In this document: one piece after another, positions 1 to 64,000 of the stretch
How positions within the stretch are numbered: position 1 is the stretch's first letter
Layout: every line of letters starts with the position of its first letter
Assembly (NCBI RefSeq): GCF_003339865.1
Contig: NZ_QPKV01000004.1
Location: 1 to 64,000 of the forward strand
Direction of reading: 5' to 3'
Length of the DNA stretch: 64,000 nucleotides
From: Pedobacter chinensis
GTDB lineage: Bacteria > Bacteroidota > Bacteroidia > Sphingobacteriales > Sphingobacteriaceae
Program-made: the position numbers and the translations under genes
Notes under the pieces: generated by a model
The model's database searches: none
Told to the model about the DNA's origin: nothing
The model's input: the letters and a program-made list of their open reading frames with translations, nothing else

Positions 1-56
1 CTGGACAGCTCTACTGCCATCTTTTTGAACTCATCGTCAAATACTCTGTGTTTCAT
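1..56 (-). CDS. IS3-type transposase OrfA, N-terminal fragment (runs off window)
   Basis: The minus strand from position 56 opens with ATG and reads MKHRVFDDEFKKMAVELS before leaving the window. This matches the usual start of IS3-family OrfA proteins (M-K-x-R-x-F-x-x-E-F-K-x-x-x-V), the helix-turn-helix subunit of the transposase. Only 18 residues are visible, so the family call rests on the N-terminal motif. The gene points away from the ardC remnant to its right, as expected for an insertion sequence that landed in ardC. Confidence 0.6.
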   Translation of the reverse strand, partial: MKHRVFDDEFKKMAVELS

Positions 57-110
57 ATATGCCAAATTTAAAATTACATTTCAAATCTGCTCCATAAATG
101 TCTCTACTCA
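1..110 (-). mobile_element. Left end of an IS3-type insertion sequence (boundary inferred)
   Basis: Between the OrfA start and the first ardC-like codons lies about 54 nt of non-coding sequence. Read on the minus strand from 110 it begins TGAGTAGAGACATTTATGG. IS3-family termini commonly begin with TGA, so 110 is a plausible outer end. The far end and target duplication are outside the window, so the exact boundary is a guess. Confidence 0.35.
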
Positions 111-887
111 AAGATAGCAACTCCACCAGGCACCAAGTGGGCACCGGTTGAGCGGGCAGAGAATCTCATTGCCTCCTCAGGCGCAGTAATTTTTCACCAA
201 TATTCCGCAAATGCCTTTTATGACCCAAAAAGGGATGCTATTACGCTTCCCTACAAGGACTGGTTTTCTGAAAGCCACAAATATTATGCTACACTGCTCC
301 ACGAACTGGGACACTGGACGGGGCATCCAGACCGGTTGAACCGAGACATGGGTAAAGGCTTTGGGGATGCGAGCTATGCCAGGGAGGAGCTCAGGGCAGA
401 AATCGCTTCGATGCTTATTGGACAGGAACTTGGTATAGGCCATGACCCGGGACAGCATTATGCCTATGTGGAAAGCTGGATATCGATTCTGGAGAACAAT
501 CCTTTTGAGATCTTTTCTGCTTCCATGGATGCCGAGCGTATTCTTGGCTATATCATGGATATAGAAAGAAAGCAGGAGATTACCAATGAAAAGGTTTCCC
601 TGAATGCGATGCAGCCTGCTCCCGGAAAAGCTTCTGGGTATCTCACCACGGGAGATAAGATTCCATATAACGGATCGGTCTATGAGGTTCTAGGCCATTT
701 AAAACAGGGAAGGCTGAAGATGCATGAAAGCCTGAACGGCAATGCATTTACATTGGGCCGGGAAGATAAACTCTACGCAGCGCTTTTATATCTCAAACGC
801 GAAATGGGTGCTGAGTTTCAAAATGATAAGCACACTAACCAGATTGGCGAAGCTGTGAACCAATCACATCTTGATTTAAACAGATAA
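111..887 (+). pseudogene. ArdC-type antirestriction protein, 5'-truncated by the IS
   Basis: In-frame reading from about 111 gives a zincin-like metallopeptidase domain with the sequence YYATLLHELGHWTGHPDRLN. The HELGH zinc site is encoded at 300-314, followed by the conserved Y-A-R-E-E-L-R-A-E block. This is the C-terminal half of ArdC proteins, which protect incoming conjugative DNA from restriction. The N-terminal ssDNA-binding domain of roughly 100 residues is missing. A stop at 69 and the absence of an ATG in frame before the catalytic motif show that the gene was cut by the IS on its left. An internal TTG at 336 could start a shorter product, but it would lose the zinc motif. Family call strong; functional state inferred as dead. 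Confidence 0.75.
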
Positions 888-896
888 AACGAATTT

Positions 897-1697
897 ATGA
901 AAAATATAATTATCGAGGAGGCCCTGCCCGTTGCAGAGCTATCCAGGCTAGGGCTATACGACGGGACCAGGTACTTATTGGACGACACAGACATTGCTGC
1001 ACTTCTTTCGGGCAGGAGAACTTCTTTAGTGAACCTAAAGAATCTGGTCAGCGAGGCTTTTGCTATTGATAGCCTGGATGCTAAGCTATCCTTAAACCTG
1101 GATGAAGATAGTCTCCACGAGATAAAATTGCATCCTATTTACAAGGAGCCGAAACTGTCTCCGGATTTATTGGATGTTGAAGCTGATGCGCTGGTCGCAG
1201 GAGAGGTTAAGAATATTGCAAAACCCATTAATTTTCCTGATGGCACGAATAGGACTATCGTATTTGAATATGATAGTGAAACCAGGGAGTTCATTTCCTA
1301 TGATCCAAAAGGGGTAGAGGTTCCATTTCAGATCAACGGAGAGAAACTAGATGTAAAGAAAAGTAAGGATTTTGCCCTAGGACGCATTGTGCAGCTAATC
1401 GATGGGACGATGATTCAACATAGGGCCAGTGAGCCCAAGGGGATCGTAGCCAGCCGTACAGCACTTATCTTAACTTTTTTGAAAGACGGTAAAGCCGCGG
1501 GTTTTTTATTAAAAGATCTCGCTCCCATAATGGATTCAAGTATTCATCAGACTCCCTTTTCACTAGGCTTTGAATCAGCATTCCTGGAATTGAAAAAAAA
1601 CGATGGCGCAATTTCAGACGAGATGTTGCAGCAGAGAGAACTCGATGAGTTCAAAAACGAGTATAGCCGCGGCTATAGTCATGGCATATCCAGATAA
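897..1697 (+). CDS. DUF4099-type mobile-element protein
   Basis: A 266-residue soluble protein. The N-terminal third (LPVAELSRLGLYDGTRYLL, then a D-I-x-A-L-L-S-G-R-R-T motif and LDAKLSLNLDED) matches the DUF4099 family carried on Bacteroidota conjugative elements. The middle holds the DUF3945-like pattern of a G-T-M-I-Q-H-x-A-S block, then K-G-I-V-A-S-R-T-A-L. The C-terminus is polar, with a tyrosine/glycine-rich end. No catalytic motif is visible. The family often sits beside primase or topoisomerase genes, which fits the toprim-like neighbour three bases downstream. The biochemical role is unknown. Confidence 0.7.
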   Translation: MKNIIIEEALPVAELSRLGLYDGTRYLLDDTDIAALLSGRRTSLVNLKNLVSEAFAIDSLDAKLSLNLDEDSLHEIKLHPIYKEPKLSPDLLDVEADALVAGEVKNIAKPINFPDGTNRTIVFEYDSETREFISYDPKGVEVPFQINGEKLDVKKSKDFALGRIVQLIDGTMIQHRASEPKGIVASRTALILTFLKDGKAAGFLLKDLAPIMDSSIHQTPFSLGFESAFLELKKNDGAISDEMLQQRELDEFKNEYSRGYSHGISR

Positions 1698-1699
1698 AT

Positions 1700-2149
1700 A
1701 TGGACAGAGAATGGGTTATGTGCGATGGTTTCGCATACCTGATTCCTTACGGGCTGCCAGAGATATGTATCCGTACCGTTTATCTTTTTTATGAAAAAAG
1801 GGATTGTCTAAAAGTTCTGTCGGATGCTACCTCAGTCAAATTTCGGGATGCCGCGCTGGCAACGTTTGGTTTTCTTGCTCTTCCGGAAGGTATAATACGC
1901 ATCAGCTTGGTATTCCCCAATGCGAAATTCGTGACTGTATTCGGAGATGATCTGCCTGCAATCGTATTAACCTGTAAGATTTCGCTATGGCTGAAAGGAT
2001 TTGACGCAACTTTTCTGGTTTTATCCCATCATGTGATTTTCACTTTTAAGTCATGCGAATTTTCATGTGCGGAATCACTCTTTTCACTTAATAGGTTTTG
2101 TAAGATCACCGGATTTAGGACTAATCTAAGGCCTTTGCAAATCCGGTAA
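1700..2149 (+). CDS. Toprim-like small element protein (tentative)
   Basis: 149 residues, starting two bases after the previous stop, so probably translated with it. The central stretch (FPNAKFVTVFGDD, then C-K-I-S-L-W-L-K-G-F-D-A-T-F) resembles a weak toprim-type core with an acidic pair after a beta strand. The tail FSLNRFCKITGFRTNLR resembles the end of uncharacterised Bacteroidota element proteins of this kind. The usual second DxD toprim motif is not clear, so catalytic activity is doubtful. It may be a divergent or decayed partner of the DUF4099 protein. Confidence 0.45.
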   Translation: MDREWVMCDGFAYLIPYGLPEICIRTVYLFYEKRDCLKVLSDATSVKFRDAALATFGFLALPEGIIRISLVFPNAKFVTVFGDDLPAIVLTCKISLWLKGFDATFLVLSHHVIFTFKSCEFSCAESLFSLNRFCKITGFRTNLRPLQIR

Positions 2150-2160
2150 AATCCATTCCC

Positions 2161-2478
2161 ATGATTCCAGAAATTTTCAAACAGGATATAAGTCTCGATA
2201 TCCGGGTATTTGGATTCGATGTCAATGTCAATTATGTGTACAACTGGCCCAGCAAAAGAAATGATGAAAAAGAGCCAACCGTTGTACACCTGGAGTTTCG
2301 CTCAGATTCCAATATTATATCCGGTACCGGCTACCGGTCACATTTTCTCTTTTCTGCTTTTTTAAAGGATTGCGGATATGCGTCCATCGAGGAACTGGCA
2401 ATCTCCCTTGGCGAACACCTCGCCCGGGAAAATGGCTATAGCCCTCCCCAGCCTGAGCGACAGCTTAGCCTATTTTGA
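2161..2478 (+). CDS. Small element protein ending in a clamp-binding-like QLSLF
   Basis: 105 residues, not recognised. The N-terminal half is a mix of beta-type segments (ISLDIRVFGFDVNVNYVYNW). The C-terminal half has an H-F-L-F-S-A-F-L-K-D-C-G helix and S-L-G-E-H-L-A. The last residues are RQLSLF, an exact match to the QL[S/D]LF pentapeptide by which bacterial polymerases and repair proteins bind the beta sliding clamp, and it sits at the extreme C-terminus where it would be exposed. Function unknown; clamp binding is inferred from the motif alone. Confidence 0.65.
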   Translation: MIPEIFKQDISLDIRVFGFDVNVNYVYNWPSKRNDEKEPTVVHLEFRSDSNIISGTGYRSHFLFSAFLKDCGYASIEELAISLGEHLARENGYSPPQPERQLSLF

Positions 2479-2498
2479 TTAATTAATAATATATTCTT

Positions 2499-3362
2499 AT
2501 GAATGAACAAAATTTGGATTATCTAAAAAAGAGCCTGGATTATCTGGGCTTTGGAACAAAACTTAACGATGTTCTTGAATCAGCAATTTCCAGGGAACTC
2601 CCTGCTTTTACCCTCGGAGTTACGCAAAGCTACACATCTGCCAACGCCAAAAAGAATCCTGCAATTGGTTCCGATCAGGTCAGGTTCATGCTGAATTTCA
2701 ACCGCTCCAAGCAGAGCGATATGTATTTTCTGAACGATTATGAGGTAACTCTGAATAAGGCCGGAAGTGCCTTGCCTATCAGACAAATCTTTGATCTGGA
2801 AAGGGACAACCGGATTACGGTGCTACAGGCCTATAAACTACTCTCTGGGAACTCACTTGAACGAGATGTTTACACCAAATTGGAAAACAGTGAGGGTTCG
2901 GAAAAGAAAAAGGTTTGGTTTAAGCTCAACCTTGATGTTCAGGATGCCTACGGGAATCATCCCCTGAAAAAATTCTACCCCGAATTCAAGTTTGAGCTAT
3001 CTGATGCCATAGACAAATATCCGTTCAAGGGTCTTACTGAACTTGGAAAGGATGGTATGATGAAAATGCTGAGAAGTGGCCATCTGGCACCGGCCGAGAT
3101 GATGGTGGGTAAGAAAGCCGTTGCTGTAATGGTAACCGCGAATCCCCAGTTTAAGGGACTTGATGTTTATGATAAGAACATGGCCATTATCCGCCAGGAT
3201 GAAATCTTTCCTAAAAAAGAAGAGCAAAAAGAAAGCACGGCCTCGGCTGAGCAAAGAACTTCCCAAAAAAGCGAAATCGATGCCAGCAATACAGAAGAGC
3301 GGTTTCCATGGGAAAACCAGCGGGATGGTGATACCTCCCAAAGCGAGGAAATAGGAAGATAA
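2499..3362 (+). CDS. Conserved element protein of unknown function
   Basis: 287 residues, no signal peptide or membrane segment. The first ~215 residues look folded (GVTQSYTSANAKKNPAIG, FNRSKQSDMYFLNDYEVTLN, ELGKDGMMKMLRSGHLAPAE). The last ~65 residues are a polar, K/E/S/Q-rich low-complexity tail. Similar proteins with the NRSKQSDMYFLNDYEV segment occur on Bacteroidota conjugative elements next to DUF4099 genes. I see no enzyme motif and assign no function. Confidence 0.65.
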   Translation: MNEQNLDYLKKSLDYLGFGTKLNDVLESAISRELPAFTLGVTQSYTSANAKKNPAIGSDQVRFMLNFNRSKQSDMYFLNDYEVTLNKAGSALPIRQIFDLERDNRITVLQAYKLLSGNSLERDVYTKLENSEGSEKKKVWFKLNLDVQDAYGNHPLKKFYPEFKFELSDAIDKYPFKGLTELGKDGMMKMLRSGHLAPAEMMVGKKAVAVMVTANPQFKGLDVYDKNMAIIRQDEIFPKKEEQKESTASAEQRTSQKSEIDASNTEERFPWENQRDGDTSQSEEIGR

Positions 3363-3385
3363 TCTTTTGTAACAGCAAAGAAAAA

Positions 3386-3586
3386 ATGAGAAAGCTTTTA
3401 GCTAAGATAGACCGCATCCGCGCAAGCGGATGGGTTACCCTTGATCTTAAGGAAGATCACCTGCTATATAACTTAAACGGCAAGCGCTTTCAGGTAGAAA
3501 GTATGGCTACGCCCGATATCAAGTGCAGGGTGTCGGTAATGATTGAGGGTGAAAAAGTTGATTTAAGCATTGACGACTTGTATTAG
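3386..3586 (+). CDS. Small hypothetical protein, 66 aa
   Basis: A short soluble protein (MRKLLAKIDRIRASGWVTLD...) with a predicted mostly beta pattern and an acidic end. It lies 23 bp after the previous gene and 5 bp before the methyltransferase in the same orientation, so it is probably part of the same transcript. Not recognised. The spacing and codon use look genuine. Confidence 0.5.
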   Translation: MRKLLAKIDRIRASGWVTLDLKEDHLLYNLNGKRFQVESMATPDIKCRVSVMIEGEKVDLSIDDLY

Positions 3587-3591
3587 AATTT

Positions 3592-4416
3592 ATGACCAAA
3601 CTAAAATTAAGAACCCCCATAAGCTATTATGGGGGTAAGCAAAAATTAGCCAGGCGCATTGTTTCGGTAATTCCGCCGCATGTGCTTTATTGTGAGCCTT
3701 TTATTGGTGGCGCGGCGGTATTCTTTGCTAAAGAACAATCAAAGGTTGAGGTAATTAATGATACCAATAAAGAACTGATGAATTTTTATAGGGTAGCGAA
3801 GGAGGATTTTACTTCACTAGAAAAGGAGATCAGGATCTCTCTTCATTCCAGGGATCTGCACAGAAAGGCTTCGGTGATCTATAACAATCCGGATATGTTT
3901 TCGGAGGTAAAAAGGGCATGGGCAGTCTGGTTGACTTCATCACAGAGCTTTTCTTCGCAGCTTGACAGCAGTTGGGGATATGATAAATCAGGTAATACCA
4001 CAACAAAAAAAATAAATTCCAAGAAAGAAGGATTTGTTGAAGAAATGGCTATCAGGCTCCAGAACTGCCAGATAGAATGCGCAGATGCGCTTTACATCAT
4101 CGCAAGCCGCGATACCGCAGATAGTTTCTTTTACTGTGATCCGCCCTACTACAACTCTGACTGTGGTCACTATGACGGTTATTCTGAAGGGGATTTTGAA
4201 GCCCTTCTTTTTTTACTGGCCGGAATAAAAGGCAAGTTTTTGCTCTCTTCCTACCCATCTCCAATATTGGAAAAATATGCCAAAGAACATGGCTGGCATC
4301 AATGGTCGGTAAAGCAACAGGTTTCCGTTAATGCAAAAGGAGGAAAGCAGAAAAGCAAGACGGAGGTGCTAACAGCTAACTACCCGATAGACCTAAAGAC
4401 GGAATTTGGAGTTTGA
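3592..4416 (+). CDS. Dam-family (D12 class) adenine-N6 DNA methyltransferase
   Basis: 274 residues with the alpha-class order. The S-adenosylmethionine motif is near the N-terminus (ISYYGGKQKLARRIVSVIP, then C-E-P-F-I-G-G-A-A-V-F-F). V-I-N-D-T-N-K-E-L follows, and the catalytic DPPYYNS is about two thirds of the way in. It transfers a methyl group to adenine in DNA and has no cognate endonuclease nearby, so it looks like a solitary element methylase that may mask element DNA from restriction. Its 3' end overlaps the start of the next gene by 4 bp, implying translational coupling. Confidence 0.88.
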   Translation: MTKLKLRTPISYYGGKQKLARRIVSVIPPHVLYCEPFIGGAAVFFAKEQSKVEVINDTNKELMNFYRVAKEDFTSLEKEIRISLHSRDLHRKASVIYNNPDMFSEVKRAWAVWLTSSQSFSSQLDSSWGYDKSGNTTTKKINSKKEGFVEEMAIRLQNCQIECADALYIIASRDTADSFFYCDPPYYNSDCGHYDGYSEGDFEALLFLLAGIKGKFLLSSYPSPILEKYAKEHGWHQWSVKQQVSVNAKGGKQKSKTEVLTANYPIDLKTEFGV

Positions 4417-5087
4417 AAGTAAAGGAAATAAACCCAGAATTGCTGGCACTTTATCATGGTTCGCTTGGACTGGACGGTGGGAAAATAAACATCCAGTCCG
4501 GTAAAGGAGTTGGCTGGAACGCTCTCACTCTCGGAAATGCATTTTATACTTCAATAAGTGAGGACGCCGCCTGCCTTTTTAGCCATCTCGTACTCCAGAA
4601 GTCAAGATTGAAAGGTGAATCGGGGTTTGATAATCTTGGATATGCCAAAATCTATAAGATAACACTCAGCAAGGATGCCAGCATTTTGGATGCTGACAAA
4701 GCTCTGGACGCATCTCGCGTCCGGAGTATTTTGCTGTGCGCAGGAGTTTCCGAGCGATACCTAAATCACCGGCACGATGACCAGCTCTCTGATTTTTACA
4801 AGGTTGCTGATCTGCTCTGCTATGGGATGGACTGGGAAGGTAACCGTAATGAATATCTTACAAGGGTACTGGGTTACGACGGACTTTTAATTAAAGAGAG
4901 AGCCTGGGAAAACTGGGATTATTATCCATCAGGCATTGGGATTGACTGGGATAAAACAAACGACCCGAAACTTTGGCCACCAAAAACAGTCGCGATATAC
5001 AATACAGATAGTGTAGCGGGATTTGAGGTAATCCGCGATGGCGTAATTGAATCTTTGGCAATAGATCATTCAGATTTGCAAAGATAA
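4413..5087 (+). CDS. ADP-ribosyltransferase-like (polyvalent ART-type) protein
   Basis: 224 residues starting at a TTG that overlaps the methylase stop. The pattern LYHGSLGL, then G-N-A-F-Y-T-S-I-S-E-D-A-A, then YAKIYKITL and DGLLIKERAWENWDYYP and KTVAIYNTDSV, follows the ADP-ribosyltransferase fold of the polyvalent-protein families of phages and conjugative elements: a YHG(S/T) strand, an FYTS block and a late glutamate-bearing strand. Such proteins are thought to travel with incoming DNA and act on host targets. The catalytic residues are not certain from sequence alone. An alternative is an uncharacterised beta-rich protein. Confidence 0.5.
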   Translation: MKVKEINPELLALYHGSLGLDGGKINIQSGKGVGWNALTLGNAFYTSISEDAACLFSHLVLQKSRLKGESGFDNLGYAKIYKITLSKDASILDADKALDASRVRSILLCAGVSERYLNHRHDDQLSDFYKVADLLCYGMDWEGNRNEYLTRVLGYDGLLIKERAWENWDYYPSGIGIDWDKTNDPKLWPPKTVAIYNTDSVAGFEVIRDGVIESLAIDHSDLQR

Positions 5088-5265
5088 ATTATTAACAGGA
5101 GACTCATGTGCTCATCTCAAAATGCGAGTACATTAATGATAGATGCACCCCAGGTTATGCCTATTTGCATCTATTTCTAACAGGAGCGTAATTAAATGTG
5201 ATTATCCAATCCTGTTATTCTTCAGAATACCGTTCGAAAAATATTTGTTACTCAAAATAAACGTC

Positions 5266-5454
5266 ATGGATATGGAGTTTGATTTAAATATAGAAACTAT
5301 TGTGCGCCAGCATGATCTAACGATCGAAGAGGTGCTTTCAAAGCAAATGTTTTCACATTTTACCGAGCAGCAGGCTAAGGATGTGATCCTTACTATCAAA
5401 AAAATGTCTATAATCATTTTTAATGCAAGTGAAAAAAAGGATCAAAAAACTTGA
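5266..5454 (+). CDS. Small hypothetical protein upstream of the recombinase
   Basis: 62 residues from the ATG at 5266 (MDMEFDLNIETIVRQHDLTI...). The open frame extends upstream to 5143, but that part is hydrophobic and unlike a normal N-terminus, so the later ATG is preferred. The protein is helical (FTEQQAKDVILTIKKMSIII) with a lysine-rich tail. It sits 52 bp before the serine recombinase and may be an accessory or regulatory factor, but that is only context. No known domain recognised. Confidence 0.5.
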   Translation: MDMEFDLNIETIVRQHDLTIEEVLSKQMFSHFTEQQAKDVILTIKKMSIIIFNASEKKDQKT

Positions 5455-5506
5455 TAAATTAATTGATTATTAGTATCTTATAGTGTAATAAAAAGAAGTA
5501 TTATTT

Positions 5507-7120
5507 ATGTCAGACATCTTTTTTTTCGACTCATTTGCAAAAGGGAAACAAAATAAAAAAGTTTCCAAAAGCTTGGAATGCGTTATCTATACAAGGGTTA
5601 GTAGTAAAGAACAGGCTGATAATTTAAGCCTGGGAACCCAATTGAAGGCATGTATGCTATACGCAGAGAAATTTGGGTTTAATATTGCCGCTCAGTTTGG
5701 GGGAACCTACGAAAGCGCTGAGAACGATGAGAGAAAGCAATTTACCGCCATGCTTTCTTTCGTGAAAAAATTCAAAGGAAAAATATCTTCTATCTTAGTG
5801 TATAGTCTGGAGAGGTTTTCAAGAAATGACAACTCAATCTGGCTTAGCGGAGAATTGAGGCGCTTAGGTATAGAAATAATTTCCGTAACACAACCTATTG
5901 ATACCTCGAGTGCTTCGGGTCAGATGCAACAAAAGTTGTTGTTCCTGTTTGGCGAGTTTGACAATCAATTGAGAAAGCAAAAATGTAGTGCTGGTATAAA
6001 AGAGATGTTACTGCGTGGTGATTGGCCGACTAATCCTCCTTTAGGATTTGAGATTGACAGATCGAAGAACAAAAGGCAGATTGTTATAAATGGGAAGGGA
6101 AGGCTCATTCGTCAGGCCTTTGAATGGAAAGCTTATGAAAATGTGTCAAATGAGGTAATTCGCGATAGGTTGGCGGCTAAAGGACTAAAATTGATTCATC
6201 AGCGTATCTCAGAAATCTTTAGAAATCCATTCTATTGTGGCTTGATGGTGCACAATATGTTGGAGGGACAAGTGGTTGTGGGCAATCACGAGAAATTAAT
6301 TAGCAGGGAACTTTTCTTAAAGGTTAACGGTATGCTAGATAAGATTCCCCATGGTTTTTCACTAAATGAAGAAAATGTGCACATTCCTTTGAAGCGCTTT
6401 ATGGTATGTGCCGAATGCGGGAAGCCGTTGAGTGGCTACCTCGCACGCAAAAAGAATATACATTATTATAAATGCAAAACCAAAGCTTGCTGTAATAACA
6501 AAAATGCTGATTCTCTTAATTCCAGATTTGCAGACATACTTGATTTCTTTAAAATTGACATTGCCAAGGAATATATAGAACTATTGGTTGAGCAGGTTGC
6601 TGCAACATTTAACCAGTTGACTCAAAATAAGCAAGCGGATCTTTTAGAGTTGGAGAACAGCCACAGAGAAGTGAAGAAGAAGGTGGAGCGATTAGAGGAA
6701 AGATATATTGAAGAAGATATAAGTCAGGAACTTTACACAAAGTACCATGAGAAATATTCGGACGAAAAAAGAGAAATTGAGCGGAATTTGCTCATCCTGT
6801 CTAATAAAAGTTCGAACCTTTTAAAATGCGTTAGGTTGGCTATAGAATATGCCACTCAGCTACCTTTAAACTGGCTTTCTGGGGACTATCACACCAAGCA
6901 ACAACTGCAAGCATTACTGTTCCCTAGTGGTATGAGTTACGATAAGAAAAACGATAAAGTTCGAACCAGTGAGATAAATTTAGTCTTTTTGTATATTGCT
7001 CATTTTCAGCAACTTATCAGTAAAAAGAAAAGAGGCATACCAGAATTATCTCTGGATTATGCCTCTTTTGCCGATTCGGTAGCGGGGAGCAGGATCGAAC
7101 TGCCGACCTCAGGGTTATGA
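5507..7120 (+). CDS. Large serine recombinase (integrase of the element)
   Basis: 537 residues. The resolvase domain opens with the YTRVSS motif (catalytic serine about residue 32) and contains the SLERFSRN block near residue 107. A recombinase domain follows (NPPLGFEID ... FRNPFYCGLMVH), then a zinc ribbon with C-A-E-C-G-K and C-K-T-K-A-C-C around 304-335, and a coiled coil at ~375-430 (ENSHREVKKKVERLEERY). It should catalyse integration and excision through a serine-DNA intermediate. The last ~14 residues (GSRIELPTSGL) are encoded by the antisense of tRNA-Met, and the stop lies at the tRNA anticodon arm. The C-terminus is therefore set by the insertion site. Confidence 0.92.
   Translation: MSDIFFFDSFAKGKQNKKVSKSLECVIYTRVSSKEQADNLSLGTQLKACMLYAEKFGFNIAAQFGGTYESAENDERKQFTAMLSFVKKFKGKISSILVYSLERFSRNDNSIWLSGELRRLGIEIISVTQPIDTSSASGQMQQKLLFLFGEFDNQLRKQKCSAGIKEMLLRGDWPTNPPLGFEIDRSKNKRQIVINGKGRLIRQAFEWKAYENVSNEVIRDRLAAKGLKLIHQRISEIFRNPFYCGLMVHNMLEGQVVVGNHEKLISRELFLKVNGMLDKIPHGFSLNEENVHIPLKRFMVCAECGKPLSGYLARKKNIHYYKCKTKACCNNKNADSLNSRFADILDFFKIDIAKEYIELLVEQVAATFNQLTQNKQADLLELENSHREVKKKVERLEERYIEEDISQELYTKYHEKYSDEKREIERNLLILSNKSSNLLKCVRLAIEYATQLPLNWLSGDYHTKQQLQALLFPSGMSYDKKNDKVRTSEINLVFLYIAHFQQLISKKKRGIPELSLDYASFADSVAGSRIELPTSGL
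7028..7069 (-). terminator. Strong hairpin just downstream of tRNA-Met, inside the recombinase frame
   Basis: Arms AAAAGAGGCATA (7028-7039) and its exact complement (7058-7069) enclose a second pair, CCAGA/TCTGG, with a 6-nt loop. On the minus strand it lies 10 bp after the tRNA 3' end and closes with a T-rich arm, so it is a good intrinsic terminator for tRNA-Met. It also lies inside the last codons of the recombinase on the plus strand. Confidence 0.75.
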
Positions 7121-7153
7121 ATCCTGCGCTCTAACCATCTGAGCTACCCCGCC
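7080..7153 (-). tRNA. tRNA-Met (CAT anticodon), elongator type
   Basis: The minus strand folds as a full cloverleaf. The acceptor strands are GGCGGGG (7153-7147) and CCCCGCT (7087-7081). The D arm is GCTC...GAGC, the anticodon loop TTCATAA, and the T arm GGCAG-TTCGATC-CTGCT, with discriminator A at 7080. CC follows but the terminal A of CCA is not encoded. The lack of the initiator features (1:72 mismatch plus three G:C pairs in the anticodon stem) favours elongator Met. tRNA-Ile2 with a modified CAT is a less likely alternative. The 3' half is the element attachment site. Confidence 0.93.
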
Positions 7154-7288
7154 GAGTAAAAATATTTGCTTATATTATCAAATATTTAGGTGGTTATTTT
7201 TTGGAGTTGCAAATATAGAATAAATTACCTTTCTTTAGAAAAATAAAATAAAAAAAATAGTCCGGATTTATTCTGGTAATGAATTAAC

Positions 7289-7669
7289 ATGGCAGAAAAG
7301 AAAAAATTTACGCTTGAGTACGAGGTTAAATCGTCACCACGAATTTTATATAGCTTTATAAGTGAGCCAAATGGTTTATCGCAATGGTTTGCTGATGATG
7401 TCAATTTTCGCGACCAGGTTTATACATTTACCTGGGATGATGAGCAGCAAAAAGCTAAGCTTGTATCAATAAAAGAGAATAAATTAGTTAAGTTTAAATG
7501 GCTTGATGATGAGCCTCAATGTTATTTCGAAATGGAAATTGTACAAGACGAATTAACAAATGATGTTGCGCTTTCTATTACCGATTTTACTACTGATGAT
7601 CTGTTAGCTGAAAAAAAATTAATTTGGGATAACCAAATTGACTATTTGATTAGCGTTTTAGGTGCATAG
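7289..7669 (+). CDS. START-like domain protein
   Basis: 126 residues forming a compact SRPBCC/START-type fold: FTLEYEVKSSPRILYSFIS, then G-L-S-Q-W-F-A-D-D-V, alternating strands such as VYTFTWDDEQQKAKLVSI, and a C-terminal helix. This small family is conserved in Bacteroidota. It probably binds a hydrophobic ligand, but the ligand is not known. The gene lies 29 bp before the lptF/G-type permease on the same strand, with its own short upstream region. Family call good; function unknown. Confidence 0.82.
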   Translation: MAEKKKFTLEYEVKSSPRILYSFISEPNGLSQWFADDVNFRDQVYTFTWDDEQQKAKLVSIKENKLVKFKWLDDEPQCYFEMEIVQDELTNDVALSITDFTTDDLLAEKKLIWDNQIDYLISVLGA

Positions 7670-7686
7670 TTTATCCCTGTATTGCT

Positions 7687-7694
7687 TACCTTTG
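7687..7694 (+). promoter_or_regulatory. TAnnTTTG promoter element touching the permease start
   Basis: TACCTTTG matches the Bacteroidota -7 element exactly. It ends only 4 nt before the GTG start of the downstream permease, placing the expected transcription start at or next to the start codon. Confidence 0.55.
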
Positions 7695-7698
7695 TAGG

Positions 7699-9123
7699 GT
7701 GAAAAAAATACATCTCCTTTTAATAAAAGCATTCATCAAGCCTTTCCTTGCCACATTCTTTGTGGTGATGTTTATTCTTTTGATGTTTTTTCTATTTAAG
7801 TGGATTGATGATTTAATAGGAAAAGGTTTCGAATGGTATACCATTCTGGAACTCATGTACTATGCCTCGGCAGCAAACGTTTCAATGGCCTTGCCTCTTT
7901 CTGTACTGCTTTCCTCTATCATGACTTTCGGAACGCTTGGTGAGAACTATGAACTGGTTGCTATAAAATCAGCTGGAATTTCTCTTCAAAAAGCAATGAG
8001 GCCCTTATTCGTTGTGATTATCATGCTCACCATCGGATCGTTTTTGTTCTCCAATTATATGCTGCCAAAAGCAAATTTAAAATTTGGCTCTTTGCTTTAC
8101 GATGTCAGGAATAAAAAACTTGCTTTTCTCATAAAACCAGGGGTTTTCAATAATAGTATCCCGAATTACTCTATTCGGGTTGATGCCAAGGATGATGACG
8201 GAAAACTGCATGGCATTATGATCTACGATCATAAAGGAACCAATGGTATACCTAAGGTAATAATAGCCAAAGAAGGTGAGATGAATAAAACATCTGATGG
8301 AAAATTCCTCGTATTGAAATTAAAGGATGGTGTACAATACGAGGAACAGGCCAATAATAGCGGAACCTATAATCCGAGGCAAATTCTATACAGAAGCAGA
8401 TTTAAAGAAACGGAGCCTAAATTTGATCTTTCTTCTTTCGAGATGAACAGAACAGACCCTAATGCATTTGGCAATAGCACGCCAATGCTTAATTTAAGGG
8501 GAATCACCAAGAAAAGAGATTCATTGATTAAACAGCTTGATACATTTAATATGGGCGCTGAAAGAGTGATCGCGAACAACTTTAAGCAATTTAATGTAAC
8601 CAAAGGATATTCGAAAATTAAGACAGAGCCTAAAAGGATTGGAGATTTAACACTGGGTGCTATTCCCAATGGCTCCAGAAAAATCGCTGTTGAAAATGCC
8701 TCCAATGTCGTTTCTGGAATTATTCAGAATCTGGCAAATGGAGTTCCACATCATACCGATTTGGTTGGCGAAATCATCTTTACCCGGGTAGAATATCAAC
8801 GAAAATTTACACTTGCAGTATCATGTATCCTCCTGTTTTTTATTGGTGCGCCACTTGGTGCGATTATCAGAAAAGGGGGCATGGGATTGCCGGTTGTTAC
8901 TGCCATATCATTTTTCCTCGTTTATCATATCATCACAACTGTAGCAGAAAAATCAGCCAGGGAAGGCTCGCTTAATCCAATATTTGCCATGTGGATAGCC
9001 GTTATTGTTTTATCGCCGCTGGCAGCCTTTCTTACCTATAAGGCAACGGTAGATTCAGCCTTGTTTGATGTTAATTATTATAAACAGTTTTTTAATAAAA
9101 TCCTCCGGATAAAACAAAAGTAA
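7699..9123 (+). CDS. LptF/LptG family lipopolysaccharide export permease
   Basis: 474 residues of the YjgP/YjgQ family, the inner-membrane permease that extracts lipopolysaccharide for transport across the periplasm with LptB. Transmembrane helices at about 15-35, 60-80 and 100-118 come before a large periplasmic beta domain (~130-355, with a charged linker GITKKRDSLIKQLDT). Three C-terminal helices follow at ~370-450 (CILLFFIGAPLGAIIRKGG). The start is GTG at 7699; the next methionine (residue 20) would cut the first helix. Bacteroidota often encode LptF and LptG apart, and I cannot tell which one this is. Confidence 0.88.
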   Translation: MKKIHLLLIKAFIKPFLATFFVVMFILLMFFLFKWIDDLIGKGFEWYTILELMYYASAANVSMALPLSVLLSSIMTFGTLGENYELVAIKSAGISLQKAMRPLFVVIIMLTIGSFLFSNYMLPKANLKFGSLLYDVRNKKLAFLIKPGVFNNSIPNYSIRVDAKDDDGKLHGIMIYDHKGTNGIPKVIIAKEGEMNKTSDGKFLVLKLKDGVQYEEQANNSGTYNPRQILYRSRFKETEPKFDLSSFEMNRTDPNAFGNSTPMLNLRGITKKRDSLIKQLDTFNMGAERVIANNFKQFNVTKGYSKIKTEPKRIGDLTLGAIPNGSRKIAVENASNVVSGIIQNLANGVPHHTDLVGEIIFTRVEYQRKFTLAVSCILLFFIGAPLGAIIRKGGMGLPVVTAISFFLVYHIITTVAEKSAREGSLNPIFAMWIAVIVLSPLAAFLTYKATVDSALFDVNYYKQFFNKILRIKQK

Positions 9124-9182
9124 GCAGCGATATCATTTACTTCTATATGATATTTTATTAATCATATTGCTTATTTAGATTG

Positions 9183-9190
9183 TACCTTTG
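9183..9190 (+). promoter_or_regulatory. TAnnTTTG promoter element for ribBA
   Basis: TACCTTTG lies 73 bp before the ribBA start. A TTG at 9167-9169 is closer than the usual ~19-nt spacing, so only the -7 part is convincing. No FMN-riboswitch sequence is seen in the leader. Confidence 0.5.
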
Positions 9191-9263
9191 TAACAGCAAA
9201 AAGTTTTGTGAATATTAATTCAAAGATTTTCATAAAACGAATTACAATTATGCTTTTAAACAA

Positions 9264-10475
9264 ATGCGAACAAAATTAAACACCATTGAAGAGGCAATAG
9301 CTGATATTAAAGCAGGCAAAGTTATTATCGTTGTTGATGACGAGAATAGAGAAAACGAAGGCGATTTTTTAACTGCTGCAGAAAACGCAACGCCAGAGGT
9401 TATAAATTTTATGGCAACTTACGGACGTGGTTTAATCTGCGCCCCCTTAACTGAAGAGCGTTGCAAGGAATTAAACCTGAATTTAATGGTTGGAAAAAAT
9501 ACAGCAGCCTACGAAACAAATTTCACAGTTTCAGTAGATCTTGTTGGACATGGCTGTACAACCGGAATTTCTGCAAGCGATCGCTCTAAAACCATGTTGG
9601 CGCTGGTAAATCCCAAAACCAATCCTGAAGAGTTGGGAAGACCAGGACATATTTTCCCTTTAATAGCTAAAGATGGTGGGGTGATTCGTCGCGCTGGTCA
9701 TACTGAAGCAGCCGTAGATCTGGCTCGTTTGGCCGGATTAAAACCAGCAGGTGTGTTAGTTGAAATTCTTAAAGAGGATGGCGAAATGGCCAGACTCCCT
9801 GATTTATTTAAAATTGCAGAACAACACCAGTTAAAAATTATTTCCATTGAAGATTTAATTGCCTATCGTTTAAATATTGATAGCCTGATCAAACAGGAGG
9901 TAAGCATCGACCTGCCTACGGCATGGGGCGATTTTAAAATGACTGCTTACACCCAATTGGATAATAATGCCACTCACCTGGCCATATCGAAAGGTAAATG
10001 GGCAGAAGACGAACCGATTCTTGCCCGTGTTCACAGTTCTTGCGTAACGGGTGATATTTTTGGTTCCTGCCGTTGTGATTGCGGCCCTCAATTGCATAAA
10101 GCACTGGAAATGATTCAAAAAGAAGGCAAAGGAATAGTGGTGTATATGAATCAGGAAGGTCGCGGAATCGGACTCATTAATAAATTACGTTCTTATAATT
10201 TACAAGATGCCGGTTTCGATACAGTAGAAGCAAATATTAAGTTAGGCTTTAAAGGCGATGAACGTGATTATGGCGTTGGCGCTCAGATCTTAAGATCAGA
10301 AGGTGTGACTAAAATGCGCCTGATGAGTAATAACCCTACTAAAAGAGCTGGATTAATTGGCTATGGATTAGAAGTGGTTGAAAACATTCCGATTGAAATA
10401 GAAAGTAACATTCATAATGAACGTTATTTAAAAACCAAAAGAGATAAAATGGGCCATTCTATTATGAAAGGATAA
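9264..10475 (+). CDS. ribBA: Bifunctional 3,4-DHBP synthase / GTP cyclohydrolase II
   Basis: 403 residues catalysing the two entry reactions of riboflavin synthesis. Residues 1-~205 form the DHBP synthase domain, with the acidic [11 protein letters not shown] loop and the G-H-T-E-A-A-V-D-L segment. Residues ~206-403 form GTP cyclohydrolase II, with the zinc cysteines in [20 protein letters not shown] and the catalytic NQEGRGIGL loop. Length and motif order are normal. It is transcribed alone and ends in a terminator built from heptad repeats. The downstream flavin enzyme RibF is also in this window (31031-32059). Confidence 0.96.
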
Positions 10476-10484
10476 ACCCAATTT

Positions 10485-10712
10485 ACAATTGGCAATTTTC
10501 AGTTAACAACACTAAAAATTGCCAATTTTTTTTGCCTGAAATTTCCTGCAAACTGAACACTGCCAACTGAATACTGCCAACTGAATACTGCCAACTGAAT
10601 ACTGCCAACTGAATACTGTCAACTGAATACTGTCAACTGAATACTGTCAACTGAATACTGTCAACTGAATACTGCCAACTGAATACTGCCAACTGAATAC
10701 TGTTAACTGAGC
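10485..10712. repeat. Heptad-phased repeat filling the ribBA/tamB-like 3' gap
   Basis: From 10485 the sequence can be cut into 7-mers in one register. The left part is the reverse orientation (ACAATTG, GCAATTT). The right part, from about 10548, is a tandem of AACTGAA-TACTGCC units, 11-12 copies of the 14-mer with C-to-T variants. The non-coding gap between the two stop codons is 238 nt, exactly 34 heptads. See the findings for related loci. Confidence 0.9.
10487..10533 (+). terminator. Intrinsic terminator of ribBA
   Basis: Arms AATTGGCAATTTT (10487-10499) and the complement at 10515-10527, with a 15-nt loop and a T run to 10533. It lies 12 bp after the ribBA stop. The arms are themselves heptad-repeat units in opposite orientation. 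Confidence 0.85.
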
Positions 10713-10713
10713 A

Positions 10714-13700
10714 TTACTTTCTTGGTCCGTTATTCTTACTTTGATTGATAATCGCTTCCCTGTTAATGGATTTATTGGTTTTTACAGGCGCTTCGCCTTG
10801 TTTTCTCTTTAAGTTTCTACGATACGACCCGGAAATTTTTTGAATAAATTCTCTGAATGTATCAAACTGTTGGGTATACACCAATCCAAACGAAGTCACG
10901 TTCTTATTTTGATCGATACCTGGATTTGAGAATATACTCTGAATAGTTGGTGGTTTATTGGCAACCTTGCCTAACAAACTTCCATCTTTTTTAATCAGAA
11001 ACAAGCCTTCTACCTCGCCGCCAACATTACTTCTGTTAAAATCGATAATGGTAAAGTCATTCAGGCTGTTTCTGTCAACTATACCTGCATTGATGATTAA
11101 ACGATCATTAAATAGTTTAACTGACGCGCTGGCCTCACTTAACGAACGAACGTTAAGGTCGACAAAGTTTAGATTTAGTGACGAAAGTACATTGTTGAAT
11201 TGATTGAAAACCAATTCGGTTGCTGTACTGGTTGCTGTTGAACTTAATTGGTTACCGATTGATTCACCACCATTTCCTGGTGCAAAACTCCTTCTGATAA
11301 TTAAACTAAATGCCTGTAAATTCAGGTTGTTCTGATCGCTGAAATAGGTTTGAAGCTCTTCTTTGATTGCAGGTTGGGCAGGGAAAAAGATATCCAGTTT
11401 AATATCAGGTTGCAATAATAAGCCCGTTAAACCCATTTCAACTTCAGTATTTACGCGCTGGTTGGCATTGCTACTCGCATCTCTGTTGGCGGCTTTAAAT
11501 AACTCATTTAAATTAGCCCTTAGCGCATAAACCGCTTTAAGGTTAATTTGTGCCGCTGTAGGATTGCCTGTCCAGCGAATGGTTCCGCCTTGTCTGATTT
11601 CAAATTTTTTGTTGATGACTTCCTGAGCAGTAAAGTCAAAGCTACCCGTTTCAATAATATAATCGCCAGACATCTCGAAATCACCCAGGCTGTTAATATT
11701 TAGATTCAACTCGGCATTTCCTTTTCCACTCAAATTACCTAATGTGGTATAAATATTTGCCGTTGTATTAGGATCGATGGTAAGTTTAAATGTCAGGGTC
11801 AGGCCATCAAAATTGGTAATTTTCTTGACCACCTTACTGGAATCTCTGCTGATAAAATTAATAAAATCTTTATCTGAAACGGTTTCTGAACTGTTAAGCG
11901 GAAGGTTGAAAACAGTACCCTTTTCGGTTTTAGCTTTAATATCAATCCTCATTTTGCTCGTAGGGCCATCAAATTTAAATACACCTGTACCATAAGCCTT
12001 TCCATAATAAACTGAATTGTCTTTTGAAGTTGTGTTTAATGCCATAAAATTATTGGCGTTTAAAGTAACATCTTCTAAAGTCGGATCATCTAAGTTGTTT
12101 AAATCAACTTTTCCGTTTGCTACCGCCTGATGGCCTTCCAGGTCATTAAGTTTGAAATCTGACAAGGTGATCACACTGTTTTCAACGTTAACCTGATCAG
12201 TGATTACGTAAGTTGTTTTAAGGTAATTTACCATTAACTCGCCTTTGTTAAAGGCCAAATTCCCATTGATTTGAGGTTTGTCTAATGGCCCTTTTACAGT
12301 TAAATCAGCAGAGATATCGCCTTTTAAGTTTGATACAAGTTGTTTAACAAATGGTTCAAGTATAGTTAACTTACTATCATTCATTTTTACATTCAAGTCA
12401 ATCAGTTTTTCTTTTAAATCAAGATCGCCGGTTAACTTAAAGGTTTCAGCATTTTCAGTTGTGATTCTGGTAAAGACATTAATCTTATTGGTTGCATTGT
12501 TAAATGAAGAGGTATCAGTAAGTGTTCCAATGTAGATATCATTAAAATTCAATGAATCAATTTTAAGGTCGTCATTAACTTTTGGCGCTTTTAAAATTCC
12601 ATAAAGACTGGTGTTGCCATTCACATTTCCACTTAATTTAACACCAAAACCCTTTGTAAACGGATTAAGTGTTTTGAGGTTAAAATCTTTAAACCCAACA
12701 GTCAACAAATCTTTTGGATCTTCAGAAATTAACCCGTCAATCGTCATTTGTTGTACACCATTGGTTAAGTCGAAATTGCTAATCAGGGTTTTTCCGTTAT
12801 TAAGCACAATACGAACTTTTTCCTGGATTCTCCAATCTTCGTTGTTTATTTTCAGAATTGACGGTAGTATACTTAACCTTGCGGTGGTATCTTCATTCTT
12901 GGTAAATTCAACCAGTCCATTCAAATCCAGTTGATTATCTTCATCAGAATTAGACATTTTGACGTTGAAAGAAAGGCTGTCATTTCGAAGTATATTAGAA
13001 ATATTTACATCCTTAATAAACAAACTATCATTGAGCTGAACACGATCTGAGGTAATAATTAATTGAAGCTGTTCTTTTGTTGTATTTTCATCAAGAATAA
13101 TATTGTTAACCACAACACCTTTATATTTAAGCGTTTTTACAAAACCATTCAAGGTTGCAGTATTATTTCTTGAATCAAAATTGCCTGTCAGTGAGGCGCC
13201 CTCATCCATTTCTAAACCAGGAGAAATGAGTTGAGCAAGTGGTTCAAATTTTTTAACTTTCAGGTTAAACTTAAATATTTGATTATTGTATTTTATAATA
13301 TCTGCATGAAGCGATGGTACGTAAGTTTTTGCAATGGCCTTGTAATAAGAGGCTATTGAATTGAGGTCATATTCGCCTTGAATACTGGCATCTAAAATAT
13401 CTGATCTGATATCCAGATTTCGATCAACACCAGTTCCATTGGCAATTAATTGTACTGAATCTACAGTATAAATTCCTTTAGGGTTTTGTAATCTGATCTC
13501 TTGTATCAACAGTTTTCCTTCAATATTGTTCAGATTCGTACCAGAAAAATTGGTGCTGAATTTGGCGTCAACCATTAACGAATCGTTAAGTAATTTTAAA
13601 GCCCTTAATTTGGCTTTCGTAATGGTTGCATTAAAATTAAATACCGGAAGTTTTGGATTAAGATTTACGCCACCATCAAATATCAACTTAACGTTCTTAT

Positions 13701-15198
13701 CATCAATGCTTAGTTTTCCATCAAAATATTTTTTATTAAAAGTTCCATCAATTTTTACATTTCTGTACCTGTAGTTGTTGAAATCAATATATTTAATATC
13801 GCCGTTTATTTTTTCAGATAAGCTTTTAAGTTCCGTGCCTCTACCCTTAACATATAATGATGAGCTTATTCTCCCCAGACTTTTTTCATCTAAAAGATTG
13901 CCGATGTTGAAATCGTATGTTTTCAGATTTCCGGTGTAAGATGGAACATCATTCTTATCGATTTTCATGTTTACATCAGAAACCAGTCGGCCAAGCTTAG
14001 TTTTAAACTCACCGTATGCAATAAAATCATTCTGGAAGCCGGTAAAACTTCCATTGAAATTAATGTTGCCAAATTTATTTACAATCGTTGGAACAATTGC
14101 CTTTTTACTGCCGGTAATGCCCGCTAAAACTTCATCTAAATCTTTTTTATTTGTTCCGGCCATTTCGATTTTCAAATCCATAAAGGTTTCACTCCAGTTT
14201 GGAAGACCTTTAATGATAAAATCGCCTTTGATGTGTGTCGCTTTTCCTGAACGAATAGAGAGTTTTTTCGCCTTCAGATTATTTACCAGACCTGTAATTT
14301 GACCATCAATATCTAGATCAAGCTTCATCGTACTGAGTTCGGGAGCAAAAAAAGCAACATCTCTGGAAGTAAGATGACTATTTTTAAAGTTGGCCTTCAT
14401 CCGAACATTATCAACATAATGATTGAAGTCTTTATAGCTGTTAAACTTCATTTGATAGTAATTCGTGAGCCGACTTTGATTGGTGACCAGAAGCAGGTTC
14501 TTTAATTCAATTGCATTACTGTCTATTGTGGTTTCAGCAGTAAGATTTTTAAGATAAAAACCGCTTTTCTCTCTTAGCGTGAGGTTTTTGATGTTGGTTT
14601 TTATCAAGTGGTTCTTGGTGTCCAGCCCTTCAAAAATTCCGCTCAGTGCTTTTACATCAACATTGTCGAAGTTTACAGTCTTTCCCTGAACAGTATCTTT
14701 TGCGGCGTAGTTTTTATATCTGAAGGCAAACTTATTCAGAATTATTCTGCCCATATTAATGTCATATGGCTTACTTTTCGGTTTCTTTACAGTAGGTTTA
14801 CCAGAATCAAAATAGTTTATAATAAAATCGAGATTAGAAGACTTATCTTTGAAATCCTTTAGGAAAAACTGTCCGTTATTAATTTGAACGGTATTAATAT
14901 CAATTATCCTTTTATCAATTGATAACTGATTAATATCAATCATAAATTGAGGCGTGCTCAATAAAGTGTCTTTTTGAAGATCGAGAACAAGAAAATCTTC
15001 AAATACAATAGATTTGAAAGGCTTGATGTAAAGACTCTTAATGGATATAGTGGTTTGTAGCTCTTTAGATAAATATGCTGCTGCTTTTTGGGCAAAGTAA
15101 GTTTGCACAGCCTTAAACTGTAACGAAAAAATAATAAGCGCAAGCAGCAAGATTATTGATGCAATTACCCAAAGGAGTATTTTAAATAGTTTTTTAAT
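10714..15198 (-). CDS. TamB-like giant envelope protein, not paired with a TamA homolog
   Basis: About 1494 residues. An N-terminal signal anchor (KILLWVIASIILLLALIIF) is followed by a long repetitive beta structure of the AsmA/TamB type and the conserved TamB C-terminal domain (QEVINKKFEIRQGGTIRWTG, then NLKAVYALRA and the VNTEVEMGLTG region). TamB-type proteins form hydrophobic bridges between inner and outer membranes and are linked to outer-membrane protein assembly or lipid transport. The first standard start, TTG at 15150, would remove most of the anchor. The homologous N-terminus of the second TamB here shows that translation should begin upstream, where only ATT codons (15198 or 15201) are available. 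Divergent from tsaD. Confidence 0.88.
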   Translation of the reverse strand: MKKLFKILLWVIASIILLLALIIFSLQFKAVQTYFAQKAAAYLSKELQTTISIKSLYIKPFKSIVFEDFLVLDLQKDTLLSTPQFMIDINQLSIDKRIIDINTVQINNGQFFLKDFKDKSSNLDFIINYFDSGKPTVKKPKSKPYDINMGRIILNKFAFRYKNYAAKDTVQGKTVNFDNVDVKALSGIFEGLDTKNHLIKTNIKNLTLREKSGFYLKNLTAETTIDSNAIELKNLLLVTNQSRLTNYYQMKFNSYKDFNHYVDNVRMKANFKNSHLTSRDVAFFAPELSTMKLDLDIDGQITGLVNNLKAKKLSIRSGKATHIKGDFIIKGLPNWSETFMDLKIEMAGTNKKDLDEVLAGITGSKKAIVPTIVNKFGNINFNGSFTGFQNDFIAYGEFKTKLGRLVSDVNMKIDKNDVPSYTGNLKTYDFNIGNLLDEKSLGRISSSLYVKGRGTELKSLSEKINGDIKYIDFNNYRYRNVKIDGTFNKKYFDGKLSIDDKNVKLIFDGGVNLNPKLPVFNFNATITKAKLRALKLLNDSLMVDAKFSTNFSGTNLNNIEGKLLIQEIRLQNPKGIYTVDSVQLIANGTGVDRNLDIRSDILDASIQGEYDLNSIASYYKAIAKTYVPSLHADIIKYNNQIFKFNLKVKKFEPLAQLISPGLEMDEGASLTGNFDSRNNTATLNGFVKTLKYKGVVVNNIILDENTTKEQLQLIITSDRVQLNDSLFIKDVNISNILRNDSLSFNVKMSNSDEDNQLDLNGLVEFTKNEDTTARLSILPSILKINNEDWRIQEKVRIVLNNGKTLISNFDLTNGVQQMTIDGLISEDPKDLLTVGFKDFNLKTLNPFTKGFGVKLSGNVNGNTSLYGILKAPKVNDDLKIDSLNFNDIYIGTLTDTSSFNNATNKINVFTRITTENAETFKLTGDLDLKEKLIDLNVKMNDSKLTILEPFVKQLVSNLKGDISADLTVKGPLDKPQINGNLAFNKGELMVNYLKTTYVITDQVNVENSVITLSDFKLNDLEGHQAVANGKVDLNNLDDPTLEDVTLNANNFMALNTTSKDNSVYYGKAYGTGVFKFDGPTSKMRIDIKAKTEKGTVFNLPLNSSETVSDKDFINFISRDSSKVVKKITNFDGLTLTFKLTIDPNTTANIYTTLGNLSGKGNAELNLNINSLGDFEMSGDYIIETGSFDFTAQEVINKKFEIRQGGTIRWTGNPTAAQINLKAVYALRANLNELFKAANRDASSNANQRVNTEVEMGLTGLLLQPDIKLDIFFPAQPAIKEELQTYFSDQNNLNLQAFSLIIRRSFAPGNGGESIGNQLSSTATSTATELVFNQFNNVLSSLNLNFVDLNVRSLSEASASVKLFNDRLIINAGIVDRNSLNDFTIIDFNRSNVGGEVEGLFLIKKDGSLLGKVANKPPTIQSIFSNPGIDQNKNVTSFGLVYTQQFDTFREFIQKISGSYRRNLKRKQGEAPVKTNKSINREAIINQSKNNGPRK

Positions 15199-15205
15199 AA
15201 TTTTG
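15198..15205 (+). promoter_or_regulatory. TAnnTTTG promoter element for tsaD
   Basis: TAATTTTG lies 20 bp before the TTG start of tsaD. It overlaps the likely start region of the divergent tamB-like gene. Confidence 0.5.
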
Positions 15206-15225
15206 CAGCTTAAAAATTAAATAAT

Positions 15226-16227
15226 TTGTCTGTTATACTTGCTATCGAGTCCTCTTGCGATGATACTTCAGTCGCCATATGTAACAACGGCAAAATTACG
15301 GCCAATGTTATTGCAAACCAAACAATTCATGAAAATTATGGTGGCGTAATTCCTGAACTGGCATCTAGAGTACATCAACAAAATATTGTGCCTGCCGTTG
15401 AGCAGGCTTTAAAAAATGCAGAGATTACAAAACAGGACATCAATGCCGTTGCTTTTACACAAGGTCCAGGTCTTTTAGGCTCATTATTAGTAGGTGTTTC
15501 CTTTGCGAAATCATTCGCATTGGCATTAAATATACCGCTAATTTCTGTCAATCACATGCATGCACATATATTAGCACATTTTATTGATGAGCCTAAGCCG
15601 CGTTTTCCATTTTTGTGTCTGACAGTTTCGGGTGGGCACACGCAAATCGTACTGGTAAAAGATTATTTTGATATGGAAATTGTTGGCGAAACCCTTGATG
15701 ATGCAGCTGGTGAGGCATTTGATAAAACGGCTAAGATTTTGCAACTCCCTTATCCGGGCGGTCCGCTAATTGACCGCCATGCAAAAAACGGAAATCCTAA
15801 TTCCTATAAATTTGCAGAACCACAAATTGCTGACCTTAATTTTAGCTTCAGTGGGTTTAAAACTTCTATTCTATATTTTATCAGAAAACAGGAAAAGGAA
15901 AATCCTGATTTTATTTCAGAAAATTTAGATGATATTTGTGCTTCTGTTCAACACAGCATTGTTCAGATTTTGTTGAATAAACTTAAGAAAGCGGCTAAAC
16001 AATTCAATATAAAAGAAATCGCAATTGCAGGAGGAGTATCAGCCAATTCTGGTTTGAGAAACGGTTTGCAACAAACTGCTGATGAATTAGGATGGAATGT
16101 TTACATTCCGGCATTTCAATATTGTACAGATAATGCAGGAATGATCGCTATTGCTGGCTATCAGAAATTTTTGGTCAAAGATTTTGTGGGACAAGAGGTT
16201 TCGCCAATGGCCAGAATGGAATTTTAG
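15226..16227 (+). CDS. tsaD: tRNA N6-threonylcarbamoyladenosine transferase subunit TsaD
   Basis: 333 residues of the Kae1/TsaD ASKHA fold. TsaD transfers the threonylcarbamoyl group to A37 of ANN-decoding tRNAs together with TsaB and TsaE. Visible motifs are SCDDTSVAI at residues 10-18, metal ligands in NHMHAH (His110 and His114), VSGGHTQ, DDAAGEAFDK, PYPGGPLID and the late AIAGGVSANSGLR nucleotide loop. The start is TTG at 15226, giving the standard N-terminus MSVILAIESS. Universal and normally essential. Confidence 0.96.
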   Translation: MSVILAIESSCDDTSVAICNNGKITANVIANQTIHENYGGVIPELASRVHQQNIVPAVEQALKNAEITKQDINAVAFTQGPGLLGSLLVGVSFAKSFALALNIPLISVNHMHAHILAHFIDEPKPRFPFLCLTVSGGHTQIVLVKDYFDMEIVGETLDDAAGEAFDKTAKILQLPYPGGPLIDRHAKNGNPNSYKFAEPQIADLNFSFSGFKTSILYFIRKQEKENPDFISENLDDICASVQHSIVQILLNKLKKAAKQFNIKEIAIAGGVSANSGLRNGLQQTADELGWNVYIPAFQYCTDNAGMIAIAGYQKFLVKDFVGQEVSPMARMEF

Positions 16228-16466
16228 AAAAGATGATCACGTAGATGTAGTGATTATTTATAGTAGAGTATTAACCTTAGTTCGGGTTATTATTGTGCAG
16301 GTTGCTTCGATGTTTCTCCCCGAAATGATGGGATAAAGAGACGTGGTTGCGAACTGAAGAAAGGTGGCTTTGTGTTACAAATCGAAGCAATTTGTCTTGC
16401 ATAGAGTTATTTAATACCGGGTTTAGCTATTTACGGGATCATTTATCAATAAGAATTAAATAATAA

Positions 16467-16508
16467 TTGTCCGTTATCATTAACTGAAAACGGCTAACTG
16501 AAAACTGA
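16467..16508. repeat. Short heptad-phased repeat before the 65-aa protein gene
   Basis: Six 7-mers in register, including two copies of TAACTGA and one AAACTGA, ending 4 bp before the next ATG. CCGTT at 16471 and AACGG at 16489 could pair. It uses a heptamer related to the ribBA locus. Confidence 0.6.
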
Positions 16509-16512
16509 ATTT

Positions 16513-16710
16513 ATGACTGGAGCATCATTAATATTTTGGATTGTTTGTGCGGTACCGCTTATTGGCCTTTTATATTATTTAATTAGAAAAGATAAAAACA
16601 AACTGAATGGAAGTTGGGGCGTGATTATTTTAGGCGCTCTGGTAATTGCTGCACTTTTAGTGATTGTATATGTAACTAAAGATTTCAATGCGATTTTTAG
16701 TCAGGGCTAA
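16513..16710 (+). CDS. Small inner-membrane protein, 65 aa
   Basis: Two hydrophobic helices (residues ~5-25 IFWIVCAVPLIGLLYYLI and ~36-56 VIILGALVIAALLVIVYV) joined by the positive loop RKDKNK. The loop charge suggests both ends face outward. The gene stands alone between tsaD and recA and is followed by a shared terminator. Not recognised; the regular composition and the terminator support it as real. Confidence 0.55.
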   Translation: MTGASLIFWIVCAVPLIGLLYYLIRKDKNKLNGSWGVIILGALVIAALLVIVYVTKDFNAIFSQG

Positions 16711-16729
16711 TCGCAACTGATTCAATTAA

Positions 16730-16763
16730 AAATGCCTTGCAGATTTTCATTTGCAAGGCATTT
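16730..16763. terminator. Bidirectional terminator between the 65-aa gene and recA
   Basis: Arms AAATGCCTTGCA and TGCAAGGCATTT are exact complements with a 10-nt loop. The A and T ends serve both strands. Confidence 0.88.
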
Positions 16764-16788
16764 CTTTATGGAATAAATTTGAACTGAA

Positions 16789-17802
16789 CTATTTTTCCGC
16801 TAAGTGCTCTCCGGTAACTTCAGCTTTAATTTTGGTTTCAAGTTCTTCTGCCAATTCAGGGTTATCACTTAAAAGTTGTTTAACAGCATCTCTACCTTGA
16901 CCAAGTTTGGTATCTCCATATGAGAACCATGAACCGGCTTTTTTAATGATTCCAAAGTCAACACCTAAGTCGATAATCTCGCCGTTCTTTGAAATACCTT
17001 CCCCAAACATTACATCAAATTCTGCAATACGGAAAGGTGGCGCAACTTTGTTTTTAACGATTTTAACTTTTACACGATTTCCGGAAACTTCATCAGAATC
17101 TTTAATCTGAGAAATACGGCGAATATCTAAACGAACCGAGGCATAAAATTTCAATGCGTTACCACCGGTTGTCGTTTCAGGATTTCCGAACATAACGCCA
17201 ATTTTATCACGCAATTGGTTGATAAAAATACAGCAACATCCGGTTTTAGAAATTGTTCCGGTTAATTTACGCAGCGCCTGACTCATCAAACGGGCATGCA
17301 ACCCCATTTTACTATCGCCCATTTCACCTTCAATTTCACTTTTCGGCACCAATGCCGCAACAGAGTCAATTACAATGACATCGATAGCGCCGGAACGAAT
17401 TAAGTTATCGGCAATTTCTAAGGCTTGTTCGCCATTATCTGGTTGTGAAATCAAAAGATTGTCGGTGTCAACGCCTAATTTTTTTGCGTAGAATTGATCG
17501 AAAGCATGCTCTGCATCTATAAATGCGGCAATGCCCCCTTTTTTCTGTGCCTCAGCAATAATATGGGTGGCTAGAGTAGTTTTACCAGAAGATTCGGGTC
17601 CATAAATTTCGATCACTCTTCCTTTCGGAATACCACCAATACCCAATGCAATATCTAAACTGATTGATCCCGTAGAGATAAAATCTATAGGTTCAATAGC
17701 GGTATCGCCAAGTTTCATAATCGTACCCTTGCCGTATGATTTTTCTAACTTATCTAATGTTAATTGTAATGCTTTTAATTTATCAGGATTTGCGCTTGCC
17801 AT
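16789..17802 (-). CDS. recA: Recombinase A
   Basis: 337 residues. RecA forms the presynaptic filament for homologous recombination and stimulates LexA-type self-cleavage. Walker A is GPESSGKTT (about 68-76), Walker B is [12 protein letters not shown], and the L1/L2 loops include [20 protein letters not shown] and [16 protein letters not shown]. Standard length with a short acidic C-terminus. Transcribed alone, with a shared terminator downstream. No clear SOS box was recognised upstream. Confidence 0.97.
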
Positions 17803-17936
17803 TTTTATTTAATTTGTTGCGGTAAATATAATTGAATTGTCGGCTAATATGCTTGTAATGTTTATAACTATTTACTAAAATATTTAGCTAAGTTAAAAGT
17901 TTTTTAGCTAATGTCAATAGTAATTTGTAAAATAAT

Positions 17937-18602
17937 TTAAGCTTCTTTTTTTTCTCGTTCGTTCTTAGCGGTTAGTCGTTCAAAATACCTGCACATATAG
18001 GTGATTTCACAAACATCACATTTTGGGTTTCTGGCCAAACAAACATATCTTCCGTGCAGTATCAACCAGTGATGTGCAATATGAATGTCGTGCTCCGGCA
18101 AGTTTTTTACTAAATCTTTTTCTACAGCTAAAGGTGTTTTTCTATTAGTCAATCCTAAACGGTTGGCTACACGAAACACATGAGTGTCTACCGCCATTGC
18201 AGGGGCATTGTAAATCACCGAAGCAATAACGTTTGCAGTTTTACGACCAACGCCTGGCATTTTTTGCAGGTCATCAATATCTGAAGGAACAACATCATGA
18301 AACTCATTTAATAAAATATTCGCCATACCCACTAAATGTTTAGCTTTATTATTGGGGTAGCTAATGCTGCGGATATAATCGAAAACCACATCAGGCGTAG
18401 CTTCTGCCAATGCTTTGGCATTAGGAAAACGTTGAAAAAGTGCAGGTGTAACCATGTTAACCCTTTTATCGGTGCATTGGGCCGAAAGAATTACGGCAAC
18501 CAAAAGCTGGTAAGGATTATTGTAATGTAATTCCGTTTCAGCATTGGGTTGTTTTGCTGAAAAGTGTTCTACAAAAAGTTTATAACGTTCTTTTTTAAGC
18601 AT
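17937..18602 (-). CDS. nth: Endonuclease III
   Basis: About 221 residues from MLKKERYKLF (a possible start two codons earlier gives 223). DNA glycosylase/AP lyase for oxidised pyrimidines. The helix-hairpin-helix is LQKMPGVGRKTANVI with the catalytic lysine, the catalytic aspartate is in VDTHVFRVANRLGL, and the C-terminal 4Fe-4S cluster follows C-x6-C-x2-C-x5-C in CLARNPKCDVCEITYMC. All catalytic and cluster residues are present. Lies alone downstream of a 438-bp non-coding region. Confidence 0.96.
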   Translation of the reverse strand: MLKKERYKLFVEHFSAKQPNAETELHYNNPYQLLVAVILSAQCTDKRVNMVTPALFQRFPNAKALAEATPDVVFDYIRSISYPNNKAKHLVGMANILLNEFHDVVPSDIDDLQKMPGVGRKTANVIASVIYNAPAMAVDTHVFRVANRLGLTNRKTPLAVEKDLVKNLPEHDIHIAHHWLILHGRYVCLARNPKCDVCEITYMCRYFERLTAKNEREKKEA

Positions 18603-18608
18603 GGGCAA

Positions 18609-19046
18609 ATATAACTAGATTATAACCTGCGATTTCAAATGTTATCAAAATTATTGATTCAATAATTTGTTTTATCGGTAGGGCCTTTAATCTTTCTGGC
18701 CAGGAAGATTAACTTTTTTATTCAATGATTAACAAAAGGTTCCTTTATCTGATCAAAAGCAATAAAATAGATAGTAAGGCATTTTAAGTCTTTTTATATA
18801 CTATATTTCAGGTAGGCCGATTGAAGGCATCTTCTATACCTGTCAAATGTGAGTTTGCAGAAAATCAGGAGTTAATCCACATTTTAGCGCTAAAACGTGG
18901 ACTATATGTGGACTCAATATGGATTTGAGGTTAATAAATCTGACTAAGGGAAGGATTTATAAGCTGTAATTAATGGCTTATAATGAATGTTGTACAAAAA
19001 ATTTATACCCATCTTTTTTAAGTATGGTTTGCATTAGCAAATCCCT
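18609..19046. other. 438-bp non-coding stretch with two palindromes
   Basis: No convincing reading frame on either strand. It holds AAATTATTG-ATT-CAATAATTT at 18648-18668, a perfect 9-bp inverted repeat about 45 bp upstream of nth, and a 24-bp near-perfect palindrome at 18877-18900. The rest is featureless AT-rich sequence. Confidence 0.6.
18877..18900. promoter_or_regulatory. 24-bp palindrome, possible operator
   Basis: CCACATTTTAGC is followed directly by GCTAAAACGTGG. The halves are complementary at 11 of 12 positions with no spacer. TGTGGACT motifs repeat just to the right. Role unknown. Confidence 0.45.
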
Positions 19047-20234
19047 TTAATGTAGCACTGCATATTTTTCCTTCGCAGCCTGAATTTCTTTTGCTGCATT
19101 GCCCTTGATTAGCCAAATCGCGAAAAATGCACCAACCAAAGCCATGGCTGCCCCTACATATGCAGGAGAGGTATAGTCAAAGCCATAAACCAATGGAAGC
19201 CCACCAAAGAAAGCACCTAAGGCATTCCCGATGTTAAAACTTGCCTGGCTTGCGGATGCTGCCAGCATCTCTGAACCTTTTGCCGATTGAATCATTAACA
19301 TCTGGATTGGAGCAGCCAACGAAAAAGAAACGGCGCCTGTTATAAAGGTCATGATCAGGGCCAGTGGCTGACTAAAAGAAACAAAATGGACAATAGTTAA
19401 GGTAACCACCATTGTTAGCAGTAGTGCAGCAGAAGCTTTTGCAGGAGAAAATTTATCAGCCAGCAATCCTCCGATGTAATTCCCTACCATCATTCCGAAA
19501 CCGGCAAGCATCAAAATATACGTCACGGCATCTGAAGAAAAACCCGCTACTTCTGTCATTAATGGAGCGATATAACTATACCAGGTAAATAAACCACCAG
19601 TACCTATTGAGATCATAAAAATGATAATCCACGCATCTCTTTTTTTGAAGAAACTAAGCTCAGATTTCAGATCACGGTTTTTAGCTGCGGCTAAAGCTGG
19701 AAGCCAAAACTTTAAGCTTAACAGCGTAACAAGCCCTACAAATACCACTACCGCAAAAGATATTCGCCATGAAAAATGATGACCTATGAAAGTGCCCAGC
19801 GGAACACCCAGTATATTGGCAATGGTTAAACCCATAAACATTAAAGATACCGCCTGGGCTGCTTTGCCTTTCTCTGCAATGCGGCTGGCCACTACTGAAC
19901 CTACACCGAAAAATGCACCATGGGGTAAACCAGAAAGTAATCTGGCTATAAATAAGGTATTGAAGGTAGGAGCGAAGGCAGAAAAAGCATTAAATGCTGT
20001 AAACATGACCATGAGTGCAATTAATATCTTTTTTGGTGGATATTTGCCCGCAATCATAATCAAAAGAGGTGCACCAATTACTACACCCAAAGCATAGGCT
20101 GAAATAAGATGCCCCGCTTGAGGGATGGTCACTGCTAAATCTTTTGCAATATCCGGAAGCAGGCCCATCATAACAAATTCTGTTATTCCAATGCCTAATC
20201 CGCCTAAAGTAAGTGGGAGTAAGTGCTTATTCAT
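19047..20234 (-). CDS. MFS efflux transporter (DHA1/AraJ type)
   Basis: 395 residues with 12 predicted helices. The N-terminal half carries the drug/H+ antiporter pattern (GLGIGITEFVMMGLLPDIA, then G-H-L-I-S-A-Y-A-L-G-V-V-I-G-A-P) and the loop between helices 2 and 3 is the GKYPPKKIL variant of motif A. It most resembles AraJ/Cmr-type exporters. Substrate cannot be told from sequence. A short inverted repeat between the promoter and ATG suggests local repression, but no regulator gene is adjacent. Confidence 0.85.
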   Translation of the reverse strand: MNKHLLPLTLGGLGIGITEFVMMGLLPDIAKDLAVTIPQAGHLISAYALGVVIGAPLLIMIAGKYPPKKILIALMVMFTAFNAFSAFAPTFNTLFIARLLSGLPHGAFFGVGSVVASRIAEKGKAAQAVSLMFMGLTIANILGVPLGTFIGHHFSWRISFAVVVFVGLVTLLSLKFWLPALAAAKNRDLKSELSFFKKRDAWIIIFMISIGTGGLFTWYSYIAPLMTEVAGFSSDAVTYILMLAGFGMMVGNYIGGLLADKFSPAKASAALLLTMVVTLTIVHFVSFSQPLALIMTFITGAVSFSLAAPIQMLMIQSAKGSEMLAASASQASFNIGNALGAFFGGLPLVYGFDYTSPAYVGAAMALVGAFFAIWLIKGNAAKEIQAAKEKYAVLH

Positions 20235-20243
20235 GGTATACTT

Positions 20244-20272
20244 AGTGTTAAAGTTACACTATGTAAAGATAA
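20244..20272 (-). promoter_or_regulatory. Promoter and candidate operator of the MFS gene
   Basis: On the minus strand TATCTTTA (20272-20265) resembles the TAnnTTTG element. It is followed at once by TAGTGT-n7-ACACTA (20262-20244), a perfect 6-bp inverted repeat ending 10 bp before the ATG, where a repressor could block initiation. Confidence 0.45.
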
Positions 20273-20378
20273 GACTTTAAAAACTTAGGAAGTGTAAAAT
20301 TTAAGCCATTTAATTATAATGAATTGGGGAAGAAAACTACCAATGGCATTGTACCATTAATAGTTTTCCATAAAAAAA

Positions 20379-20397
20379 GCTGCCTCATTGAGGCAGC
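20379..20397 (-). terminator. Terminator after the sigma factor/66-aa unit
   Basis: GCTGCCTCA-A-TGAGGCAGC hairpin followed on the minus strand by seven T residues. It lies 20 bp after the 66-aa gene. Confidence 0.88.
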
Positions 20398-20416
20398 CTT
20401 TTGGCTCGTGTAAAAT

Positions 20417-20617
20417 TTACTTTGATCTGCTGTACGCTAAAATCTTGTTGATGGTTTCATCTTGTGGATTTTTAGCGAGTCCATCAAGCTTACTTTTGAT
20501 TTGTTCATAAAATAAGCTGATCTCTGTGTCAGATTCAATATCAGTTTTAGGCTGAAACATACTTTGGGTAGGTAAATTTACATTTGTTTTTGATGTAGAA
20601 GTTTTTGTCATAAGCAA
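20417..20617 (-). CDS. Small hypothetical protein downstream of the ECF sigma gene
   Basis: 66 residues, S/T/N/Q-rich at the start and helical at the end (FYEQIKSKLDGLAKNPQDETINKILAYS). No membrane segment, so it is not a classical anti-sigma factor. It follows the sigma gene by 82 bp on the same strand and ends at a clear terminator, so the two probably form a transcript. A later start, MTKTSTSK (third codon), is equally likely. Function unknown. Confidence 0.6.
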   Translation of the reverse strand: MLMTKTSTSKTNVNLPTQSMFQPKTDIESDTEISLFYEQIKSKLDGLAKNPQDETINKILAYSRSK

Positions 20618-20699
20618 CTGGATGTGATAAGTTTTATAAACTTAACGATAGTTCAGATGCTTTATTTCAGACGCTAAAACATTTTATGTAATTTTTTTA

Positions 20700-21284
20700 T
20701 TACCCTTTGTAGGTCATCTCCTTTGTTTTAAGCATTTTGCGCAAATTGCTTAGTGCATAACGCATCCTTCCGAGCGCAGTATTAATGCTTACATCGGTTA
20801 AATCGGCTATTTCTTTAAAACTAAGGTCGGCATAGTGGCGCATTAAAAGCACTTCTTTTTGCTCATCAGGCAATAAATGAATCATTGCCTTTAAATCTTT
20901 ATGAGTTTGTTCGCGAAGTATTTTTTCTTCTGCGCTTTCGTCATAAAAGTGTAGCATATTGAATACATCCATTCCATCAGAACTCGTAATTATTGGCGTT
21001 CTTTTTTCTTTTCTGAAATAATCAATAACTAAATTATGTGCAATACGCATTACCCAAGGTAAGAACTTGCCTTCCTCGTTATATCGCCCTGATCGCAATG
21101 TGTTAATTACTTTTATGAAAGCGTCTTGAAAAATATCTTCCGCCAGATATTGGTCTTTCACCAATAAGTAGATAGAAGTATAAATTTTACTTTTATGTCT
21201 TCTTAAAAGTTCCTGCAATCCATTCTCGTCCCCGGCAATGTATAACTTTACCAGGTCCTGATCATTATATGATTGTAAATTCAT
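20700..21284 (-). CDS. ECF-type RNA polymerase sigma factor
   Basis: 194 residues. Sigma2 region: YLAEDIFQDAFIKVINTL and then FLPWVMRIAHNLVIDYFRKEKR. Sigma4 region: LLPDEQKEVLLMRHYADLSFKEIADLTDVSINTALGRMRYAL with a typical helix-turn-helix. It directs RNA polymerase to alternative promoters. No anti-sigma gene with a membrane helix is adjacent, unlike most SusC/D-linked ECF factors, so control is probably by another route. Closely similar solitary ECF factors are common in Bacteroidota. Confidence 0.92.
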   Translation of the reverse strand: MNLQSYNDQDLVKLYIAGDENGLQELLRRHKSKIYTSIYLLVKDQYLAEDIFQDAFIKVINTLRSGRYNEEGKFLPWVMRIAHNLVIDYFRKEKRTPIITSSDGMDVFNMLHFYDESAEEKILREQTHKDLKAMIHLLPDEQKEVLLMRHYADLSFKEIADLTDVSINTALGRMRYALSNLRKMLKTKEMTYKG

Positions 21285-21478
21285 AGGTTTACCTACACTA
21301 AATCCCGTACTATTTGCTAAAAATTAATTTGTAGATGTTTTAATTTCTATAGCTTCTCTCCTATGTTTTTGAATGTTGTTAGTTTGGTTCTGAGCTTGTT
21401 AATATTCAAAGAAAGTTATTTTTTTATCAAAAAACAAAAAATAAAATGTTAAAAAATAAATTAACCGTCTCAGTACCC

Positions 21479-21486
21479 TATTTTTG
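21479..21486 (+). promoter_or_regulatory. TAnnTTTG promoter element for uvrA
   Basis: TATTTTTG, 59 bp before the uvrA ATG. No good -33 TTG at the expected spacing. Confidence 0.45.
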
Positions 21487-21545
21487 TATGTTTTTAAAAA
21501 CCCAACGTTTCCTAAATGGGTTATGTTTTAAATCCTTAATAATAC

Positions 21546-24359
21546 ATGAGCAAAAAAGAAGCCGAAAAAGATCCGCATAGAAATATTATTATAAAAGGTG
21601 CTCGTGTGCACAATTTAAAAAATATAGATGTTGCTATTCCAAAGAATAAATTAGTCGTGGTAACGGGTATGTCGGGTTCGGGGAAATCTTCTCTGGCATT
21701 TGATACTTTATATGCCGAAGGACAACGCCGCTATGTAGAAAGTTTATCATCTTATGCCCGCCAGTTTATGGGTAGAATGAATAAACCTGATGTAGATTAC
21801 ATTAAGGGCATTGCACCTGCAATTGCCATCGAACAAAAAGTTATCACTTCAAACCCGCGTTCTACAGTTGGTACTTCTACTGAAATTTACGATTATTTAA
21901 AATTACTTTTCTCCAGAATAGGAAAAACGATTTCTCCGGTTTCGGGTAAGGAAGTTAAAAAGGACTCTGTGAGTTCGGTGGTAGATTATGTGAATGCAAT
22001 GCCCGAAGATACTACAGTAACTATTTTCTGTCCGCTTTACCCGCATAATAATCGTACAATTAAAGAAGAATTAGCCATTTTGTTGCAAAAAGGATTTTTA
22101 AGGGTTCTGATTGAAAATAAAATTTTAAAAATTGAATCGGTTTTGGATGATGCTGATTTTAAAGATGCAGAACTGACAGACGATAAAACCGTTCAAATTC
22201 TGATTGATCGTATTGTAACCAATCATGAAGAGGAAACGTTAAGTCGGTTGGCAGATTCTGCCCAAACTGCATTTTTTGAAGGTAAAGGCGATTGCTATGT
22301 AGAAGCTGAAGGTAAAACCAGGCACTTTAGCGATCGTTTTGAACTGGACGGGATGAAGTTCGAAGAACCAACACCAAACTTTTTCTCTTTTAACAACCCT
22401 TATGGAGCCTGTAAGCGATGCGAAGGTTATGGGAATGTGATTGGTATTGATGAAGATTTGGTTATCCCTGATAAAAGCAAAAGTGTTTACGATAATGCCA
22501 TTGCACCCTGGAGAGGGGAGAAGATGAGTGTTTGGTTGCAAAATTTCATTAAGGCCTCTTCTAAATTCGATTTCCCGATTCATCGCCCTTATAGCCAGCT
22601 ATCAGAAAAAGAACAGCAATTACTTTGGACTGGCAACCAGTATTTCTCCGGTCTGGATGCTTTCTTTAAAGAGTTGGAAGAGCAAACCTATAAAATTCAA
22701 TATCGGGTAATGTTGTCCCGTTATCGCGGAAAAACCACCTGCCCTGAGTGTAAAGGATCACGTTTACGTAAAGATGCATCATATGTTAAAATTGCTGAGA
22801 AATCGATTATCGATGTGGTGTTAATGCCATTATCAAAAGCACTCGTCTTCTTTAATGAGTTGAAATTAAATGCTACTGATGCTAAAGTGGCCAAGCGTTT
22901 ACTGGCAGAGATTGATAACCGTTTTCTCTATTTAAATAATGTTGGTTTAGGTTATCTGACTTTAAACCGGCTATCAAATACTTTATCAGGCGGTGAATCA
23001 CAAAGAATTAATTTAGCTACCTCGTTAGGAAGTAGCCTGGTGGGGTCTATTTATGTATTGGATGAACCTAGTATTGGTTTGCATCCCCGTGATACCAACA
23101 AGTTGATTGAAGTTTTAATTTCATTAAGAAATGTGGGTAATACGGTGTTGGTGGTAGAGCATGAAGAAGAAATGATGCGTGCTGCCGATCATATTATTGA
23201 TATTGGCCCCGAAGCAGGAACGCATGGTGGAAACCTGGTTTTCAGTGGTAATTATGAGGAAATTCTGAAAGATAAGAAGAGTTTAACCGGCCGTTATCTT
23301 TCGGGAGAAGAAAAAATTGCCATTCCTGAGCAGCGCCGAAAATGGAAAGATCACATTTTAATTAAAGGTGCCCGTGAAAATAACCTCAAAAATGTTGACG
23401 TTAAATTTCCGCTAGGTGTGTTCACGGCAGTAAGTGGCGTTTCAGGTTCAGGAAAAACCAGTTTGGTTAAAAAGATTTTGTACCCTGCATTACAAAAAGC
23501 GATTGGAAACTATGCCGGCGAACAAACCGGTGCATACGATGGTATCTTCGGAAACTATGATTTGATCAGCGCTGTAGAAATGGTAGATCAAAACCCGATA
23601 GGTCGTTCAAGTCGCTCCAATCCGGTAACTTATGTAAAAGCCTGGGATGATATCCGTGCGCTGTTTTCTGGCCTGGCTTCGGCTAAGGCCGCAGGATTAA
23701 AACCGGCAGCATTTTCTTTTAACGTAGAAGGTGGTCGTTGCGATGTTTGCCAGGGTGAGGGAGAAGTTAAAATTGAGATGCAATTCATGGCAGATATTTA
23801 TCTTCCTTGCGAAGCTTGCGGTGGTAAGCGCTTTAAGCAGCAGGTTTTAGATGTGACCTATAAAGAAAAGAATGTTTCTGAAATTTTAGATATGACCATT
23901 GATGAAGCTGTCGGTTTCTTTAAAGATGAGCCAAAAATTCTTAACAAATTAAATCCATTAGTTGATGTAGGTTTAGGTTATGTGCATTTAGGACAATCAT
24001 CAAATACTTTATCGGGAGGAGAGGCTCAGCGTATAAAACTAGCTTCTTTCTTAATTAAAGGAAATAATGCCAGCAAAACTTTATTCATTTTCGATGAACC
24101 TACAACTGGTTTGCACTTTCACGATATCAAAAAATTATTAAAAGCACTTAATACATTAATTGAGCAGGGAAACACGATTTTGGTTATTGAACACAATATG
24201 GACATGATCAAATGCGCCGATTGGGTTATTGATATTGGTCCGGAAGGTGGTGATGGTGGCGGTCAGGTAGTTTTTGAAGGGGTGCCCGAAGATTTGGTAA
24301 AAGAGAAAAGTTCTTATACCGGAAAATATTTAGCATCGCATTTAAATTTAAATCCATAA
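21546..24359 (+). CDS. uvrA: Excinuclease ABC subunit A
   Basis: 937 residues. DNA damage sensor of nucleotide excision repair: a dimeric ABC-type ATPase that loads UvrB. Walker A sites are [13 protein letters not shown] near the N-terminus and [13 protein letters not shown] in the C-terminal half, with two LSGGE(S/A)QR signatures. Zinc module 2 ([10 protein letters not shown] ... [11 protein letters not shown]) is complete. In module 1 the first cysteine pair before [16 protein letters not shown] is absent ([14 protein letters not shown] is found instead), so this site cannot bind zinc in the E. coli manner. Otherwise full length. Confidence 0.95.
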
Positions 24360-24367
24360 TTTCGGCA

Positions 24368-25021
24368 ATGCTTTTTTTAACGTTTTTCATAGGCATTATA
24401 CTCAACGCCATGGGGTATATACCTCCAGGCAATATTAATCTTACGGTGGCGCAGCTCGCGATCAATAAAGGGATGCGCCAGGTTTGGTATTTCATTTTGT
24501 CTTTTTCGTGTGTAGAAGTTTTTTTTACCTTCGGTATGATGCGTTTCGCCCGTTGGGCAATGAGCGATATCAATCCCAATGAGGCCGTAAGCGAAGTAAA
24601 ATTAGGGACTTTGGTAGATTGCTTTATGATTCTCATGTTTATTACCATGGGAACAATCACCTGGGCAAACCGTAAAAAAGTACCTAAAACAAGTAATACG
24701 AAAGAAGATAAGCGTAGCGGAAGCGTGCTTTATGGATTGATATTAGGAGTGTTGAACCCTGTTCAAATCCCATTCTGGCTTTTTTTTGGTAATTATGTCA
24801 TCTTACATGAGTGGATTGAAACGGATTATCTCTCCCTTGTTATTTTCAGTCTGGGCTCTGGGTTTGGCTCTGCGTTGGCTTTATACCTATATGCCCATTT
24901 CGCCACCTTTATTCAGGAAAAATTTGCTTTGAGCAGCTTAATTATCAATAAATCAATCGCAATATTTTTATATGTTTTAGCGGCTTATCTAATCATAAAA
25001 CAATTGGTGATTTTATTGTAA
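24368..25021 (+). CDS. LysE/RhtB family amino-acid exporter
   Basis: 217 residues, six hydrophobic segments. The N-terminus FFIGIILNAMGYIPPGNINLTV carries the P-G-x-N/P pattern typical of LysE superfamily exporters. A second half, GSVLYGLILGVLNPVQIPFWLFFG, repeats the N-P motif. Substrate unknown. It starts 8 bp after the uvrA stop and is probably cotranscribed. Its 3' side faces the 114-bp tandem repeat array. Confidence 0.8.
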   Translation: MLFLTFFIGIILNAMGYIPPGNINLTVAQLAINKGMRQVWYFILSFSCVEVFFTFGMMRFARWAMSDINPNEAVSEVKLGTLVDCFMILMFITMGTITWANRKKVPKTSNTKEDKRSGSVLYGLILGVLNPVQIPFWLFFGNYVILHEWIETDYLSLVIFSLGSGFGSALALYLYAHFATFIQEKFALSSLIINKSIAIFLYVLAAYLIIKQLVILL

Positions 25022-25071
25022 AGTATAATTCAAAGCAAGCTATTTTGCTGCCGTAATCAATTGCAATATTT

Positions 25072-25124
25072 AGAAAGATTGCTTCACGCCAACGCAAAGC
25101 CTTTTCTTCAGTTCGCAATGACGA
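25072..25124. repeat. Dispersed REP-like repeat (single copy)
   Basis: On the minus strand the segment begins GTCATTGCGAACTGAAG and ends GAAGCAATCTTTC. This pattern resembles a dispersed intergenic repeat found in many bacterial genomes (GTCATTGCGA...GAAGCAATCT). Only one copy is seen here, next to the tandem array. Confidence 0.55.
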
Positions 25125-25134
25125 AAATCTCAAA

Positions 25135-26048
25135 CTGTCGAAGTCACGCGCTGCTCGTGGCCTTTAAGACTTCGCTAGTTTCCTGACTCAAGAAGTTTAG
25201 AGCGCAACGTGATAGTGGGAAATTTCGTTAGTCTGTACCTTTAAAAAACTGTCGAAGTCACGCGCTGCTCCTGGCCTTTAAGACTTCGCAAGTTTCCTGA
25301 CTCAAGAAGTTTAGAGCGCAACGTGATAGTGGGAAATTTCGTCAGTCTGTACCTTTAAAAAACTGTCGAAGTCACGCGCTGCTCCTGGCCTTTAAGACTT
25401 CGCAAGTTTCCTGACTTACGAAGTTTAGAGAGCAATGTGATAGTGGGAAACTTCGTCAGCCTGTTACCTTTAAAAACTGTCGAAGTCATGCGCTGCTCGT
25501 GGCCTTTAAGACTTCGCAAGTTTCCTGACTCACGAAGTTTAGAGCGCAATGTGATGGTGGGAAACTTCGTCAGCCTGTTACCTTTAAAAAACTGTCGAAG
25601 TCATGCGCTGCTCCTGGCCTTTAAGACTTCGCAAGTTTCCTGACTCACGAAGTTTAGAGAGCAATGTGATGGTGGGAAACTTCGTCAGTCTGTACCTTTA
25701 AAAAACTGTCGAAGTCATGCGCTGCTCCTGGCCTTTAAGACTTCGCTAGTTTCCTGACTCACGAAGTTTAGAGCGCAATGTGATGGCGGGAAACTTCGTC
25801 AGCCTGTTACCTTTAAAAAACTGTCGAAGTCATACGCTGCTCCTGGCCTTTAAGATTTCGCAAGTTTCCTGACTCAAGAAGTTTAGAGCGCAACGTGATG
25901 GTGGGAAACTTCGTCAGTCTGTTATTTCAAAAAACTGTCGAAGTCATGCGCTGCTCCTGGCCTTTAAGACTTCGCAAGTTTCCTGACTCACGAAGTTTAG
26001 GGCGCAATGTGATAGTGGGAAACTTCGTCAGTCTGTTATTTCAAATAA
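25135..26048. repeat. Eight tandem ~114-bp repeats with internal dyads
   Basis: Units start at 25135, 25249, 25363, 25477, 25592, 25706, 25821 and 25935 (period 114-115). Each opens with CTGTCGAAGTCA. Inside each, CGAAGTC pairs with GACTTCG about 20 nt on, and CGAAGTTT pairs with AAACTTCG, extended by CTGA/TCAG. Several substitutions fall in the arms, such as CTCAAGAAG against CTCACGAAG and AAATTTCG against AAACTTCG. There are no spacers between units and no credible protein. The last unit ends next to the broken yhcG gene. Confidence 0.93.
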
Positions 26049-27063
26049 CTAATTCTCAATGATTTTGATAAGATCTTTTTCACTTGGTAAGACCGTAAGG
26101 TATTTACTTGCAAAAATTTGTTCATTGTTTTGAGGTAACGTGTATTTTACCACAGATTCGCTTTTATCCTGACAGAGAATGATACCAATGGTTTTGTTCT
26201 CATCTTCTAACTTTACCTCTCTATCGAAATAATTTACATACATCTGCATTTGACCAATATCTTGATGTTTCAATTCACCAATCTTCAAATCGACCAATAC
26301 AAAACACCTCAAAATGCGGTTATAGAAACTAAATCTATTTTGAAGTGTCGTTCTTCAAAGGTTATTCTTTTTTGGCGTGCTACAAAAGTAAAGCCATTGC
26401 CTAACTCTAATAAAAAATGCTCTAATTTATCTATTAGTTTTTGCTCTAAATCGCTTTCTGAATAAAAACTTTTTTCTGGTAAACCTAAAAATTCTAAAAT
26501 GCAGGGGTCTTTTATTAAATCTTTATTCTTTTCAATTATCTGTCCCTTTTGTCCAAACGATAGAACTTCTTCCTTATCTCTGCTTACTACAAGGCGTGTA
26601 TATAATGCAGAATCGTATTGACGTTGTAGTTCACGTAGGCTCCAATTATTTTTTATAGCCTCTATTTCGTAAAATTACGTTCATTTATATCAATTATCCT
26701 CATTAATTTAAGATAGTGTGACCATGTAAGTTTGAATTGTGCATACAGTGTCTGTTCTTTTACGAATTCGTCAGACACTGTCTGACGAATTGAATAAGTA
26801 AGGTAGAAAAACCTCATTTGTTTCAAATTCGTTTCAGAAAATCCTTTACCAAATTCAGTAACTAATCTTTTTGAAAGTTCTTTTAAAACTTGTTTACCAT
26901 ACTCTGATTTTTCTTTGCCCTTCTGTTCTTCTTCTACTATCATTTTGCCTATTTCAAAGTATGCCATCGCCATTGTATTGTTAATGGTTTGTGCTACACT
27001 CTGTTTGGCTTGGTTAAGCAAATCAATAACCTTGCTGTATAAATGTTGATTGTTAACTTCCAT
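26049..27063 (-). pseudogene. YhcG-type (DUF1016) PDDEXK nuclease, two frameshifts
   Basis: Three consecutive frames together give a full YhcG-type protein of about 338 residues. The DUF1016 N-terminal domain is LLNQAKQSVAQTINNTMAMAYFEIGK, the middle is WSLRELQRQYDSALYTRL, and the C-terminal nuclease part is HFKIDLV|...|CFVLVDLKIGELK with the D and E-x-K/L-K core. The frames join if one T is added to the T run at 26671-26674 and one to that at 26326-26328 (minus strand). Both lesions are single-base losses in homopolymers, so they are either real decay or assembly error. YhcG-type proteins often accompany restriction systems; none is near. Confidence 0.8.
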
Positions 27064-27095
27064 CTTAATACGGTCAAATTTCTTAATTAGATTGA

Positions 27096-27108
27096 GACTT
27101 CGTAAGTT
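27096..27108. repeat. Isolated fragment of the 114-bp repeat unit
   Basis: GACTTCGTAAGTT matches GACTTCGCAAGTT of the array unit at 12 of 13 positions. It lies on the other side of the yhcG pseudogene. Short, so it may be chance. Confidence 0.35.
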
Positions 27109-27110
27109 AT

Positions 27111-28148
27111 CTATCGCTTTAAAAACTCAACATTCCAGATCTTCTCTGCTTTTCTACCGATTAACCAGAACGATGCGGCCAATACCGAAAAAAATAATGC
27201 CTTATGCCAACTATCCCAAAAATACTCAAAGTAGCGGGTGTAAAGATTTATAAACAGAAAGGTAATGCCGAATTCTCTTGCGATATCATCATGATATTTT
27301 AATCCAAATAAAGTGCTGGCCACACAAATGGCGGCCGAAATTAATGCCCAATAAAACAAGCTTAACTGCCTGACCGAATACCATTCTTCCAAACTTGCGA
27401 AGTTACCAAAAACCGATAGGGCCCATAACGATACAAATAAATAAACCATTCCTGCAATGTAGGTTACCTGAAAAAAGTGCTGTGTTTTGGGTAAGGCTTT
27501 CATGATGAAAGATGCTGCGGTTAAAACTGCTCCAAAAACCACAAATCGTAATGGATAATTCATTCCCAGGAAATAATAATTCCAACGGCTAAGATATCCC
27601 GTTTCGGTTCCAAACCATGCCCCTAGTGAAATCAGTGCGAAAATCCATATTAATCTGGAGTTGAAGAGATAGCCCAAAGCACCATAAATAAAAACCGATA
27701 TTAAGATTAAGATAGAAAAGTTTCCTGAACCATTATCCAATGCTTTTCCAAAATAAGCAATGGCATTTGCGGTAAGTAAAATGGCTGAAAATACGATAGC
27801 CTCGTTACTAAATTTCAGGTGGGCCATTTTTTTCTTCCTTCGAAAACCTAATAGATAAAGCCATGCTGCCAGGCCACCCGAAACAATGGCGATAACAATA
27901 TTTGGGGTATCATAAACCCGTTTCAAATAATTAAGGATGGAATTGTCTATTATGAGAGAACCCAAAGCAATAAAACCACAAGCCAGTGCTACCCAAAAAG
28001 CATATTGGGCCAATCGTAGCCAATCGAAATTTTTTGCTTCATAGCTTTTGCGAAGTTTTATACCTGTTTCCTCGGTAATTAAACCATCACTTTGCCATTG
28101 CTCAATCACTTCATCCAGAAATTCACTCTTTTCTCTATCAACTTTCAT
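27111..28148 (-). CDS. DUF2157 membrane protein
   Basis: 345 residues. A soluble N-terminal ~50 residues (FLDEVIEQWQSDGLITEETGIKLRKSY, the DUF2157 helical start) comes before about nine transmembrane helices (AFWVALACGFIALGSLII, ISVFIYGALGYLFN, GAVLTAASFIM and others). Members of this family are widespread and uncharacterised. It stands alone, with a heptad-repeat region upstream. Function unknown. Confidence 0.7.
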   Translation of the reverse strand: MKVDREKSEFLDEVIEQWQSDGLITEETGIKLRKSYEAKNFDWLRLAQYAFWVALACGFIALGSLIIDNSILNYLKRVYDTPNIVIAIVSGGLAAWLYLLGFRRKKKMAHLKFSNEAIVFSAILLTANAIAYFGKALDNGSGNFSILILISVFIYGALGYLFNSRLIWIFALISLGAWFGTETGYLSRWNYYFLGMNYPLRFVVFGAVLTAASFIMKALPKTQHFFQVTYIAGMVYLFVSLWALSVFGNFASLEEWYSVRQLSLFYWALISAAICVASTLFGLKYHDDIAREFGITFLFINLYTRYFEYFWDSWHKALFFSVLAASFWLIGRKAEKIWNVEFLKR

Positions 28149-28180
28149 AGGCCCAGGTTATACACGAAGATATGTTTTTT

Positions 28181-28321
28181 AGTCCGAAGTCAGGAGACCG
28201 AAGTGGGATGATAAACACCTCAAACAGAAGTTAAATCAATCTTTGCATAGAGATTAGTCTTCTTTAGTTGGTAGTTAATTTGTGCCAAGACTCCGAACTA
28301 CTGACTAAAGACTCCCAACTT
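28181..28321. repeat. Heptad-phased inverted arms between DUF2157 and the antiporter
   Basis: Left arm at 28181-28208 is four 7-mers beginning AGTCCGA and AGTCAGG. The right arm at 28287-28321 is five 7-mers (AAGACTC, CTGACTA) that read AGTTNNG or AGTCTTN when reverse-complemented. The two arms are therefore the same heptamer family in opposite orientation, ending at the antiporter stop codon. Confidence 0.7.
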
Positions 28322-30534
28322 TAAATGACCTCCTTAATTTTTTTATTATTCCCCACAATCCAAATAACATCGCCTTTATCGAAAACAAAATCGGATGACG
28401 GATTTAAAATCCGATCAGAACCACGCTCAATCCCAACGATTAATGCTTGCGCCTTTTCCCTTATACCAGCATTCCGGATACTCAAACCATACACCGGCGA
28501 TTCGGTATTAACCACCACTTTCTGCAAGGTCATTTCCTTATCCGGGAAACCTTTCTCCTGTTCTGTTTGCGGCGCATCTACTTCTAAAAGTGCTTTTACT
28601 GATGCAAGCTGATCATCGGCTCCAATTAAAAGTAATTTATCATTAGGGTAAAGCCGCTCATCTCTTCCAGGTGTTGGAATATTATTCCTTCCCCGTTCAA
28701 TTAAGGCAATATTTACGCCATATTTTTCTCTGATCATCAATTCTGCCAGCGTTTTGCCCACAACATCAGATTCTGGTGAAACCTTAATCTCTGTTAAGTG
28801 GGTATCCCAGGGCAAAATATCCGGTTTTTGATTTTCCCTGGCATTCAGGTTCAACATGAAACGTTTTTCCAGTTTATTGTAAAATGCCTGAAGTTTACGG
28901 GAAAAAATAACCATAACCAGAACAATTAAGGTTAATGCTATTCCGGCAGCAATCCAGGTATCGAAAAACTCATACATCAAAAATCCTACGAAAAATATAC
29001 CAAGTGCAATCCTGAAAATTTCAATTGCAATTAATGGGCCTCTGGTGTATTTTTTATTCAGCCACAAATGAGAATAAGCTGTTTTTTGTATTCTTCTGAT
29101 GGATAATGCCCATAAAAATGGCGCCATTAAAATGAAGGAAACAATTAAGCTGATGATGGTGGAATTTATCCCGTTTACAACGTTTTTTGCAATAAACGGC
29201 TGTACGTAGCGTGAGGCTAGAAAGATCACTGCGATAATGATAACCGAATGGATGATCGTATTAAAAGCGTAACTACGTAACAAAATTTTCCAATCGCTTA
29301 AAGTTGTTATTCCTGCGGTACTTGAACTGTATCTCTCTATACCGCTTAACCATTTTTTAGGAAAAATTCTGGTTAGGAAATTATAGAAAGGTTCAGATAA
29401 TTTAATTAAGTATGGCGTTGTAAAAGTAGTAATTGCTGATGCAGCAACTGCAATGGGATACAAGAAATCGCTGGTTACTTTAAGGGTTAAACCTAAAGTT
29501 GCGATAATGAAAGAAAACTCCCCGATCTGCGCCAGACTCATTCCTGCCTGTACCGAGGTTTTTAATGGCTGACCAGATAATAAGGCACCAAGCGATGTGC
29601 TGAGTAATTTGCCAATAATAGTTGCTAAAGTTACGATCACAATCGGCAAGCCATAATCCAGCAAGATTTTAGGGTCAATTAACATTCCCACGGAAACGAA
29701 GAATACCGCCGCAAATAAATCTTTTACTGATTTTGTTAAATGCTCAATTTTCTCTGCCTGAGTTGTTTCTGCCAGAATAGATCCCATGATAAAAGCGCCA
29801 AGGGCAGGAGAGAAGCCTACTTTAACGGCAAGTAAAACCATGATTAAACAAAGTGCTAATGAAACAACCAGCATGGTTTCATCATTCATCAATTTTCTGG
29901 TCGCTTTTAAGAAAGTTGGAATCAGAAATATTCCGCCCAGAAACCATAAGACGAGGAAAAACGCAAGTTTTAAAATAGAAATTAGCATTTCACTGCCAGC
30001 AAATTGTTGGCTTACTGCCAATGTTGATAGTAAAACAAGTAGTAAGATGGCTACCAGATCTTCAACAATCAGTACGCCAAACACTAGCCCTGCGAATTTT
30101 TTATGCTTAACCCCGAGTTCCTCAAAAGCCCTGATAATGATGGTAGTGGAAGAGACTGACAAAATACCTCCAAGAAATACGCTATCCATGGTTTTCCAAC
30201 CCATTAGTTTTCCTGCGGCAAAACCAATCAAAAGCATGAAAACAACTTCAACAACGGCTGTAATTGAGGCTGATCCGCCAACTTTGACCAGCTTTTTGAA
30301 ACTGAATTCTAACCCCAAACTGAATAAAAGAAATATTACACCGATTTCTCCCCAAATGTTTATGCTTTTGGTGTCTGTAACTGATGGAAAAAAATCTAAA
30401 TGAGGGCCAACCATAAGGCCAGCCAGGATATAACCTAAAACTAAAGGTTGTTTTATTTTTTTAAATATAAGCGTGGTTATTCCTGCGGCGGCAAGAATTA
30501 ATCCTAAATCGGCAATTAAATCTGGTAAATGCAT
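28321..30534 (-). CDS. CPA2-type monovalent cation:proton antiporter with TrkA-C domains
   Basis: 737 residues. The N-terminal ~390 residues form the Na+/H+ exchanger domain (IKQPLVLGYILAGLMVGPH, GVIFLLFSLGLEFSFKKL, SVSSTTIIIRAFEELG). Extra helices follow to ~550. Two C-terminal TrkA-C-like regulatory modules come last (VVGKTLAELMIREKYGVNIALIERG and SPVYGLSIRNAGIREKAQALIVGIERG). It resembles KefB/YbaL-type exchangers, and probably moves K+ or Na+ against protons under ligand control. The TrkA-N nucleotide domain of KefB is not evident. Confidence 0.88.
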   Translation of the reverse strand: MHLPDLIADLGLILAAAGITTLIFKKIKQPLVLGYILAGLMVGPHLDFFPSVTDTKSINIWGEIGVIFLLFSLGLEFSFKKLVKVGGSASITAVVEVVFMLLIGFAAGKLMGWKTMDSVFLGGILSVSSTTIIIRAFEELGVKHKKFAGLVFGVLIVEDLVAILLLVLLSTLAVSQQFAGSEMLISILKLAFFLVLWFLGGIFLIPTFLKATRKLMNDETMLVVSLALCLIMVLLAVKVGFSPALGAFIMGSILAETTQAEKIEHLTKSVKDLFAAVFFVSVGMLIDPKILLDYGLPIVIVTLATIIGKLLSTSLGALLSGQPLKTSVQAGMSLAQIGEFSFIIATLGLTLKVTSDFLYPIAVAASAITTFTTPYLIKLSEPFYNFLTRIFPKKWLSGIERYSSSTAGITTLSDWKILLRSYAFNTIIHSVIIIAVIFLASRYVQPFIAKNVVNGINSTIISLIVSFILMAPFLWALSIRRIQKTAYSHLWLNKKYTRGPLIAIEIFRIALGIFFVGFLMYEFFDTWIAAGIALTLIVLVMVIFSRKLQAFYNKLEKRFMLNLNARENQKPDILPWDTHLTEIKVSPESDVVGKTLAELMIREKYGVNIALIERGRNNIPTPGRDERLYPNDKLLLIGADDQLASVKALLEVDAPQTEQEKGFPDKEMTLQKVVVNTESPVYGLSIRNAGIREKAQALIVGIERGSDRILNPSSDFVFDKGDVIWIVGNNKKIKEVI

Positions 30535-30626
30535 CTATTAAAATGAGTAATGAAGTAAAATAATTTTTGAAGCATCATTCGTGCTCAATTAAGTGAATCC
30601 GCATCACTGCGGTTAAATCAAATTAC

Positions 30627-30977
30627 TTACCAAAAAACATGTTTCGGGTAGAGCATTTTAAACAGGCACCAATAGTTATATTTTAATTTTTTGAAAATAA
30701 CCTTAACAGCTATTTTTTTGTTTCCTAAAAATAGGAATACAAAGCAGTTAAGCAGAATAAAAGAGGTAGAAAATTTGGCGGTTGAATTATTGATGAAATC
30801 GTTTTGAAAACTTTCATGATCAAGGCCATATTCTTTGCAAATCTTATATTGCTTTTTGCTTGAAATAAAACTATTTTTTGAGGTTTTGTTTTGGGTATAG
30901 CTTTGCCTTTCCTGCGATGCAGCGCTCGCAAAACCAAAAGATGTGAAGAGGAAGAAAATTATGTAAAAAAGCCTCAT
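30627..30977 (-). CDS. Small hypothetical protein with signal peptide
   Basis: 116 residues starting with MRLFYIIFFLFTSFGFASAAS, a clean signal peptide with a cleavage site near residue 19. A polar middle (QERQSYTQNKTSKNSFISSKK) and one hydrophobic segment (TSFILLNCFVFLFLG) follow, then a basic tail. The hydrophobic segment would anchor it in the inner membrane. Not recognised. It stands alone between ribF and the antiporter. Confidence 0.5.
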   Translation of the reverse strand: MRLFYIIFFLFTSFGFASAASQERQSYTQNKTSKNSFISSKKQYKICKEYGLDHESFQNDFINNSTAKFSTSFILLNCFVFLFLGNKKIAVKVIFKKLKYNYWCLFKMLYPKHVFW

Positions 30978-31030
30978 TGCCGCTAATATAGCGAATTCAA
31001 GGCTTTTTTGAAAACAAATTTGCTTAATAA

Positions 31031-32059
31031 CTATGATACTGATTCAAAGTAAGCCAAGGTAGCTTCTTTATCTTTTTGTAGTTGAATGGTTAAGGCCTCC
31101 AAACCTGTAAATTTAACATCGTGACGTAAAAATTTAAGGAAATTCATTTTAATGTCCTGCCCATAAATCTCCTCGTTAAAATCAAAAATATTAACTTCAA
31201 TGTTTCTGGTCATTCCATTTATGGTTGGTCGCTGACCGATATAAGCCATGCCTTTAAAAGCCCGGAGCTGGAAGTCGGAAGCCGGAAGTTTTGAGGTAAA
31301 GCTGATAATACTGTCTGAAATTTTATCATCGGTCATCGGACTTATGACTTCTGACTTAAAATTCATTTCTACTGTAACCGCATAAATACCGTCACCTGGA
31401 ATTAGTTTGTATGTTTCCTCTACAAAAATATTTGCTGTCGGAAAACCAATGGTTCTTCCAATTTTATCGCCTTTAATTACTCTTCCAAAAATTGAAAATG
31501 GATAACCAAGGTAATCGGCTGCCAAACTCACGTCACCTGCTAAAAGCGCCTGACGGATTTTGGTAGAGCTAACGGCTACATCGTGAATATCCTGTTCTGC
31601 AATTTCCTCCACAGTAAAGCCGAAATGTAAGCCCGCAGCTTTTAAATCTGCTAAATTTCCTGAACGATCTTTTCCAAAACGGTGGTCGTAACCAATAATA
31701 ATGTGTTTGGTTCCAATATTATCTACCAAAGTATTTTTGATATAATCCTCCGGACTTTGATTGGAAAAATCTCTGGTAAAGGGTGTAATGATTAAATGAT
31801 CAACACCTAAACGCTTCAATATTTCGGCTTTTTCATTAATGGTATTGATCATTTTTAACTCCTGGTTTTCCGGGTCAATAATCATCCGCGGGTGCGGGAA
31901 GAAAGTTAAAATCACACTTTCGCCATGAGCTGTTTTAGCCTTTTCTACCAATTGTTTGATTATTTTCTGGTGTCCGAAATGTACACCATCAAATGTACCA
32001 ATCGTTACAATTGCGTTATTTAATTTTTTAAAATCAGAAAGATTATGATATATTTTCAA
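31031..32059 (-). CDS. ribF: Bifunctional riboflavin kinase / FAD synthetase with heptad insert
   Basis: 342 residues. FAD synthetase domain 1-~165 with GTFDGVHFGHQKI and GYDHRFGKDRSG. Riboflavin kinase domain ~180-340 with GRTIGFPTANI and AYIGQRPTING. Makes FMN and FAD. In the kinase domain the usual short turn between the Y-A-V-T-V-E strand and the G-x-A-x-I-G-x-R-P-T strand is replaced by ~34 extra residues (about 232-265, rich in S and D), encoded by heptad repeats at 31267-31364. Last gene of the ftsX-to-ribF run, 12 bp after yitT. Confidence 0.93.
   Translation of the reverse strand: MKIYHNLSDFKKLNNAIVTIGTFDGVHFGHQKIIKQLVEKAKTAHGESVILTFFPHPRMIIDPENQELKMINTINEKAEILKRLGVDHLIITPFTRDFSNQSPEDYIKNTLVDNIGTKHIIIGYDHRFGKDRSGNLADLKAAGLHFGFTVEEIAEQDIHDVAVSSTKIRQALLAGDVSLAADYLGYPFSIFGRVIKGDKIGRTIGFPTANIFVEETYKLIPGDGIYAVTVEMNFKSEVISPMTDDKISDSIISFTSKLPASDFQLRAFKGMAYIGQRPTINGMTRNIEVNIFDFNEEIYGQDIKMNFLKFLRHDVKFTGLEALTIQLQKDKEATLAYFESVS
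31267..31364. repeat. Heptad-phased repeat inside ribF
   Basis: Fourteen consecutive 7-mers in one register. The left arm is GCTGGAA, GTCGGAA, GCCGGAA. The right arm is CGGACTT, ATGACTT, CTGACTT. The right arm reverse-complemented gives AAGTCAG and AAGTCAT, the same family as AAGTCGG and AAGCCGG on the left, so this is an inverted pair with a ~35-nt centre. Confidence 0.85.
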
Positions 32060-32071
32060 GGGATGGAAAAA

Positions 32072-32932
32072 TTAATGTAAAGAATGGCGCTTAACTACAC
32101 CACCTTTTAAATCGGCAATTTGTTGCTGTATCACGAAAGCGTCGTTATCAATCTGTCTTATTGCAGATTGTAATTTGCTCACTTCTAACTTGGTTACTAC
32201 TGTAAAAATAATATCGAGATCATTTTTTTCACCATAACCACCTTCGCCTTTATAAATGGTAACACCACGTTTCATTTCATTGATGATAAAGCCTTTAATT
32301 TCTTCCTGGTGTTCGGAAATAATGGTAACTCCGGTATATTGTTCCAATCCGTTTACAATGAAATCAATGGTGCTGGATGCTGACAAGTAAGTTAGGATTG
32401 CATATAAAGCAGTTTCTATATTCAGGAAATGGGCTGCAAATGCAAATATGATGATGTTTAATATTAAAATGATATTGCCTACAGTGAGTACGCTGTTTTT
32501 ACTGATATAAAGAGCTAAAACTTCCGTTCCATCGATAACACATCCTCCTCTCATGGCTAAACCAATGCCACCGCCAAGAAATAAGCCACCGAAAAATGCG
32601 ATTAAGAGTTTATCGTGTGTGATGGGCTGAAAAGGAACAATTGTTAATGCTATGGCCAGCGTTGCAATGGCAATGGCCGTTTTAACGGCAAAACCTTTGC
32701 CTATTTGTTTGTAACCTAAAATTACGAAGGGAATGTTAATAATGGCTATTAAATAAGATAGATTCCATTTGGTTAACGTACTTACCAAAAGCGAAATCCC
32801 TGTAACGCCACCATCAATAAATTCATTGGGCATTAAAAAGCTTTTTAAACCAAAACAAGCCGAGGTAACACCAGCAATTATTAAGAAAAATTCTTTTACA
32901 AATCGAATGTTTCTGTTTCTGGTGCTGTTCAT
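32072..32932 (-). CDS. YitT family membrane protein (DUF2179 C-terminus)
   Basis: 286 residues. About five or six transmembrane helices in the first ~200 residues (FLIIAGVTSACFGLKSFL, GGVTGISLLVSTL, RGGCVIDGTEVLALYISK), then the ferredoxin-like DUF2179 domain (GVTIYKGEGGYGEKNDLDIIFTVVTKLEVSKL). Widespread in Firmicutes and Bacteroidota; transported substrate unknown. Its ATG overlaps the truB stop by 4 bp, so the two are translationally coupled. Confidence 0.85.
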   Translation of the reverse strand: MNSTRNRNIRFVKEFFLIIAGVTSACFGLKSFLMPNEFIDGGVTGISLLVSTLTKWNLSYLIAIINIPFVILGYKQIGKGFAVKTAIAIATLAIALTIVPFQPITHDKLLIAFFGGLFLGGGIGLAMRGGCVIDGTEVLALYISKNSVLTVGNIILILNIIIFAFAAHFLNIETALYAILTYLSASSTIDFIVNGLEQYTGVTIISEHQEEIKGFIINEMKRGVTIYKGEGGYGEKNDLDIIFTVVTKLEVSKLQSAIRQIDNDAFVIQQQIADLKGGVVKRHSLH

Positions 32933-33675
32933 ATCGGTTCAGTTTTAGCTTCTTCTTTCTTACTACGAATATAATTAACGAGTTCTAAAACCTCAAACGA
33001 ATTGGAAAGCAAAAAGTTCCCGCTTCGGGTACGGGTAAGTTTTGAAAGATAGGCGCCATTATTAAGCTGTTTCCCAAAATCAGAAATCAGGGAGCGGATA
33101 TAGGTTCCTTTGCTGCAAACAATCCTGAAATCAATTTCGGGTAAGGCAATTCGGGTAATTTCAAATTCTGGAACACTCACAAAACGTTTCCTCAATTCTA
33201 CTTCCTCTCCTAATCTGGCTTTCACATATAAGCGCTCTCCATTAACTTTTACTGCCGAATGTGCTGGCGGATATTGTTCTATATCGCCAGTGAATGGTTT
33301 GCAGGCAGCATAAATCTCCTCCTCTGTAATTTTACTGAAGTCGAAAGTTTCATCAACTTCGGTTTCCATATCGAAAGATGGAGTAGTGGCACCCAGAATC
33401 ATGGTGCCGGTATATTCTTTTTCTTCTGCCTGGAAAGTATCTATTTGTTTGGTTAATTTTCCGGTGCAAATAATTAATAAACCCGTTGCTAAAGGATCTA
33501 AAGTACCTGCGTGGCCAACCTTTAGTTTTAACGGTTTTAAAGAATTACGAATTTTGCCAACCACATCAAATGAAGTCCATTTGTATGGTTTATTAATCAA
33601 CAGCAGTTCGCCTTCTGCAAAATTAAAATCTTTAAACTTTGAATTTTCTGTACTCACAAATCTTTTTTTGCGCAA
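32929..33675 (-). CDS. truB: tRNA pseudouridine-55 synthase
   Basis: 248 residues. Isomerises U55 in the T arm of tRNAs. The catalytic aspartate is in KVGHAGTLDPLATGLLIIC, with the supporting YPPAHSAVKVNGERLY and GTYIRSLISDFG motifs. The C-terminal PUA domain of E. coli TruB is missing, as in many Bacteroidota enzymes. Sits 9 bp after uppP and overlaps yitT. Confidence 0.95.
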   Translation of the reverse strand: MRKKRFVSTENSKFKDFNFAEGELLLINKPYKWTSFDVVGKIRNSLKPLKLKVGHAGTLDPLATGLLIICTGKLTKQIDTFQAEEKEYTGTMILGATTPSFDMETEVDETFDFSKITEEEIYAACKPFTGDIEQYPPAHSAVKVNGERLYVKARLGEEVELRKRFVSVPEFEITRIALPEIDFRIVCSKGTYIRSLISDFGKQLNNGAYLSKLTRTRSGNFLLSNSFEVLELVNYIRSKKEEAKTEPI

Positions 33676-33684
33676 AGATACAGA

Positions 33685-34479
33685 TTAAATAATTTGTAAG
33701 TTGTGCCCTGTCAATAACATGATAATGATAATCAATCCGGCAACAATTCTATACCAGCCAAATATTTTGAAACCGTGTTTGTTTAAGTATCCGATAAAGC
33801 TTTTTATCGCTAATAAAGCAACAATGAAAGCTACCACGTTTCCAACGATTAAAATATTGGTTTGCTCGGATGTTATGATATTACCTTCTTTATAAAAATC
33901 GAAAAGTTTTTTTGCAGTTGCGGCAAACATGGTTGGTACAGCTAAAAAGAATGAAAATTCTGCGGCTACTTTTCTGCTCAACTTCTGGCTCATACCACCA
34001 ACAATTGTTGCTCCTGAGCGTGATACCCCAGGAATCATGGCAATACACTGAAAAAAACCAATCTTTAAAGCCGTTAAATAAGTTACTTGTTCTTCTTCAT
34101 CAATAGTTGGTCTGTTAAACCATTTGTCAACAAACAACAGGATCACACCACCTGCTAAGAGTGAAATGCCAACAGCCATAGGGTTTTCTAAAAGTTCATC
34201 GATCTTTTTGCTCAGCAAGAGTCCGAAAACCGCTGCCGGAATAAAGGCAACCAAAAGTTTAATGTAGAAATTTATGGATTTGAAAAATCTTTTGAAATAC
34301 AATACCACAACCGAAAGGATTGCTCCCAATTGAATTGCAATGGTAAACAGCTTAACGAAAGGTTCGCTTGCGATGCCCATGAAAGATGATGCAATGATCA
34401 TGTGACCTGTGCTCGATACAGGTAAAAACTCTGTTAGTCCTTCAACAATTGCAAGGATAATGGCTTCAAAAAAGTTCAT
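33685..34479 (-). CDS. uppP: Undecaprenyl-diphosphate phosphatase
   Basis: 264 residues, integral membrane. Recycles C55-PP to C55-P for peptidoglycan and polysaccharide synthesis and gives bacitracin tolerance. Family motifs [15 protein letters not shown] near residue 13 and [14 protein letters not shown] near residue 150 carry the catalytic residues. Part of the ftsX-DUF3098-uppP-truB gene run typical of Bacteroidota, here separated from its upstream members by a toxin-antitoxin pair. Confidence 0.95.
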
Positions 34480-34494
34480 GTGTTAGTAATGGGT

Positions 34495-34881
34495 TTATTC
34501 CCACATTAATTTTAAGTTATAATTTTTTAATTTTTTATCTCTTGATGGTAATACTAAATCTTCTGCAATGGCTCGTGATATGATAATTCTATCAAAAGGG
34601 TTGGTATTAATGAAAGTGAGATTTAATAAAGCAGAAAGGTGCGCTTCATTAATAGAGATGATTTCAATTTGATTTCTTTCAGCAAAACGAAATAGTTCAT
34701 TGAAACCAATGTTTAATTCAGGTTTCCCTATTTGTTTTTTTATTGCTATTTCCCAAAGGAAAGCAATGTTTAAGAAACAAGGCTCATTAATATCAGAAAG
34801 TTTTTTTTTAACAGAAGCAGGTAATTGTTCATCTCCAGCGACAAACCATAAAAAAGCATGTGTATCCAATAAAAAAGCCAT
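34495..34881 (-). CDS. PIN-domain toxin of a type II TA system
   Basis: 128 residues of the VapC type: LLDTHAFLWFVAGD at the N-terminus with the first aspartate, AFLWEIAIK with the glutamate in the middle, and FDRIIISRAIAEDL with a late aspartate. The final PSRDKKLKNY replaces the more usual T-x-D with S-R-D. Expected to be a metal-dependent RNase cutting tRNA, rRNA or mRNA. Its ATG overlaps the antitoxin stop by 1 bp. It lies 15 bp before uppP, so toxin transcription probably continues into it. Confidence 0.88.
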   Translation of the reverse strand: MAFLLDTHAFLWFVAGDEQLPASVKKKLSDINEPCFLNIAFLWEIAIKKQIGKPELNIGFNELFRFAERNQIEIISINEAHLSALLNLTFINTNPFDRIIISRAIAEDLVLPSRDKKLKNYNLKLMWE

Positions 34882-35084
34882 TAAATATAATCTGCAAACA
34901 TTTCTAAAGGTTTATCAAAATCATCCGATAGTTTAATTTTGCCTTTAGCGTAACCAAATTCGCGTGATTTTAGTTTGGGCTTATTTTTATTTTTTGTTTT
35001 GAAGAATTCAACAAAATCTGCTACTTCTTGCCTAAGATTCATAGGAAGTGAATTTATCTCAATTTGCAAATTTGTTGTTGCCAT
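34881..35084 (-). CDS. DUF2281-type antitoxin
   Basis: 67 residues. The N-terminal segment I-N-S-L-P-M-N-L-R-Q-E-V-A-D-F-V-E-F-F matches the DUF2281 family, the common partner of PIN toxins. A basic linker and an acidic tail (DDFDKPLEMFADYI) likely wrap the toxin. First gene of the pair, preceded by its own promoter and palindrome. Confidence 0.85.
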   Translation of the reverse strand: MATTNLQIEINSLPMNLRQEVADFVEFFKTKNKNKPKLKSREFGYAKGKIKLSDDFDKPLEMFADYI

Positions 35085-35104
35085 ATTCTAAAGTTAAAAA
35101 AAAT

Positions 35105-35125
35105 GCTATAAGTATAGCAAAATTA
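35105..35125 (-). promoter_or_regulatory. TA promoter and autoregulatory operator
   Basis: On the minus strand TAATTTTG (35125-35118) is a perfect -7 element. Its last base begins GCTATA-CT-TATAGC, a perfect inverted repeat at 35118-35105, 20 bp before the antitoxin ATG. The TA of the promoter is part of the stop codon of the upstream DUF3098 gene. Confidence 0.65.
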
Positions 35126-35350
35126 TTTTTTTAGGATGGCGTAAATTCCAAAGGCAAAACCAAAAAGAACCACAAGCGGTGCAAGTAAAGTTCTTCTAAA
35201 ATCGTAAATGTCGCCGGTTGTGCCCATCATTAAAATAAAACCAACTGCTACAATAGCTATGCTGATTAATAACAACTGATAGTTTTTTTTGGTAAAAACC
35301 AATTCGCTTTTAACGTCCTTAACAATCGGACTTGTTTTTTTTTCTGCCAT
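35123..35350 (-). CDS. DUF3098 small membrane protein
   Basis: 75 residues with two helices (YQLLLISIAIVAVGFILMMG and LLAPLVVLFGFAFGIYAILK). The family is almost confined to Bacteroidota and typically follows ftsX. The start overlaps the ftsX stop by 1 bp, so it is coupled to it. Role unknown but probably linked to the division complex. Confidence 0.88.
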   Translation of the reverse strand: MAEKKTSPIVKDVKSELVFTKKNYQLLLISIAIVAVGFILMMGTTGDIYDFRRTLLAPLVVLFGFAFGIYAILKK

Positions 35351-36228
35351 TATCTGTAAAGATGATAAGATTTTAAACGTAAATATCTGCTTACCGCAAA
35401 CCAGGTACTAATGCCTGTAATAAAAATTCCTATAATGATTAAACCAACAAATACGAACCCAAATTCTTTGTAATTGTTCAGAATGATAATTTCAGGCACT
35501 TCTTTACGGGCATAAATTAATGTAGCAAGCAAAATGATAATTGCAATGAAAGCTGCAATTAAGCCATGCAATGCTGCAAATAATAAGAAAGGACGTCTGA
35601 TAAAATTTTTCGTTGCACCAACTAACTGCATACTTTTAATTAAAAATCTTTGCGAGTAAATTGCTAAGCGTATCGTGTTGTTAATCAGTGCTATGGCAAT
35701 TACAAGAAGTAGTGCAGCAAATGCCAGTATAATCAATCCGATGGTGTTAATGTTTTTATTTACCATATCAATTAACGAACTCTGGTAAACCACTTCTTTC
35801 ACAACCGGGTTTTTGGAAATCGAAGCTTTTAATTCATCAATGCTTTTATTGTTTGCATATTCTGCTTTTAAATATACATCGAAGGTAGAAGTTAATGGAT
35901 TATAGCCTAAGAAGTTGACAAAGTCTTCGCCCAAATCTTGTGTTAAGTTTCTTGCTGCAAGCTCTTTATTCACATATTGAGTTTGTTTTACAGCCGGATT
36001 TTGGTTCAACTCCTTTTGGAATGCCAGAACATCGGTTTCCTTAGCACCTTCATCAACTATGATATTCAAAACAATGTTTTCTTTAACGTAGTTTGACAGG
36101 TTTTTGGCGTGTACAAGTACCAACCCAAGTAGTCCTAACATCAATAAAACCAATGCAATACTAATAATAGTAGAAATATATACGGTTTTGGTTTTCTTAG
36201 ATGCATCACTTACTTCGAATTCTTCCAT
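35350..36228 (-). CDS. ftsX: Cell division ABC transporter permease FtsX
   Basis: 292 residues with four helices: one at ~20-45 (TIISIALVLLMLGLLGLVLVH), then the periplasmic domain (ENIVLNIIVDEGAKETDVLAF ... SLIDMVNKNI), then three at ~165-285. FtsEX couples divisome assembly to activation of peptidoglycan hydrolases. FtsE is not adjacent, so it must be encoded elsewhere. First gene of the minus-strand run ending with ribF. Confidence 0.93.
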   Translation of the reverse strand: MEEFEVSDASKKTKTVYISTIISIALVLLMLGLLGLVLVHAKNLSNYVKENIVLNIIVDEGAKETDVLAFQKELNQNPAVKQTQYVNKELAARNLTQDLGEDFVNFLGYNPLTSTFDVYLKAEYANNKSIDELKASISKNPVVKEVVYQSSLIDMVNKNINTIGLIILAFAALLLVIAIALINNTIRLAIYSQRFLIKSMQLVGATKNFIRRPFLLFAALHGLIAAFIAIIILLATLIYARKEVPEIIILNNYKEFGFVFVGLIIIGIFITGISTWFAVSRYLRLKSYHLYR

Positions 36229-36415
36229 GTAATTTGATTTTGTTTTTGCGAAAATATAAATTATACCTGATAAACACCAATATAATCATCATAAACGGCA
36301 TTTCCAGAAAATTAGTTTCTAATCAATATTTTTAAATTAATATAGTTTCTTTAAAACTACGGTACGAAATTTGCTCAAACGGCGTTATTAAAAGAACCTA
36401 AAACAATTAATCACT

Positions 36416-36838
36416 ATGAAAAGACAAATTACATTCCTAAGTCTGCTCGTTGTAGTCACGACAATGTTATTCTCCTGCAAAAAGGACGAAACATCTTTAA
36501 AAGCCCGTATGATGGGTAAATGGAACATCAGCAAAATAGAAGTGTCTGGTTATACAGTTGCAGATTTAGCCGGAGATCCCAAAAAAGTTAACGGCACCAT
36601 AACCGGACTAAGTGGCGATTATATGGACTTTAAATCTAACAATGACGACCAGGTGGAATTGAATATAAAAGGAGACCGATCTATCGGCACTTACATCAGT
36701 ACAGGAGAAGCATTTAATATGTCTTTTTCTGAAGGTGATTTTTATTGTACTGTGAACAGTTTGACAGAGAAACAATTTCAATTTACTGCTAAACTTGATA
36801 AAACCAACGTGGTTAAGGTTTATTATTTAACAAGATAA
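36416..36838 (+). CDS. Lipocalin-like lipoprotein
   Basis: 140 residues. Signal peptide with lipobox (LLVVVTTMLFSC, cysteine near residue 21) followed by KKDE. The mature part begins KARMMGKWNISKIEV, the entry motif of small lipocalin-like families in Bacteroidota, with alternating beta strands to the end (FQFTAKLDKTNVVKVYYLTR). Probably a periplasmic or surface lipoprotein; ligand unknown. Alone, with its own terminator. Confidence 0.78.
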   Translation: MKRQITFLSLLVVVTTMLFSCKKDETSLKARMMGKWNISKIEVSGYTVADLAGDPKKVNGTITGLSGDYMDFKSNNDDQVELNIKGDRSIGTYISTGEAFNMSFSEGDFYCTVNSLTEKQFQFTAKLDKTNVVKVYYLTR

Positions 36839-36863
36839 GATTCTAATCCCCCGATTATTTGCT

Positions 36864-36900
36864 TGCGCCATTGGTTTTTATATCAATGGCGCATTTTTTT
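36864..36900 (+). terminator. Terminator of the lipoprotein gene
   Basis: TGCGCCATTG and CAATGGCGCA exact arms with a 10-nt loop and seven T residues after. Confidence 0.92.
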
Positions 36901-37002
36901 ATTACTTCATAACTTATTTAATGAGTGTTATTAACAAAAATTATGTTTTACTAAGCCCCTTAATTTCCGTAATTTCGCCCCTTTAAAAATTTAAAACTTG
37001 CA

Positions 37003-39831
37003 ATGGATTACCAATTCAAAGAAATAGAAAAAAAGTGGCAGAAGTTTTGGGCCGATAATCAAACATTTAAAGCCGAGCCTAATTCTGAAAAACCAAAATA
37101 TTATGTGTTGGATATGTTTCCTTATCCATCAGGAGCAGGTTTACATGTTGGTCATCCACTGGGTTACATTGCATCAGATATTTTTTCACGATATAAACGC
37201 CTTAAAGGCTTTAACGTTTTGCATCCAATGGGTTACGATTCATTCGGATTGCCAGCAGAACAATATGCCATACAAACAGGTCAGCATCCGGCAATTACCA
37301 CGGAGGCAAATATTGCGACTTATCGTCGTCAGTTAGATCAAATTGGTTTTTCATTCGATTGGAGCCGCGAAGTTCGTACCAGTGAATCATCTTACTATAA
37401 ATGGACACAATGGATTTTTATGCAGTTGTTCAATTCTTGGTATAACATTGAAAACGATAGGGCGGAAGATATTACCACTCTGATTGAAAAATTCAACGCA
37501 TCAGGCACAGCAGATGTAAAAGCAGTTTGCGATGATGATGTGAAATCATTTTTGCCAAGCGACTGGGCAACCTTTAGTGATGAAGAAAGGCAAGAGGAGT
37601 TATTGAAATATCGATTAACTTATCTTAAAGAAAGTACTGTGAACTGGTGCCCTGCACTGGGAACGGTTTTGGCAAATGATGAAGTAAAAGATGGTTTCTC
37701 TGAGCGTGGCGGACATCCGGTTGAACAAAAGAAAATGATGCAATGGAGCATGCGGATTACCGCTTATGCTGATCGCCTTTTGCAGGGGCTGGATACCATC
37801 GACTGGCCTGAACCAATTAAGGAAATGCAGCGAAACTGGATTGGTAAAAGTGTTGGTGCATCAGTGAAGTTTGCAGTTGACAATTCACAGTTGGCAGTTG
37901 AAGAAACTGAAAACTCAAACCTGAAAACTGAAAAATATATAGAAGTATTTACCACCCGGGTAGATACCATTTTTGGGGTTTCTTATTTAGTATTGGCACC
38001 AGAGCATGAATGGGTAGCTGAATTGACCACACCAGCGCAAAAGCAAGATGTTGAAAATTATATTGCTCAAACTAAAAAGAAATCTGAATTGGATCGTATG
38101 GCAGATACCAAAACAGTTTCGGGTGCATTTACAGGAACTTATGTGATTAATCCGGTTAGTGGCGAACGCGTGCAATTATGGATTGCTGATTACGTACTTG
38201 CTGGTTACGGAACGGGTGCGGTTATGGGCGTTCCAAGTGGTGACCAACGCGATTGGTTATTTGCTACACATTTCAATTTGCCAATCATCCAGATTTTGGA
38301 TGCACAACAAAATATCGATGAACAGGCCGATCCAACCAAAGAAGGAAAATATATAAATTCTGGTTTTATCAATGGATTGACCTATAAAGAAGCAGTTGAT
38401 TTTTTAAATAACTGGCTTGAAGAAAAAGGCGTTGGAAAAGCTAAAGTTAATTTCCGTCAGCGCGATGCGATTTTTGGCCGCCAGCGTTATTGGGGTGAAC
38501 CTATTCCGGTTTATTTCAAAGATGGCTTACCTTATTTATTGAAAGAAGAAGAACTGCCGTTAATTCTTCCTGAAATTGACAAATATCTTCCTACTGAAAC
38601 CGGCGAGCCTCCTTTAGGTCGTGCTGAAGATTGGAAATATGATGGCAAATACGAGTATGAATTAAGCACCATGCCAGGTTGGGCCGGAAGCAGCTGGTAT
38701 TGGTACCGTTATATGGATGCCAACAATAATGCTGACTTCGCATCAAAAGAAGCTATTGATTATTGGAAGGATGTCGATTTGTATATCGGGGGTTCTGAGC
38801 ACGCAACAGGTCACTTATTGTATAGCCGTTTCTGGAACAAATTTTTGAAAGATTTAGGTTATGCCAAAGAAGAGGAACCTTTCAAAAAACTGATTAATCA
38901 AGGGATGATTCAGGGTAGAAGTAATTTTGTTTACCGGATTAATGATGAGCAAGGTAAGCCGACAAATACCTATGTTTCAGCTGGATTAAGGAAAGAATAC
39001 AATACTACTGCATTACATGTTGATGTTAACATTGTTGAGAACGACACTTTAGATTTAAATAAATTTAAAGCCTGGCGGGAAGAATATGCCCATGCAGAAT
39101 TTATTCTTGAAGGTGGAAAATACGTCTGCGGTGTTGAAGTGGAAAAAATGTCGAAATCGAAATTCAACGTGGTTAATCCCGATGATTTGATTGAACGTTA
39201 CGGTGCAGACACTTTGCGGATGTACGAGATGTTTTTGGGGCCGTTAGAGCAAAGCAAACCCTGGAATACAAACGGTATTGAAGGCGTATTTAAATTCTTA
39301 CGTAAGTTCTGGAGGTTATTCCACAATGAGGCTTGGGAATTTACTGTTTCAGATGCAGAACCAACTAAAGCAGAATTGAAAGCCCTGCATAAAATCATCA
39401 AAAAAGTTCAGGATGATATTGAGCGTTTCTCTTTCAATACTTCAGTTTCGAGTTTCATGATTGCTGTTAATGAGTTAACGGATTTGAAATGTAACAAGCG
39501 AAGTATTTTGCAGGATATGGTGGTTATTTTATCGCCTTATGCACCACACATCTGCGAAGAACTTTGGGTTCAGTTGGGCAATGAGGCTGGTAGCTTATCT
39601 TACGCTGCTTTCCCAACTTTTAATCCTGAGCATTTAGTTGAGGATGAGTTTGCTTATCCGGTTTCAATCAACGGTAAAATGAAGATGAACTTAAACCTGA
39701 GTTTAACTTTAGCACAACCTGAAGTGGAAACCATTTTATTGGCGAATGAACAATTCCAGAAATTTTTAGATGATAAAGCACCTAAGAAAATCATTTTCGT
39801 AAAAGGAAAGATTATTAATGTGGTTGTTTAA
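37003..39831 (+). CDS. leuS: Leucyl-tRNA synthetase with heptad insert
   Basis: 942 residues. Class I motif HVGHPLGY near residue 47 and KMSKS in VEKMSKSKFNVVNPDD near residue 710. The large CP1 editing domain lies between. At the CP1 entrance, 21 residues (291-311, A-V-D-N-S-Q-L ... N-L-K-T-E-K) are encoded by nine in-register heptads at 37873-37935. They are followed directly by the editing motif, which reads TTRVDT rather than the usual TTRPDT. All other signature motifs are present, so the enzyme is presumably functional. Ends 2 bp before another heptad locus. Confidence 0.95.
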   Translation: MDYQFKEIEKKWQKFWADNQTFKAEPNSEKPKYYVLDMFPYPSGAGLHVGHPLGYIASDIFSRYKRLKGFNVLHPMGYDSFGLPAEQYAIQTGQHPAITTEANIATYRRQLDQIGFSFDWSREVRTSESSYYKWTQWIFMQLFNSWYNIENDRAEDITTLIEKFNASGTADVKAVCDDDVKSFLPSDWATFSDEERQEELLKYRLTYLKESTVNWCPALGTVLANDEVKDGFSERGGHPVEQKKMMQWSMRITAYADRLLQGLDTIDWPEPIKEMQRNWIGKSVGASVKFAVDNSQLAVEETENSNLKTEKYIEVFTTRVDTIFGVSYLVLAPEHEWVAELTTPAQKQDVENYIAQTKKKSELDRMADTKTVSGAFTGTYVINPVSGERVQLWIADYVLAGYGTGAVMGVPSGDQRDWLFATHFNLPIIQILDAQQNIDEQADPTKEGKYINSGFINGLTYKEAVDFLNNWLEEKGVGKAKVNFRQRDAIFGRQRYWGEPIPVYFKDGLPYLLKEEELPLILPEIDKYLPTETGEPPLGRAEDWKYDGKYEYELSTMPGWAGSSWYWYRYMDANNNADFASKEAIDYWKDVDLYIGGSEHATGHLLYSRFWNKFLKDLGYAKEEEPFKKLINQGMIQGRSNFVYRINDEQGKPTNTYVSAGLRKEYNTTALHVDVNIVENDTLDLNKFKAWREEYAHAEFILEGGKYVCGVEVEKMSKSKFNVVNPDDLIERYGADTLRMYEMFLGPLEQSKPWNTNGIEGVFKFLRKFWRLFHNEAWEFTVSDAEPTKAELKALHKIIKKVQDDIERFSFNTSVSSFMIAVNELTDLKCNKRSILQDMVVILSPYAPHICEELWVQLGNEAGSLSYAAFPTFNPEHLVEDEFAYPVSINGKMKMNLNLSLTLAQPEVETILLANEQFQKFLDDKAPKKIIFVKGKIINVVV
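37873..37935. repeat. Heptad-phased repeat inside leuS
   Basis: Nine 7-mers, 63 nt. The first half uses GCAGTTG and ACAGTTG, and the second half TGAAAAC and TCAAACC. TGAAAAC reverse-complemented is GTTTTCA, so the halves are related in opposite orientation. 63 is divisible by 3 and 7, so the frame is kept. Confidence 0.85.
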
Positions 39832-39833
39832 TA

Positions 39834-40042
39834 AAGGTAGAAGGCGGAAGGTTTAAGGTAAAAGGTTTTTCCGTTCTTTTGCTTAATAAATAACGAAGAG
39901 CCCCGAATTGATTTTTTCAACTCGGGGCTCTTTTTTGTGCATTTGTAATAATATATTGATGGTAATAAAAATCGAATCCCAGATTTTATTTAATGTGTTT
40001 TGGGGCTAGGTTTCCGACCTTAAACCTTCTATCATAAACCTT
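39834..40042. repeat. Heptad arms flanking the leuS terminator
   Basis: Left arm 39834-39868: AAGGTAG, AAGGCGG, AAGGTTT, AAGGTAA, AAGGTTT. Right arm 40008-40042 contains AAACCTT twice and CGACCTT once, the same family reversed. GAAGGTTTAAGGT in the left arm has an exact complement in the right arm. The arms enclose the terminator hairpin and reach from 3 bp after the leuS stop to the stop of the helicase gene. Confidence 0.85.
39898..39936 (+). terminator. Terminator of leuS
   Basis: GAGCCCCGA and TCGGGGCTC arms (extended by AA/TT outside) with a 15-nt loop and six T residues. The A-rich left side lets it also serve the minus strand. Confidence 0.92.
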
Positions 40043-40043
40043 C

Positions 40044-41339
40044 TTAAGCTTTCGCTTTTTTTCTGTTTCCGCCAAATCGCCTGTTGTTACTGGCATTGCG
40101 TGGTTTTCCACTCATATTACCATCGCCGTTTTTCTTGCCACCACCTTTCGAAGGCGTTTGAGGCTTACGTTTAACCTGGTTTTTGGCCAGCATGCTTTCC
40201 CAGCTTAACGGATAAGGATGGTTATCAACAATAGGCAAAGTGATTTTAATTAACTTTTGGATATCCAATAAGTATTCATTTTCTTCTGCATCGCAGAATG
40301 AAATGGCTATACCATTTGCTCCTGCACGTCCTGTACGACCGATCCTGTGAACGTAAGATTCAGGAATGTTTGGTAATTCGTAGTTGAAAACATGTGATAA
40401 CTGATCAATATCAATACCACGGGCGGCAATATCAGTTGCCACTAAAACACGGATTTTTCTATCTTTAAAATCAGTTAATGCTCTTTGTCTGGCATTTTGC
40501 GATTTATTTCCATGAATGGCTGCGGCTTTAATTCCGGCATGAGCTAAATCTTTAACAATCCGGTCTGCACCATGCTTGGTACGCGTAAAAACCAGGGCCG
40601 TTTCAATTGCTTTATCTTCCAGTAAGTGAATTAATAACTTTTTTTTATCTGGTTTATCAACAAAATAAATAGATTGATTAATGGTTTCGGCAGTTGAAGA
40701 AACCGGTGTAACCTCAACCTTAGTTGGGCTGGATAAAATGGTATTGGCCAACTTCTGGATCTCATCGGGCATCGTTGCCGAGAAAAATAAAGTCTGGCGT
40801 TTTGCAGGTAATTTAGCCACCACTCTTTTCACATCGTGAATAAAACCCATGTCTAACATACGGTCGGCTTCATCCAAAACAAAAAGTTCTATCGTGTTCA
40901 AGCTGATAAAACCCTGGTTCATCAAATCTAATAAACGGCCAGGTGTAGCAACCAGAATATCGATGCCTTTTCTCAAAGCCTCTACTTGTGAGTGCTGATT
41001 TACACCACCAAAAATCACGAGATGACGTAAGTTTAAATGGCGGCCATAAGCTTTAAAACTTTCTTCAATTTGAATGGCAAGTTCGCGCGTTGGCGTTAAA
41101 ACCAAAGCCTTAATGTTTTTTGTTACCTTAGTGTTAAGGTGTTTTTCGTGCAATAATTGCAACATTGGAATGGCAAAAGCAGCCGTTTTTCCGGTACCGG
41201 TTTGTGCGCAACCTAATAAATCTTTTCCTTTTAATATTGTTGGGATGGATTGCTCCTGTATTGGGGTAGGTTGTGTATAACCTTCAGTCTCAAGGGCCTT
41301 CAAAATTGGCTCAATGAGGTTTAATTCTTTGAATAACAT
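40044..41339 (-). CDS. DEAD-box ATP-dependent RNA helicase (RhlE-like)
   Basis: About 431 residues from [17 protein letters not shown]; an ATG 14 codons upstream is less likely. Q motif [10 protein letters not shown], motif [21 protein letters not shown], motif II DEAD, SAT, and [10 protein letters not shown] in the C-terminal RecA-like lobe. The last ~50 residues are basic with G/N/R-rich repeats ([19 protein letters not shown]), typical of cold-shock or ribosome-assembly helicases of the RhlE group. It probably remodels mRNA or pre-rRNA. Its stop codon lies next to heptad repeats. Confidence 0.92.
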
Positions 41340-41411
41340 GTATCTTTTTATAATATTTATCGAAGAAGCTAGAACAATCAATTGTTGAAGGACTAACTTG
41401 CGGAGAGAATA

Positions 41412-41430
41412 TTGTCATTCAGAATGACAA
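41412..41430. repeat. 19-bp perfect palindrome upstream of the helicase
   Basis: TTGTCATTC-A-GAATGACAA, 9-bp perfect arms with one centre base, 73 bp before the helicase start. GTCATTCTGAA-type sequences recur in many Bacteroidota intergenic repeats, so this may be a REP-like half. An operator is possible. Confidence 0.45.
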
Positions 41431-41587
41431 AGCCCTTATTCCTGCTTCGCGGGCAAAGATACGGAAATAAATTGTTTTTATCGTTGAATGATTAAATTGT
41501 TTCCGTAAAGCTTAGCTTGATCTACCTTTTTAATAGAACAAGTAGCATTTTAGAGAAGAGAGGATATGAAGGGTAATCAAATACCAG

Positions 41588-42208
41588 TTAATTAATTCCG
41601 AAATCAAATCCTATTTTTTGAGCTTTCCTATTCATTTCAGCATTAAGTTTATCAATACGTTTATCATATTCTGCTTTATTAATCACATCATTATTTAATA
41701 GCCAAAGAATATTTCGATAATTATCATTATAAGAAAAAGATGACCTTAATGTTCCATATTTTTCAGAGAGAAAGCCATTTCTTGTTGATATAAGCGTTTC
41801 AATAAATGCATCAAGCTCTGTTTTGTTAGGATTATTATACAAAAATTCAATTGCATTTACATTTCCTGGCTTTACTAAGTTGAAACTTCGTTTGTACGTT
41901 AAAATAAATACGATGAAACAAATAGCTGCTAACCCTAAATAAAACAGACTGGCTGAGTCTTCAATATCTTCTCCATCTTTTTTCAAAATATAAAGCAATA
42001 TTGAAAGCATTACCAGGATGCCTGATGAAATCAAAAAACCAAATACTCCTTTATTGCTTTTGAATACGCGAACTCCGAGATCTTCATAGGCCACTAAATA
42101 TTCTGTTGAACTAAATAGGTTTTTCCGTTTTACTTCGAGACCAATTTCTGTTATTATAAACGTATTCCTGTTAAAATTTAAGGTCTTCTGTTTTAAAATT
42201 TCATTCAT
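41588..42208 (-). CDS. Hypothetical membrane protein with SHOCT-like C-terminus
   Basis: 206 residues. The beta-rich N-terminus (NTFIITEIGLEVKRK ... YEDLGVRVFK) looks PH-like. Two adjacent helices follow (FGFLISSGILVMLSILLYIL and LFYLGLAAICFIVFILTYK), and a cytoplasmic C-terminal part. Its end (LWLLNNDVINKAEYDKRIDKLN) resembles the short SHOCT oligomerisation motif. Function unknown. Confidence 0.6.
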   Translation of the reverse strand: MNEILKQKTLNFNRNTFIITEIGLEVKRKNLFSSTEYLVAYEDLGVRVFKSNKGVFGFLISSGILVMLSILLYILKKDGEDIEDSASLFYLGLAAICFIVFILTYKRSFNLVKPGNVNAIEFLYNNPNKTELDAFIETLISTRNGFLSEKYGTLRSSFSYNDNYRNILWLLNNDVINKAEYDKRIDKLNAEMNRKAQKIGFDFGIN

Positions 42209-42337
42209 GTTATTCTGAGCATTTGATTAACTCAAATATATAAATCCCTGGTAGCAATGTCAATCGGTAGCGTTTAAACATATTTATCTTCTTTGAAACT
42301 ATCATGTTGATTGGCAATACAATCCCAAATAATATTT

Positions 42338-43678
42338 TTAACTATTTTTCTTTAACCATCTCGCAATAAAATAGATCGCTAAAAATCCAATAAAAATATA
42401 CAGCCCATTCAATGCTGCATTTGGGTCATCAGCATAAATGCTGAAAGCCACAAATGTGTATGCCGCAATAAAAATAAGAGGCAATACAGGATATAAAGGA
42501 ACAGTATAAATTGTCTTTTGATCAAGATGAGCAGTACGTTTTCTTAAAACAAAAATTGTTGCCGCTGAACTGGCCATGCTGATGCTCTCTAAAAAAATGG
42601 TGTAATTTAGAATCTTATCGAAAGTTTTGGCGTAAAAAATAATCACAACAGCAATCAAGGTAAAAACAGTTAAACTTACTGTTATCACTTCAGTTTTCTT
42701 GCTCATTTTGCTGAAAATTTTGGGTAAAGCACCTTCTTCGCCCATGGCAAACATAGCCCTTGGGTTACTCAGTAAATTCACATTTACATAGCCCATAACC
42801 GAGATAAAAATAATTACAGAGAGCATATTAAAGCCCGCAGGACCAAATATTTTTGAGGCCAGAATTGCCGCTATACTTTCTGCTGTTTTTAATTCTTCAA
42901 ATCCGATAACCTTTACGTAAACATAATTTATAGCCAAATATAAAATCACAATAATGGTTAAACCAATAATGATTGAACGGGGAATTACTTTTTTGGCTTC
43001 TTTAACTTCTCCACCAAAGTTGATGGTTTGTGCGTATCCTGCATAGGAGAAAGAAACCGCAATTAAGCATAATCCTAAAGCTTTGCCATAATCAGACCAG
43101 GTTGGCAAGGCACCATCCGCTGCTTTAAAAATGGGTTTGATGGTTTCGGGTTGTGAACCAAAAAAGATGGCACAAATGAGCAATAAGATCAATCCGATTT
43201 TGATGATGGTTAATATATTTTGCGTTTTTGCACTGGCTTTTAATCCGAGAAGATTAATGAAATAAAAAATTAGAATCGTGGTTATGGCTATTGCGACACG
43301 ATAAAAATCAGTTTGCATTTCCTCCGGCAAAACAATTTTTCCTAAGTATTCTGCACCGATAATAGAAATTGCAGCTACAGATGCCGCACTGGAAATAATT
43401 ACGATACAATTAATAGCGAAAGCAATTGATGGATGATATGCTGCTGAGAAAATTTTATAATATCCACCGGTTACAGGAAAGCGTGATCCAATTTCTGCAT
43501 AAGTTAGCGCCCCGCAAAAGGCTACAATTCCCCCGATAAACCAGGCCAGATAAAATAATTCAGGAATTTGCGCTTTAGCCGCTACATTAACTGGCGTGCG
43601 AAAAATACCCATACCTATTACCAAACTCACCACAATCATGGATAAATCAAAGAGCGAAAGCTGTTTTTTAGGTTGCAT
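42338..43678 (-). CDS. APC-superfamily amino-acid permease
   Basis: 446 residues, 12 predicted helices. The first unwound helix IVVSLVIGMGIFRTP matches the substrate site of LAT-type amino-acid transporters, and AYAEIGSRFPVTGGYYKIF is the conserved helix 2-3 loop. Probably an amino-acid/proton symporter or exchanger; substrate unclear. Alone on the minus strand. Confidence 0.88.
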   Translation of the reverse strand: MQPKKQLSLFDLSMIVVSLVIGMGIFRTPVNVAAKAQIPELFYLAWFIGGIVAFCGALTYAEIGSRFPVTGGYYKIFSAAYHPSIAFAINCIVIISSAASVAAISIIGAEYLGKIVLPEEMQTDFYRVAIAITTILIFYFINLLGLKASAKTQNILTIIKIGLILLLICAIFFGSQPETIKPIFKAADGALPTWSDYGKALGLCLIAVSFSYAGYAQTINFGGEVKEAKKVIPRSIIIGLTIIVILYLAINYVYVKVIGFEELKTAESIAAILASKIFGPAGFNMLSVIIFISVMGYVNVNLLSNPRAMFAMGEEGALPKIFSKMSKKTEVITVSLTVFTLIAVVIIFYAKTFDKILNYTIFLESISMASSAATIFVLRKRTAHLDQKTIYTVPLYPVLPLIFIAAYTFVAFSIYADDPNAALNGLYIFIGFLAIYFIARWLKKNS

Positions 43679-44022
43679 TAAATACGGTGTTAGATTAAGG
43701 GTTGAAGATACGAATGATTGAGTAAATGTAAGATGATGTAAAAGTAATTAATAACATGCCCCATCAACGATTTTACTCCCTATATTTTTCATGCATTTAT
43801 TGTTGATATTTTATTTGCAAGCATCAAAGAATAAATCTTATTATTGTATAATAATTTTTGCTATCAGCGATTTGAAAAGCCAACCAACAAAAATCAAATT
43901 CCCGATAGCAATTATCCTAAAAATTGTCATGTTGAACCTTAAGGCTTGCTCTGCAAATCCCTCGGTATAGCTACTTTTTATAAAAGTAAAGTTCAATTAA
44001 CATGAAAATATAAAGAACACTT
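43679..44022. other. 344-bp divergent region between permease and parE
   Basis: No reading frame. It must hold both promoters. A small inverted repeat, ACTTTT-TAT-AAAAGT, lies about 35 bp before parE. A segment near 43928 (TTGTCATGTTGAACC) resembles dispersed intergenic repeats. Nothing else recognised. Confidence 0.4.
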
Positions 44023-45891
44023 ATGGCAGAAGTAATTTATAACGACGACAGTATTCGCTCATTAGACTGGAAAGAACACATCAGACTACGCCCCGGTATG
44101 TATATCGGTAAGCTTGGTGATGGTTCTGCACAAGATGATGGAATTTATGTTTTGTTAAAGGAAATTGTAGATAATTCTATTGATGAATTTGTGATGGGAA
44201 CTGGAAAAACCATTGAAATTACAGTTTCTGAGCAAAAGGTAAACGTGAGAGATTATGGTCGTGGAATTCCTTTGGGAAAAGTTATAGATTGTGTAAGCAA
44301 AATTAATACCGGCGGTAAATACGATAGTAATGCTTTTCAAAAATCGGTCGGTTTAAATGGCGTAGGTACCAAAGCGGTAAATGCTTTGTCAACCAGTTTT
44401 ATTGTGCAATCTTACAGAGATGGTAAAACAAAGAAAGTAGAATTTTCTAAAGGAGAAATTGTAAATGAGCAACCGGTAATTGATACTACGCAGCGAAACG
44501 GTACGGCAATTACTTTTTATCCTGATGAAACTATTTTTAGAAATTACCATTATATTCCTGATTTTGTTGAAAGCATGGTTTGGAATTATGTATTTCTGAA
44601 TACCGGGTTAACTGTAAATTTCAACAACCAAAAGTATTTTTCTGAAAGAGGTCTTTATGATTTACTTTCTAAGTTTAATAAGCCTGAGGAAATTCGTTAT
44701 CCGATTATTCACATGGTGGGTAACGATATTGAAATTGCAATGACGCACGGCCAGCAATATGGCGAAGATTATCATTCTTTCGTGAACGGGCAACATACCA
44801 CACAAGGCGGAACGCACCAGGCAGCTTTCAGGGCTGCGGTGGTAAAAACTGTTCGCGAGTTTTTTAAAAAAGAATTTGATGCATCAGATGTGCGTTCATC
44901 AATCATTGCAGCAATTTCTGTTCGTGTACAGGAGCCGGTTTTCGAATCACAAACGAAAACTAAATTGGGATCTCAAAACATGGGACCTGAAGGCCCGTCT
45001 GTTGCAACATTCATTAATGATTTTGTTAAAAAAGAACTGGATGATTACCTGCATAAAAATCCTGATGTTGCCGATGCCCTTTTAAAGCGAATTAACCAAT
45101 CGGAAAGAGAGCGTAAAGATATTGCGGGCATCAAGAAACTGGCTAATGACCGGGCCAAAAAAGCGTCATTGCACAATAAAAAACTTCGCGATTGTAAAGT
45201 TCATTTCAATTCCACACATGAGAAACGTTATGAAACAACCTTGTTTATTACTGAAGGAGATTCAGCATCAGGTTCAATCACAAAATCGCGTGATGTTGAC
45301 ACCCAGGCAGTTTTCAGTTTGAAGGGTAAACCGCTTAACTGTTATGAGCTAACAAAAAAGGTGGTTTATGAAAATGAAGAATTTAATTTATTGCAGCATG
45401 CTTTAAACATTGAAGATGGCTTGGATGGTTTGCATTACAACAACATTGTTATCGCTACAGATGCCGATGTGGATGGTATGCACATCAGGTTGTTGATGAT
45501 GACTTTCTTTCTGCAGTTTTTCCCTGATTTGGTAAAGGCAGGGCATGTTTATATTTTACAAACACCACTTTTTAGGGTTCGGAATAAAAAAGAAACCATT
45601 TATTGTTATAGTGATGAAGAGCGCCGGAACGCAATCGAAAAATTAGGTAATAAGCCTGAAATTACTCGTTTTAAGGGGTTAGGAGAAATTTCTCCTGATG
45701 AATTTGGTTTGTTTATTGGTAAGGATATCAGGCTTGACCCTGTTATTTTGAAGGATCAAACCATTAAAAGTTTGCTTGAATATTATATGGGGAAAAATAC
45801 TCCCGATCGGCAACAACACATCATCAGAAACCTGCGTATTGAAAAAGACGAAGTGACAGAAGAACCTAAAATTATTGATGATGTAGCATAA
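44023..45891 (+). CDS. parE: DNA topoisomerase IV subunit B (GyrB/ParE family)
   Basis: 622 residues. GHKL ATPase: [10 protein letters not shown] and then GRGIPLG and [11 protein letters not shown]. Transducer domain follows, then the toprim domain with TEGDSASG and [10 protein letters not shown]. Length near 620 and lack of the large gyrase insert favour ParE over GyrB. The partner parC-like gene is 9.4 kb downstream on the same strand, which supports the topoisomerase IV call. Decatenates sister chromosomes. Confidence 0.9.
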
Positions 45892-46153
45892 ATCAGCGTT
45901 GATGAATCGGGAAATTAAATCAGCGAATTTGAAACCGATTAGAACTCAGCAATTAAAGATCTAATTGTAGTATTTTAATTTTGATTGTTTTCGGAATAAC
46001 AGCCGGTTTGTTCGTTAACTTTTCAAAGATACAATGCTAAAATCTGTGAATAAAATTGTTCAGGTCCAAAATGATTTTACAGTCAATTTTGTAACGAGAG
46101 AAAGTATTAAAACTTATCAGCTAAATAAAACATCTGCCTCTTGTTCAAATTGA
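45892..46153. other. Non-coding 3' region after parE
   Basis: No reading frame and no clear terminator hairpin. The stretch leads into the GACTAAA heptad array at 46154, which overlaps the stop codon of the convergent yihY-type gene. Confidence 0.4.
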
Positions 46154-46202
46154 TACTAAAGACTAAAGACTAAAGACTAAAGACTAAAGACTAAAGACTA
46201 AT
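46154..46202. repeat. Tandem GACTAAA heptad array overlapping a stop codon
   Basis: Seven consecutive 7-mers (TACTAAA, then GACTAAA copies, last GACTAAT). The last copy contains the CTA that is the stop codon of the minus-strand gene. No inverted partner arm seen nearby. Confidence 0.9.
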
Positions 46203-47220
46203 TTGTTGGCGCATCAACAGTATCTTCCGGATGTTGAGGTGGTAAAACGTCAACTTTTTTCTCTACAATTGTGATTTTAGTATGAACTGCATATTTACTC
46301 GGTGAAATACCACCATCGTATTTTTCTGCATAAGCTTGTGTAAATTCTGCGCCAAAATAAAGTATGATTGCGGTGTAGTAAATCCAGAGTAAAATCACAA
46401 TAATTGAACTGGCGGCACCAAAGGCAGAACCCGGATTTCCTTTTTCTATATAAACTCCGATAAGATATTTACCTAAACTAAAGAGTAAAGCGGTAAATAA
46501 AGCACCTATTATGGCCGATTTCCATTTGATAATTACATCAGGTAGTACTTTAAAAATAACGGTAAAAACGGCAGTAACTGCTGCTAAAGTAATTACATTA
46601 TTTAAAATATAGATCAGCAAGGTCATGGTATTATCGGCAACAGGAATAACATCATCGATGTTACTTCTTGAAAGGAAGCTGGTTAATTTATCGCCCAACC
46701 CAACCACAATACTATTAATAACAAGCGATACCAATAGAAGAAAACCCATCGATACAATTAACGAAAAAGAAAGTAACCTGTTGGTAAGCATTTTAAGCCA
46801 ACCTTTTTTGGGGATGGCTTTTACTTTCCAGATCATATTGATGCTATCCTGAATTTCGATAAAAATTGCGGTGGAACCAACAACGAGTGTAGCAATACCA
46901 ATGATTAAACCTATTGTTGATTGTCCTGTTTTATTGGCATGCTCAACAAAACCTTGAAGTTGTGCTGCAGCATCCTGGCCAACCATGTCGGTAATTTGCG
47001 CAAAAAATCTATTGCGTGTATCATTATTCATTTTGTCGCCAAAAAATAATGTAGCTGCCGATAGAACAATTATAATCAAAGGGGTAAGTGAAAAAATAGT
47101 ATAGTATGCTAAAGAAGCACTAAGTTTTGTGATTCTATCTTCAGCAAAACCTTTACCCGCTGCAATAAAAAGGTGATATAACGCAATAAAAAACTGTTTT
47201 ATCTTGGTGATTATCTTCAT
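46198..47220 (-). CDS. YihY/BrkB family inner-membrane protein
   Basis: 340 residues, six helices. Family signature LSASLAYYTIFSLTPLIIIVLSA at the start and AIFIEIQDSINMIWK in the middle. The last ~45 residues are a polar tail (KKVDVLPPQHPEDTVDAPTN). Often misannotated as ribonuclease BN; the real role is unknown, possibly transport. Separated by only 8 bp from tamL, so part of the tamB-tamL transcript is likely. Confidence 0.87.
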   Translation of the reverse strand: MKIITKIKQFFIALYHLFIAAGKGFAEDRITKLSASLAYYTIFSLTPLIIIVLSAATLFFGDKMNNDTRNRFFAQITDMVGQDAAAQLQGFVEHANKTGQSTIGLIIGIATLVVGSTAIFIEIQDSINMIWKVKAIPKKGWLKMLTNRLLSFSLIVSMGFLLLVSLVINSIVVGLGDKLTSFLSRSNIDDVIPVADNTMTLLIYILNNVITLAAVTAVFTVIFKVLPDVIIKWKSAIIGALFTALLFSLGKYLIGVYIEKGNPGSAFGAASSIIVILLWIYYTAIILYFGAEFTQAYAEKYDGGISPSKYAVHTKITIVEKKVDVLPPQHPEDTVDAPTN

Positions 47221-47228
47221 TCGAAAAA

Positions 47229-49520
47229 TTAAAATGGATATCCTATACCAATATTAAATATTAAATTTTGTCTTCGCCAATCTTTATTTCCGAATGCAAT
47301 GTCGTCAAACACCCAACGTTGTCCTTCGGGCAAATAAGGTTTACGAACTGGAAATGCTACATCTAAACGAATTACAAAGATAGTGGCATCTACTCTTAAA
47401 CCCGCTCCGGTACCAACAGCTAATTCATTAAAGGTATTTTTAAATTTAAATTCAGAGCCAGGTCTTAGCGGATCCTCTTTTCTTAACCAAATATTTCCAG
47501 CATCAACAAACAATGCGCCATATAAAATGCTTACCAGTTTAAACCGAAGCTCAGAATTAAGCATTAATTTAATATCGCCTCCCTGATCAGCAAAAACTGC
47601 ATCATCCGGTACCTTATAGGTTCCAGGGCCCAAAGTTCTTGCCGGAAATGCCCGGATATCATTACTACCTCCGGCAAAGAATTGTCTTACAAATGGTAAC
47701 GATGGGCTGTTGCCATATGCATAGCCATATCCAATATTTAGTCTGTTAGCCCAGGTCAGATTTCTTTTAATTTTATAATAATCTCTTAAATCGGCTTCTA
47801 ATCTTATAAACTGAGTTAGCGGAACATTGAAAAGTGTTTTTTGCCCCTGGTCATTTTTCGGTATAAAGGCACCCCATACATTTCCTCCGGTTTCAATTCC
47901 TCCAAAAAAATAGGTATTGTTGCGGCGATTCGTTTCCATCTGATTGGTATAAGTAAAGTTGTAGTTACTTCCAATGATGAATTGATTTTCCAATGTGGTT
48001 CTCAGTAATGGATTTTCTGTATATAGTCTGTCTCTAGTCGTATCCGAAGGGAAACTTGTAGAGATATAACTAACAGATATTGGATTTAAGTTGTGTTCTT
48101 TATACTGATTTTCTTTGAAATTATAACCAAACTCTCCTTTAAAAGCATGCAACGTATATTCTGAACCACGATTTAACATTTGATAAGAAAGTGACGCAAT
48201 GGTTTTTGGAATAAAGGCGGTTGTGCTGTTAGGTTTATAAAAAGGAACTATAAATCTAGGAAAGGTTAATTTACCTTCGGCAGTTAAAGAAAGCGAATTT
48301 CTACCCAATGCTGTTCCTCTGGTTTGTGTTTCAAAACCCCCGCTAACACTTACATCCAATTGTTCTGCACCTCTGAAAAGGTTTCTGGTGGTTTGGGTTA
48401 CTTTAACCTCTGAACCAACAAAATTGTTCGATTTACTCGTTCCGGTAACAGAAAATGTGAGTGAGTTTTTCTTTAATGGGGTCAGGTAAATGTTTAAATC
48501 CAATTGATTGTTTTTGAAACTATCCACTGGCAAGAATTCTGCCCTAACATCTTGAAAGGCACCAATATTAACCATTCTGTTTAACGATAGGTTATGATCT
48601 CTGCGATTATAGGCCTCACCTTTTTGGAAAAAAACCAACCTGTCAAATAACCTGGGTTTGAATGTGTTTCTATCATCGTAAATGTTAAAGTCGTTGTATT
48701 GCAAAGGCTTTAAATTCCGGAGTGCAGTATCTCTTCTTAGTGAATAATTTGGAAATATATTAATGTTTTTGATCGTGTAAGGCTTTAAGGCAGCATCGGG
48801 AGCAATATCTTTAACTTTTACCGTAACGTTAACCAGATTTTTACCAATGGTACTGTCTACCTGCATGATCAGATGATCGGGACTGAAGTAGAAATATCCG
48901 TTTTCCTTTAAATCATTGTCTATTCTGATTCTTTCGTTCTTATAAACATCCAGATCATAATAATCACCAACTTTTAATAAGGTTTTATCTTTATTAGCGT
49001 TAATGATTTTGGTTAAAGCACCAGAATCTGGCGGGAAATTAACCTGATTGATTTTATATCTGACTCCGGTGTTTGCGGTATAAATCGCCTTTCCTTTTTT
49101 TCCTTTAACAACAGTATCTCCGGTAACCACAGCTTGTAAATATCCCTCACTAAGTAAGTAACTGGTTAAAACATCATTATTGTATTTTAATTTTACTTCA
49201 CTTAAAAGAACTGGTGGCTCGCCTTGTCTTCTTAGCCAATTTCTAAAACCTTTTGGTTTTGTGGGTTCGCCGGCCAAATTGTAAATGGCTAGTTTATATT
49301 TAATACCCAAAAATGACTTATTAGGGCGTGGTCTGGTTTTGCTTTCCAAATCAGTCTTAACCTGCTTTTGATCATCAATTCTTCCTGATGAATCAGGATT
49401 GATCTTTACTTCTGCTCCTGTGTATAAAATCTGTCCGGGTTTTAAGGATTTTGTACTGCTGCAGCCCGCATAAACTAAACAGGCCAATAAAAATAAAAAA
49501 GGTCTAGTTAGTTGTCTCAT
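47229..49520 (-). CDS. BamA/TamA-family outer-membrane lipoprotein TamL
   Basis: About 763 residues from MRQLTRPFLF. Signal peptide with lipobox LVYAGC (Cys about 20). POTRA-type segments lie at ~25-330 (GVRYKINQVNFPPDSGALTK). A C-terminal 16-strand barrel of the Omp85 type follows (~340-763), with FFAGGSNDIRAFPARTLGPG and the terminal strand NLIFNIGIGYPF. TamL is the Bacteroidota lipidated form of TamA. Start overlaps the tamB stop by 17 bp, which strongly implies a coupled TamB-TamL complex. An ATG six codons earlier is possible. Confidence 0.9.
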   Translation of the reverse strand: MRQLTRPFLFLLACLVYAGCSSTKSLKPGQILYTGAEVKINPDSSGRIDDQKQVKTDLESKTRPRPNKSFLGIKYKLAIYNLAGEPTKPKGFRNWLRRQGEPPVLLSEVKLKYNNDVLTSYLLSEGYLQAVVTGDTVVKGKKGKAIYTANTGVRYKINQVNFPPDSGALTKIINANKDKTLLKVGDYYDLDVYKNERIRIDNDLKENGYFYFSPDHLIMQVDSTIGKNLVNVTVKVKDIAPDAALKPYTIKNINIFPNYSLRRDTALRNLKPLQYNDFNIYDDRNTFKPRLFDRLVFFQKGEAYNRRDHNLSLNRMVNIGAFQDVRAEFLPVDSFKNNQLDLNIYLTPLKKNSLTFSVTGTSKSNNFVGSEVKVTQTTRNLFRGAEQLDVSVSGGFETQTRGTALGRNSLSLTAEGKLTFPRFIVPFYKPNSTTAFIPKTIASLSYQMLNRGSEYTLHAFKGEFGYNFKENQYKEHNLNPISVSYISTSFPSDTTRDRLYTENPLLRTTLENQFIIGSNYNFTYTNQMETNRRNNTYFFGGIETGGNVWGAFIPKNDQGQKTLFNVPLTQFIRLEADLRDYYKIKRNLTWANRLNIGYGYAYGNSPSLPFVRQFFAGGSNDIRAFPARTLGPGTYKVPDDAVFADQGGDIKLMLNSELRFKLVSILYGALFVDAGNIWLRKEDPLRPGSEFKFKNTFNELAVGTGAGLRVDATIFVIRLDVAFPVRKPYLPEGQRWVFDDIAFGNKDWRRQNLIFNIGIGYPF

Positions 49521-52500
49521 CTTGTGCTTTCTGTTCAATGTTTCTTGTTCTTCTAATTCGTTTCTTTTGGAATATTTCTTTGAATTTATTGTAATCTACA
49601 ACCAACGTAAATCCTAAACCCGTTTCAATAATTTGCCCTTGTACAATAACGTCGTTCTGATTGCGTCTGTAAGCTCTTAAACGATATCTTCCATCGGCAG
49701 ATAAGGCATATTCGACGTTAACATTTCCGGCAATGTCTGTTGATTTTTCGCCAGGTGCTTGTGGCCCTTCCAAAGCAAATGAACTTCCAACAGTTACCGT
49801 TAATCTATCATTCAATAATTTTTTAGATAAGCCCACCTCGAGATCTGTTTTTTGCTGCAGTGATCCTGTTGAATAATCTTCAGATGAATTTACACCGAAA
49901 TTTAGCTCCACACCCTGGATCAAATCTGATGTTAAATTATTCAATTGTTCGGTTAATAATTTACTTACGCTGGAACGTGCAAGGGTAGAAACACCGCCAC
50001 CACCACCAGCTAAACTCTGGAATGGATTGTTTGCAATGAAACGATTCAATGCCAACAATGCAAAAACCTGTTTATTTAGTTCATTTTCATCGCGGTTTAC
50101 ATTAATCAATTTGGTATAAACCTGACCACCTAAAGCATTCCGTTCATTTTCAGGTAAATCTATTCTAAAGGAAATGATAGGTTTCATCAATTCGCCTTTC
50201 ATCATTAAATATACCTGAAAAGGTAATTTCGTTTTGGCCTCATAAAGGTCTGGTTGATTCAATAAATCAATAGGAGCTGCGTTAACCTCATACATTGCAG
50301 TCAGGTTTACATTTGCAGAGGTAGGTTCGCCTGTCCAGATTATGGTACTTCCTTTAACAATTCTGAATTCTTTTTTACCCAGTGGTCCGACTGATAGATT
50401 ATAAGAGCCGTCTACTACTTCATAACGACCTGTTAAGCTGATTTTGCCACTTGGGTCCATGGTTGCGTTTAAATTTGCATCACCTTTTATGTTTAATGCA
50501 TCTCCGTTTGAAGGATCTACAACGACGTTTAACTCTGCTTCAGGATCGATGGTTATTGCGGCCACAAGATTTAATCCTTTAACTGGTGATTTGCTCACAC
50601 TATCTACTTTTAAAGCTTTTTGTCCGTTAAATGGCGGAGCATCAGCATCAATAAACTGAACAATTCCGTCCTGATCTATTATTGATGGATCATTTGCAGG
50701 TAAGGCAAAGAAAAACTTGGTTCCCTTGTTTACGCTAAGGTTCATGTTTACATCTGGCTGATTCAAATCTCCACGTACCTTGATATCACTGGTTAAGAAA
50801 ACCGTTCCGTAAATCATTTCATTATCTGCTGCGGTAGAATTTATAGCTCTAAAATTATTCATGCGGATATCGAGGCCGAAACGATAATTTTTGAAATCGG
50901 TGGTGTAAACTTTTCCGTTAATGGTTGCTTTTTGATTTAGAGAATCAATCAGGGTAAAATTGTTAAAACCAATTCCCTCATCTGTAAAAGATATTTTCTC
51001 ATTCGGTAATCGGAAATAAGAGTTTACATAAGCCACATTGATCCCCGCGTTATTGAACGTTAAATCACCTAAAATTTTTGGGGCTGTTAATGCTCCTTTA
51101 ACACTAAGTGCCCCTGTTAACGTTCCGGTGCCATTTTTTAATTGCCCCTGAGATAAGCTCTCGATGTTTTTCATCTCAATTTTATCGATGTTAACAGTTA
51201 AATCCAATGCACTTTGAGGAGCGGTATAATAAAAACCATTTACACGCAATTCATGAACACCTGTCAATGCCACATTTACTTCAAAAGCATTTTGTGTGTT
51301 ATTGTTAACCGCTACACGTAATGTTCCCAATTGATCTTTTTGATAGCGCAACTGATCAATCGTTAAATTTGCCTCGAATTTTGGAGTGGAAGCAAGGTCT
51401 TTCACGTTTGCTGTTCCATTTAAACGACCACCAATAAGCGTAGTATCAGTTTCGGCAAATTTGGTTAAAGTTTCTAATTGAAAATCTTTAAACTCAACAT
51501 TCAACGGAGCATTTGGCTGAGTAGGGTTGCTGTTGATAGATAAAGATTGGCCGCTATTGCTGATCGCAAATTGATTTACGAGGATTCCTGACTGACCAAA
51601 CTGAATGTAATTATCTTGCGAAACCACCCATTTTTGATAATCAAGCAATAGCTTTTGCGGATCTAAACTAAATTTAAAATCCTTATTGATTGATTGAAAA
51701 TTACCACCAATTACATATTTATTTCTTAATTGCCTGTCGCGAAGGAAAATATTTAAACCCAAATTATTGTTCGCTGCATCTCCGCTCACCTCAGTATTGA
51801 AAAGCGCTATTGATGGGCTTTGTAAAGTTTTTACTGTTAATGAATAAGCCAGTTTATCATTATCATTATTAATGTTTAAAATGGTGGTATCAACTTTAAA
51901 ATCGCCATACACCACCTGTGGGAAATTTCCTTTGATTTGAAGGCTATCTTTCTCGGTATCAATCAAGCCGTAAAACTGCGATTGCTTGAAAACAGTTAAT
52001 TCTGGTACAAAATTTTTCAGGAGCTTAGAATCATAAATTTGAACGAAGAATCTCATTCGTTGTTCAGGGATTTTTGTTACCTCACCAAAAGCATAATATT
52101 TATTGATTTCATTAATAATTGCGTTGCTCACTTTTGTTAGTTGGTATTTACCATCAATTTTTGCAGATAAGATCTCTGATCTCAATGTAAGTTCATTCTC
52201 AGTAGCTGTAGATTTTGCCCGTATCGAAATGGTATCCACATTAATTCTTTGTTGATCTTTTACCACTTGTAAACCCGTAACATCAACTGTTCCGTTTAAG
52301 TAATCAGCATCTGCAGTAGGCAAATCAACTTTAATCATGCCCGCTGCACTCAAAACTGTCGGACTAAAATTCAATGCCTGCAGATTAATCTGTTTTAGAT
52401 TTAAATCAGCTTTTACAGCAGGGTATTTGCCAGCCAGATTTACCCTAGCATCCAAAGCGAAGTTTGCATTACTGTCTGGCATGCTACTTTTTATCGCTAC

Positions 52501-54537
52501 ATTTTGATTAGCATAGGTTCCGGATAGATTTAAATTGCGATATGTGTATTTATTGTAGTAGGCGCTTAAAACTTTTGCATTGAATTTGGCATTGATTTTC
52601 TTAGGGTCTAAACCAGTTCCGGCAACATCGGCCTTAACAGAAACTCTTCCTAACTGTGGCTGCATTTTTAATAAGCGTCCGACATTAAAGTTGTTTAAAC
52701 TAACATTTGCCTTATAACTTTCTCTACCCTTCGGACCTTTCATTGCCGCAGTTAAAATTGCACCACCCATATCCGTTTGGATATTCATATTAGTGTTGAA
52801 ATCTGTCATTGAACCAGTGAATTTACCTTTGGCATTCACTACATTTGGTAATTCAATACTCGGTGGCAGCGATTTTCTTGGCACTGCAACCAAAATATCG
52901 CCCTTGGTTACATAGAGTTTTTTAATATCTAAATTAAGATAGGTTTTGTTGATATCGGGCAAACCCTTAGCTGTTCCGCTAATGTCTATTTGAGTGTTTT
53001 TTAGTCCGCTGATTTGTAAACGGGGAATGTTCAGGTTATTTAAATAACCATTTACATCAGCATTTATTTTGATCTTCTCATTGCGATAGTTTGCAGGAAT
53101 GGCATCGCTAAAAAAACCGGCATCTCTTAAACCAATTGTTGTATTTTTGAAACTCAAAGCCAGTTTTACCCTTTCCGGATGCTTGGTTAAATCATCCATA
53201 GAAGTAAAATTCAACTCTGTGGCATTTTCAATGGTAGTATTTGGCGTTTTTAAAACGAAGTTGCTCAATTTAATTTGCTTATCGTTGTAAACTGCATTTC
53301 CTTTTAATTCACTTAAGGCAAAACCACTTTTCTCCTTAAGTGATCCGTTTTTAACGTTTGCCTTAATTCCATCTGCACTGTAGTTTACATCACTGGCGCC
53401 AAAGTTTAATCCACTTATTTTTAAATGATTAAAATCCATTCCTTTTGGAGCAGGTTTAGCACCCAAATTATCAAACTGAACATTATTGTCAGCTAAACTG
53501 ATATTCTTAATGATTAAACCCAATGTAGATTTTTCCGGAACAACGGTATCTTTAACTTTCTTTAAATCATTGCTCGGCGCTGGCTTAAACGCAAAAAGGA
53601 TGTTTGATTTATTAAGCTTAGCATCATCAACCGTGTATTTGCTGTTGGTCAGGTCAACCTTTAAATTAACCAAGCCGAGTTCATTTACATCAGCAACTGC
53701 TTTAGTGGTTGATATCTGATCATCATAATTCACTTTCACATTGTTGAAAGCAAAATTCTCAACTTCTATCAATGGCAATTTCCCTTGTTCTTTCTGGCTG
53801 CTATCTACACTGCTGGTGATGTGTTGAACAAGTTGAGTTAATGGTTTTTGTTGCAGATATCTTAAGGAGGTATTTGTTAAATTTAAATCACGGATAACAT
53901 AATGTTGATTGGCTAAATCGAAATCTTTGATTTTAGTTTTAAATGCACCGAGATATAATTTCACATCATTTCCTGCAACATCATCACGATAAGTAAGGCC
54001 AATATCTTCAAATGAAACCTTATCAACAGAAAATTTAAGAGTAGAGGTTGTATCCTGATCTACTTTTTCTTCGGGTTTCTTTTGATCGCTCATAAATGCA
54101 TCAACTAAAAAAGAAAAATTGAAAGTAGTATCAGGGGTGATGCGCTTAACATTTGCGCGTATGTTTTTCAGTTCAATATTGTTAATTTCAACTGTATTTT
54201 TTAGGAGTTTAAACAGGCTAATGTCAACCGCTAATTTTTCGGCATATAATAAAGTGTCGCCTTTTAAGTCTTCAATATAAAACTTGTTTAAAACCACATC
54301 TTTTGGCAATGCAATTTTAATGCTTTCCAAGCTTACTTCTGTCTTGGTTTTCGTTTTAAGGTAATTAATAGCCTTTCCCTTTACAAAATTTTGTACCGCA
54401 GGGATGTTTAGTGAAAGTGCTATACCAACAACTAAAATGATAATTGAGGCGATAACCCAAAGTAAAATTTTTAAACTTTTACGTACGTATTTATTCAAAG
54501 CCGATAATGTTTGGTGGTTGTTAAAAGCTAAAAGCAT
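49504..54537 (-). CDS. tamB: Translocation and assembly module protein TamB
   Basis: 1677 residues. N-terminal anchor SLKILLWVIASIIILVVGIAL (about 20-42). AsmA/TamB-type repeated beta structure runs through the middle. The conserved C-terminal domain holds GPLGKKEFRIVKGSTIIWTG, then SANVNLTAMYEV and GVELNFGVNSSEDYSTG and a final barrel-like segment. Probably spans the periplasm as a hydrophobic groove and works with TamL in outer-membrane assembly or lipid movement. Second TamB paralogue of the window; it is longer than the solo copy. Confidence 0.93.
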   Translation of the reverse strand: MLLAFNNHQTLSALNKYVRKSLKILLWVIASIIILVVGIALSLNIPAVQNFVKGKAINYLKTKTKTEVSLESIKIALPKDVVLNKFYIEDLKGDTLLYAEKLAVDISLFKLLKNTVEINNIELKNIRANVKRITPDTTFNFSFLVDAFMSDQKKPEEKVDQDTTSTLKFSVDKVSFEDIGLTYRDDVAGNDVKLYLGAFKTKIKDFDLANQHYVIRDLNLTNTSLRYLQQKPLTQLVQHITSSVDSSQKEQGKLPLIEVENFAFNNVKVNYDDQISTTKAVADVNELGLVNLKVDLTNSKYTVDDAKLNKSNILFAFKPAPSNDLKKVKDTVVPEKSTLGLIIKNISLADNNVQFDNLGAKPAPKGMDFNHLKISGLNFGASDVNYSADGIKANVKNGSLKEKSGFALSELKGNAVYNDKQIKLSNFVLKTPNTTIENATELNFTSMDDLTKHPERVKLALSFKNTTIGLRDAGFFSDAIPANYRNEKIKINADVNGYLNNLNIPRLQISGLKNTQIDISGTAKGLPDINKTYLNLDIKKLYVTKGDILVAVPRKSLPPSIELPNVVNAKGKFTGSMTDFNTNMNIQTDMGGAILTAAMKGPKGRESYKANVSLNNFNVGRLLKMQPQLGRVSVKADVAGTGLDPKKINAKFNAKVLSAYYNKYTYRNLNLSGTYANQNVAIKSSMPDSNANFALDARVNLAGKYPAVKADLNLKQINLQALNFSPTVLSAAGMIKVDLPTADADYLNGTVDVTGLQVVKDQQRINVDTISIRAKSTATENELTLRSEILSAKIDGKYQLTKVSNAIINEINKYYAFGEVTKIPEQRMRFFVQIYDSKLLKNFVPELTVFKQSQFYGLIDTEKDSLQIKGNFPQVVYGDFKVDTTILNINNDNDKLAYSLTVKTLQSPSIALFNTEVSGDAANNNLGLNIFLRDRQLRNKYVIGGNFQSINKDFKFSLDPQKLLLDYQKWVVSQDNYIQFGQSGILVNQFAISNSGQSLSINSNPTQPNAPLNVEFKDFQLETLTKFAETDTTLIGGRLNGTANVKDLASTPKFEANLTIDQLRYQKDQLGTLRVAVNNNTQNAFEVNVALTGVHELRVNGFYYTAPQSALDLTVNIDKIEMKNIESLSQGQLKNGTGTLTGALSVKGALTAPKILGDLTFNNAGINVAYVNSYFRLPNEKISFTDEGIGFNNFTLIDSLNQKATINGKVYTTDFKNYRFGLDIRMNNFRAINSTAADNEMIYGTVFLTSDIKVRGDLNQPDVNMNLSVNKGTKFFFALPANDPSIIDQDGIVQFIDADAPPFNGQKALKVDSVSKSPVKGLNLVAAITIDPEAELNVVVDPSNGDALNIKGDANLNATMDPSGKISLTGRYEVVDGSYNLSVGPLGKKEFRIVKGSTIIWTGEPTSANVNLTAMYEVNAAPIDLLNQPDLYEAKTKLPFQVYLMMKGELMKPIISFRIDLPENERNALGGQVYTKLINVNRDENELNKQVFALLALNRFIANNPFQSLAGGGGGVSTLARSSVSKLLTEQLNNLTSDLIQGVELNFGVNSSEDYSTGSLQQKTDLEVGLSKKLLNDRLTVTVGSSFALEGPQAPGEKSTDIAGNVNVEYALSADGRYRLRAYRRNQNDVIVQGQIIETGLGFTLVVDYNKFKEIFQKKRIRRTRNIEQKAQDETTN

Positions 54538-54645
54538 GCCATTAAAATAATTTTAATGACAGATTTTATAATTAATACAAAAAATAACTTAAATTGTTCG
54601 CCCGTTATAAAAATTTAACATTAACGGTTTCGTAATCAATTAAAA

Positions 54646-55140
54646 ATGAAATTATTAAATTTAAATATAAGCTTTGAACAGTATGCAGGGATACATGAAT
54701 TGGCTGAAAAAGACAGTGCACTTTGCAAACTTTCTGAGCAGGCATTATCTGGTTCTTACTCTCCTTATTCAAAGTTCAGGGTTGGGACAGCTGTTCGTCT
54801 TGCATCAGGAGAAACCATTTTAGGAAGCAATCAGGAAAATCTCGCATATCCATCAGGATTGTGTGCCGAGCGTGTAGCACTTTTCTCAATCGGGGCATCT
54901 TATCCAAATGCTGTTATAGAAAGTATGGCCATTACCGCCCAAACCGATAATTTCGAAATTTTGAAACCAATTACTTCCTGTGGAGGGTGTTTACAGGTTA
55001 TGGCCGAATTTGAACGTAAGCAGTTCAGCCCGATTGAAGTGATTTTTTATTGCTTAAACGGAGAGATTTTGAAAGTGCCAAGTGTACAAAGTTTATTGCC
55101 GTTTTCTTTTGTAGAGGATAGATTGGGAGCGAAAGCTTAA
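54646..55140 (+). CDS. cdd: Cytidine deaminase
   Basis: 164 residues. Zinc-dependent deamination of cytidine/deoxycytidine in pyrimidine salvage. The active site is LCAERVALF (Cys ligand and catalytic Glu), with SCGGCLQVM providing the other two ligands. N-terminal SYSPYSKFRVGTAV is the substrate pocket segment. Divergent from tamB. Confidence 0.93.
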   Translation: MKLLNLNISFEQYAGIHELAEKDSALCKLSEQALSGSYSPYSKFRVGTAVRLASGETILGSNQENLAYPSGLCAERVALFSIGASYPNAVIESMAITAQTDNFEILKPITSCGGCLQVMAEFERKQFSPIEVIFYCLNGEILKVPSVQSLLPFSFVEDRLGAKA

Positions 55141-55316
55141 TAGCAGAGCATTTGATCTTCGGTTTATGTATTTAAGGGTTTTTTCACGGGAACAACGACC
55201 AAAACCTGGCGAACCTCGCTTTTAAAATCAAAATTTCATTGAGAAATGTGAATAACCTGTATTCATTCTGTGAAATCATTTTTATTATATTTACGGCTGC
55301 CAATTTTTGTAAATAG

Positions 55317-58196
55317 ATGAGTGAAGAATTAGACCAAAACGTAAACGAAGAGCATAAACATACCATAACACCAATTAACGGTTTATACGAAAACTGGTTC
55401 CTCGATTACGCGTCTTATGTAATTCTGGATCGTGCCGTTCCTCATATTCACGATGGATTGAAGCCTGTTCAGCGACGCATTATGCATTCTCTTAAGGAAA
55501 TGGACGATGGACGTTTCAATAAAGCCGCTAACGTTATTGGAAATACCATGAAGTACCACCCGCATGGTGATGCTTCCATTGGTGATGCAATGGTGCAAAT
55601 CGGCCAGAAAGATTTGCTGATTGATATGCAGGGCAACTGGGGCGATCCAATTACCGGTGATAGTGCTGCTGCACCCCGTTATATCGAAGCCCGTTTATCG
55701 AAATTTGCCAATGAGGTTGTTTTTAATCCTGATACTACAGAATGGCAGCTAAGTTATGATGGCCGTAACAACGAACCGATTACTTTGCCTGTTAAATTCC
55801 CTTTGTTACTGGCTCAGGGAGCAGAAGGTATTGCAGTTGGTTTGGCCACAAAGGTAATGCCTCATAATTTTATCGAACTACTTGATGCGTCAATAGAAGC
55901 ATTGAAAGGCGTTCGTCCGAACATCCTGCCCGATTTCTTTACAGGCGGTATGGCCGATTTTTCGAATTACAATGAAGGACAACGCGGCGGGAAAATTCGC
56001 GTTCGTGCTAAAATTACTGAAAAGGACAAGAAAACTTTGGTCATTACCGAAGTTCCTTACAGCACAACAACAAGCTCTGTTATCGACAGCATTTTAGCCG
56101 CGAATGATAAGGGCAAGATCAAAATCAAAAAAATTGAAGATAGTACCGCTGCGAATGTAGAAATTATTGTGCATCTGGCACCAGGTATTTCGCCTGATGT
56201 AACTATTGATGCACTTTACGCTTTTACCGCCTGCGAAGTTTCCATTTCTCCAAATACTTGTATCATTCAGGATGATAAACCACATTTTTTAAGTGTGAAC
56301 GATATCCTGATTGAAAATACAAAACACACTAAAAGCTTATTAAAAAAAGAACTTGAAATTCGCTTGCATGAATTGCAGGAGAAAATTTTCTTCAGCTCAC
56401 TTTTGAAGATATTTATTCAGGAGGGAATGTATAAAAATCCTGAATACGAAAACTCAGCAAATTTTGATACTGTTGTAGAGGTTTTACATTTATTGTTTGA
56501 ACCTTTTAAACCATCACTTTATCGTGAAATATTACCTGAAGATTTTAAAAAGCTAATCGATAAACCAATGAGTAGCATCACTCGTTTTGATGTGAAAAAG
56601 GCCGATGAGCAAATGAAAAATCTGGAAGATGAAATAAAAGTGGTTAAAAATCATTTAAAACATCTTACTGATTATGCGATTGCCTGGTTTCAGAAATTAA
56701 AAGACAAATATTCAAAAGGCAAGGAACGTAAAACAGAGATTCGCTTATTCGATAGAGTAGAGGCATCTAAAGTGGCATTAGCAAACGTTAAGTTATACAT
56801 GAACCGTGAAGATGGTTTCATTGGAACAGGTTTGCGTAAAGATGAGTTCATTGCCGATTGCTCGGATATTGATGAAGTGATCGTTTTCCGTGAAGATGGA
56901 AAATGTATTATTACCAAAGTGGCTGATAAGACTTTTGTTGGAAAGGGAATCATTCATGCGCAGGTATTCAAGAAAAACGATGAGCGTACCATTTATAACA
57001 TGATTTACAAAGATGGATCGAGTGGTACAGCTTATATTAAACGTTTCGCCGTTGTAGGTGTTACCCGCGATAAGGAATACGACTTAACCAAGGGATCAAA
57101 AGGTTCAAAGGTTCTATATTTCACGGCCAACCCGAACGGTGAAGCTGAAATTGTAAATGTGGCTTTGAAACCGCATTCTAAATTACGCAAGCTACAGTTC
57201 GATTTGGACTTTGCAGAAGTGGCAATTAAAGGTCGTGGTTCGCAGGGAAACATTGTTTCTAAATACCCCGTTAAGAAAATCGTATTGAAAAGTAAAGGTG
57301 TTTCAACTTTATCTGGCCTTAAAATCTGGTATGATGATTTGCTGAAACGCCTGAATGTTGATGGCAGAGGAAAGTATCTTGGTGAGTTTGATGGAGATGA
57401 CCGGATTCTGCAGGTTCATAAAGATGGTTATTATGAACTGAGTTCTTTTGATTTGAGCAACCATTTTGATGATGGCTTGATTTTAATTCAAAAATTTGCT
57501 CCTGAAAAGGTGTTTGCAGCAGTTCATTTTGATGGCAAGGCACAGAATTATTTCATTAAACGATTTGTTTTTGAATTACAGTCAATAGGTAAGAAAACGA
57601 TTTTTATTAGCGAAGAACCTAAATCAAGATTGTTGTTTTTAACCGCAAATCCTGGGGCAAAAATCATTGTTGATGTTTTAAAAGGTAAAACTCAAATCCC
57701 TGAAACATTGGATTTGAGTTTAGCTGAACTGATTGACGTGAAGGGCTTGAAAGCAAATGGTAACCGTTTATCTCCTCATGATGTGCAGAAGGTAGTTTTG
57801 GAGGAGCCTGAAATTGAAGCGGAAGAAACAAATGAGAAGGAAGAAGGTGGAGAAGATGAAAATCCAAACGAAGCTGAAAATTCGGATGAAGTTGTTGCTG
57901 AAAACATTGAATCCATAATAGGGGAACAACCTGTTGAAGAGGTTCCCAATCTTAAGGTCGAATCAGCTGTTAAAGCAGAACCAGTAGCAAAAGTTAAGAA
58001 ACCCATTGCTGAAAAAAAAGCAGTTTTAGTTGAAAAAACAAAAACTGATCAAAAGCCTGAGGTAATAAAAGAAGAAGAGGCCAAAGAAGTGGAAAAACCT
58101 AAAACCGAGGAAAAACCTGTAAAGAAAATCGACTTCGAAATTACCAATCCGGATGATATTGACATTGATGATAAAGGACAACTGGGATTATTTTAA
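55317..58196 (+). CDS. parC: DNA topoisomerase IV subunit A with clamp-binding-like tail
   Basis: 959 residues. Winged-helix breakage-reunion domain with active-site tyrosine about residue 122 (SAAAPRYIEARLSKF), quinolone-region HPHGDASIGDAMV, coiled coil, then six-bladed C-terminal domain to ~830. Residues ~835-950 are an E/K-rich disordered tail, after which the protein ends DDKGQLGLF. QLGLF matches the beta-clamp binding motif of E. coli Pol II. GyrA would have a GyrA-box (QRRGGRG), which I do not see, so ParC is preferred. Confidence 0.9.
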   Translation: MSEELDQNVNEEHKHTITPINGLYENWFLDYASYVILDRAVPHIHDGLKPVQRRIMHSLKEMDDGRFNKAANVIGNTMKYHPHGDASIGDAMVQIGQKDLLIDMQGNWGDPITGDSAAAPRYIEARLSKFANEVVFNPDTTEWQLSYDGRNNEPITLPVKFPLLLAQGAEGIAVGLATKVMPHNFIELLDASIEALKGVRPNILPDFFTGGMADFSNYNEGQRGGKIRVRAKITEKDKKTLVITEVPYSTTTSSVIDSILAANDKGKIKIKKIEDSTAANVEIIVHLAPGISPDVTIDALYAFTACEVSISPNTCIIQDDKPHFLSVNDILIENTKHTKSLLKKELEIRLHELQEKIFFSSLLKIFIQEGMYKNPEYENSANFDTVVEVLHLLFEPFKPSLYREILPEDFKKLIDKPMSSITRFDVKKADEQMKNLEDEIKVVKNHLKHLTDYAIAWFQKLKDKYSKGKERKTEIRLFDRVEASKVALANVKLYMNREDGFIGTGLRKDEFIADCSDIDEVIVFREDGKCIITKVADKTFVGKGIIHAQVFKKNDERTIYNMIYKDGSSGTAYIKRFAVVGVTRDKEYDLTKGSKGSKVLYFTANPNGEAEIVNVALKPHSKLRKLQFDLDFAEVAIKGRGSQGNIVSKYPVKKIVLKSKGVSTLSGLKIWYDDLLKRLNVDGRGKYLGEFDGDDRILQVHKDGYYELSSFDLSNHFDDGLILIQKFAPEKVFAAVHFDGKAQNYFIKRFVFELQSIGKKTIFISEEPKSRLLFLTANPGAKIIVDVLKGKTQIPETLDLSLAELIDVKGLKANGNRLSPHDVQKVVLEEPEIEAEETNEKEEGGEDENPNEAENSDEVVAENIESIIGEQPVEEVPNLKVESAVKAEPVAKVKKPIAEKKAVLVEKTKTDQKPEVIKEEEAKEVEKPKTEEKPVKKIDFEITNPDDIDIDDKGQLGLF

Positions 58197-58310
58197 AGTT
58201 TAGGATTTATTGTCTTTCATTGAACTTACTGTCATTCTTAGGGATAATTTTTTTCATAAAATCAATAAATAACATTGAGATTCTTTAGGTATTTCCCGCA
58301 GATACCACTG

Positions 58311-58341
58311 ATTACGCAGATAAAAATAAAGTCTGCGTAAT
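58311..58341. repeat. Dispersed CTGCG-type palindromic repeat, possible parC terminator
   Basis: ATTACGCAGA and TCTGCGTAAT are exact 10-bp arms with an 11-nt loop, followed by TTTTC. It resembles widespread dispersed 'CGCAGATT' repeats. It could act as a weak terminator for parC. Confidence 0.6.
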
Positions 58342-58426
58342 TTTCTTAAATCTGCCAGATATTTCTTTCTTTAAAATTAAGTTAAAACCATTATTAACCA
58401 ATAAATTATCCCTCATTCTCAAATGC

Positions 58427-58711
58427 TTGTCTGAATTAAAGGAATATATTCTAAATAGAGGATTTAAGAGTATCAAAGAGGAAATCTATTTTTTAAAACA
58501 TCAGGAACCCACCATTGTTTCCAAGCTCATTTACTACAATGGCATTTATAAAATCGAAACCAAAAAGCCTTACAGTGCAAAACCTATTAAGAAATATCTT
58601 AATGATGAATTGAGAAAACTCAAAAGGTATTTTGACAGATACTTTTGCACATTACAATACGGCAGACAGTTCCATCAGCAAGTTGTTCAAATAATCAAAA
58701 AAATAATATAA
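58427..58711 (+). pseudogene. RteC-like fragment (frameshifted remnant)
   Basis: The segment EIYFLKHQEPTIVSKLIYYNGIYKIE and then YLNDELRKLKRYFDRY matches the N-terminal half of RteC, a regulator of Bacteroidota tetracycline-type conjugative elements. After Y-F-D-R-Y the expected continuation (H-Y-N-T-A-D-S-S) appears in another frame, as if one T were extra in the TTTT at about 58641. No C-terminal half remains. This is a scar of a former conjugative element and sits just before the tetR cassette. Confidence 0.6.
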
Positions 58712-58714
58712 TTC

Positions 58715-58744
58715 TTGAATGTTCATTCAAAAATTATATCTTTG
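58715..58744 (+). promoter_or_regulatory. tetR promoter overlapping operator copy 1
   Basis: TTG (58715-58717), 19 nt, then TATCTTTG (58737-58744), the textbook Bacteroidota promoter. TTGAATG-TT-CATTCAA (58715-58730) covers the -33 element, so TetR would block its own gene. Confidence 0.8.
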
Positions 58745-58751
58745 TATCAAA

Positions 58752-59327
58752 ATGGCAAGAAGCATAGAATTCGATGAAACAGATATTGTTTCCAGAGCAC
58801 AGGATGTGTTTTGGAAAAAGGGCTATCAAGCTACTTCAATGCAGGATTTAGTACGGGCAACTGGATTAAACCCCGGAAGTATTTACAATACTTTTGGGAG
58901 CAAGCATAACCTGTTTTTGCTTTGCCTAAAAAACTATCTTCAACCCGTGCAGGATTTTAATCCAGAAAAATCGGGCAATAAAAATTCATTAATAATTTTG
59001 AAATCATATATTCAAGGAGTTGTTGAAGCAGGCGGCCTGACAGAAAACGCTTGTTTATCGGCAAAAGCATCTCTTGAAATGGGTGCGGCAGATGCAGACA
59101 TTTGCGGGGTGCTAAAATCTTCTGCGAATAAAGCGTTTCAAAATTATGAGCAATTAATCATCCGTGCGCAGCATGATCATCTTGTTCGTCAGGATTTGGA
59201 TGCCTCAGCTTTGGCGCAGCTCATCAGTGCCACAATTTCCGGTCTTGGTCAAAATTTTATTCTGTTTAAAGATAAAAAACGAATTGAAAAAATAGTAGAT
59301 AATCTATTCATAATGATAACAAGCTGA
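58752..59327 (+). CDS. TetR/AcrR family transcriptional regulator
   Basis: 191 residues from MARSIEFDET; the upstream in-frame ATG at 58719 lies within the operator and promoter and is rejected. N-terminal HTH: FDETDIVSRAQDVFWKKGYQATSMQDLVRATGLNPGSIYNTFGSKHNLF, followed by a helical ligand domain (ENACLSAKASLEMGAADADICGVLK). Similar to regulators that repress a neighbouring reductase. It likely binds the 16-bp TTGAA-n6-TTCAA palindromes around it. Confidence 0.88.
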   Translation: MARSIEFDETDIVSRAQDVFWKKGYQATSMQDLVRATGLNPGSIYNTFGSKHNLFLLCLKNYLQPVQDFNPEKSGNKNSLIILKSYIQGVVEAGGLTENACLSAKASLEMGAADADICGVLKSSANKAFQNYEQLIIRAQHDHLVRQDLDASALAQLISATISGLGQNFILFKDKKRIEKIVDNLFIMITS

Positions 59328-59344
59328 TTTTTTTTAACCATTTC

Positions 59345-59360
59345 TTGAATGATTGTTCAA
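59345..59360 (+). promoter_or_regulatory. Operator copy 2 in the SDR promoter
   Basis: TTGAATGATTGTTCAA, extended to TTCTTGAA/TTCAAGAA (59342-59363). It lies 34 bp before the SDR ATG, and an AT-rich -7-like TAATTATT follows. Confidence 0.75.
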
Positions 59361-59393
59361 GAATATTTTTATAATTATTTAATACATACAAAA

Positions 59394-60167
59394 ATGTCAA
59401 AATTAAAAGGAAAAAACGCTCTGGTAACAGGCGGAAGCCGCGGAATGGGAGCGGCAATTGTAACCAAATTAGCACAAGAAGGGGTTGCGTTTATTGGTAT
59501 ACACTACGGTAGTAATCAAGAGGCTGCCCAAGCGGTGTTGAACAAAATAAGAAGCTTGGGAAGTGATGGCGTTCTCATTCAGGCAGATTTAAAGGAAGGC
59601 AAAAAGGCAGCCGATAAAATTGCATTGGAGTATGGAAATGCCCTGAAAGCCAATGTGGAAAATACGGGATTGGATATTTTGGTCAATAATGCGGGAATTG
59701 CTTCGGCTTTATCGTTGGAAAACACAACGGATGAAGACTACGAAAGCATTATGGATGTCAATTTCAAATCTCCATTTTTCCTTATCCAGAATTTGGATAA
59801 ATTGTTCCGTAACGAAGGGAGAATTGTGAACATCACAACAGGTTTTGCCACCCGTTTGGCAGCACCTAATCATGTAATTTATGCCGCATCTAAAGCTGCT
59901 TTAGGAAATATGAGCCGATCCTTAGCGCCATATTTCGGTACACGTAATATTACGGTAAACACAGTTGTTCCGGGCTATACATTAACAGATATGAGCAAAG
60001 ATTGGTTACAGGATGAACAGGCAGCCGCTTTTGCAAAAAGCCAATCTGTTTTCGGTAAAATTGGCACTCCTGAAGATATCGCCGATGCAGTAGCGTTAAT
60101 CGTCTCTCCGGAAGCCCATTGGATTACCGGTCAGGATATTGATGCAACAGGTGGAGCAAGATTATAA
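59394..60167 (+). CDS. Short-chain dehydrogenase/reductase
   Basis: 257 residues from MSKLKGKNALVTGG; an upstream ATG lies in the operator. Cofactor loop TGGSRGMG, then the NNAGIA strand and the Y-A-A-S-K catalytic pair with I-T-T-G-F before it. The C-terminal ITGQDIDATGGARL is the classical FabG-like end. Substrate unknown, probably NADP(H) dependent (R after G-S). Regulated by the divergent-style operators of the adjacent TetR. Likely horizontally acquired together with it. Confidence 0.9.
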   Translation: MSKLKGKNALVTGGSRGMGAAIVTKLAQEGVAFIGIHYGSNQEAAQAVLNKIRSLGSDGVLIQADLKEGKKAADKIALEYGNALKANVENTGLDILVNNAGIASALSLENTTDEDYESIMDVNFKSPFFLIQNLDKLFRNEGRIVNITTGFATRLAAPNHVIYAASKAALGNMSRSLAPYFGTRNITVNTVVPGYTLTDMSKDWLQDEQAAAFAKSQSVFGKIGTPEDIADAVALIVSPEAHWITGQDIDATGGARL

Positions 60168-60172
60168 TTTTT

Positions 60173-60212
60173 TTTGGCTAATTCTTGAACAATTATTCAA
60201 GAATTAGCCAAA
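60173..60212. promoter_or_regulatory. Operator copy 3 in a long perfect palindrome
   Basis: Core TTGAACAATTATTCAA (60185-60200) is embedded in arms of 17 exact base pairs around a 6-nt centre: TTTGGCTAATTCTTGAA and its complement. No T run follows on the plus strand, so it is not a standard terminator. Located 6 bp after the SDR stop. Confidence 0.65.
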
Positions 60213-60487
60213 TTAAATCATCAAAAACAAATTTAAAGAAGCTGTAAAGCAATTGTGGTTTTGAACATCTGTGTTAATGTATTTTGCTATTGCTCACAGG
60301 ACAGGTTGTTTCAATGCGGAATACTTTTGTAGTAAATAAGTTTCCCTAAATTTTTTGGCTTAATATTCTTGAAAAAGTCAATCTCATGTTGTTCATTAGC
60401 CGCTTTGGGCTATATTAATCTTTTTTAAAAAAAATATCCTCAGGATTACAAAATGAAACAAAAAATCTAAATCTTCAATTTAAAAAC

Positions 60488-60495
60488 TATATTTG
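60488..60495 (+). promoter_or_regulatory. TAnnTTTG promoter element of the TPP riboswitch transcript
   Basis: TATATTTG ends 5 nt before the aptamer begins, so the riboswitch starts almost at the first transcribed base. Confidence 0.6.
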
Positions 60496-60499
60496 CCTT

Positions 60500-60692
60500 A
60501 CTCAAAGGGGTGCTTTTTTGATTTTGCAATTTCTGTTTTGCAATCAATAGGCTGAGATTATACCCATTTTAAGGTAGAAGGTTAAAAGGCAGAAGGTAGA
60601 AGGTTATGCATATTGCGAGCCTAAACCTCTAAACGCTAAACCTTAAACTTTAAATGCACCTGATTCGGATAATGCCGACGTAGGGAAGAGGT
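60500..60692 (+). promoter_or_regulatory. TPP (THI-box) riboswitch with heptad insert
   Basis: All aptamer blocks are present: AGGGGTGC (60507-60513 region), GGCTGAGATTATACCC (60551-60565), ACCTGATTCGGATAATGCC and GACGTAGGGAAG (to 60689). The two halves are separated by a junction of about 90 nt that is normally short. It contains twelve 7-mers. Downstream TGCTGTTTC/GAAAGCA can form a hairpin ahead of the U-rich stretch. It should shut down the transporter gene when thiamine pyrophosphate is plentiful. Confidence 0.93.
60571..60654. repeat. Heptad-phased repeat inside the riboswitch
   Basis: 12 heptads, 84 nt. Left AAGGTAG, AAGGTTA, GAAGGTA, and right CTCTAAA, CGCTAAA, CCTTAAA, which are complementary in family (AAGGTTT reversed). 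The same heptamer as at the leuS terminator. Confidence 0.85.
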
Positions 60693-60768
60693 TGAATTTA
60701 CAATGCTGTTTCGCCCTGAAAGCAGTTTTAAATTATTTTTTATTGGCCGAAAGGCAAAAGTATTGTAA

Positions 60769-61389
60769 ATGAATTTTCAAGATTGGTTCAGGCTTTTTCA
60801 AGAGCAGATTTTAAACACTTCGATAATTGAATGGTTAGCTGTTGGCTTCGGCGTATCGGAAGTTTTATTAGCTAAAAAAAACAATATCTGGTTATATCCT
60901 ACCGGGATAATTTCGATTATTCTCTCGATGTTTTTATTGTTGAATGTGAAATTATATGCAGAAATGTTATTGAGCATTTATTACCTCGTTATGAGTATTT
61001 ATGGCTGGATCATTTGGAAAAAGCGGAAAGTGGAAGGGGAAAATCAAGTGTCATGGAGTACAAATAAAGAACTTACAGTTGCTGTTTTAATTTCAGTTTT
61101 GGGCTTTGGAATACTCTATTTTGCCTTGAAAAATCATACTGATTCTGACGTTCCGGTTTTTGATGCCTTTGTTTCTTCAACGGCCTGGGCGGGAATGTGG
61201 CTTTTGGCTAAACGCAAAATCGAGAATTGGATCTTTCTAAATATTTCCAATATTGTAGCCATTCCATTATTATTCCATAAGAAACTTCCTTTAATGGGAT
61301 GCTTAACAACTTTTTTATTCATTGTTGCCATTTTTGGTTTTATTGAATGGAAGAAAATTATTGGAAAACGGAAACTACAAACAGCTTAA
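60769..61389 (+). CDS. pnuT: PnuC-family transporter, probably thiamine (PnuT)
   Basis: 206 residues with seven hydrophobic segments, of the PnuC fold: IIEWLAVGFGVSEVLLAKKNNIWLYPTGIIS, LLSIYYLVMSIYGWIIW and FDAFVSSTAWAGMWLLAKRKIENW. The TPP riboswitch in its leader makes thiamine the expected substrate, taken up by facilitated diffusion and trapped by phosphorylation. A thiamine pyrophosphokinase often neighbours it but is not present here. Symbol assigned from regulation and fold. Confidence 0.82.
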   Translation: MNFQDWFRLFQEQILNTSIIEWLAVGFGVSEVLLAKKNNIWLYPTGIISIILSMFLLLNVKLYAEMLLSIYYLVMSIYGWIIWKKRKVEGENQVSWSTNKELTVAVLISVLGFGILYFALKNHTDSDVPVFDAFVSSTAWAGMWLLAKRKIENWIFLNISNIVAIPLLFHKKLPLMGCLTTFLFIVAIFGFIEWKKIIGKRKLQTA

Positions 61390-61437
61390 CGTTGTTGCAA
61401 ATTTAATCTGTGAATCTGCGGCAAAAAAACACAACAA

Positions 61438-62526
61438 ATGCAAAATACATTAACACAAACCTGGCAGGAAAAGGTAAAGAAGTTTGCGGCAATTTCTGAG
61501 GAAATGGGCAAACTACATCCGGAAGTTTTAGAAGTTGCCTATCAGGAGAATTGGTTTAAACTTTTTGTACCTGAGGTTTATGGTGGTGCAGGTAAAAAAC
61601 TTCCTGAAATATTAAGGCTTGAAGAAGATTTGGCTGAAGCCGATGGAAGCTTGGGCTGGACCATAACACTTTGCGCTGGAGCAGCCTGGTTTGCTGGTTT
61701 TTTGAATCCTGAACTTGCCAAAGAAGTATTTGCTGATCGTGAAGTCTGTTTTGCAGGGAGTGGGGCAATTGGTGGAACAGCCGTAGAAACCAATAAAGGC
61801 TACCTCATTAACGGGCATTGGAAATATGCCAGCGGGGCTTTACATGCCACTATATTTACGGCCAATTGCATACTCAAAAATGAAGATGGAACCGACATTT
61901 TAGATGAAGATGGAAATCCTGAGGTCAAATCTTTTATCCTGAAAAAAGATGAAGTGGAAATTTTGGCTGGCTGGTCTTATTTTGGCTTAATTGCAACAGG
62001 AAGCCATGCCTTTGAGGTAAAAAATTTAGAAGTGCCGGGTAACCGAACTTTTAAAATTAATAACGATATTAAAGTAGCTGATGAAGGTTTTGATTATCCG
62101 TTTTTGCAGCTGGCCGAAACTACATTAGCTGTGAACAGCCTCGGGATGGCGAATCATTTTATCAAACTGGTTGAAGATTCATTCTTTTCCAGATCTGGCT
62201 TAAAAAGATATTCAGAAAATCAAATTGAGTTTTTTACCGGAGAACTCGATCGCTGCAAGAAAGAGATTCGGGAATTACGGGTTGAGTTTTACAAAGCTTT
62301 TGATCAATCCTGGCAGGAGCTCATTTCCAATGGAGCAGCAAGCGCAGAAATATTGACTAAAGTGAGCTTATTGAGCAGAAAGCTGGCACATTCTTGTCGT
62401 AACGCTACCGACACCTTATTCCCCTATTGCGGACTTGAAGCGGCAAAAAAAGAAAGCGAGATCAATCGGGTTTGGCGAGATATTCATACAGCAAGTCAAC
62501 ACGCTTTACTTACTTTTGAAAGCTAG
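61438..62526 (+). CDS. Acyl-CoA dehydrogenase-like flavoprotein
   Basis: 362 residues. N-terminal helical domain with WFKLFVPEVYGGAGKKLPEILRLEEDLAEADGSLGW. The beta domain holds CFAGSGAIGGTAVETNKGYLINGHWKYASGA, a flavin-binding strand pattern. C-terminal helices bear CRNATDTLFPYCGLEAAKKES and RVWRDIHTASQHAL. This fold is shared by acyl-CoA dehydrogenases and the FAD-dependent two-component oxygenases. It lacks a clear catalytic glutamate of the former, so I do not assign a substrate. It ends directly against msrA with no spacer. Confidence 0.7.
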   Translation: MQNTLTQTWQEKVKKFAAISEEMGKLHPEVLEVAYQENWFKLFVPEVYGGAGKKLPEILRLEEDLAEADGSLGWTITLCAGAAWFAGFLNPELAKEVFADREVCFAGSGAIGGTAVETNKGYLINGHWKYASGALHATIFTANCILKNEDGTDILDEDGNPEVKSFILKKDEVEILAGWSYFGLIATGSHAFEVKNLEVPGNRTFKINNDIKVADEGFDYPFLQLAETTLAVNSLGMANHFIKLVEDSFFSRSGLKRYSENQIEFFTGELDRCKKEIRELRVEFYKAFDQSWQELISNGAASAEILTKVSLLSRKLAHSCRNATDTLFPYCGLEAAKKESEINRVWRDIHTASQHALLTFES

Positions 62527-63069
62527 TTATGCTAAAAGTTCTGGTTTGATCTTTTCACTAAAGTTTGCAGAAAATTTGTTCAATTTTGGCTGAATTACAA
62601 ATGCACAATAGGGTTTGCCCTGGTTTTTATTGAAATAATTCTGATGGTAATCCTCAGCCTCATAAAAATCGGAAACCTGAACAATTTCAGTTGTAACAGG
62701 CTCATCAAAAACATGTTGTTGGGTAAGTTCATCAATCATTTGCGCTGCCTGCCGCTTTTGATCATCATTTTCATAAAAGATTACAGAACGATATTGTGAT
62801 CCAACATCGTTTCCTTGTTTATTCAAAGTGGTTGGATTATGCGTTTTAAAGAAAACCAATAATAAATCGCTATAAGAAACTATGGTTTCATCAAATTCAA
62901 TTCGAATAACTTCTGCGTGCCCTGTGTCTCCATTAGATATTTCCATATAGGTAGGGTGCTTCAACGTACCTCCCATGTAACCTGAAATAACTTTTGCCAC
63001 CCCTTTTAAAGTTTGAAACACCGCTTCAGTGCACCAAAAGCACCCGCCTCCAAATGTTGCTGTTTGCAT
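62527..63069 (-). CDS. msrA: Peptide methionine-(S)-S-oxide reductase
   Basis: 180 residues. Catalytic GGGCFWCTEAVF near residue 8, GYMGG and GHAEVIRIEFD complete the MsrA fold. Repairs oxidised methionine in proteins or free. The C-terminus lacks a recycling Cys pair of the E. coli kind, so reduction may use thioredoxin differently. The stop codons of this gene and its convergent neighbour touch. Confidence 0.94.
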   Translation of the reverse strand: MQTATFGGGCFWCTEAVFQTLKGVAKVISGYMGGTLKHPTYMEISNGDTGHAEVIRIEFDETIVSYSDLLLVFFKTHNPTTLNKQGNDVGSQYRSVIFYENDDQKRQAAQMIDELTQQHVFDEPVTTEIVQVSDFYEAEDYHQNYFNKNQGKPYCAFVIQPKLNKFSANFSEKIKPELLA

Positions 63070-63166
63070 ATAGCTAATATTACGAAAACCATGCCATTAT
63101 AGATTTAGAGATTCCAATTATAAATTGATTTAATGAGCTTAAAGGCAACTAATTATTGGTTATTGC

Positions 63167-64000
63167 TTATAAAGACCTTGTTTTTATCTTCTTTAATTCA
63201 GATTCAAAATTAGTTGTTGGATTTTTTTCTTCCTGAGCTTTTTGAATCGCTTTTTCTTGTGTTTTAACCGCTTCATCATAATAGCCCATGCGATAGAGAA
63301 TATGAGCTAAAGTATCATAATATCCTGATATTGGATTTAATTCAATAGATCTTCTACTCCAAATCATCGCCTTACTTAAATAATTAATGTTTTTGGTGCC
63401 AATTTCATAGAATTTCCAGGCTGCGTTATTAAGTTCATTTGCATAATTAACCGATGAAGAAGATGTAACAGCTACTATTTCCTGTGTTACTTTTCTAGCT
63501 CCAGGAAGCTTCATCAGGCTATCCATCTTTTCTTTCGATACTATTTTCTTTTCAGCAGTTTGGGGAAATGGACTTTTTATATTGGCCTGACGGTTTCGAT
63601 TCTCCATTTTCTTAATGCTATCTGCACTAATATTCATATAATGGTTATCATAAAAATAACTGGCTGTTTTTAAGTATGTTGCTGTATCCTTAATTGTACT
63701 ATAATACCAAAGCATTTGATTGTTGTAAGCCTTATCACCTGCCCTGTAATCTCCAGACCATGTTGATCGGGCGAAATTCGCTCCTGCATATGCTTTTGCA
63801 GAATTTTTATTTTTTGCTGCAGCCAGCATGGTATTTGATATAATAGCATTATTAATTGCTATTCTCTTTTGCAATGGTTCTGTTTTATATAAACTATCGG
63901 TTATTTTTCTGTTGGTATAAGCTAGTTTGTATGCAGTACCGTCTGCGTAAGGTCCAGCTTCTAAAATATACAACACATTCTGATAATTGTTGAAATCTCC
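63167..64000 (-). CDS. TPR-containing protein of unknown function, C-terminal part
   Basis: Open in frame to the window edge (G-D-F-N-N-Y-Q-N before the first possible internal start at 63976), so the 5' end lies outside. At least 277 residues. Helical pairs such as YYSTIKDTATYLKTASYFYDNH and the end IWSRRSIELNPISGYYDTLAHILYRMGYYDEAVKTQEKAIQKAQEEK form TPR-like repeats. No catalytic motif in the visible part. The end with a TPR is common for Bacteroidota thioredoxin-like proteins, but no thioredoxin fold is visible here. Confidence 0.5.
   Translation of the reverse strand, partial: GDFNNYQNVLYILEAGPYADGTAYKLAYTNRKITDSLYKTEPLQKRIAINNAIISNTMLAAAKNKNSAKAYAGANFARSTWSGDYRAGDKAYNNQMLWYYSTIKDTATYLKTASYFYDNHYMNISADSIKKMENRNRQANIKSPFPQTAEKKIVSKEKMDSLMKLPGARKVTQEIVAVTSSSSVNYANELNNAAWKFYEIGTKNINYLSKAMIWSRRSIELNPISGYYDTLAHILYRMGYYDEAVKTQEKAIQKAQEEKNPTTNFESELKKIKTRSL

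Follow-up and report, generated by a model that had tools for sequence, protein, structure and literature searches.

Opposed heptad arrays in leuS

The window analyzed here, a 64,000-nt stretch of the genome of the soil bacterium Pedobacter chinensis (NZ_QPKV01000004.1, positions 1 to 64,000), contains the gene for leucyl-tRNA synthetase (LeuRS), in which two arrays of 7-nt units lie in frame and in opposite orientation.

37003..39831, + strand: leuS, leucyl-tRNA synthetase, the host gene; a single open frame of 942 aa with the Pfam tRNA-synt_1_2 editing domain and others
37873..37901, + strand: left arm of leuS, GT-type heptads (CAGTTGN), from TRF (37874-37901) and the lag profile
37902..37935, + strand: right arm of leuS, AC-type heptads (AAACTGA), from TRF (37904-37934) and the sequence

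The 7-nt periodicity of this segment is real. Within 37873-37935, identity was 35/56 (0.62) at lag 7 and 26/49 (0.53) at lag 14, with values of 0.12-0.37 at lags 5-6 and 8-13. TRF analysis gave a 7-nt period for both the left array (4.0 copies, 71%) and the right array (4.4 copies, 83%), and codon-order shuffles of the 66-nt loop gave p = 0.001, the floor with 999 shuffles. The initial annotation had described nine heptads running in one direction; the period holds, and the single direction is replaced by two opposed arms. In the right arm, TCA replaces TGA in the one unit where TGA would be in frame. Because the leuS units are degenerate, a search with a strict 35-nt window (70-85% identity) missed the array; its best other match in the same genome spanned 62 nt at 77%.

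The original proposal of a heptad element that keeps the leuS frame and is tolerated by the enzyme is supported. The catalytic, editing, and anticodon-binding domains are all present, by Pfam and by alignment to a solved LeuRS. The segment, earlier placed at the entrance of the editing domain, lies within it: the Pfam match starts at residue 277, and the heptad loop falls in its first part rather than ahead of it. AlphaFold predicted residues 298-309 with pLDDT below 50, flanked by putative strands at 282-292 and 312-317; this model was poor (mean pLDDT 54, 36 close sequences) and was leaned on weakly. The loop is variable in LeuRS generally, a solved enzyme included, and the heptad copy probably has no role in LeuRS function. 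The motif TTRVDT, earlier singled out as a peculiarity, occurred in 88 of 90 genus loci (one other having TTRADT, and one truncated locus lacking it altogether). Of 80 named relatives, 74 have TTRVDT and six TTRADT; TTRVDT is ordinary for the clade.

The leuS loop among relatives

A first reading of the loop at leuS site 1 covered 90 of 99 genomes, three of the 99 giving only weak LeuRS matches. The predicted outcome of comparison with relatives was borne out: the segment is missing in many congeners, which have the form QVEGNDKQ, and lengths differ in steps of seven residues. The relatives do not all carry the same, ordinarily conserved segment, the pattern that the initial annotation had equated with coincidence. 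Among plain and heptad forms of the genus, the spacing between KF and IEVF ranged from 24 to 66 nt. The commonest form has 24 nt (928 aa) and the window copy 66 nt, a gain of 14 residues, so that the 21 extra residues first reported were an overstatement. Two pairs of loci, L001 (942 aa) with L008 (935 aa) and L009 (941) with L012 (934), differ by exactly 21 nt. Of 82 unique leuS loops of at least 36 nt, 32 reached p<=0.01 for lag 7 in codon shuffles, compared with about 0.8 expected, and 50 did not. Loops L033 and L034 were among those that did, one of them from a genome (G012) with zero matches to the four-unit pattern described below.

The same architecture in four further genes

The leuS gene is not special in this respect. 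Opposed heptads were found in the open frames of ribF, ispG, metH, and aroA of the same genome, the first of these also within the window. Relatives have this arrangement too, built there from different unit sequences.

31031..32059, - strand: second host gene, an open frame with its translation, which we take to be ribF from its protein
31235..31378, - strand: opposed heptads in a loop of ribF (TRF: 31258-31288, 31339-31358)

Among unique loops of at least 36 nt, p<=0.01 for lag 7 was reached by 28 of 35 in ribF, 25 of 26 at metH site B, and 23 of 27 in ispG. Polarity was consistent across coding loops: left halves were minus in 121 cases and plus in 5, and right halves plus in 176 and minus in 1, two metH loops longer than 200 nt having been left out of the count. 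In aroA, examined after the other genes, polarity was 7/0 on the left and 20/0 on the right, a sum that includes a plain loop (L435) passing p<=0.01 by chance. The site pattern left 7 of 30 aroA loci unmatched, and the degenerate loop of genome G010 gave p=0.025. Where similar arrays differed in length, 34 of 66 pairs did so by multiples of 21 nt.

Unit type also changes between sister species. For the tree, metH site B could be read at 26 of 30 loci. Four unit types account for 22 of these, and unit type changed 9 times on the 22 rows (8-13 with shuffled labels); heptad presence in aroA changed 5-6 times on 19 rows. Unlike arrays sit between flanks that are 96% alike. In metH, the gene covered by this test, unit type changes without dragging flanking sequence along: flank identity was not raised in same-type pairs, which led us to reject hitchhiking flanks, that is, ordinary allelic recombination, for this gene. 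Each locus's own arms paired better than swapped arms in metH and leuS (p 2e-4 each), a same-strand control in leuS likewise slightly favoring own arms (-11.27 vs -9.73), and metH had two-sided changes at three predicted pairs. No support for own-arm pairing was obtained in ribF (p 0.40) or ispG (p 0.28), and the leuS segment folded alone is modest (z -1.7 as DNA, -2.1 as RNA). A hairpin was therefore rejected as a general rule, since it is supported in metH and leuS only.

In some relatives, in-frame DUF559 nuclease domains flanked by palindromes occupy three of these loops (leuS site 1, leuS site 2, and metH site B), which makes the loops well suited to studying the entry of insertions into essential genes. 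DUF559 was rejected as the agent of the heptads, G010 having 291 matches to the four-unit pattern described below and no DUF559 match.

Abundance across the genome and genus

Further arrays were found in the window, some consisting of one arm only (no strand assigned).

28181..28320: opposed heptads between genes, a GT-type array followed by an AC-type one
39835..39866: GT-type heptads (AAGGTNN) directly 3' of the leuS stop codon, seen by eye, under the TRF threshold
40017..40044: AC-type heptads (ACCTTNN) beyond a terminator-like hairpin, seen by eye; predicted pairing partner of 39835-39866
60571..60654: intergenic opposed pair, AAGGTAG then TAAACCT units (TRF 60571-60604 and 60622-60654, and sequence)
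46155..46201: perfect ACTAAAG x 6.7, single direction (TRF)
10546..10710: 14-nt (two-heptad) array CTGCCAACTGAATA x 11.8, single direction (TRF)
16482..16509: AACTGAA x 4, single direction (TRF)

A four-unit pattern matched 187 times in the P. chinensis genome, compared with 9 for the reversed control. Among 40 congeners, 23 had 16-291 matches and 17 had 0-4, the latter pointing to some specific activity more than to slippage in general. The reversed control exceeded the pattern in G033 (42 to 16), G119 (302 to 244), and G126 (91 to 50); therefore, other core types exist. Array pairs were GT-left/AC-right in 29 cases, reversed in 2, and same-strand in 10, and intergenic pairs alone had the expected polarity in 16 cases versus 2. 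An in-gene scan of a P. chinensis sample gave 10 matches at period 7 and up to 6 at other periods. The contig-start stretches analyzed do not sample the genome at random. RACY cores were in excess at period 7, and the unit consensus is RACYNNN. Unit-to-unit identity was 0.70-0.76 for RACY and 0.37-0.55 for other positions in right arms, and 0.57-0.70 for the core and 0.29-0.56 elsewhere in left arms, a comparison biased toward the core, as unit phase was picked by RACY. Across sites, the elements have in common only period and core, and no common sequence. Telomere-like (CCCTAAA)n runs are also present in these genomes.

Comparison with known repeats

REP/RAYT systems consist of small high-copy hairpins. 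Like them, heptads co-occur with Y1_Tnp genes across genomes; unlike them, the arms here are built of heptads, and no array adjoined a RAYT gene at 20 Y1_Tnp loci.

Heterogeneous heptameric repeats are described in the excerpted account of Xanthomonas (GGGANTN)n and Nostoc GGGGA(C/T)T (PMC4692102), with about 185 per Xanthomonas genome, mostly intergenic and 7-11% overlapping a gene, and 70-75 cases per genome in which two sites converge on opposite strands. As far as that excerpt goes, the likeness lies in 7-nt units with a conserved core and freer positions, a mostly intergenic location, and neighboring arrays that converge, as do our 29 GT-left/AC-right pairs. The core is RGTY/RACY here and GGGA there, and here several unit types occur per genome, in-frame copies lie in loops of five housekeeping genes, and unit type switches between sister species at the same loop. 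The quadruplex-capable G-rich GGGA/GGGGA core is absent from our consensus and from the leuS units. TAACTGA direct repeats of Beggiatoaceae, cyanobacteria, and a few Bacteroidetes are, in the passages available from PMC4679880, also heptamers, some within genes and mostly near gene ends, with 7-nt steps between related strains; they have one unit in direct orientation (with one indirect case), whereas here the arms are opposed and the units many. Rickettsia palindromic elements, in the extract of PMC10969869 used, are likewise palindromes inserted in frame into unrelated metabolic genes, translated and tolerated there, but form families of about 150 bp with a conserved peptide, compared with 7-nt arrays without one conserved sequence here.

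Origin of the heptad arrays

In our reading, the leuS copy belongs to a dispersed family of inverted heptad elements of a Pedobacter/Mucilaginibacter lineage and is tolerated in a variable loop. Membership in such a family is firm, the manner of spreading is put forward tentatively, and the statement as a whole, mechanism included, is only somewhat probable. Each element consists of a left arm of GT-type heptads (core RGTY) and a right arm of AC-type heptads (core RACY); within a unit, four core bases are better conserved and the other three vary more freely. The majority of copies are intergenic, and some are translated in length-tolerant loops of housekeeping enzymes. A coding copy would be kept only if open in the frame of its gene and changing its length in whole codons, so that heptads would favor 21-nt steps. 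During replication, arrays may be rewritten by unit slippage and by fold-back template switching between arms, with conversion among the genome's many arrays; together, these processes would tend to bring both arms to the same unit type.

Coincidence in an ordinary variable loop is extremely improbable: the loop does vary throughout LeuRS, and 50 of the 82 leuS loops fall short of p<=0.01, but the 32 that reach it far exceed expectation, and the same architecture recurs at four other genes. Local microsatellite slippage, with arrays growing in place from chance repeats and no exchange between arms or loci, would account for the exact 21-nt differences, and heptamer over-representation and polymerase slippage are proposed for bacteria in the portion of PMC4692102 drawn on here. 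We consider it improbable, as slippage does not yield two opposed arms of fixed polarity, the arm-matched unit types of leuS and metH, or unlike arrays between closely similar flanks.

Wholesale change of unit type between unchanged flanks would fit a mobile palindromic element on which a transposase acts in trans, with the elements as its hairpin substrates, landing in frame as the Rickettsia elements do. The best candidates are the REP-associated tyrosine transposases (Y1_Tnp, RAYT). In the genus, Y1_Tnp matched in 22 of the 23 genomes rich in heptads and in 3 of the 17 poor in them, and it was associated with heptads across 92 genomes (55, 8, 5, and 24; Fisher 8e-11; Spearman 0.70). However, within the genus the association reduces to 2 independent pairs on a LeuRS tree from which the block cutter skipped 6 LeuRS rows. 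Around 20 fetched Y1_Tnp loci, in 15 of which a crude motif recognized the RAYT frame, one array was found in 64.9 kb, not above background. Moreover, G111 (157 matches) and G119 (244) have no Y1_Tnp match, and G114 has 12 with zero heptad matches, and we regard transposition of this kind as rather unlikely. End healing, finally, predicts exactly the observed polarity, and the telomere-like runs are in its favor: a clade-specific enzyme would copy a short template to add RGTY/RACY heptads at both 3' ends where DNA is broken or displaced, joining would leave head-to-head GT-left/AC-right arrays, essential-gene loops would keep an in-frame record of such events, and the convergent pairs of Xanthomonas would reflect the same kind of activity. 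This is a highly speculative and very improbable scenario. Unit types differ within one genome, RVT_1 does not track heptad abundance, and a reverse transcriptase was rejected as the generator because PF00078 had no match in P. chinensis despite its 187 four-unit matches.

Implications

Bacterial heptad repeats are described, in the available part of PMC4692102, as mostly intergenic and of unknown origin. In the heptad family described here, a given loop of an essential enzyme can be followed through many closely related species. Its gains and losses, its 21-nt steps, and its switches of unit type then serve as characters to be scored much as alleles are, and the reading frame acts as an inherent filter on coding copies. 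Such scoring opens the origin of heptad repeats in bacteria to direct tests, and the coding copies offer a route by which essential proteins may gain rapidly changing linker segments.

Heptad structure of the leuS segment

The segment at 37873–37935 lies in frame in the leuS loop between KF and IEVF of the editing domain (leuS site 1) and reads GCAGTTG ACAATTC ACAGTTG GCAGTTG AAGAAAC TGAAAAC TCAAACC TGAAAAC TGAAAAA. Identity was 35/56 at lag 7 and 26/49 at lag 14, and 0.12–0.37 at lags 5, 6 and 8–13; shuffling of codon order gave p=0.001 for the loop. The arms are opposed, since AGTT (AACT on the other strand) occurs in the left part and AACT in the right part. In the right arm, TCA replaces TGA in the unit that would place TGA in frame. 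In-frame copies were also located in four further genes, whose names (like hisF below) are putative, being based on the proteins themselves and not on a family search.

leuS and in-frame heptad copies (first four rows, window coordinates)
37003–39831, + strand: leuS, single open frame, 942 aa, LeuRS domains
37874–37901: first TRF array in the leuS loop
37904–37934: second TRF array in the leuS loop
31235–31378: copy in ribF
Locus L106: copy in ispG
Locus L181: copy in metH
Locus L366: copy in aroA

The leuS loop in relatives

LeuRS was searched in 99 genomes of the genus, with a strong match in 96, and 90 leuS loci were retrieved (G021, G028 and a longer G048 were added later); a scan of named genomes yielded 80 leuS loci, the nearest from Pedobacter species. 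The KF–IEVF spacing was most frequently 24 nt (QVEGNDKQ-like, 928-aa protein) and is 66 nt in the window, a gain of 14 residues where the initial annotation had counted 21. Its expectation of seven-residue steps was borne out: L008 (the P. ghigonis locus L295) has the window form minus exactly 21 nt, and 7 aa separate L009 from L012, two loci whose unit type, GACTCNG, differs from the window's. The editing motif TTRVDT, annotated as a departure from TTRPDT, was found in 88 of the 90 genus loci (one TTRADT, one truncated) and in 74/80 named loci (TTRADT in 6/80). In the solved LeuRS 7nua_A the equivalent stretch is a short variable segment with conserved blocks on either side. A third region of LeuRS that varies lies at residues ~640–710; the inserts there are long and unrelated, and no heptads were seen in them by eye (L028, L051, L053–L061, L066–L068).

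Periodicity, polarity and arm pairing

Among unique loops of at least 36 nt, a codon-shuffle p≤0.01 was reached by 32/82 in leuS, 28/35 in ribF, 25/26 at metH site B and 23/27 in ispG, with mean lag-7 identities of 0.38, 0.47, 0.57 and 0.49, respectively; lag 14 followed lag 7 in all four, and other lags gave 0.20–0.34. Both L033 and L034 are among the passing leuS loops, although G012, the source of L033, has no four-unit match anywhere in its genome; a few passing leuS loops are therefore due to chance.

Polarity was counted on RACY-like cores spaced seven apart, in which A, G and T were all allowed as first base. Left halves carried 121 on the minus and 5 on the plus strand, and right halves 176 on the plus and 1 on the minus. 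In aroA, examined only once the polarity rule had been formed, the counts were 7/0 and 20/0 over seven loops, including the plain loop L435. The rule held for coding pairs by 13 to 0 and for intergenic pairs by 16 to 2 (two places being counted twice), and 10 array pairs were same-strand. Because intergenic pairs also follow the rule, polarity belongs to the element and not to coding. Stops in the gene frame of the arrays were zero by construction of the search, and the other two frames held 27–80 per site.

In the dereplicated sets from leuS (21 loops) and metH (18 loops), own arms paired better than swapped arms, with p=2e-4 each, own arms being slightly favoured in the leuS same-strand control too; no advantage was detected in ribF (24 loops, p=0.40) or ispG (19, p=0.28). 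Apart from one codon, metH unit type B (CAGTTGN/AACTGAA) can be aligned position by position with type C (GAGTTGN/AACTCCA); the base C faces G at columns 1, 8, 15 and 22, and the right arm changes to match. Across 12 metH sequences, three predicted pairs were preserved by two-sided changes in 1, 4 and 4, and one was broken in 3 others. Unit-to-unit identity was 0.70–0.76 for the core and 0.37–0.55 for the other three bases in right arms, and 0.57–0.70 and 0.29–0.56 in left arms, where in both cases setting the phase by RACY favours the core.

Turnover between species

On a tree built from metH outside the site (22 rows, four unit types), unit type required 9 changes; 300 shuffles gave 8–13 (mean 11.0), 27 being equally good. 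The sister rows L216/L217 and L206/L219 have unlike types, and L202 and L216 have flanks 96% identical and unlike arrays; flank identity was not raised in same-type metH pairs (left p=0.67, right p=0.61). In aroA, clear arrays occur in six genomes and a degenerate one in G010, close sisters having a plain loop, which amounts to 5 changes on the tree of its flanks, or 6 if G010 is counted. Among similar arrays of leuS, ribF, metH and ispG, length differed by multiples of 21 nt in 34/66 pairs (exactly 21 in 32); these pairs lack independence, and about 1/7 would be expected if in-frame differences were random. Two frames are broken, possibly by sequencing error: ispG of G009 (L369) just downstream of the array, and metH of G027 (L370) far from it.

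Heptad arrays across the genome

In a 1.187-Mb sample of the Pedobacter chinensis genome (G000; the window and further stretches), overlapping matches to RACY cores at period 7 numbered 67 for three units and 34 for four units. They fell into 32 separate arrays, 25 of them outside long frames. No other period exceeded 15 and 7, apart from period 9, for which 46 three-unit matches and no four-unit match were counted. Genome-wide, the four-unit pattern had 187 matches versus 9 for the reversed pattern. A general in-gene scan of the 1.187-Mb sample gave a weaker signal (10 hits at period 7, at most 6 at others), and the named loci, a leuS- and ribF-rich set, gave 43 against at most 13.

An intergenic copy with leuS-type units in both arms (L363, G000:C22:51767–51828) has a stop codon directly before it and a converging frame after it; such hairpins could serve as terminators. 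Other repeats were noted: about eight tandem copies of 114 nt, 94% alike, between two genes (window 25132–26036), and perfect runs, also long, of the plant telomere unit (CCCTAAA)n at L121 8143–8230 (G000 contig 16) and at places in G031 and G005.

DUF559 insertions at the same loops

An in-frame DUF559 nuclease domain was present at leuS site 1 in 5/99 genomes (L052, L062, L066, L067, L068), bounded by CCTCACCCC...CCCTCTCC palindromes, and at leuS site 2 (residue ~547) in 3 others of the 99 (L064, L065, L186), where the ends are palindromic too. PF04480 was detected in all five LeuRS scanned with Pfam (E 4e-31 to 2e-34), with no splicing domain. The site 2 set (137 unique sequences) also included heptads in Mucilaginibacter (L341, L344, L349, L359; the first two by eye only) and short in-frame palindromes without nuclease (L322, L329, L333, L345), possibly non-autonomous forms. 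DUF559 elements occur at metH site A in Pedobacter chinensis and at site B in G003, and L181 and L183 are metH loci with palindrome-ended in-frame DUF559. Relatives carry heptads at leuS sites 1 and 2 and at metH site B (there in most relatives read), and none at metH site A. At leuS site 1 of L025, the loop PLSRGEAS with CCGGGGTGAGGCC looks like a remnant of a lost DUF559 element. In 11/11 inspected hits of ~400 aa, a PPLGGGGGL-type linker connected DUF559 in frame with the beginning of a HisF-like protein. Our literature search found no report of in-frame DUF559 insertions at these loops.

DUF559–HisF-like loci
L182: G000:C16:698500–702500
L160, L164, L166, L168–L171, L173, L174, L177: remaining loci

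Distribution and origin of the heptads

Four-unit matches numbered 16–291 in 23 of 40 genus genomes and 0–4 in 17, and at least one was found in 51/61 genomes at the order level. The reversed control exceeds the pattern in G033, G119 and G126, and other heptad cores therefore exist. The 35 Pedobacter rows of a LeuRS tree split into a clade of 10 with 0–2 matches and a clade of 25 with at least 10, except G022 (4); two changes are enough to explain this. Some specific activity behind the heptads is favoured because arrays are nearly absent in the 17 congeners.

The main rival to the turnover mechanism proposed below is transposition by a trans-acting enzyme. Y1_Tnp, a RAYT-type transposase family, tracks the divide in the genus (22/23 versus 3/17), and its two-by-two count against heptads in 92 genomes was 55, 8, 5 and 24 (Fisher 8e-11, not independent of kinship); just one array lay beside Y1_Tnp loci, in 64.9 kb. 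Reverse transcriptase genes were found in 23/40 genomes and none in that of Pedobacter chinensis. A Y1_Tnp gene lies a few kb from metH in G000, G001, G004, G007 and G031 (L403, L404, L415; G000:C15:760988).

The nearest known relative is the heptamer class of Xanthomonas and Nostoc, whose units conserve their core positions and which also occurs as convergent pairs (PMC4692102); TAACTGA repeats are direct repeats of a single unit (PMC4679880), and Rickettsia palindromic elements are a precedent for palindromes in frame (PMC10969869). Full-text searches of a collection lacking most subscription journals found no account of inverted heptads lying in frame in either Pedobacter or Mucilaginibacter. 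The heptads have a polarity, recur at many sites and turn over; this turnover may be driven by slippage, by copying after fold-back and by conversion between one array and another. Most likely, the leuS segment is a tolerated member of a dispersed inverted heptad family.
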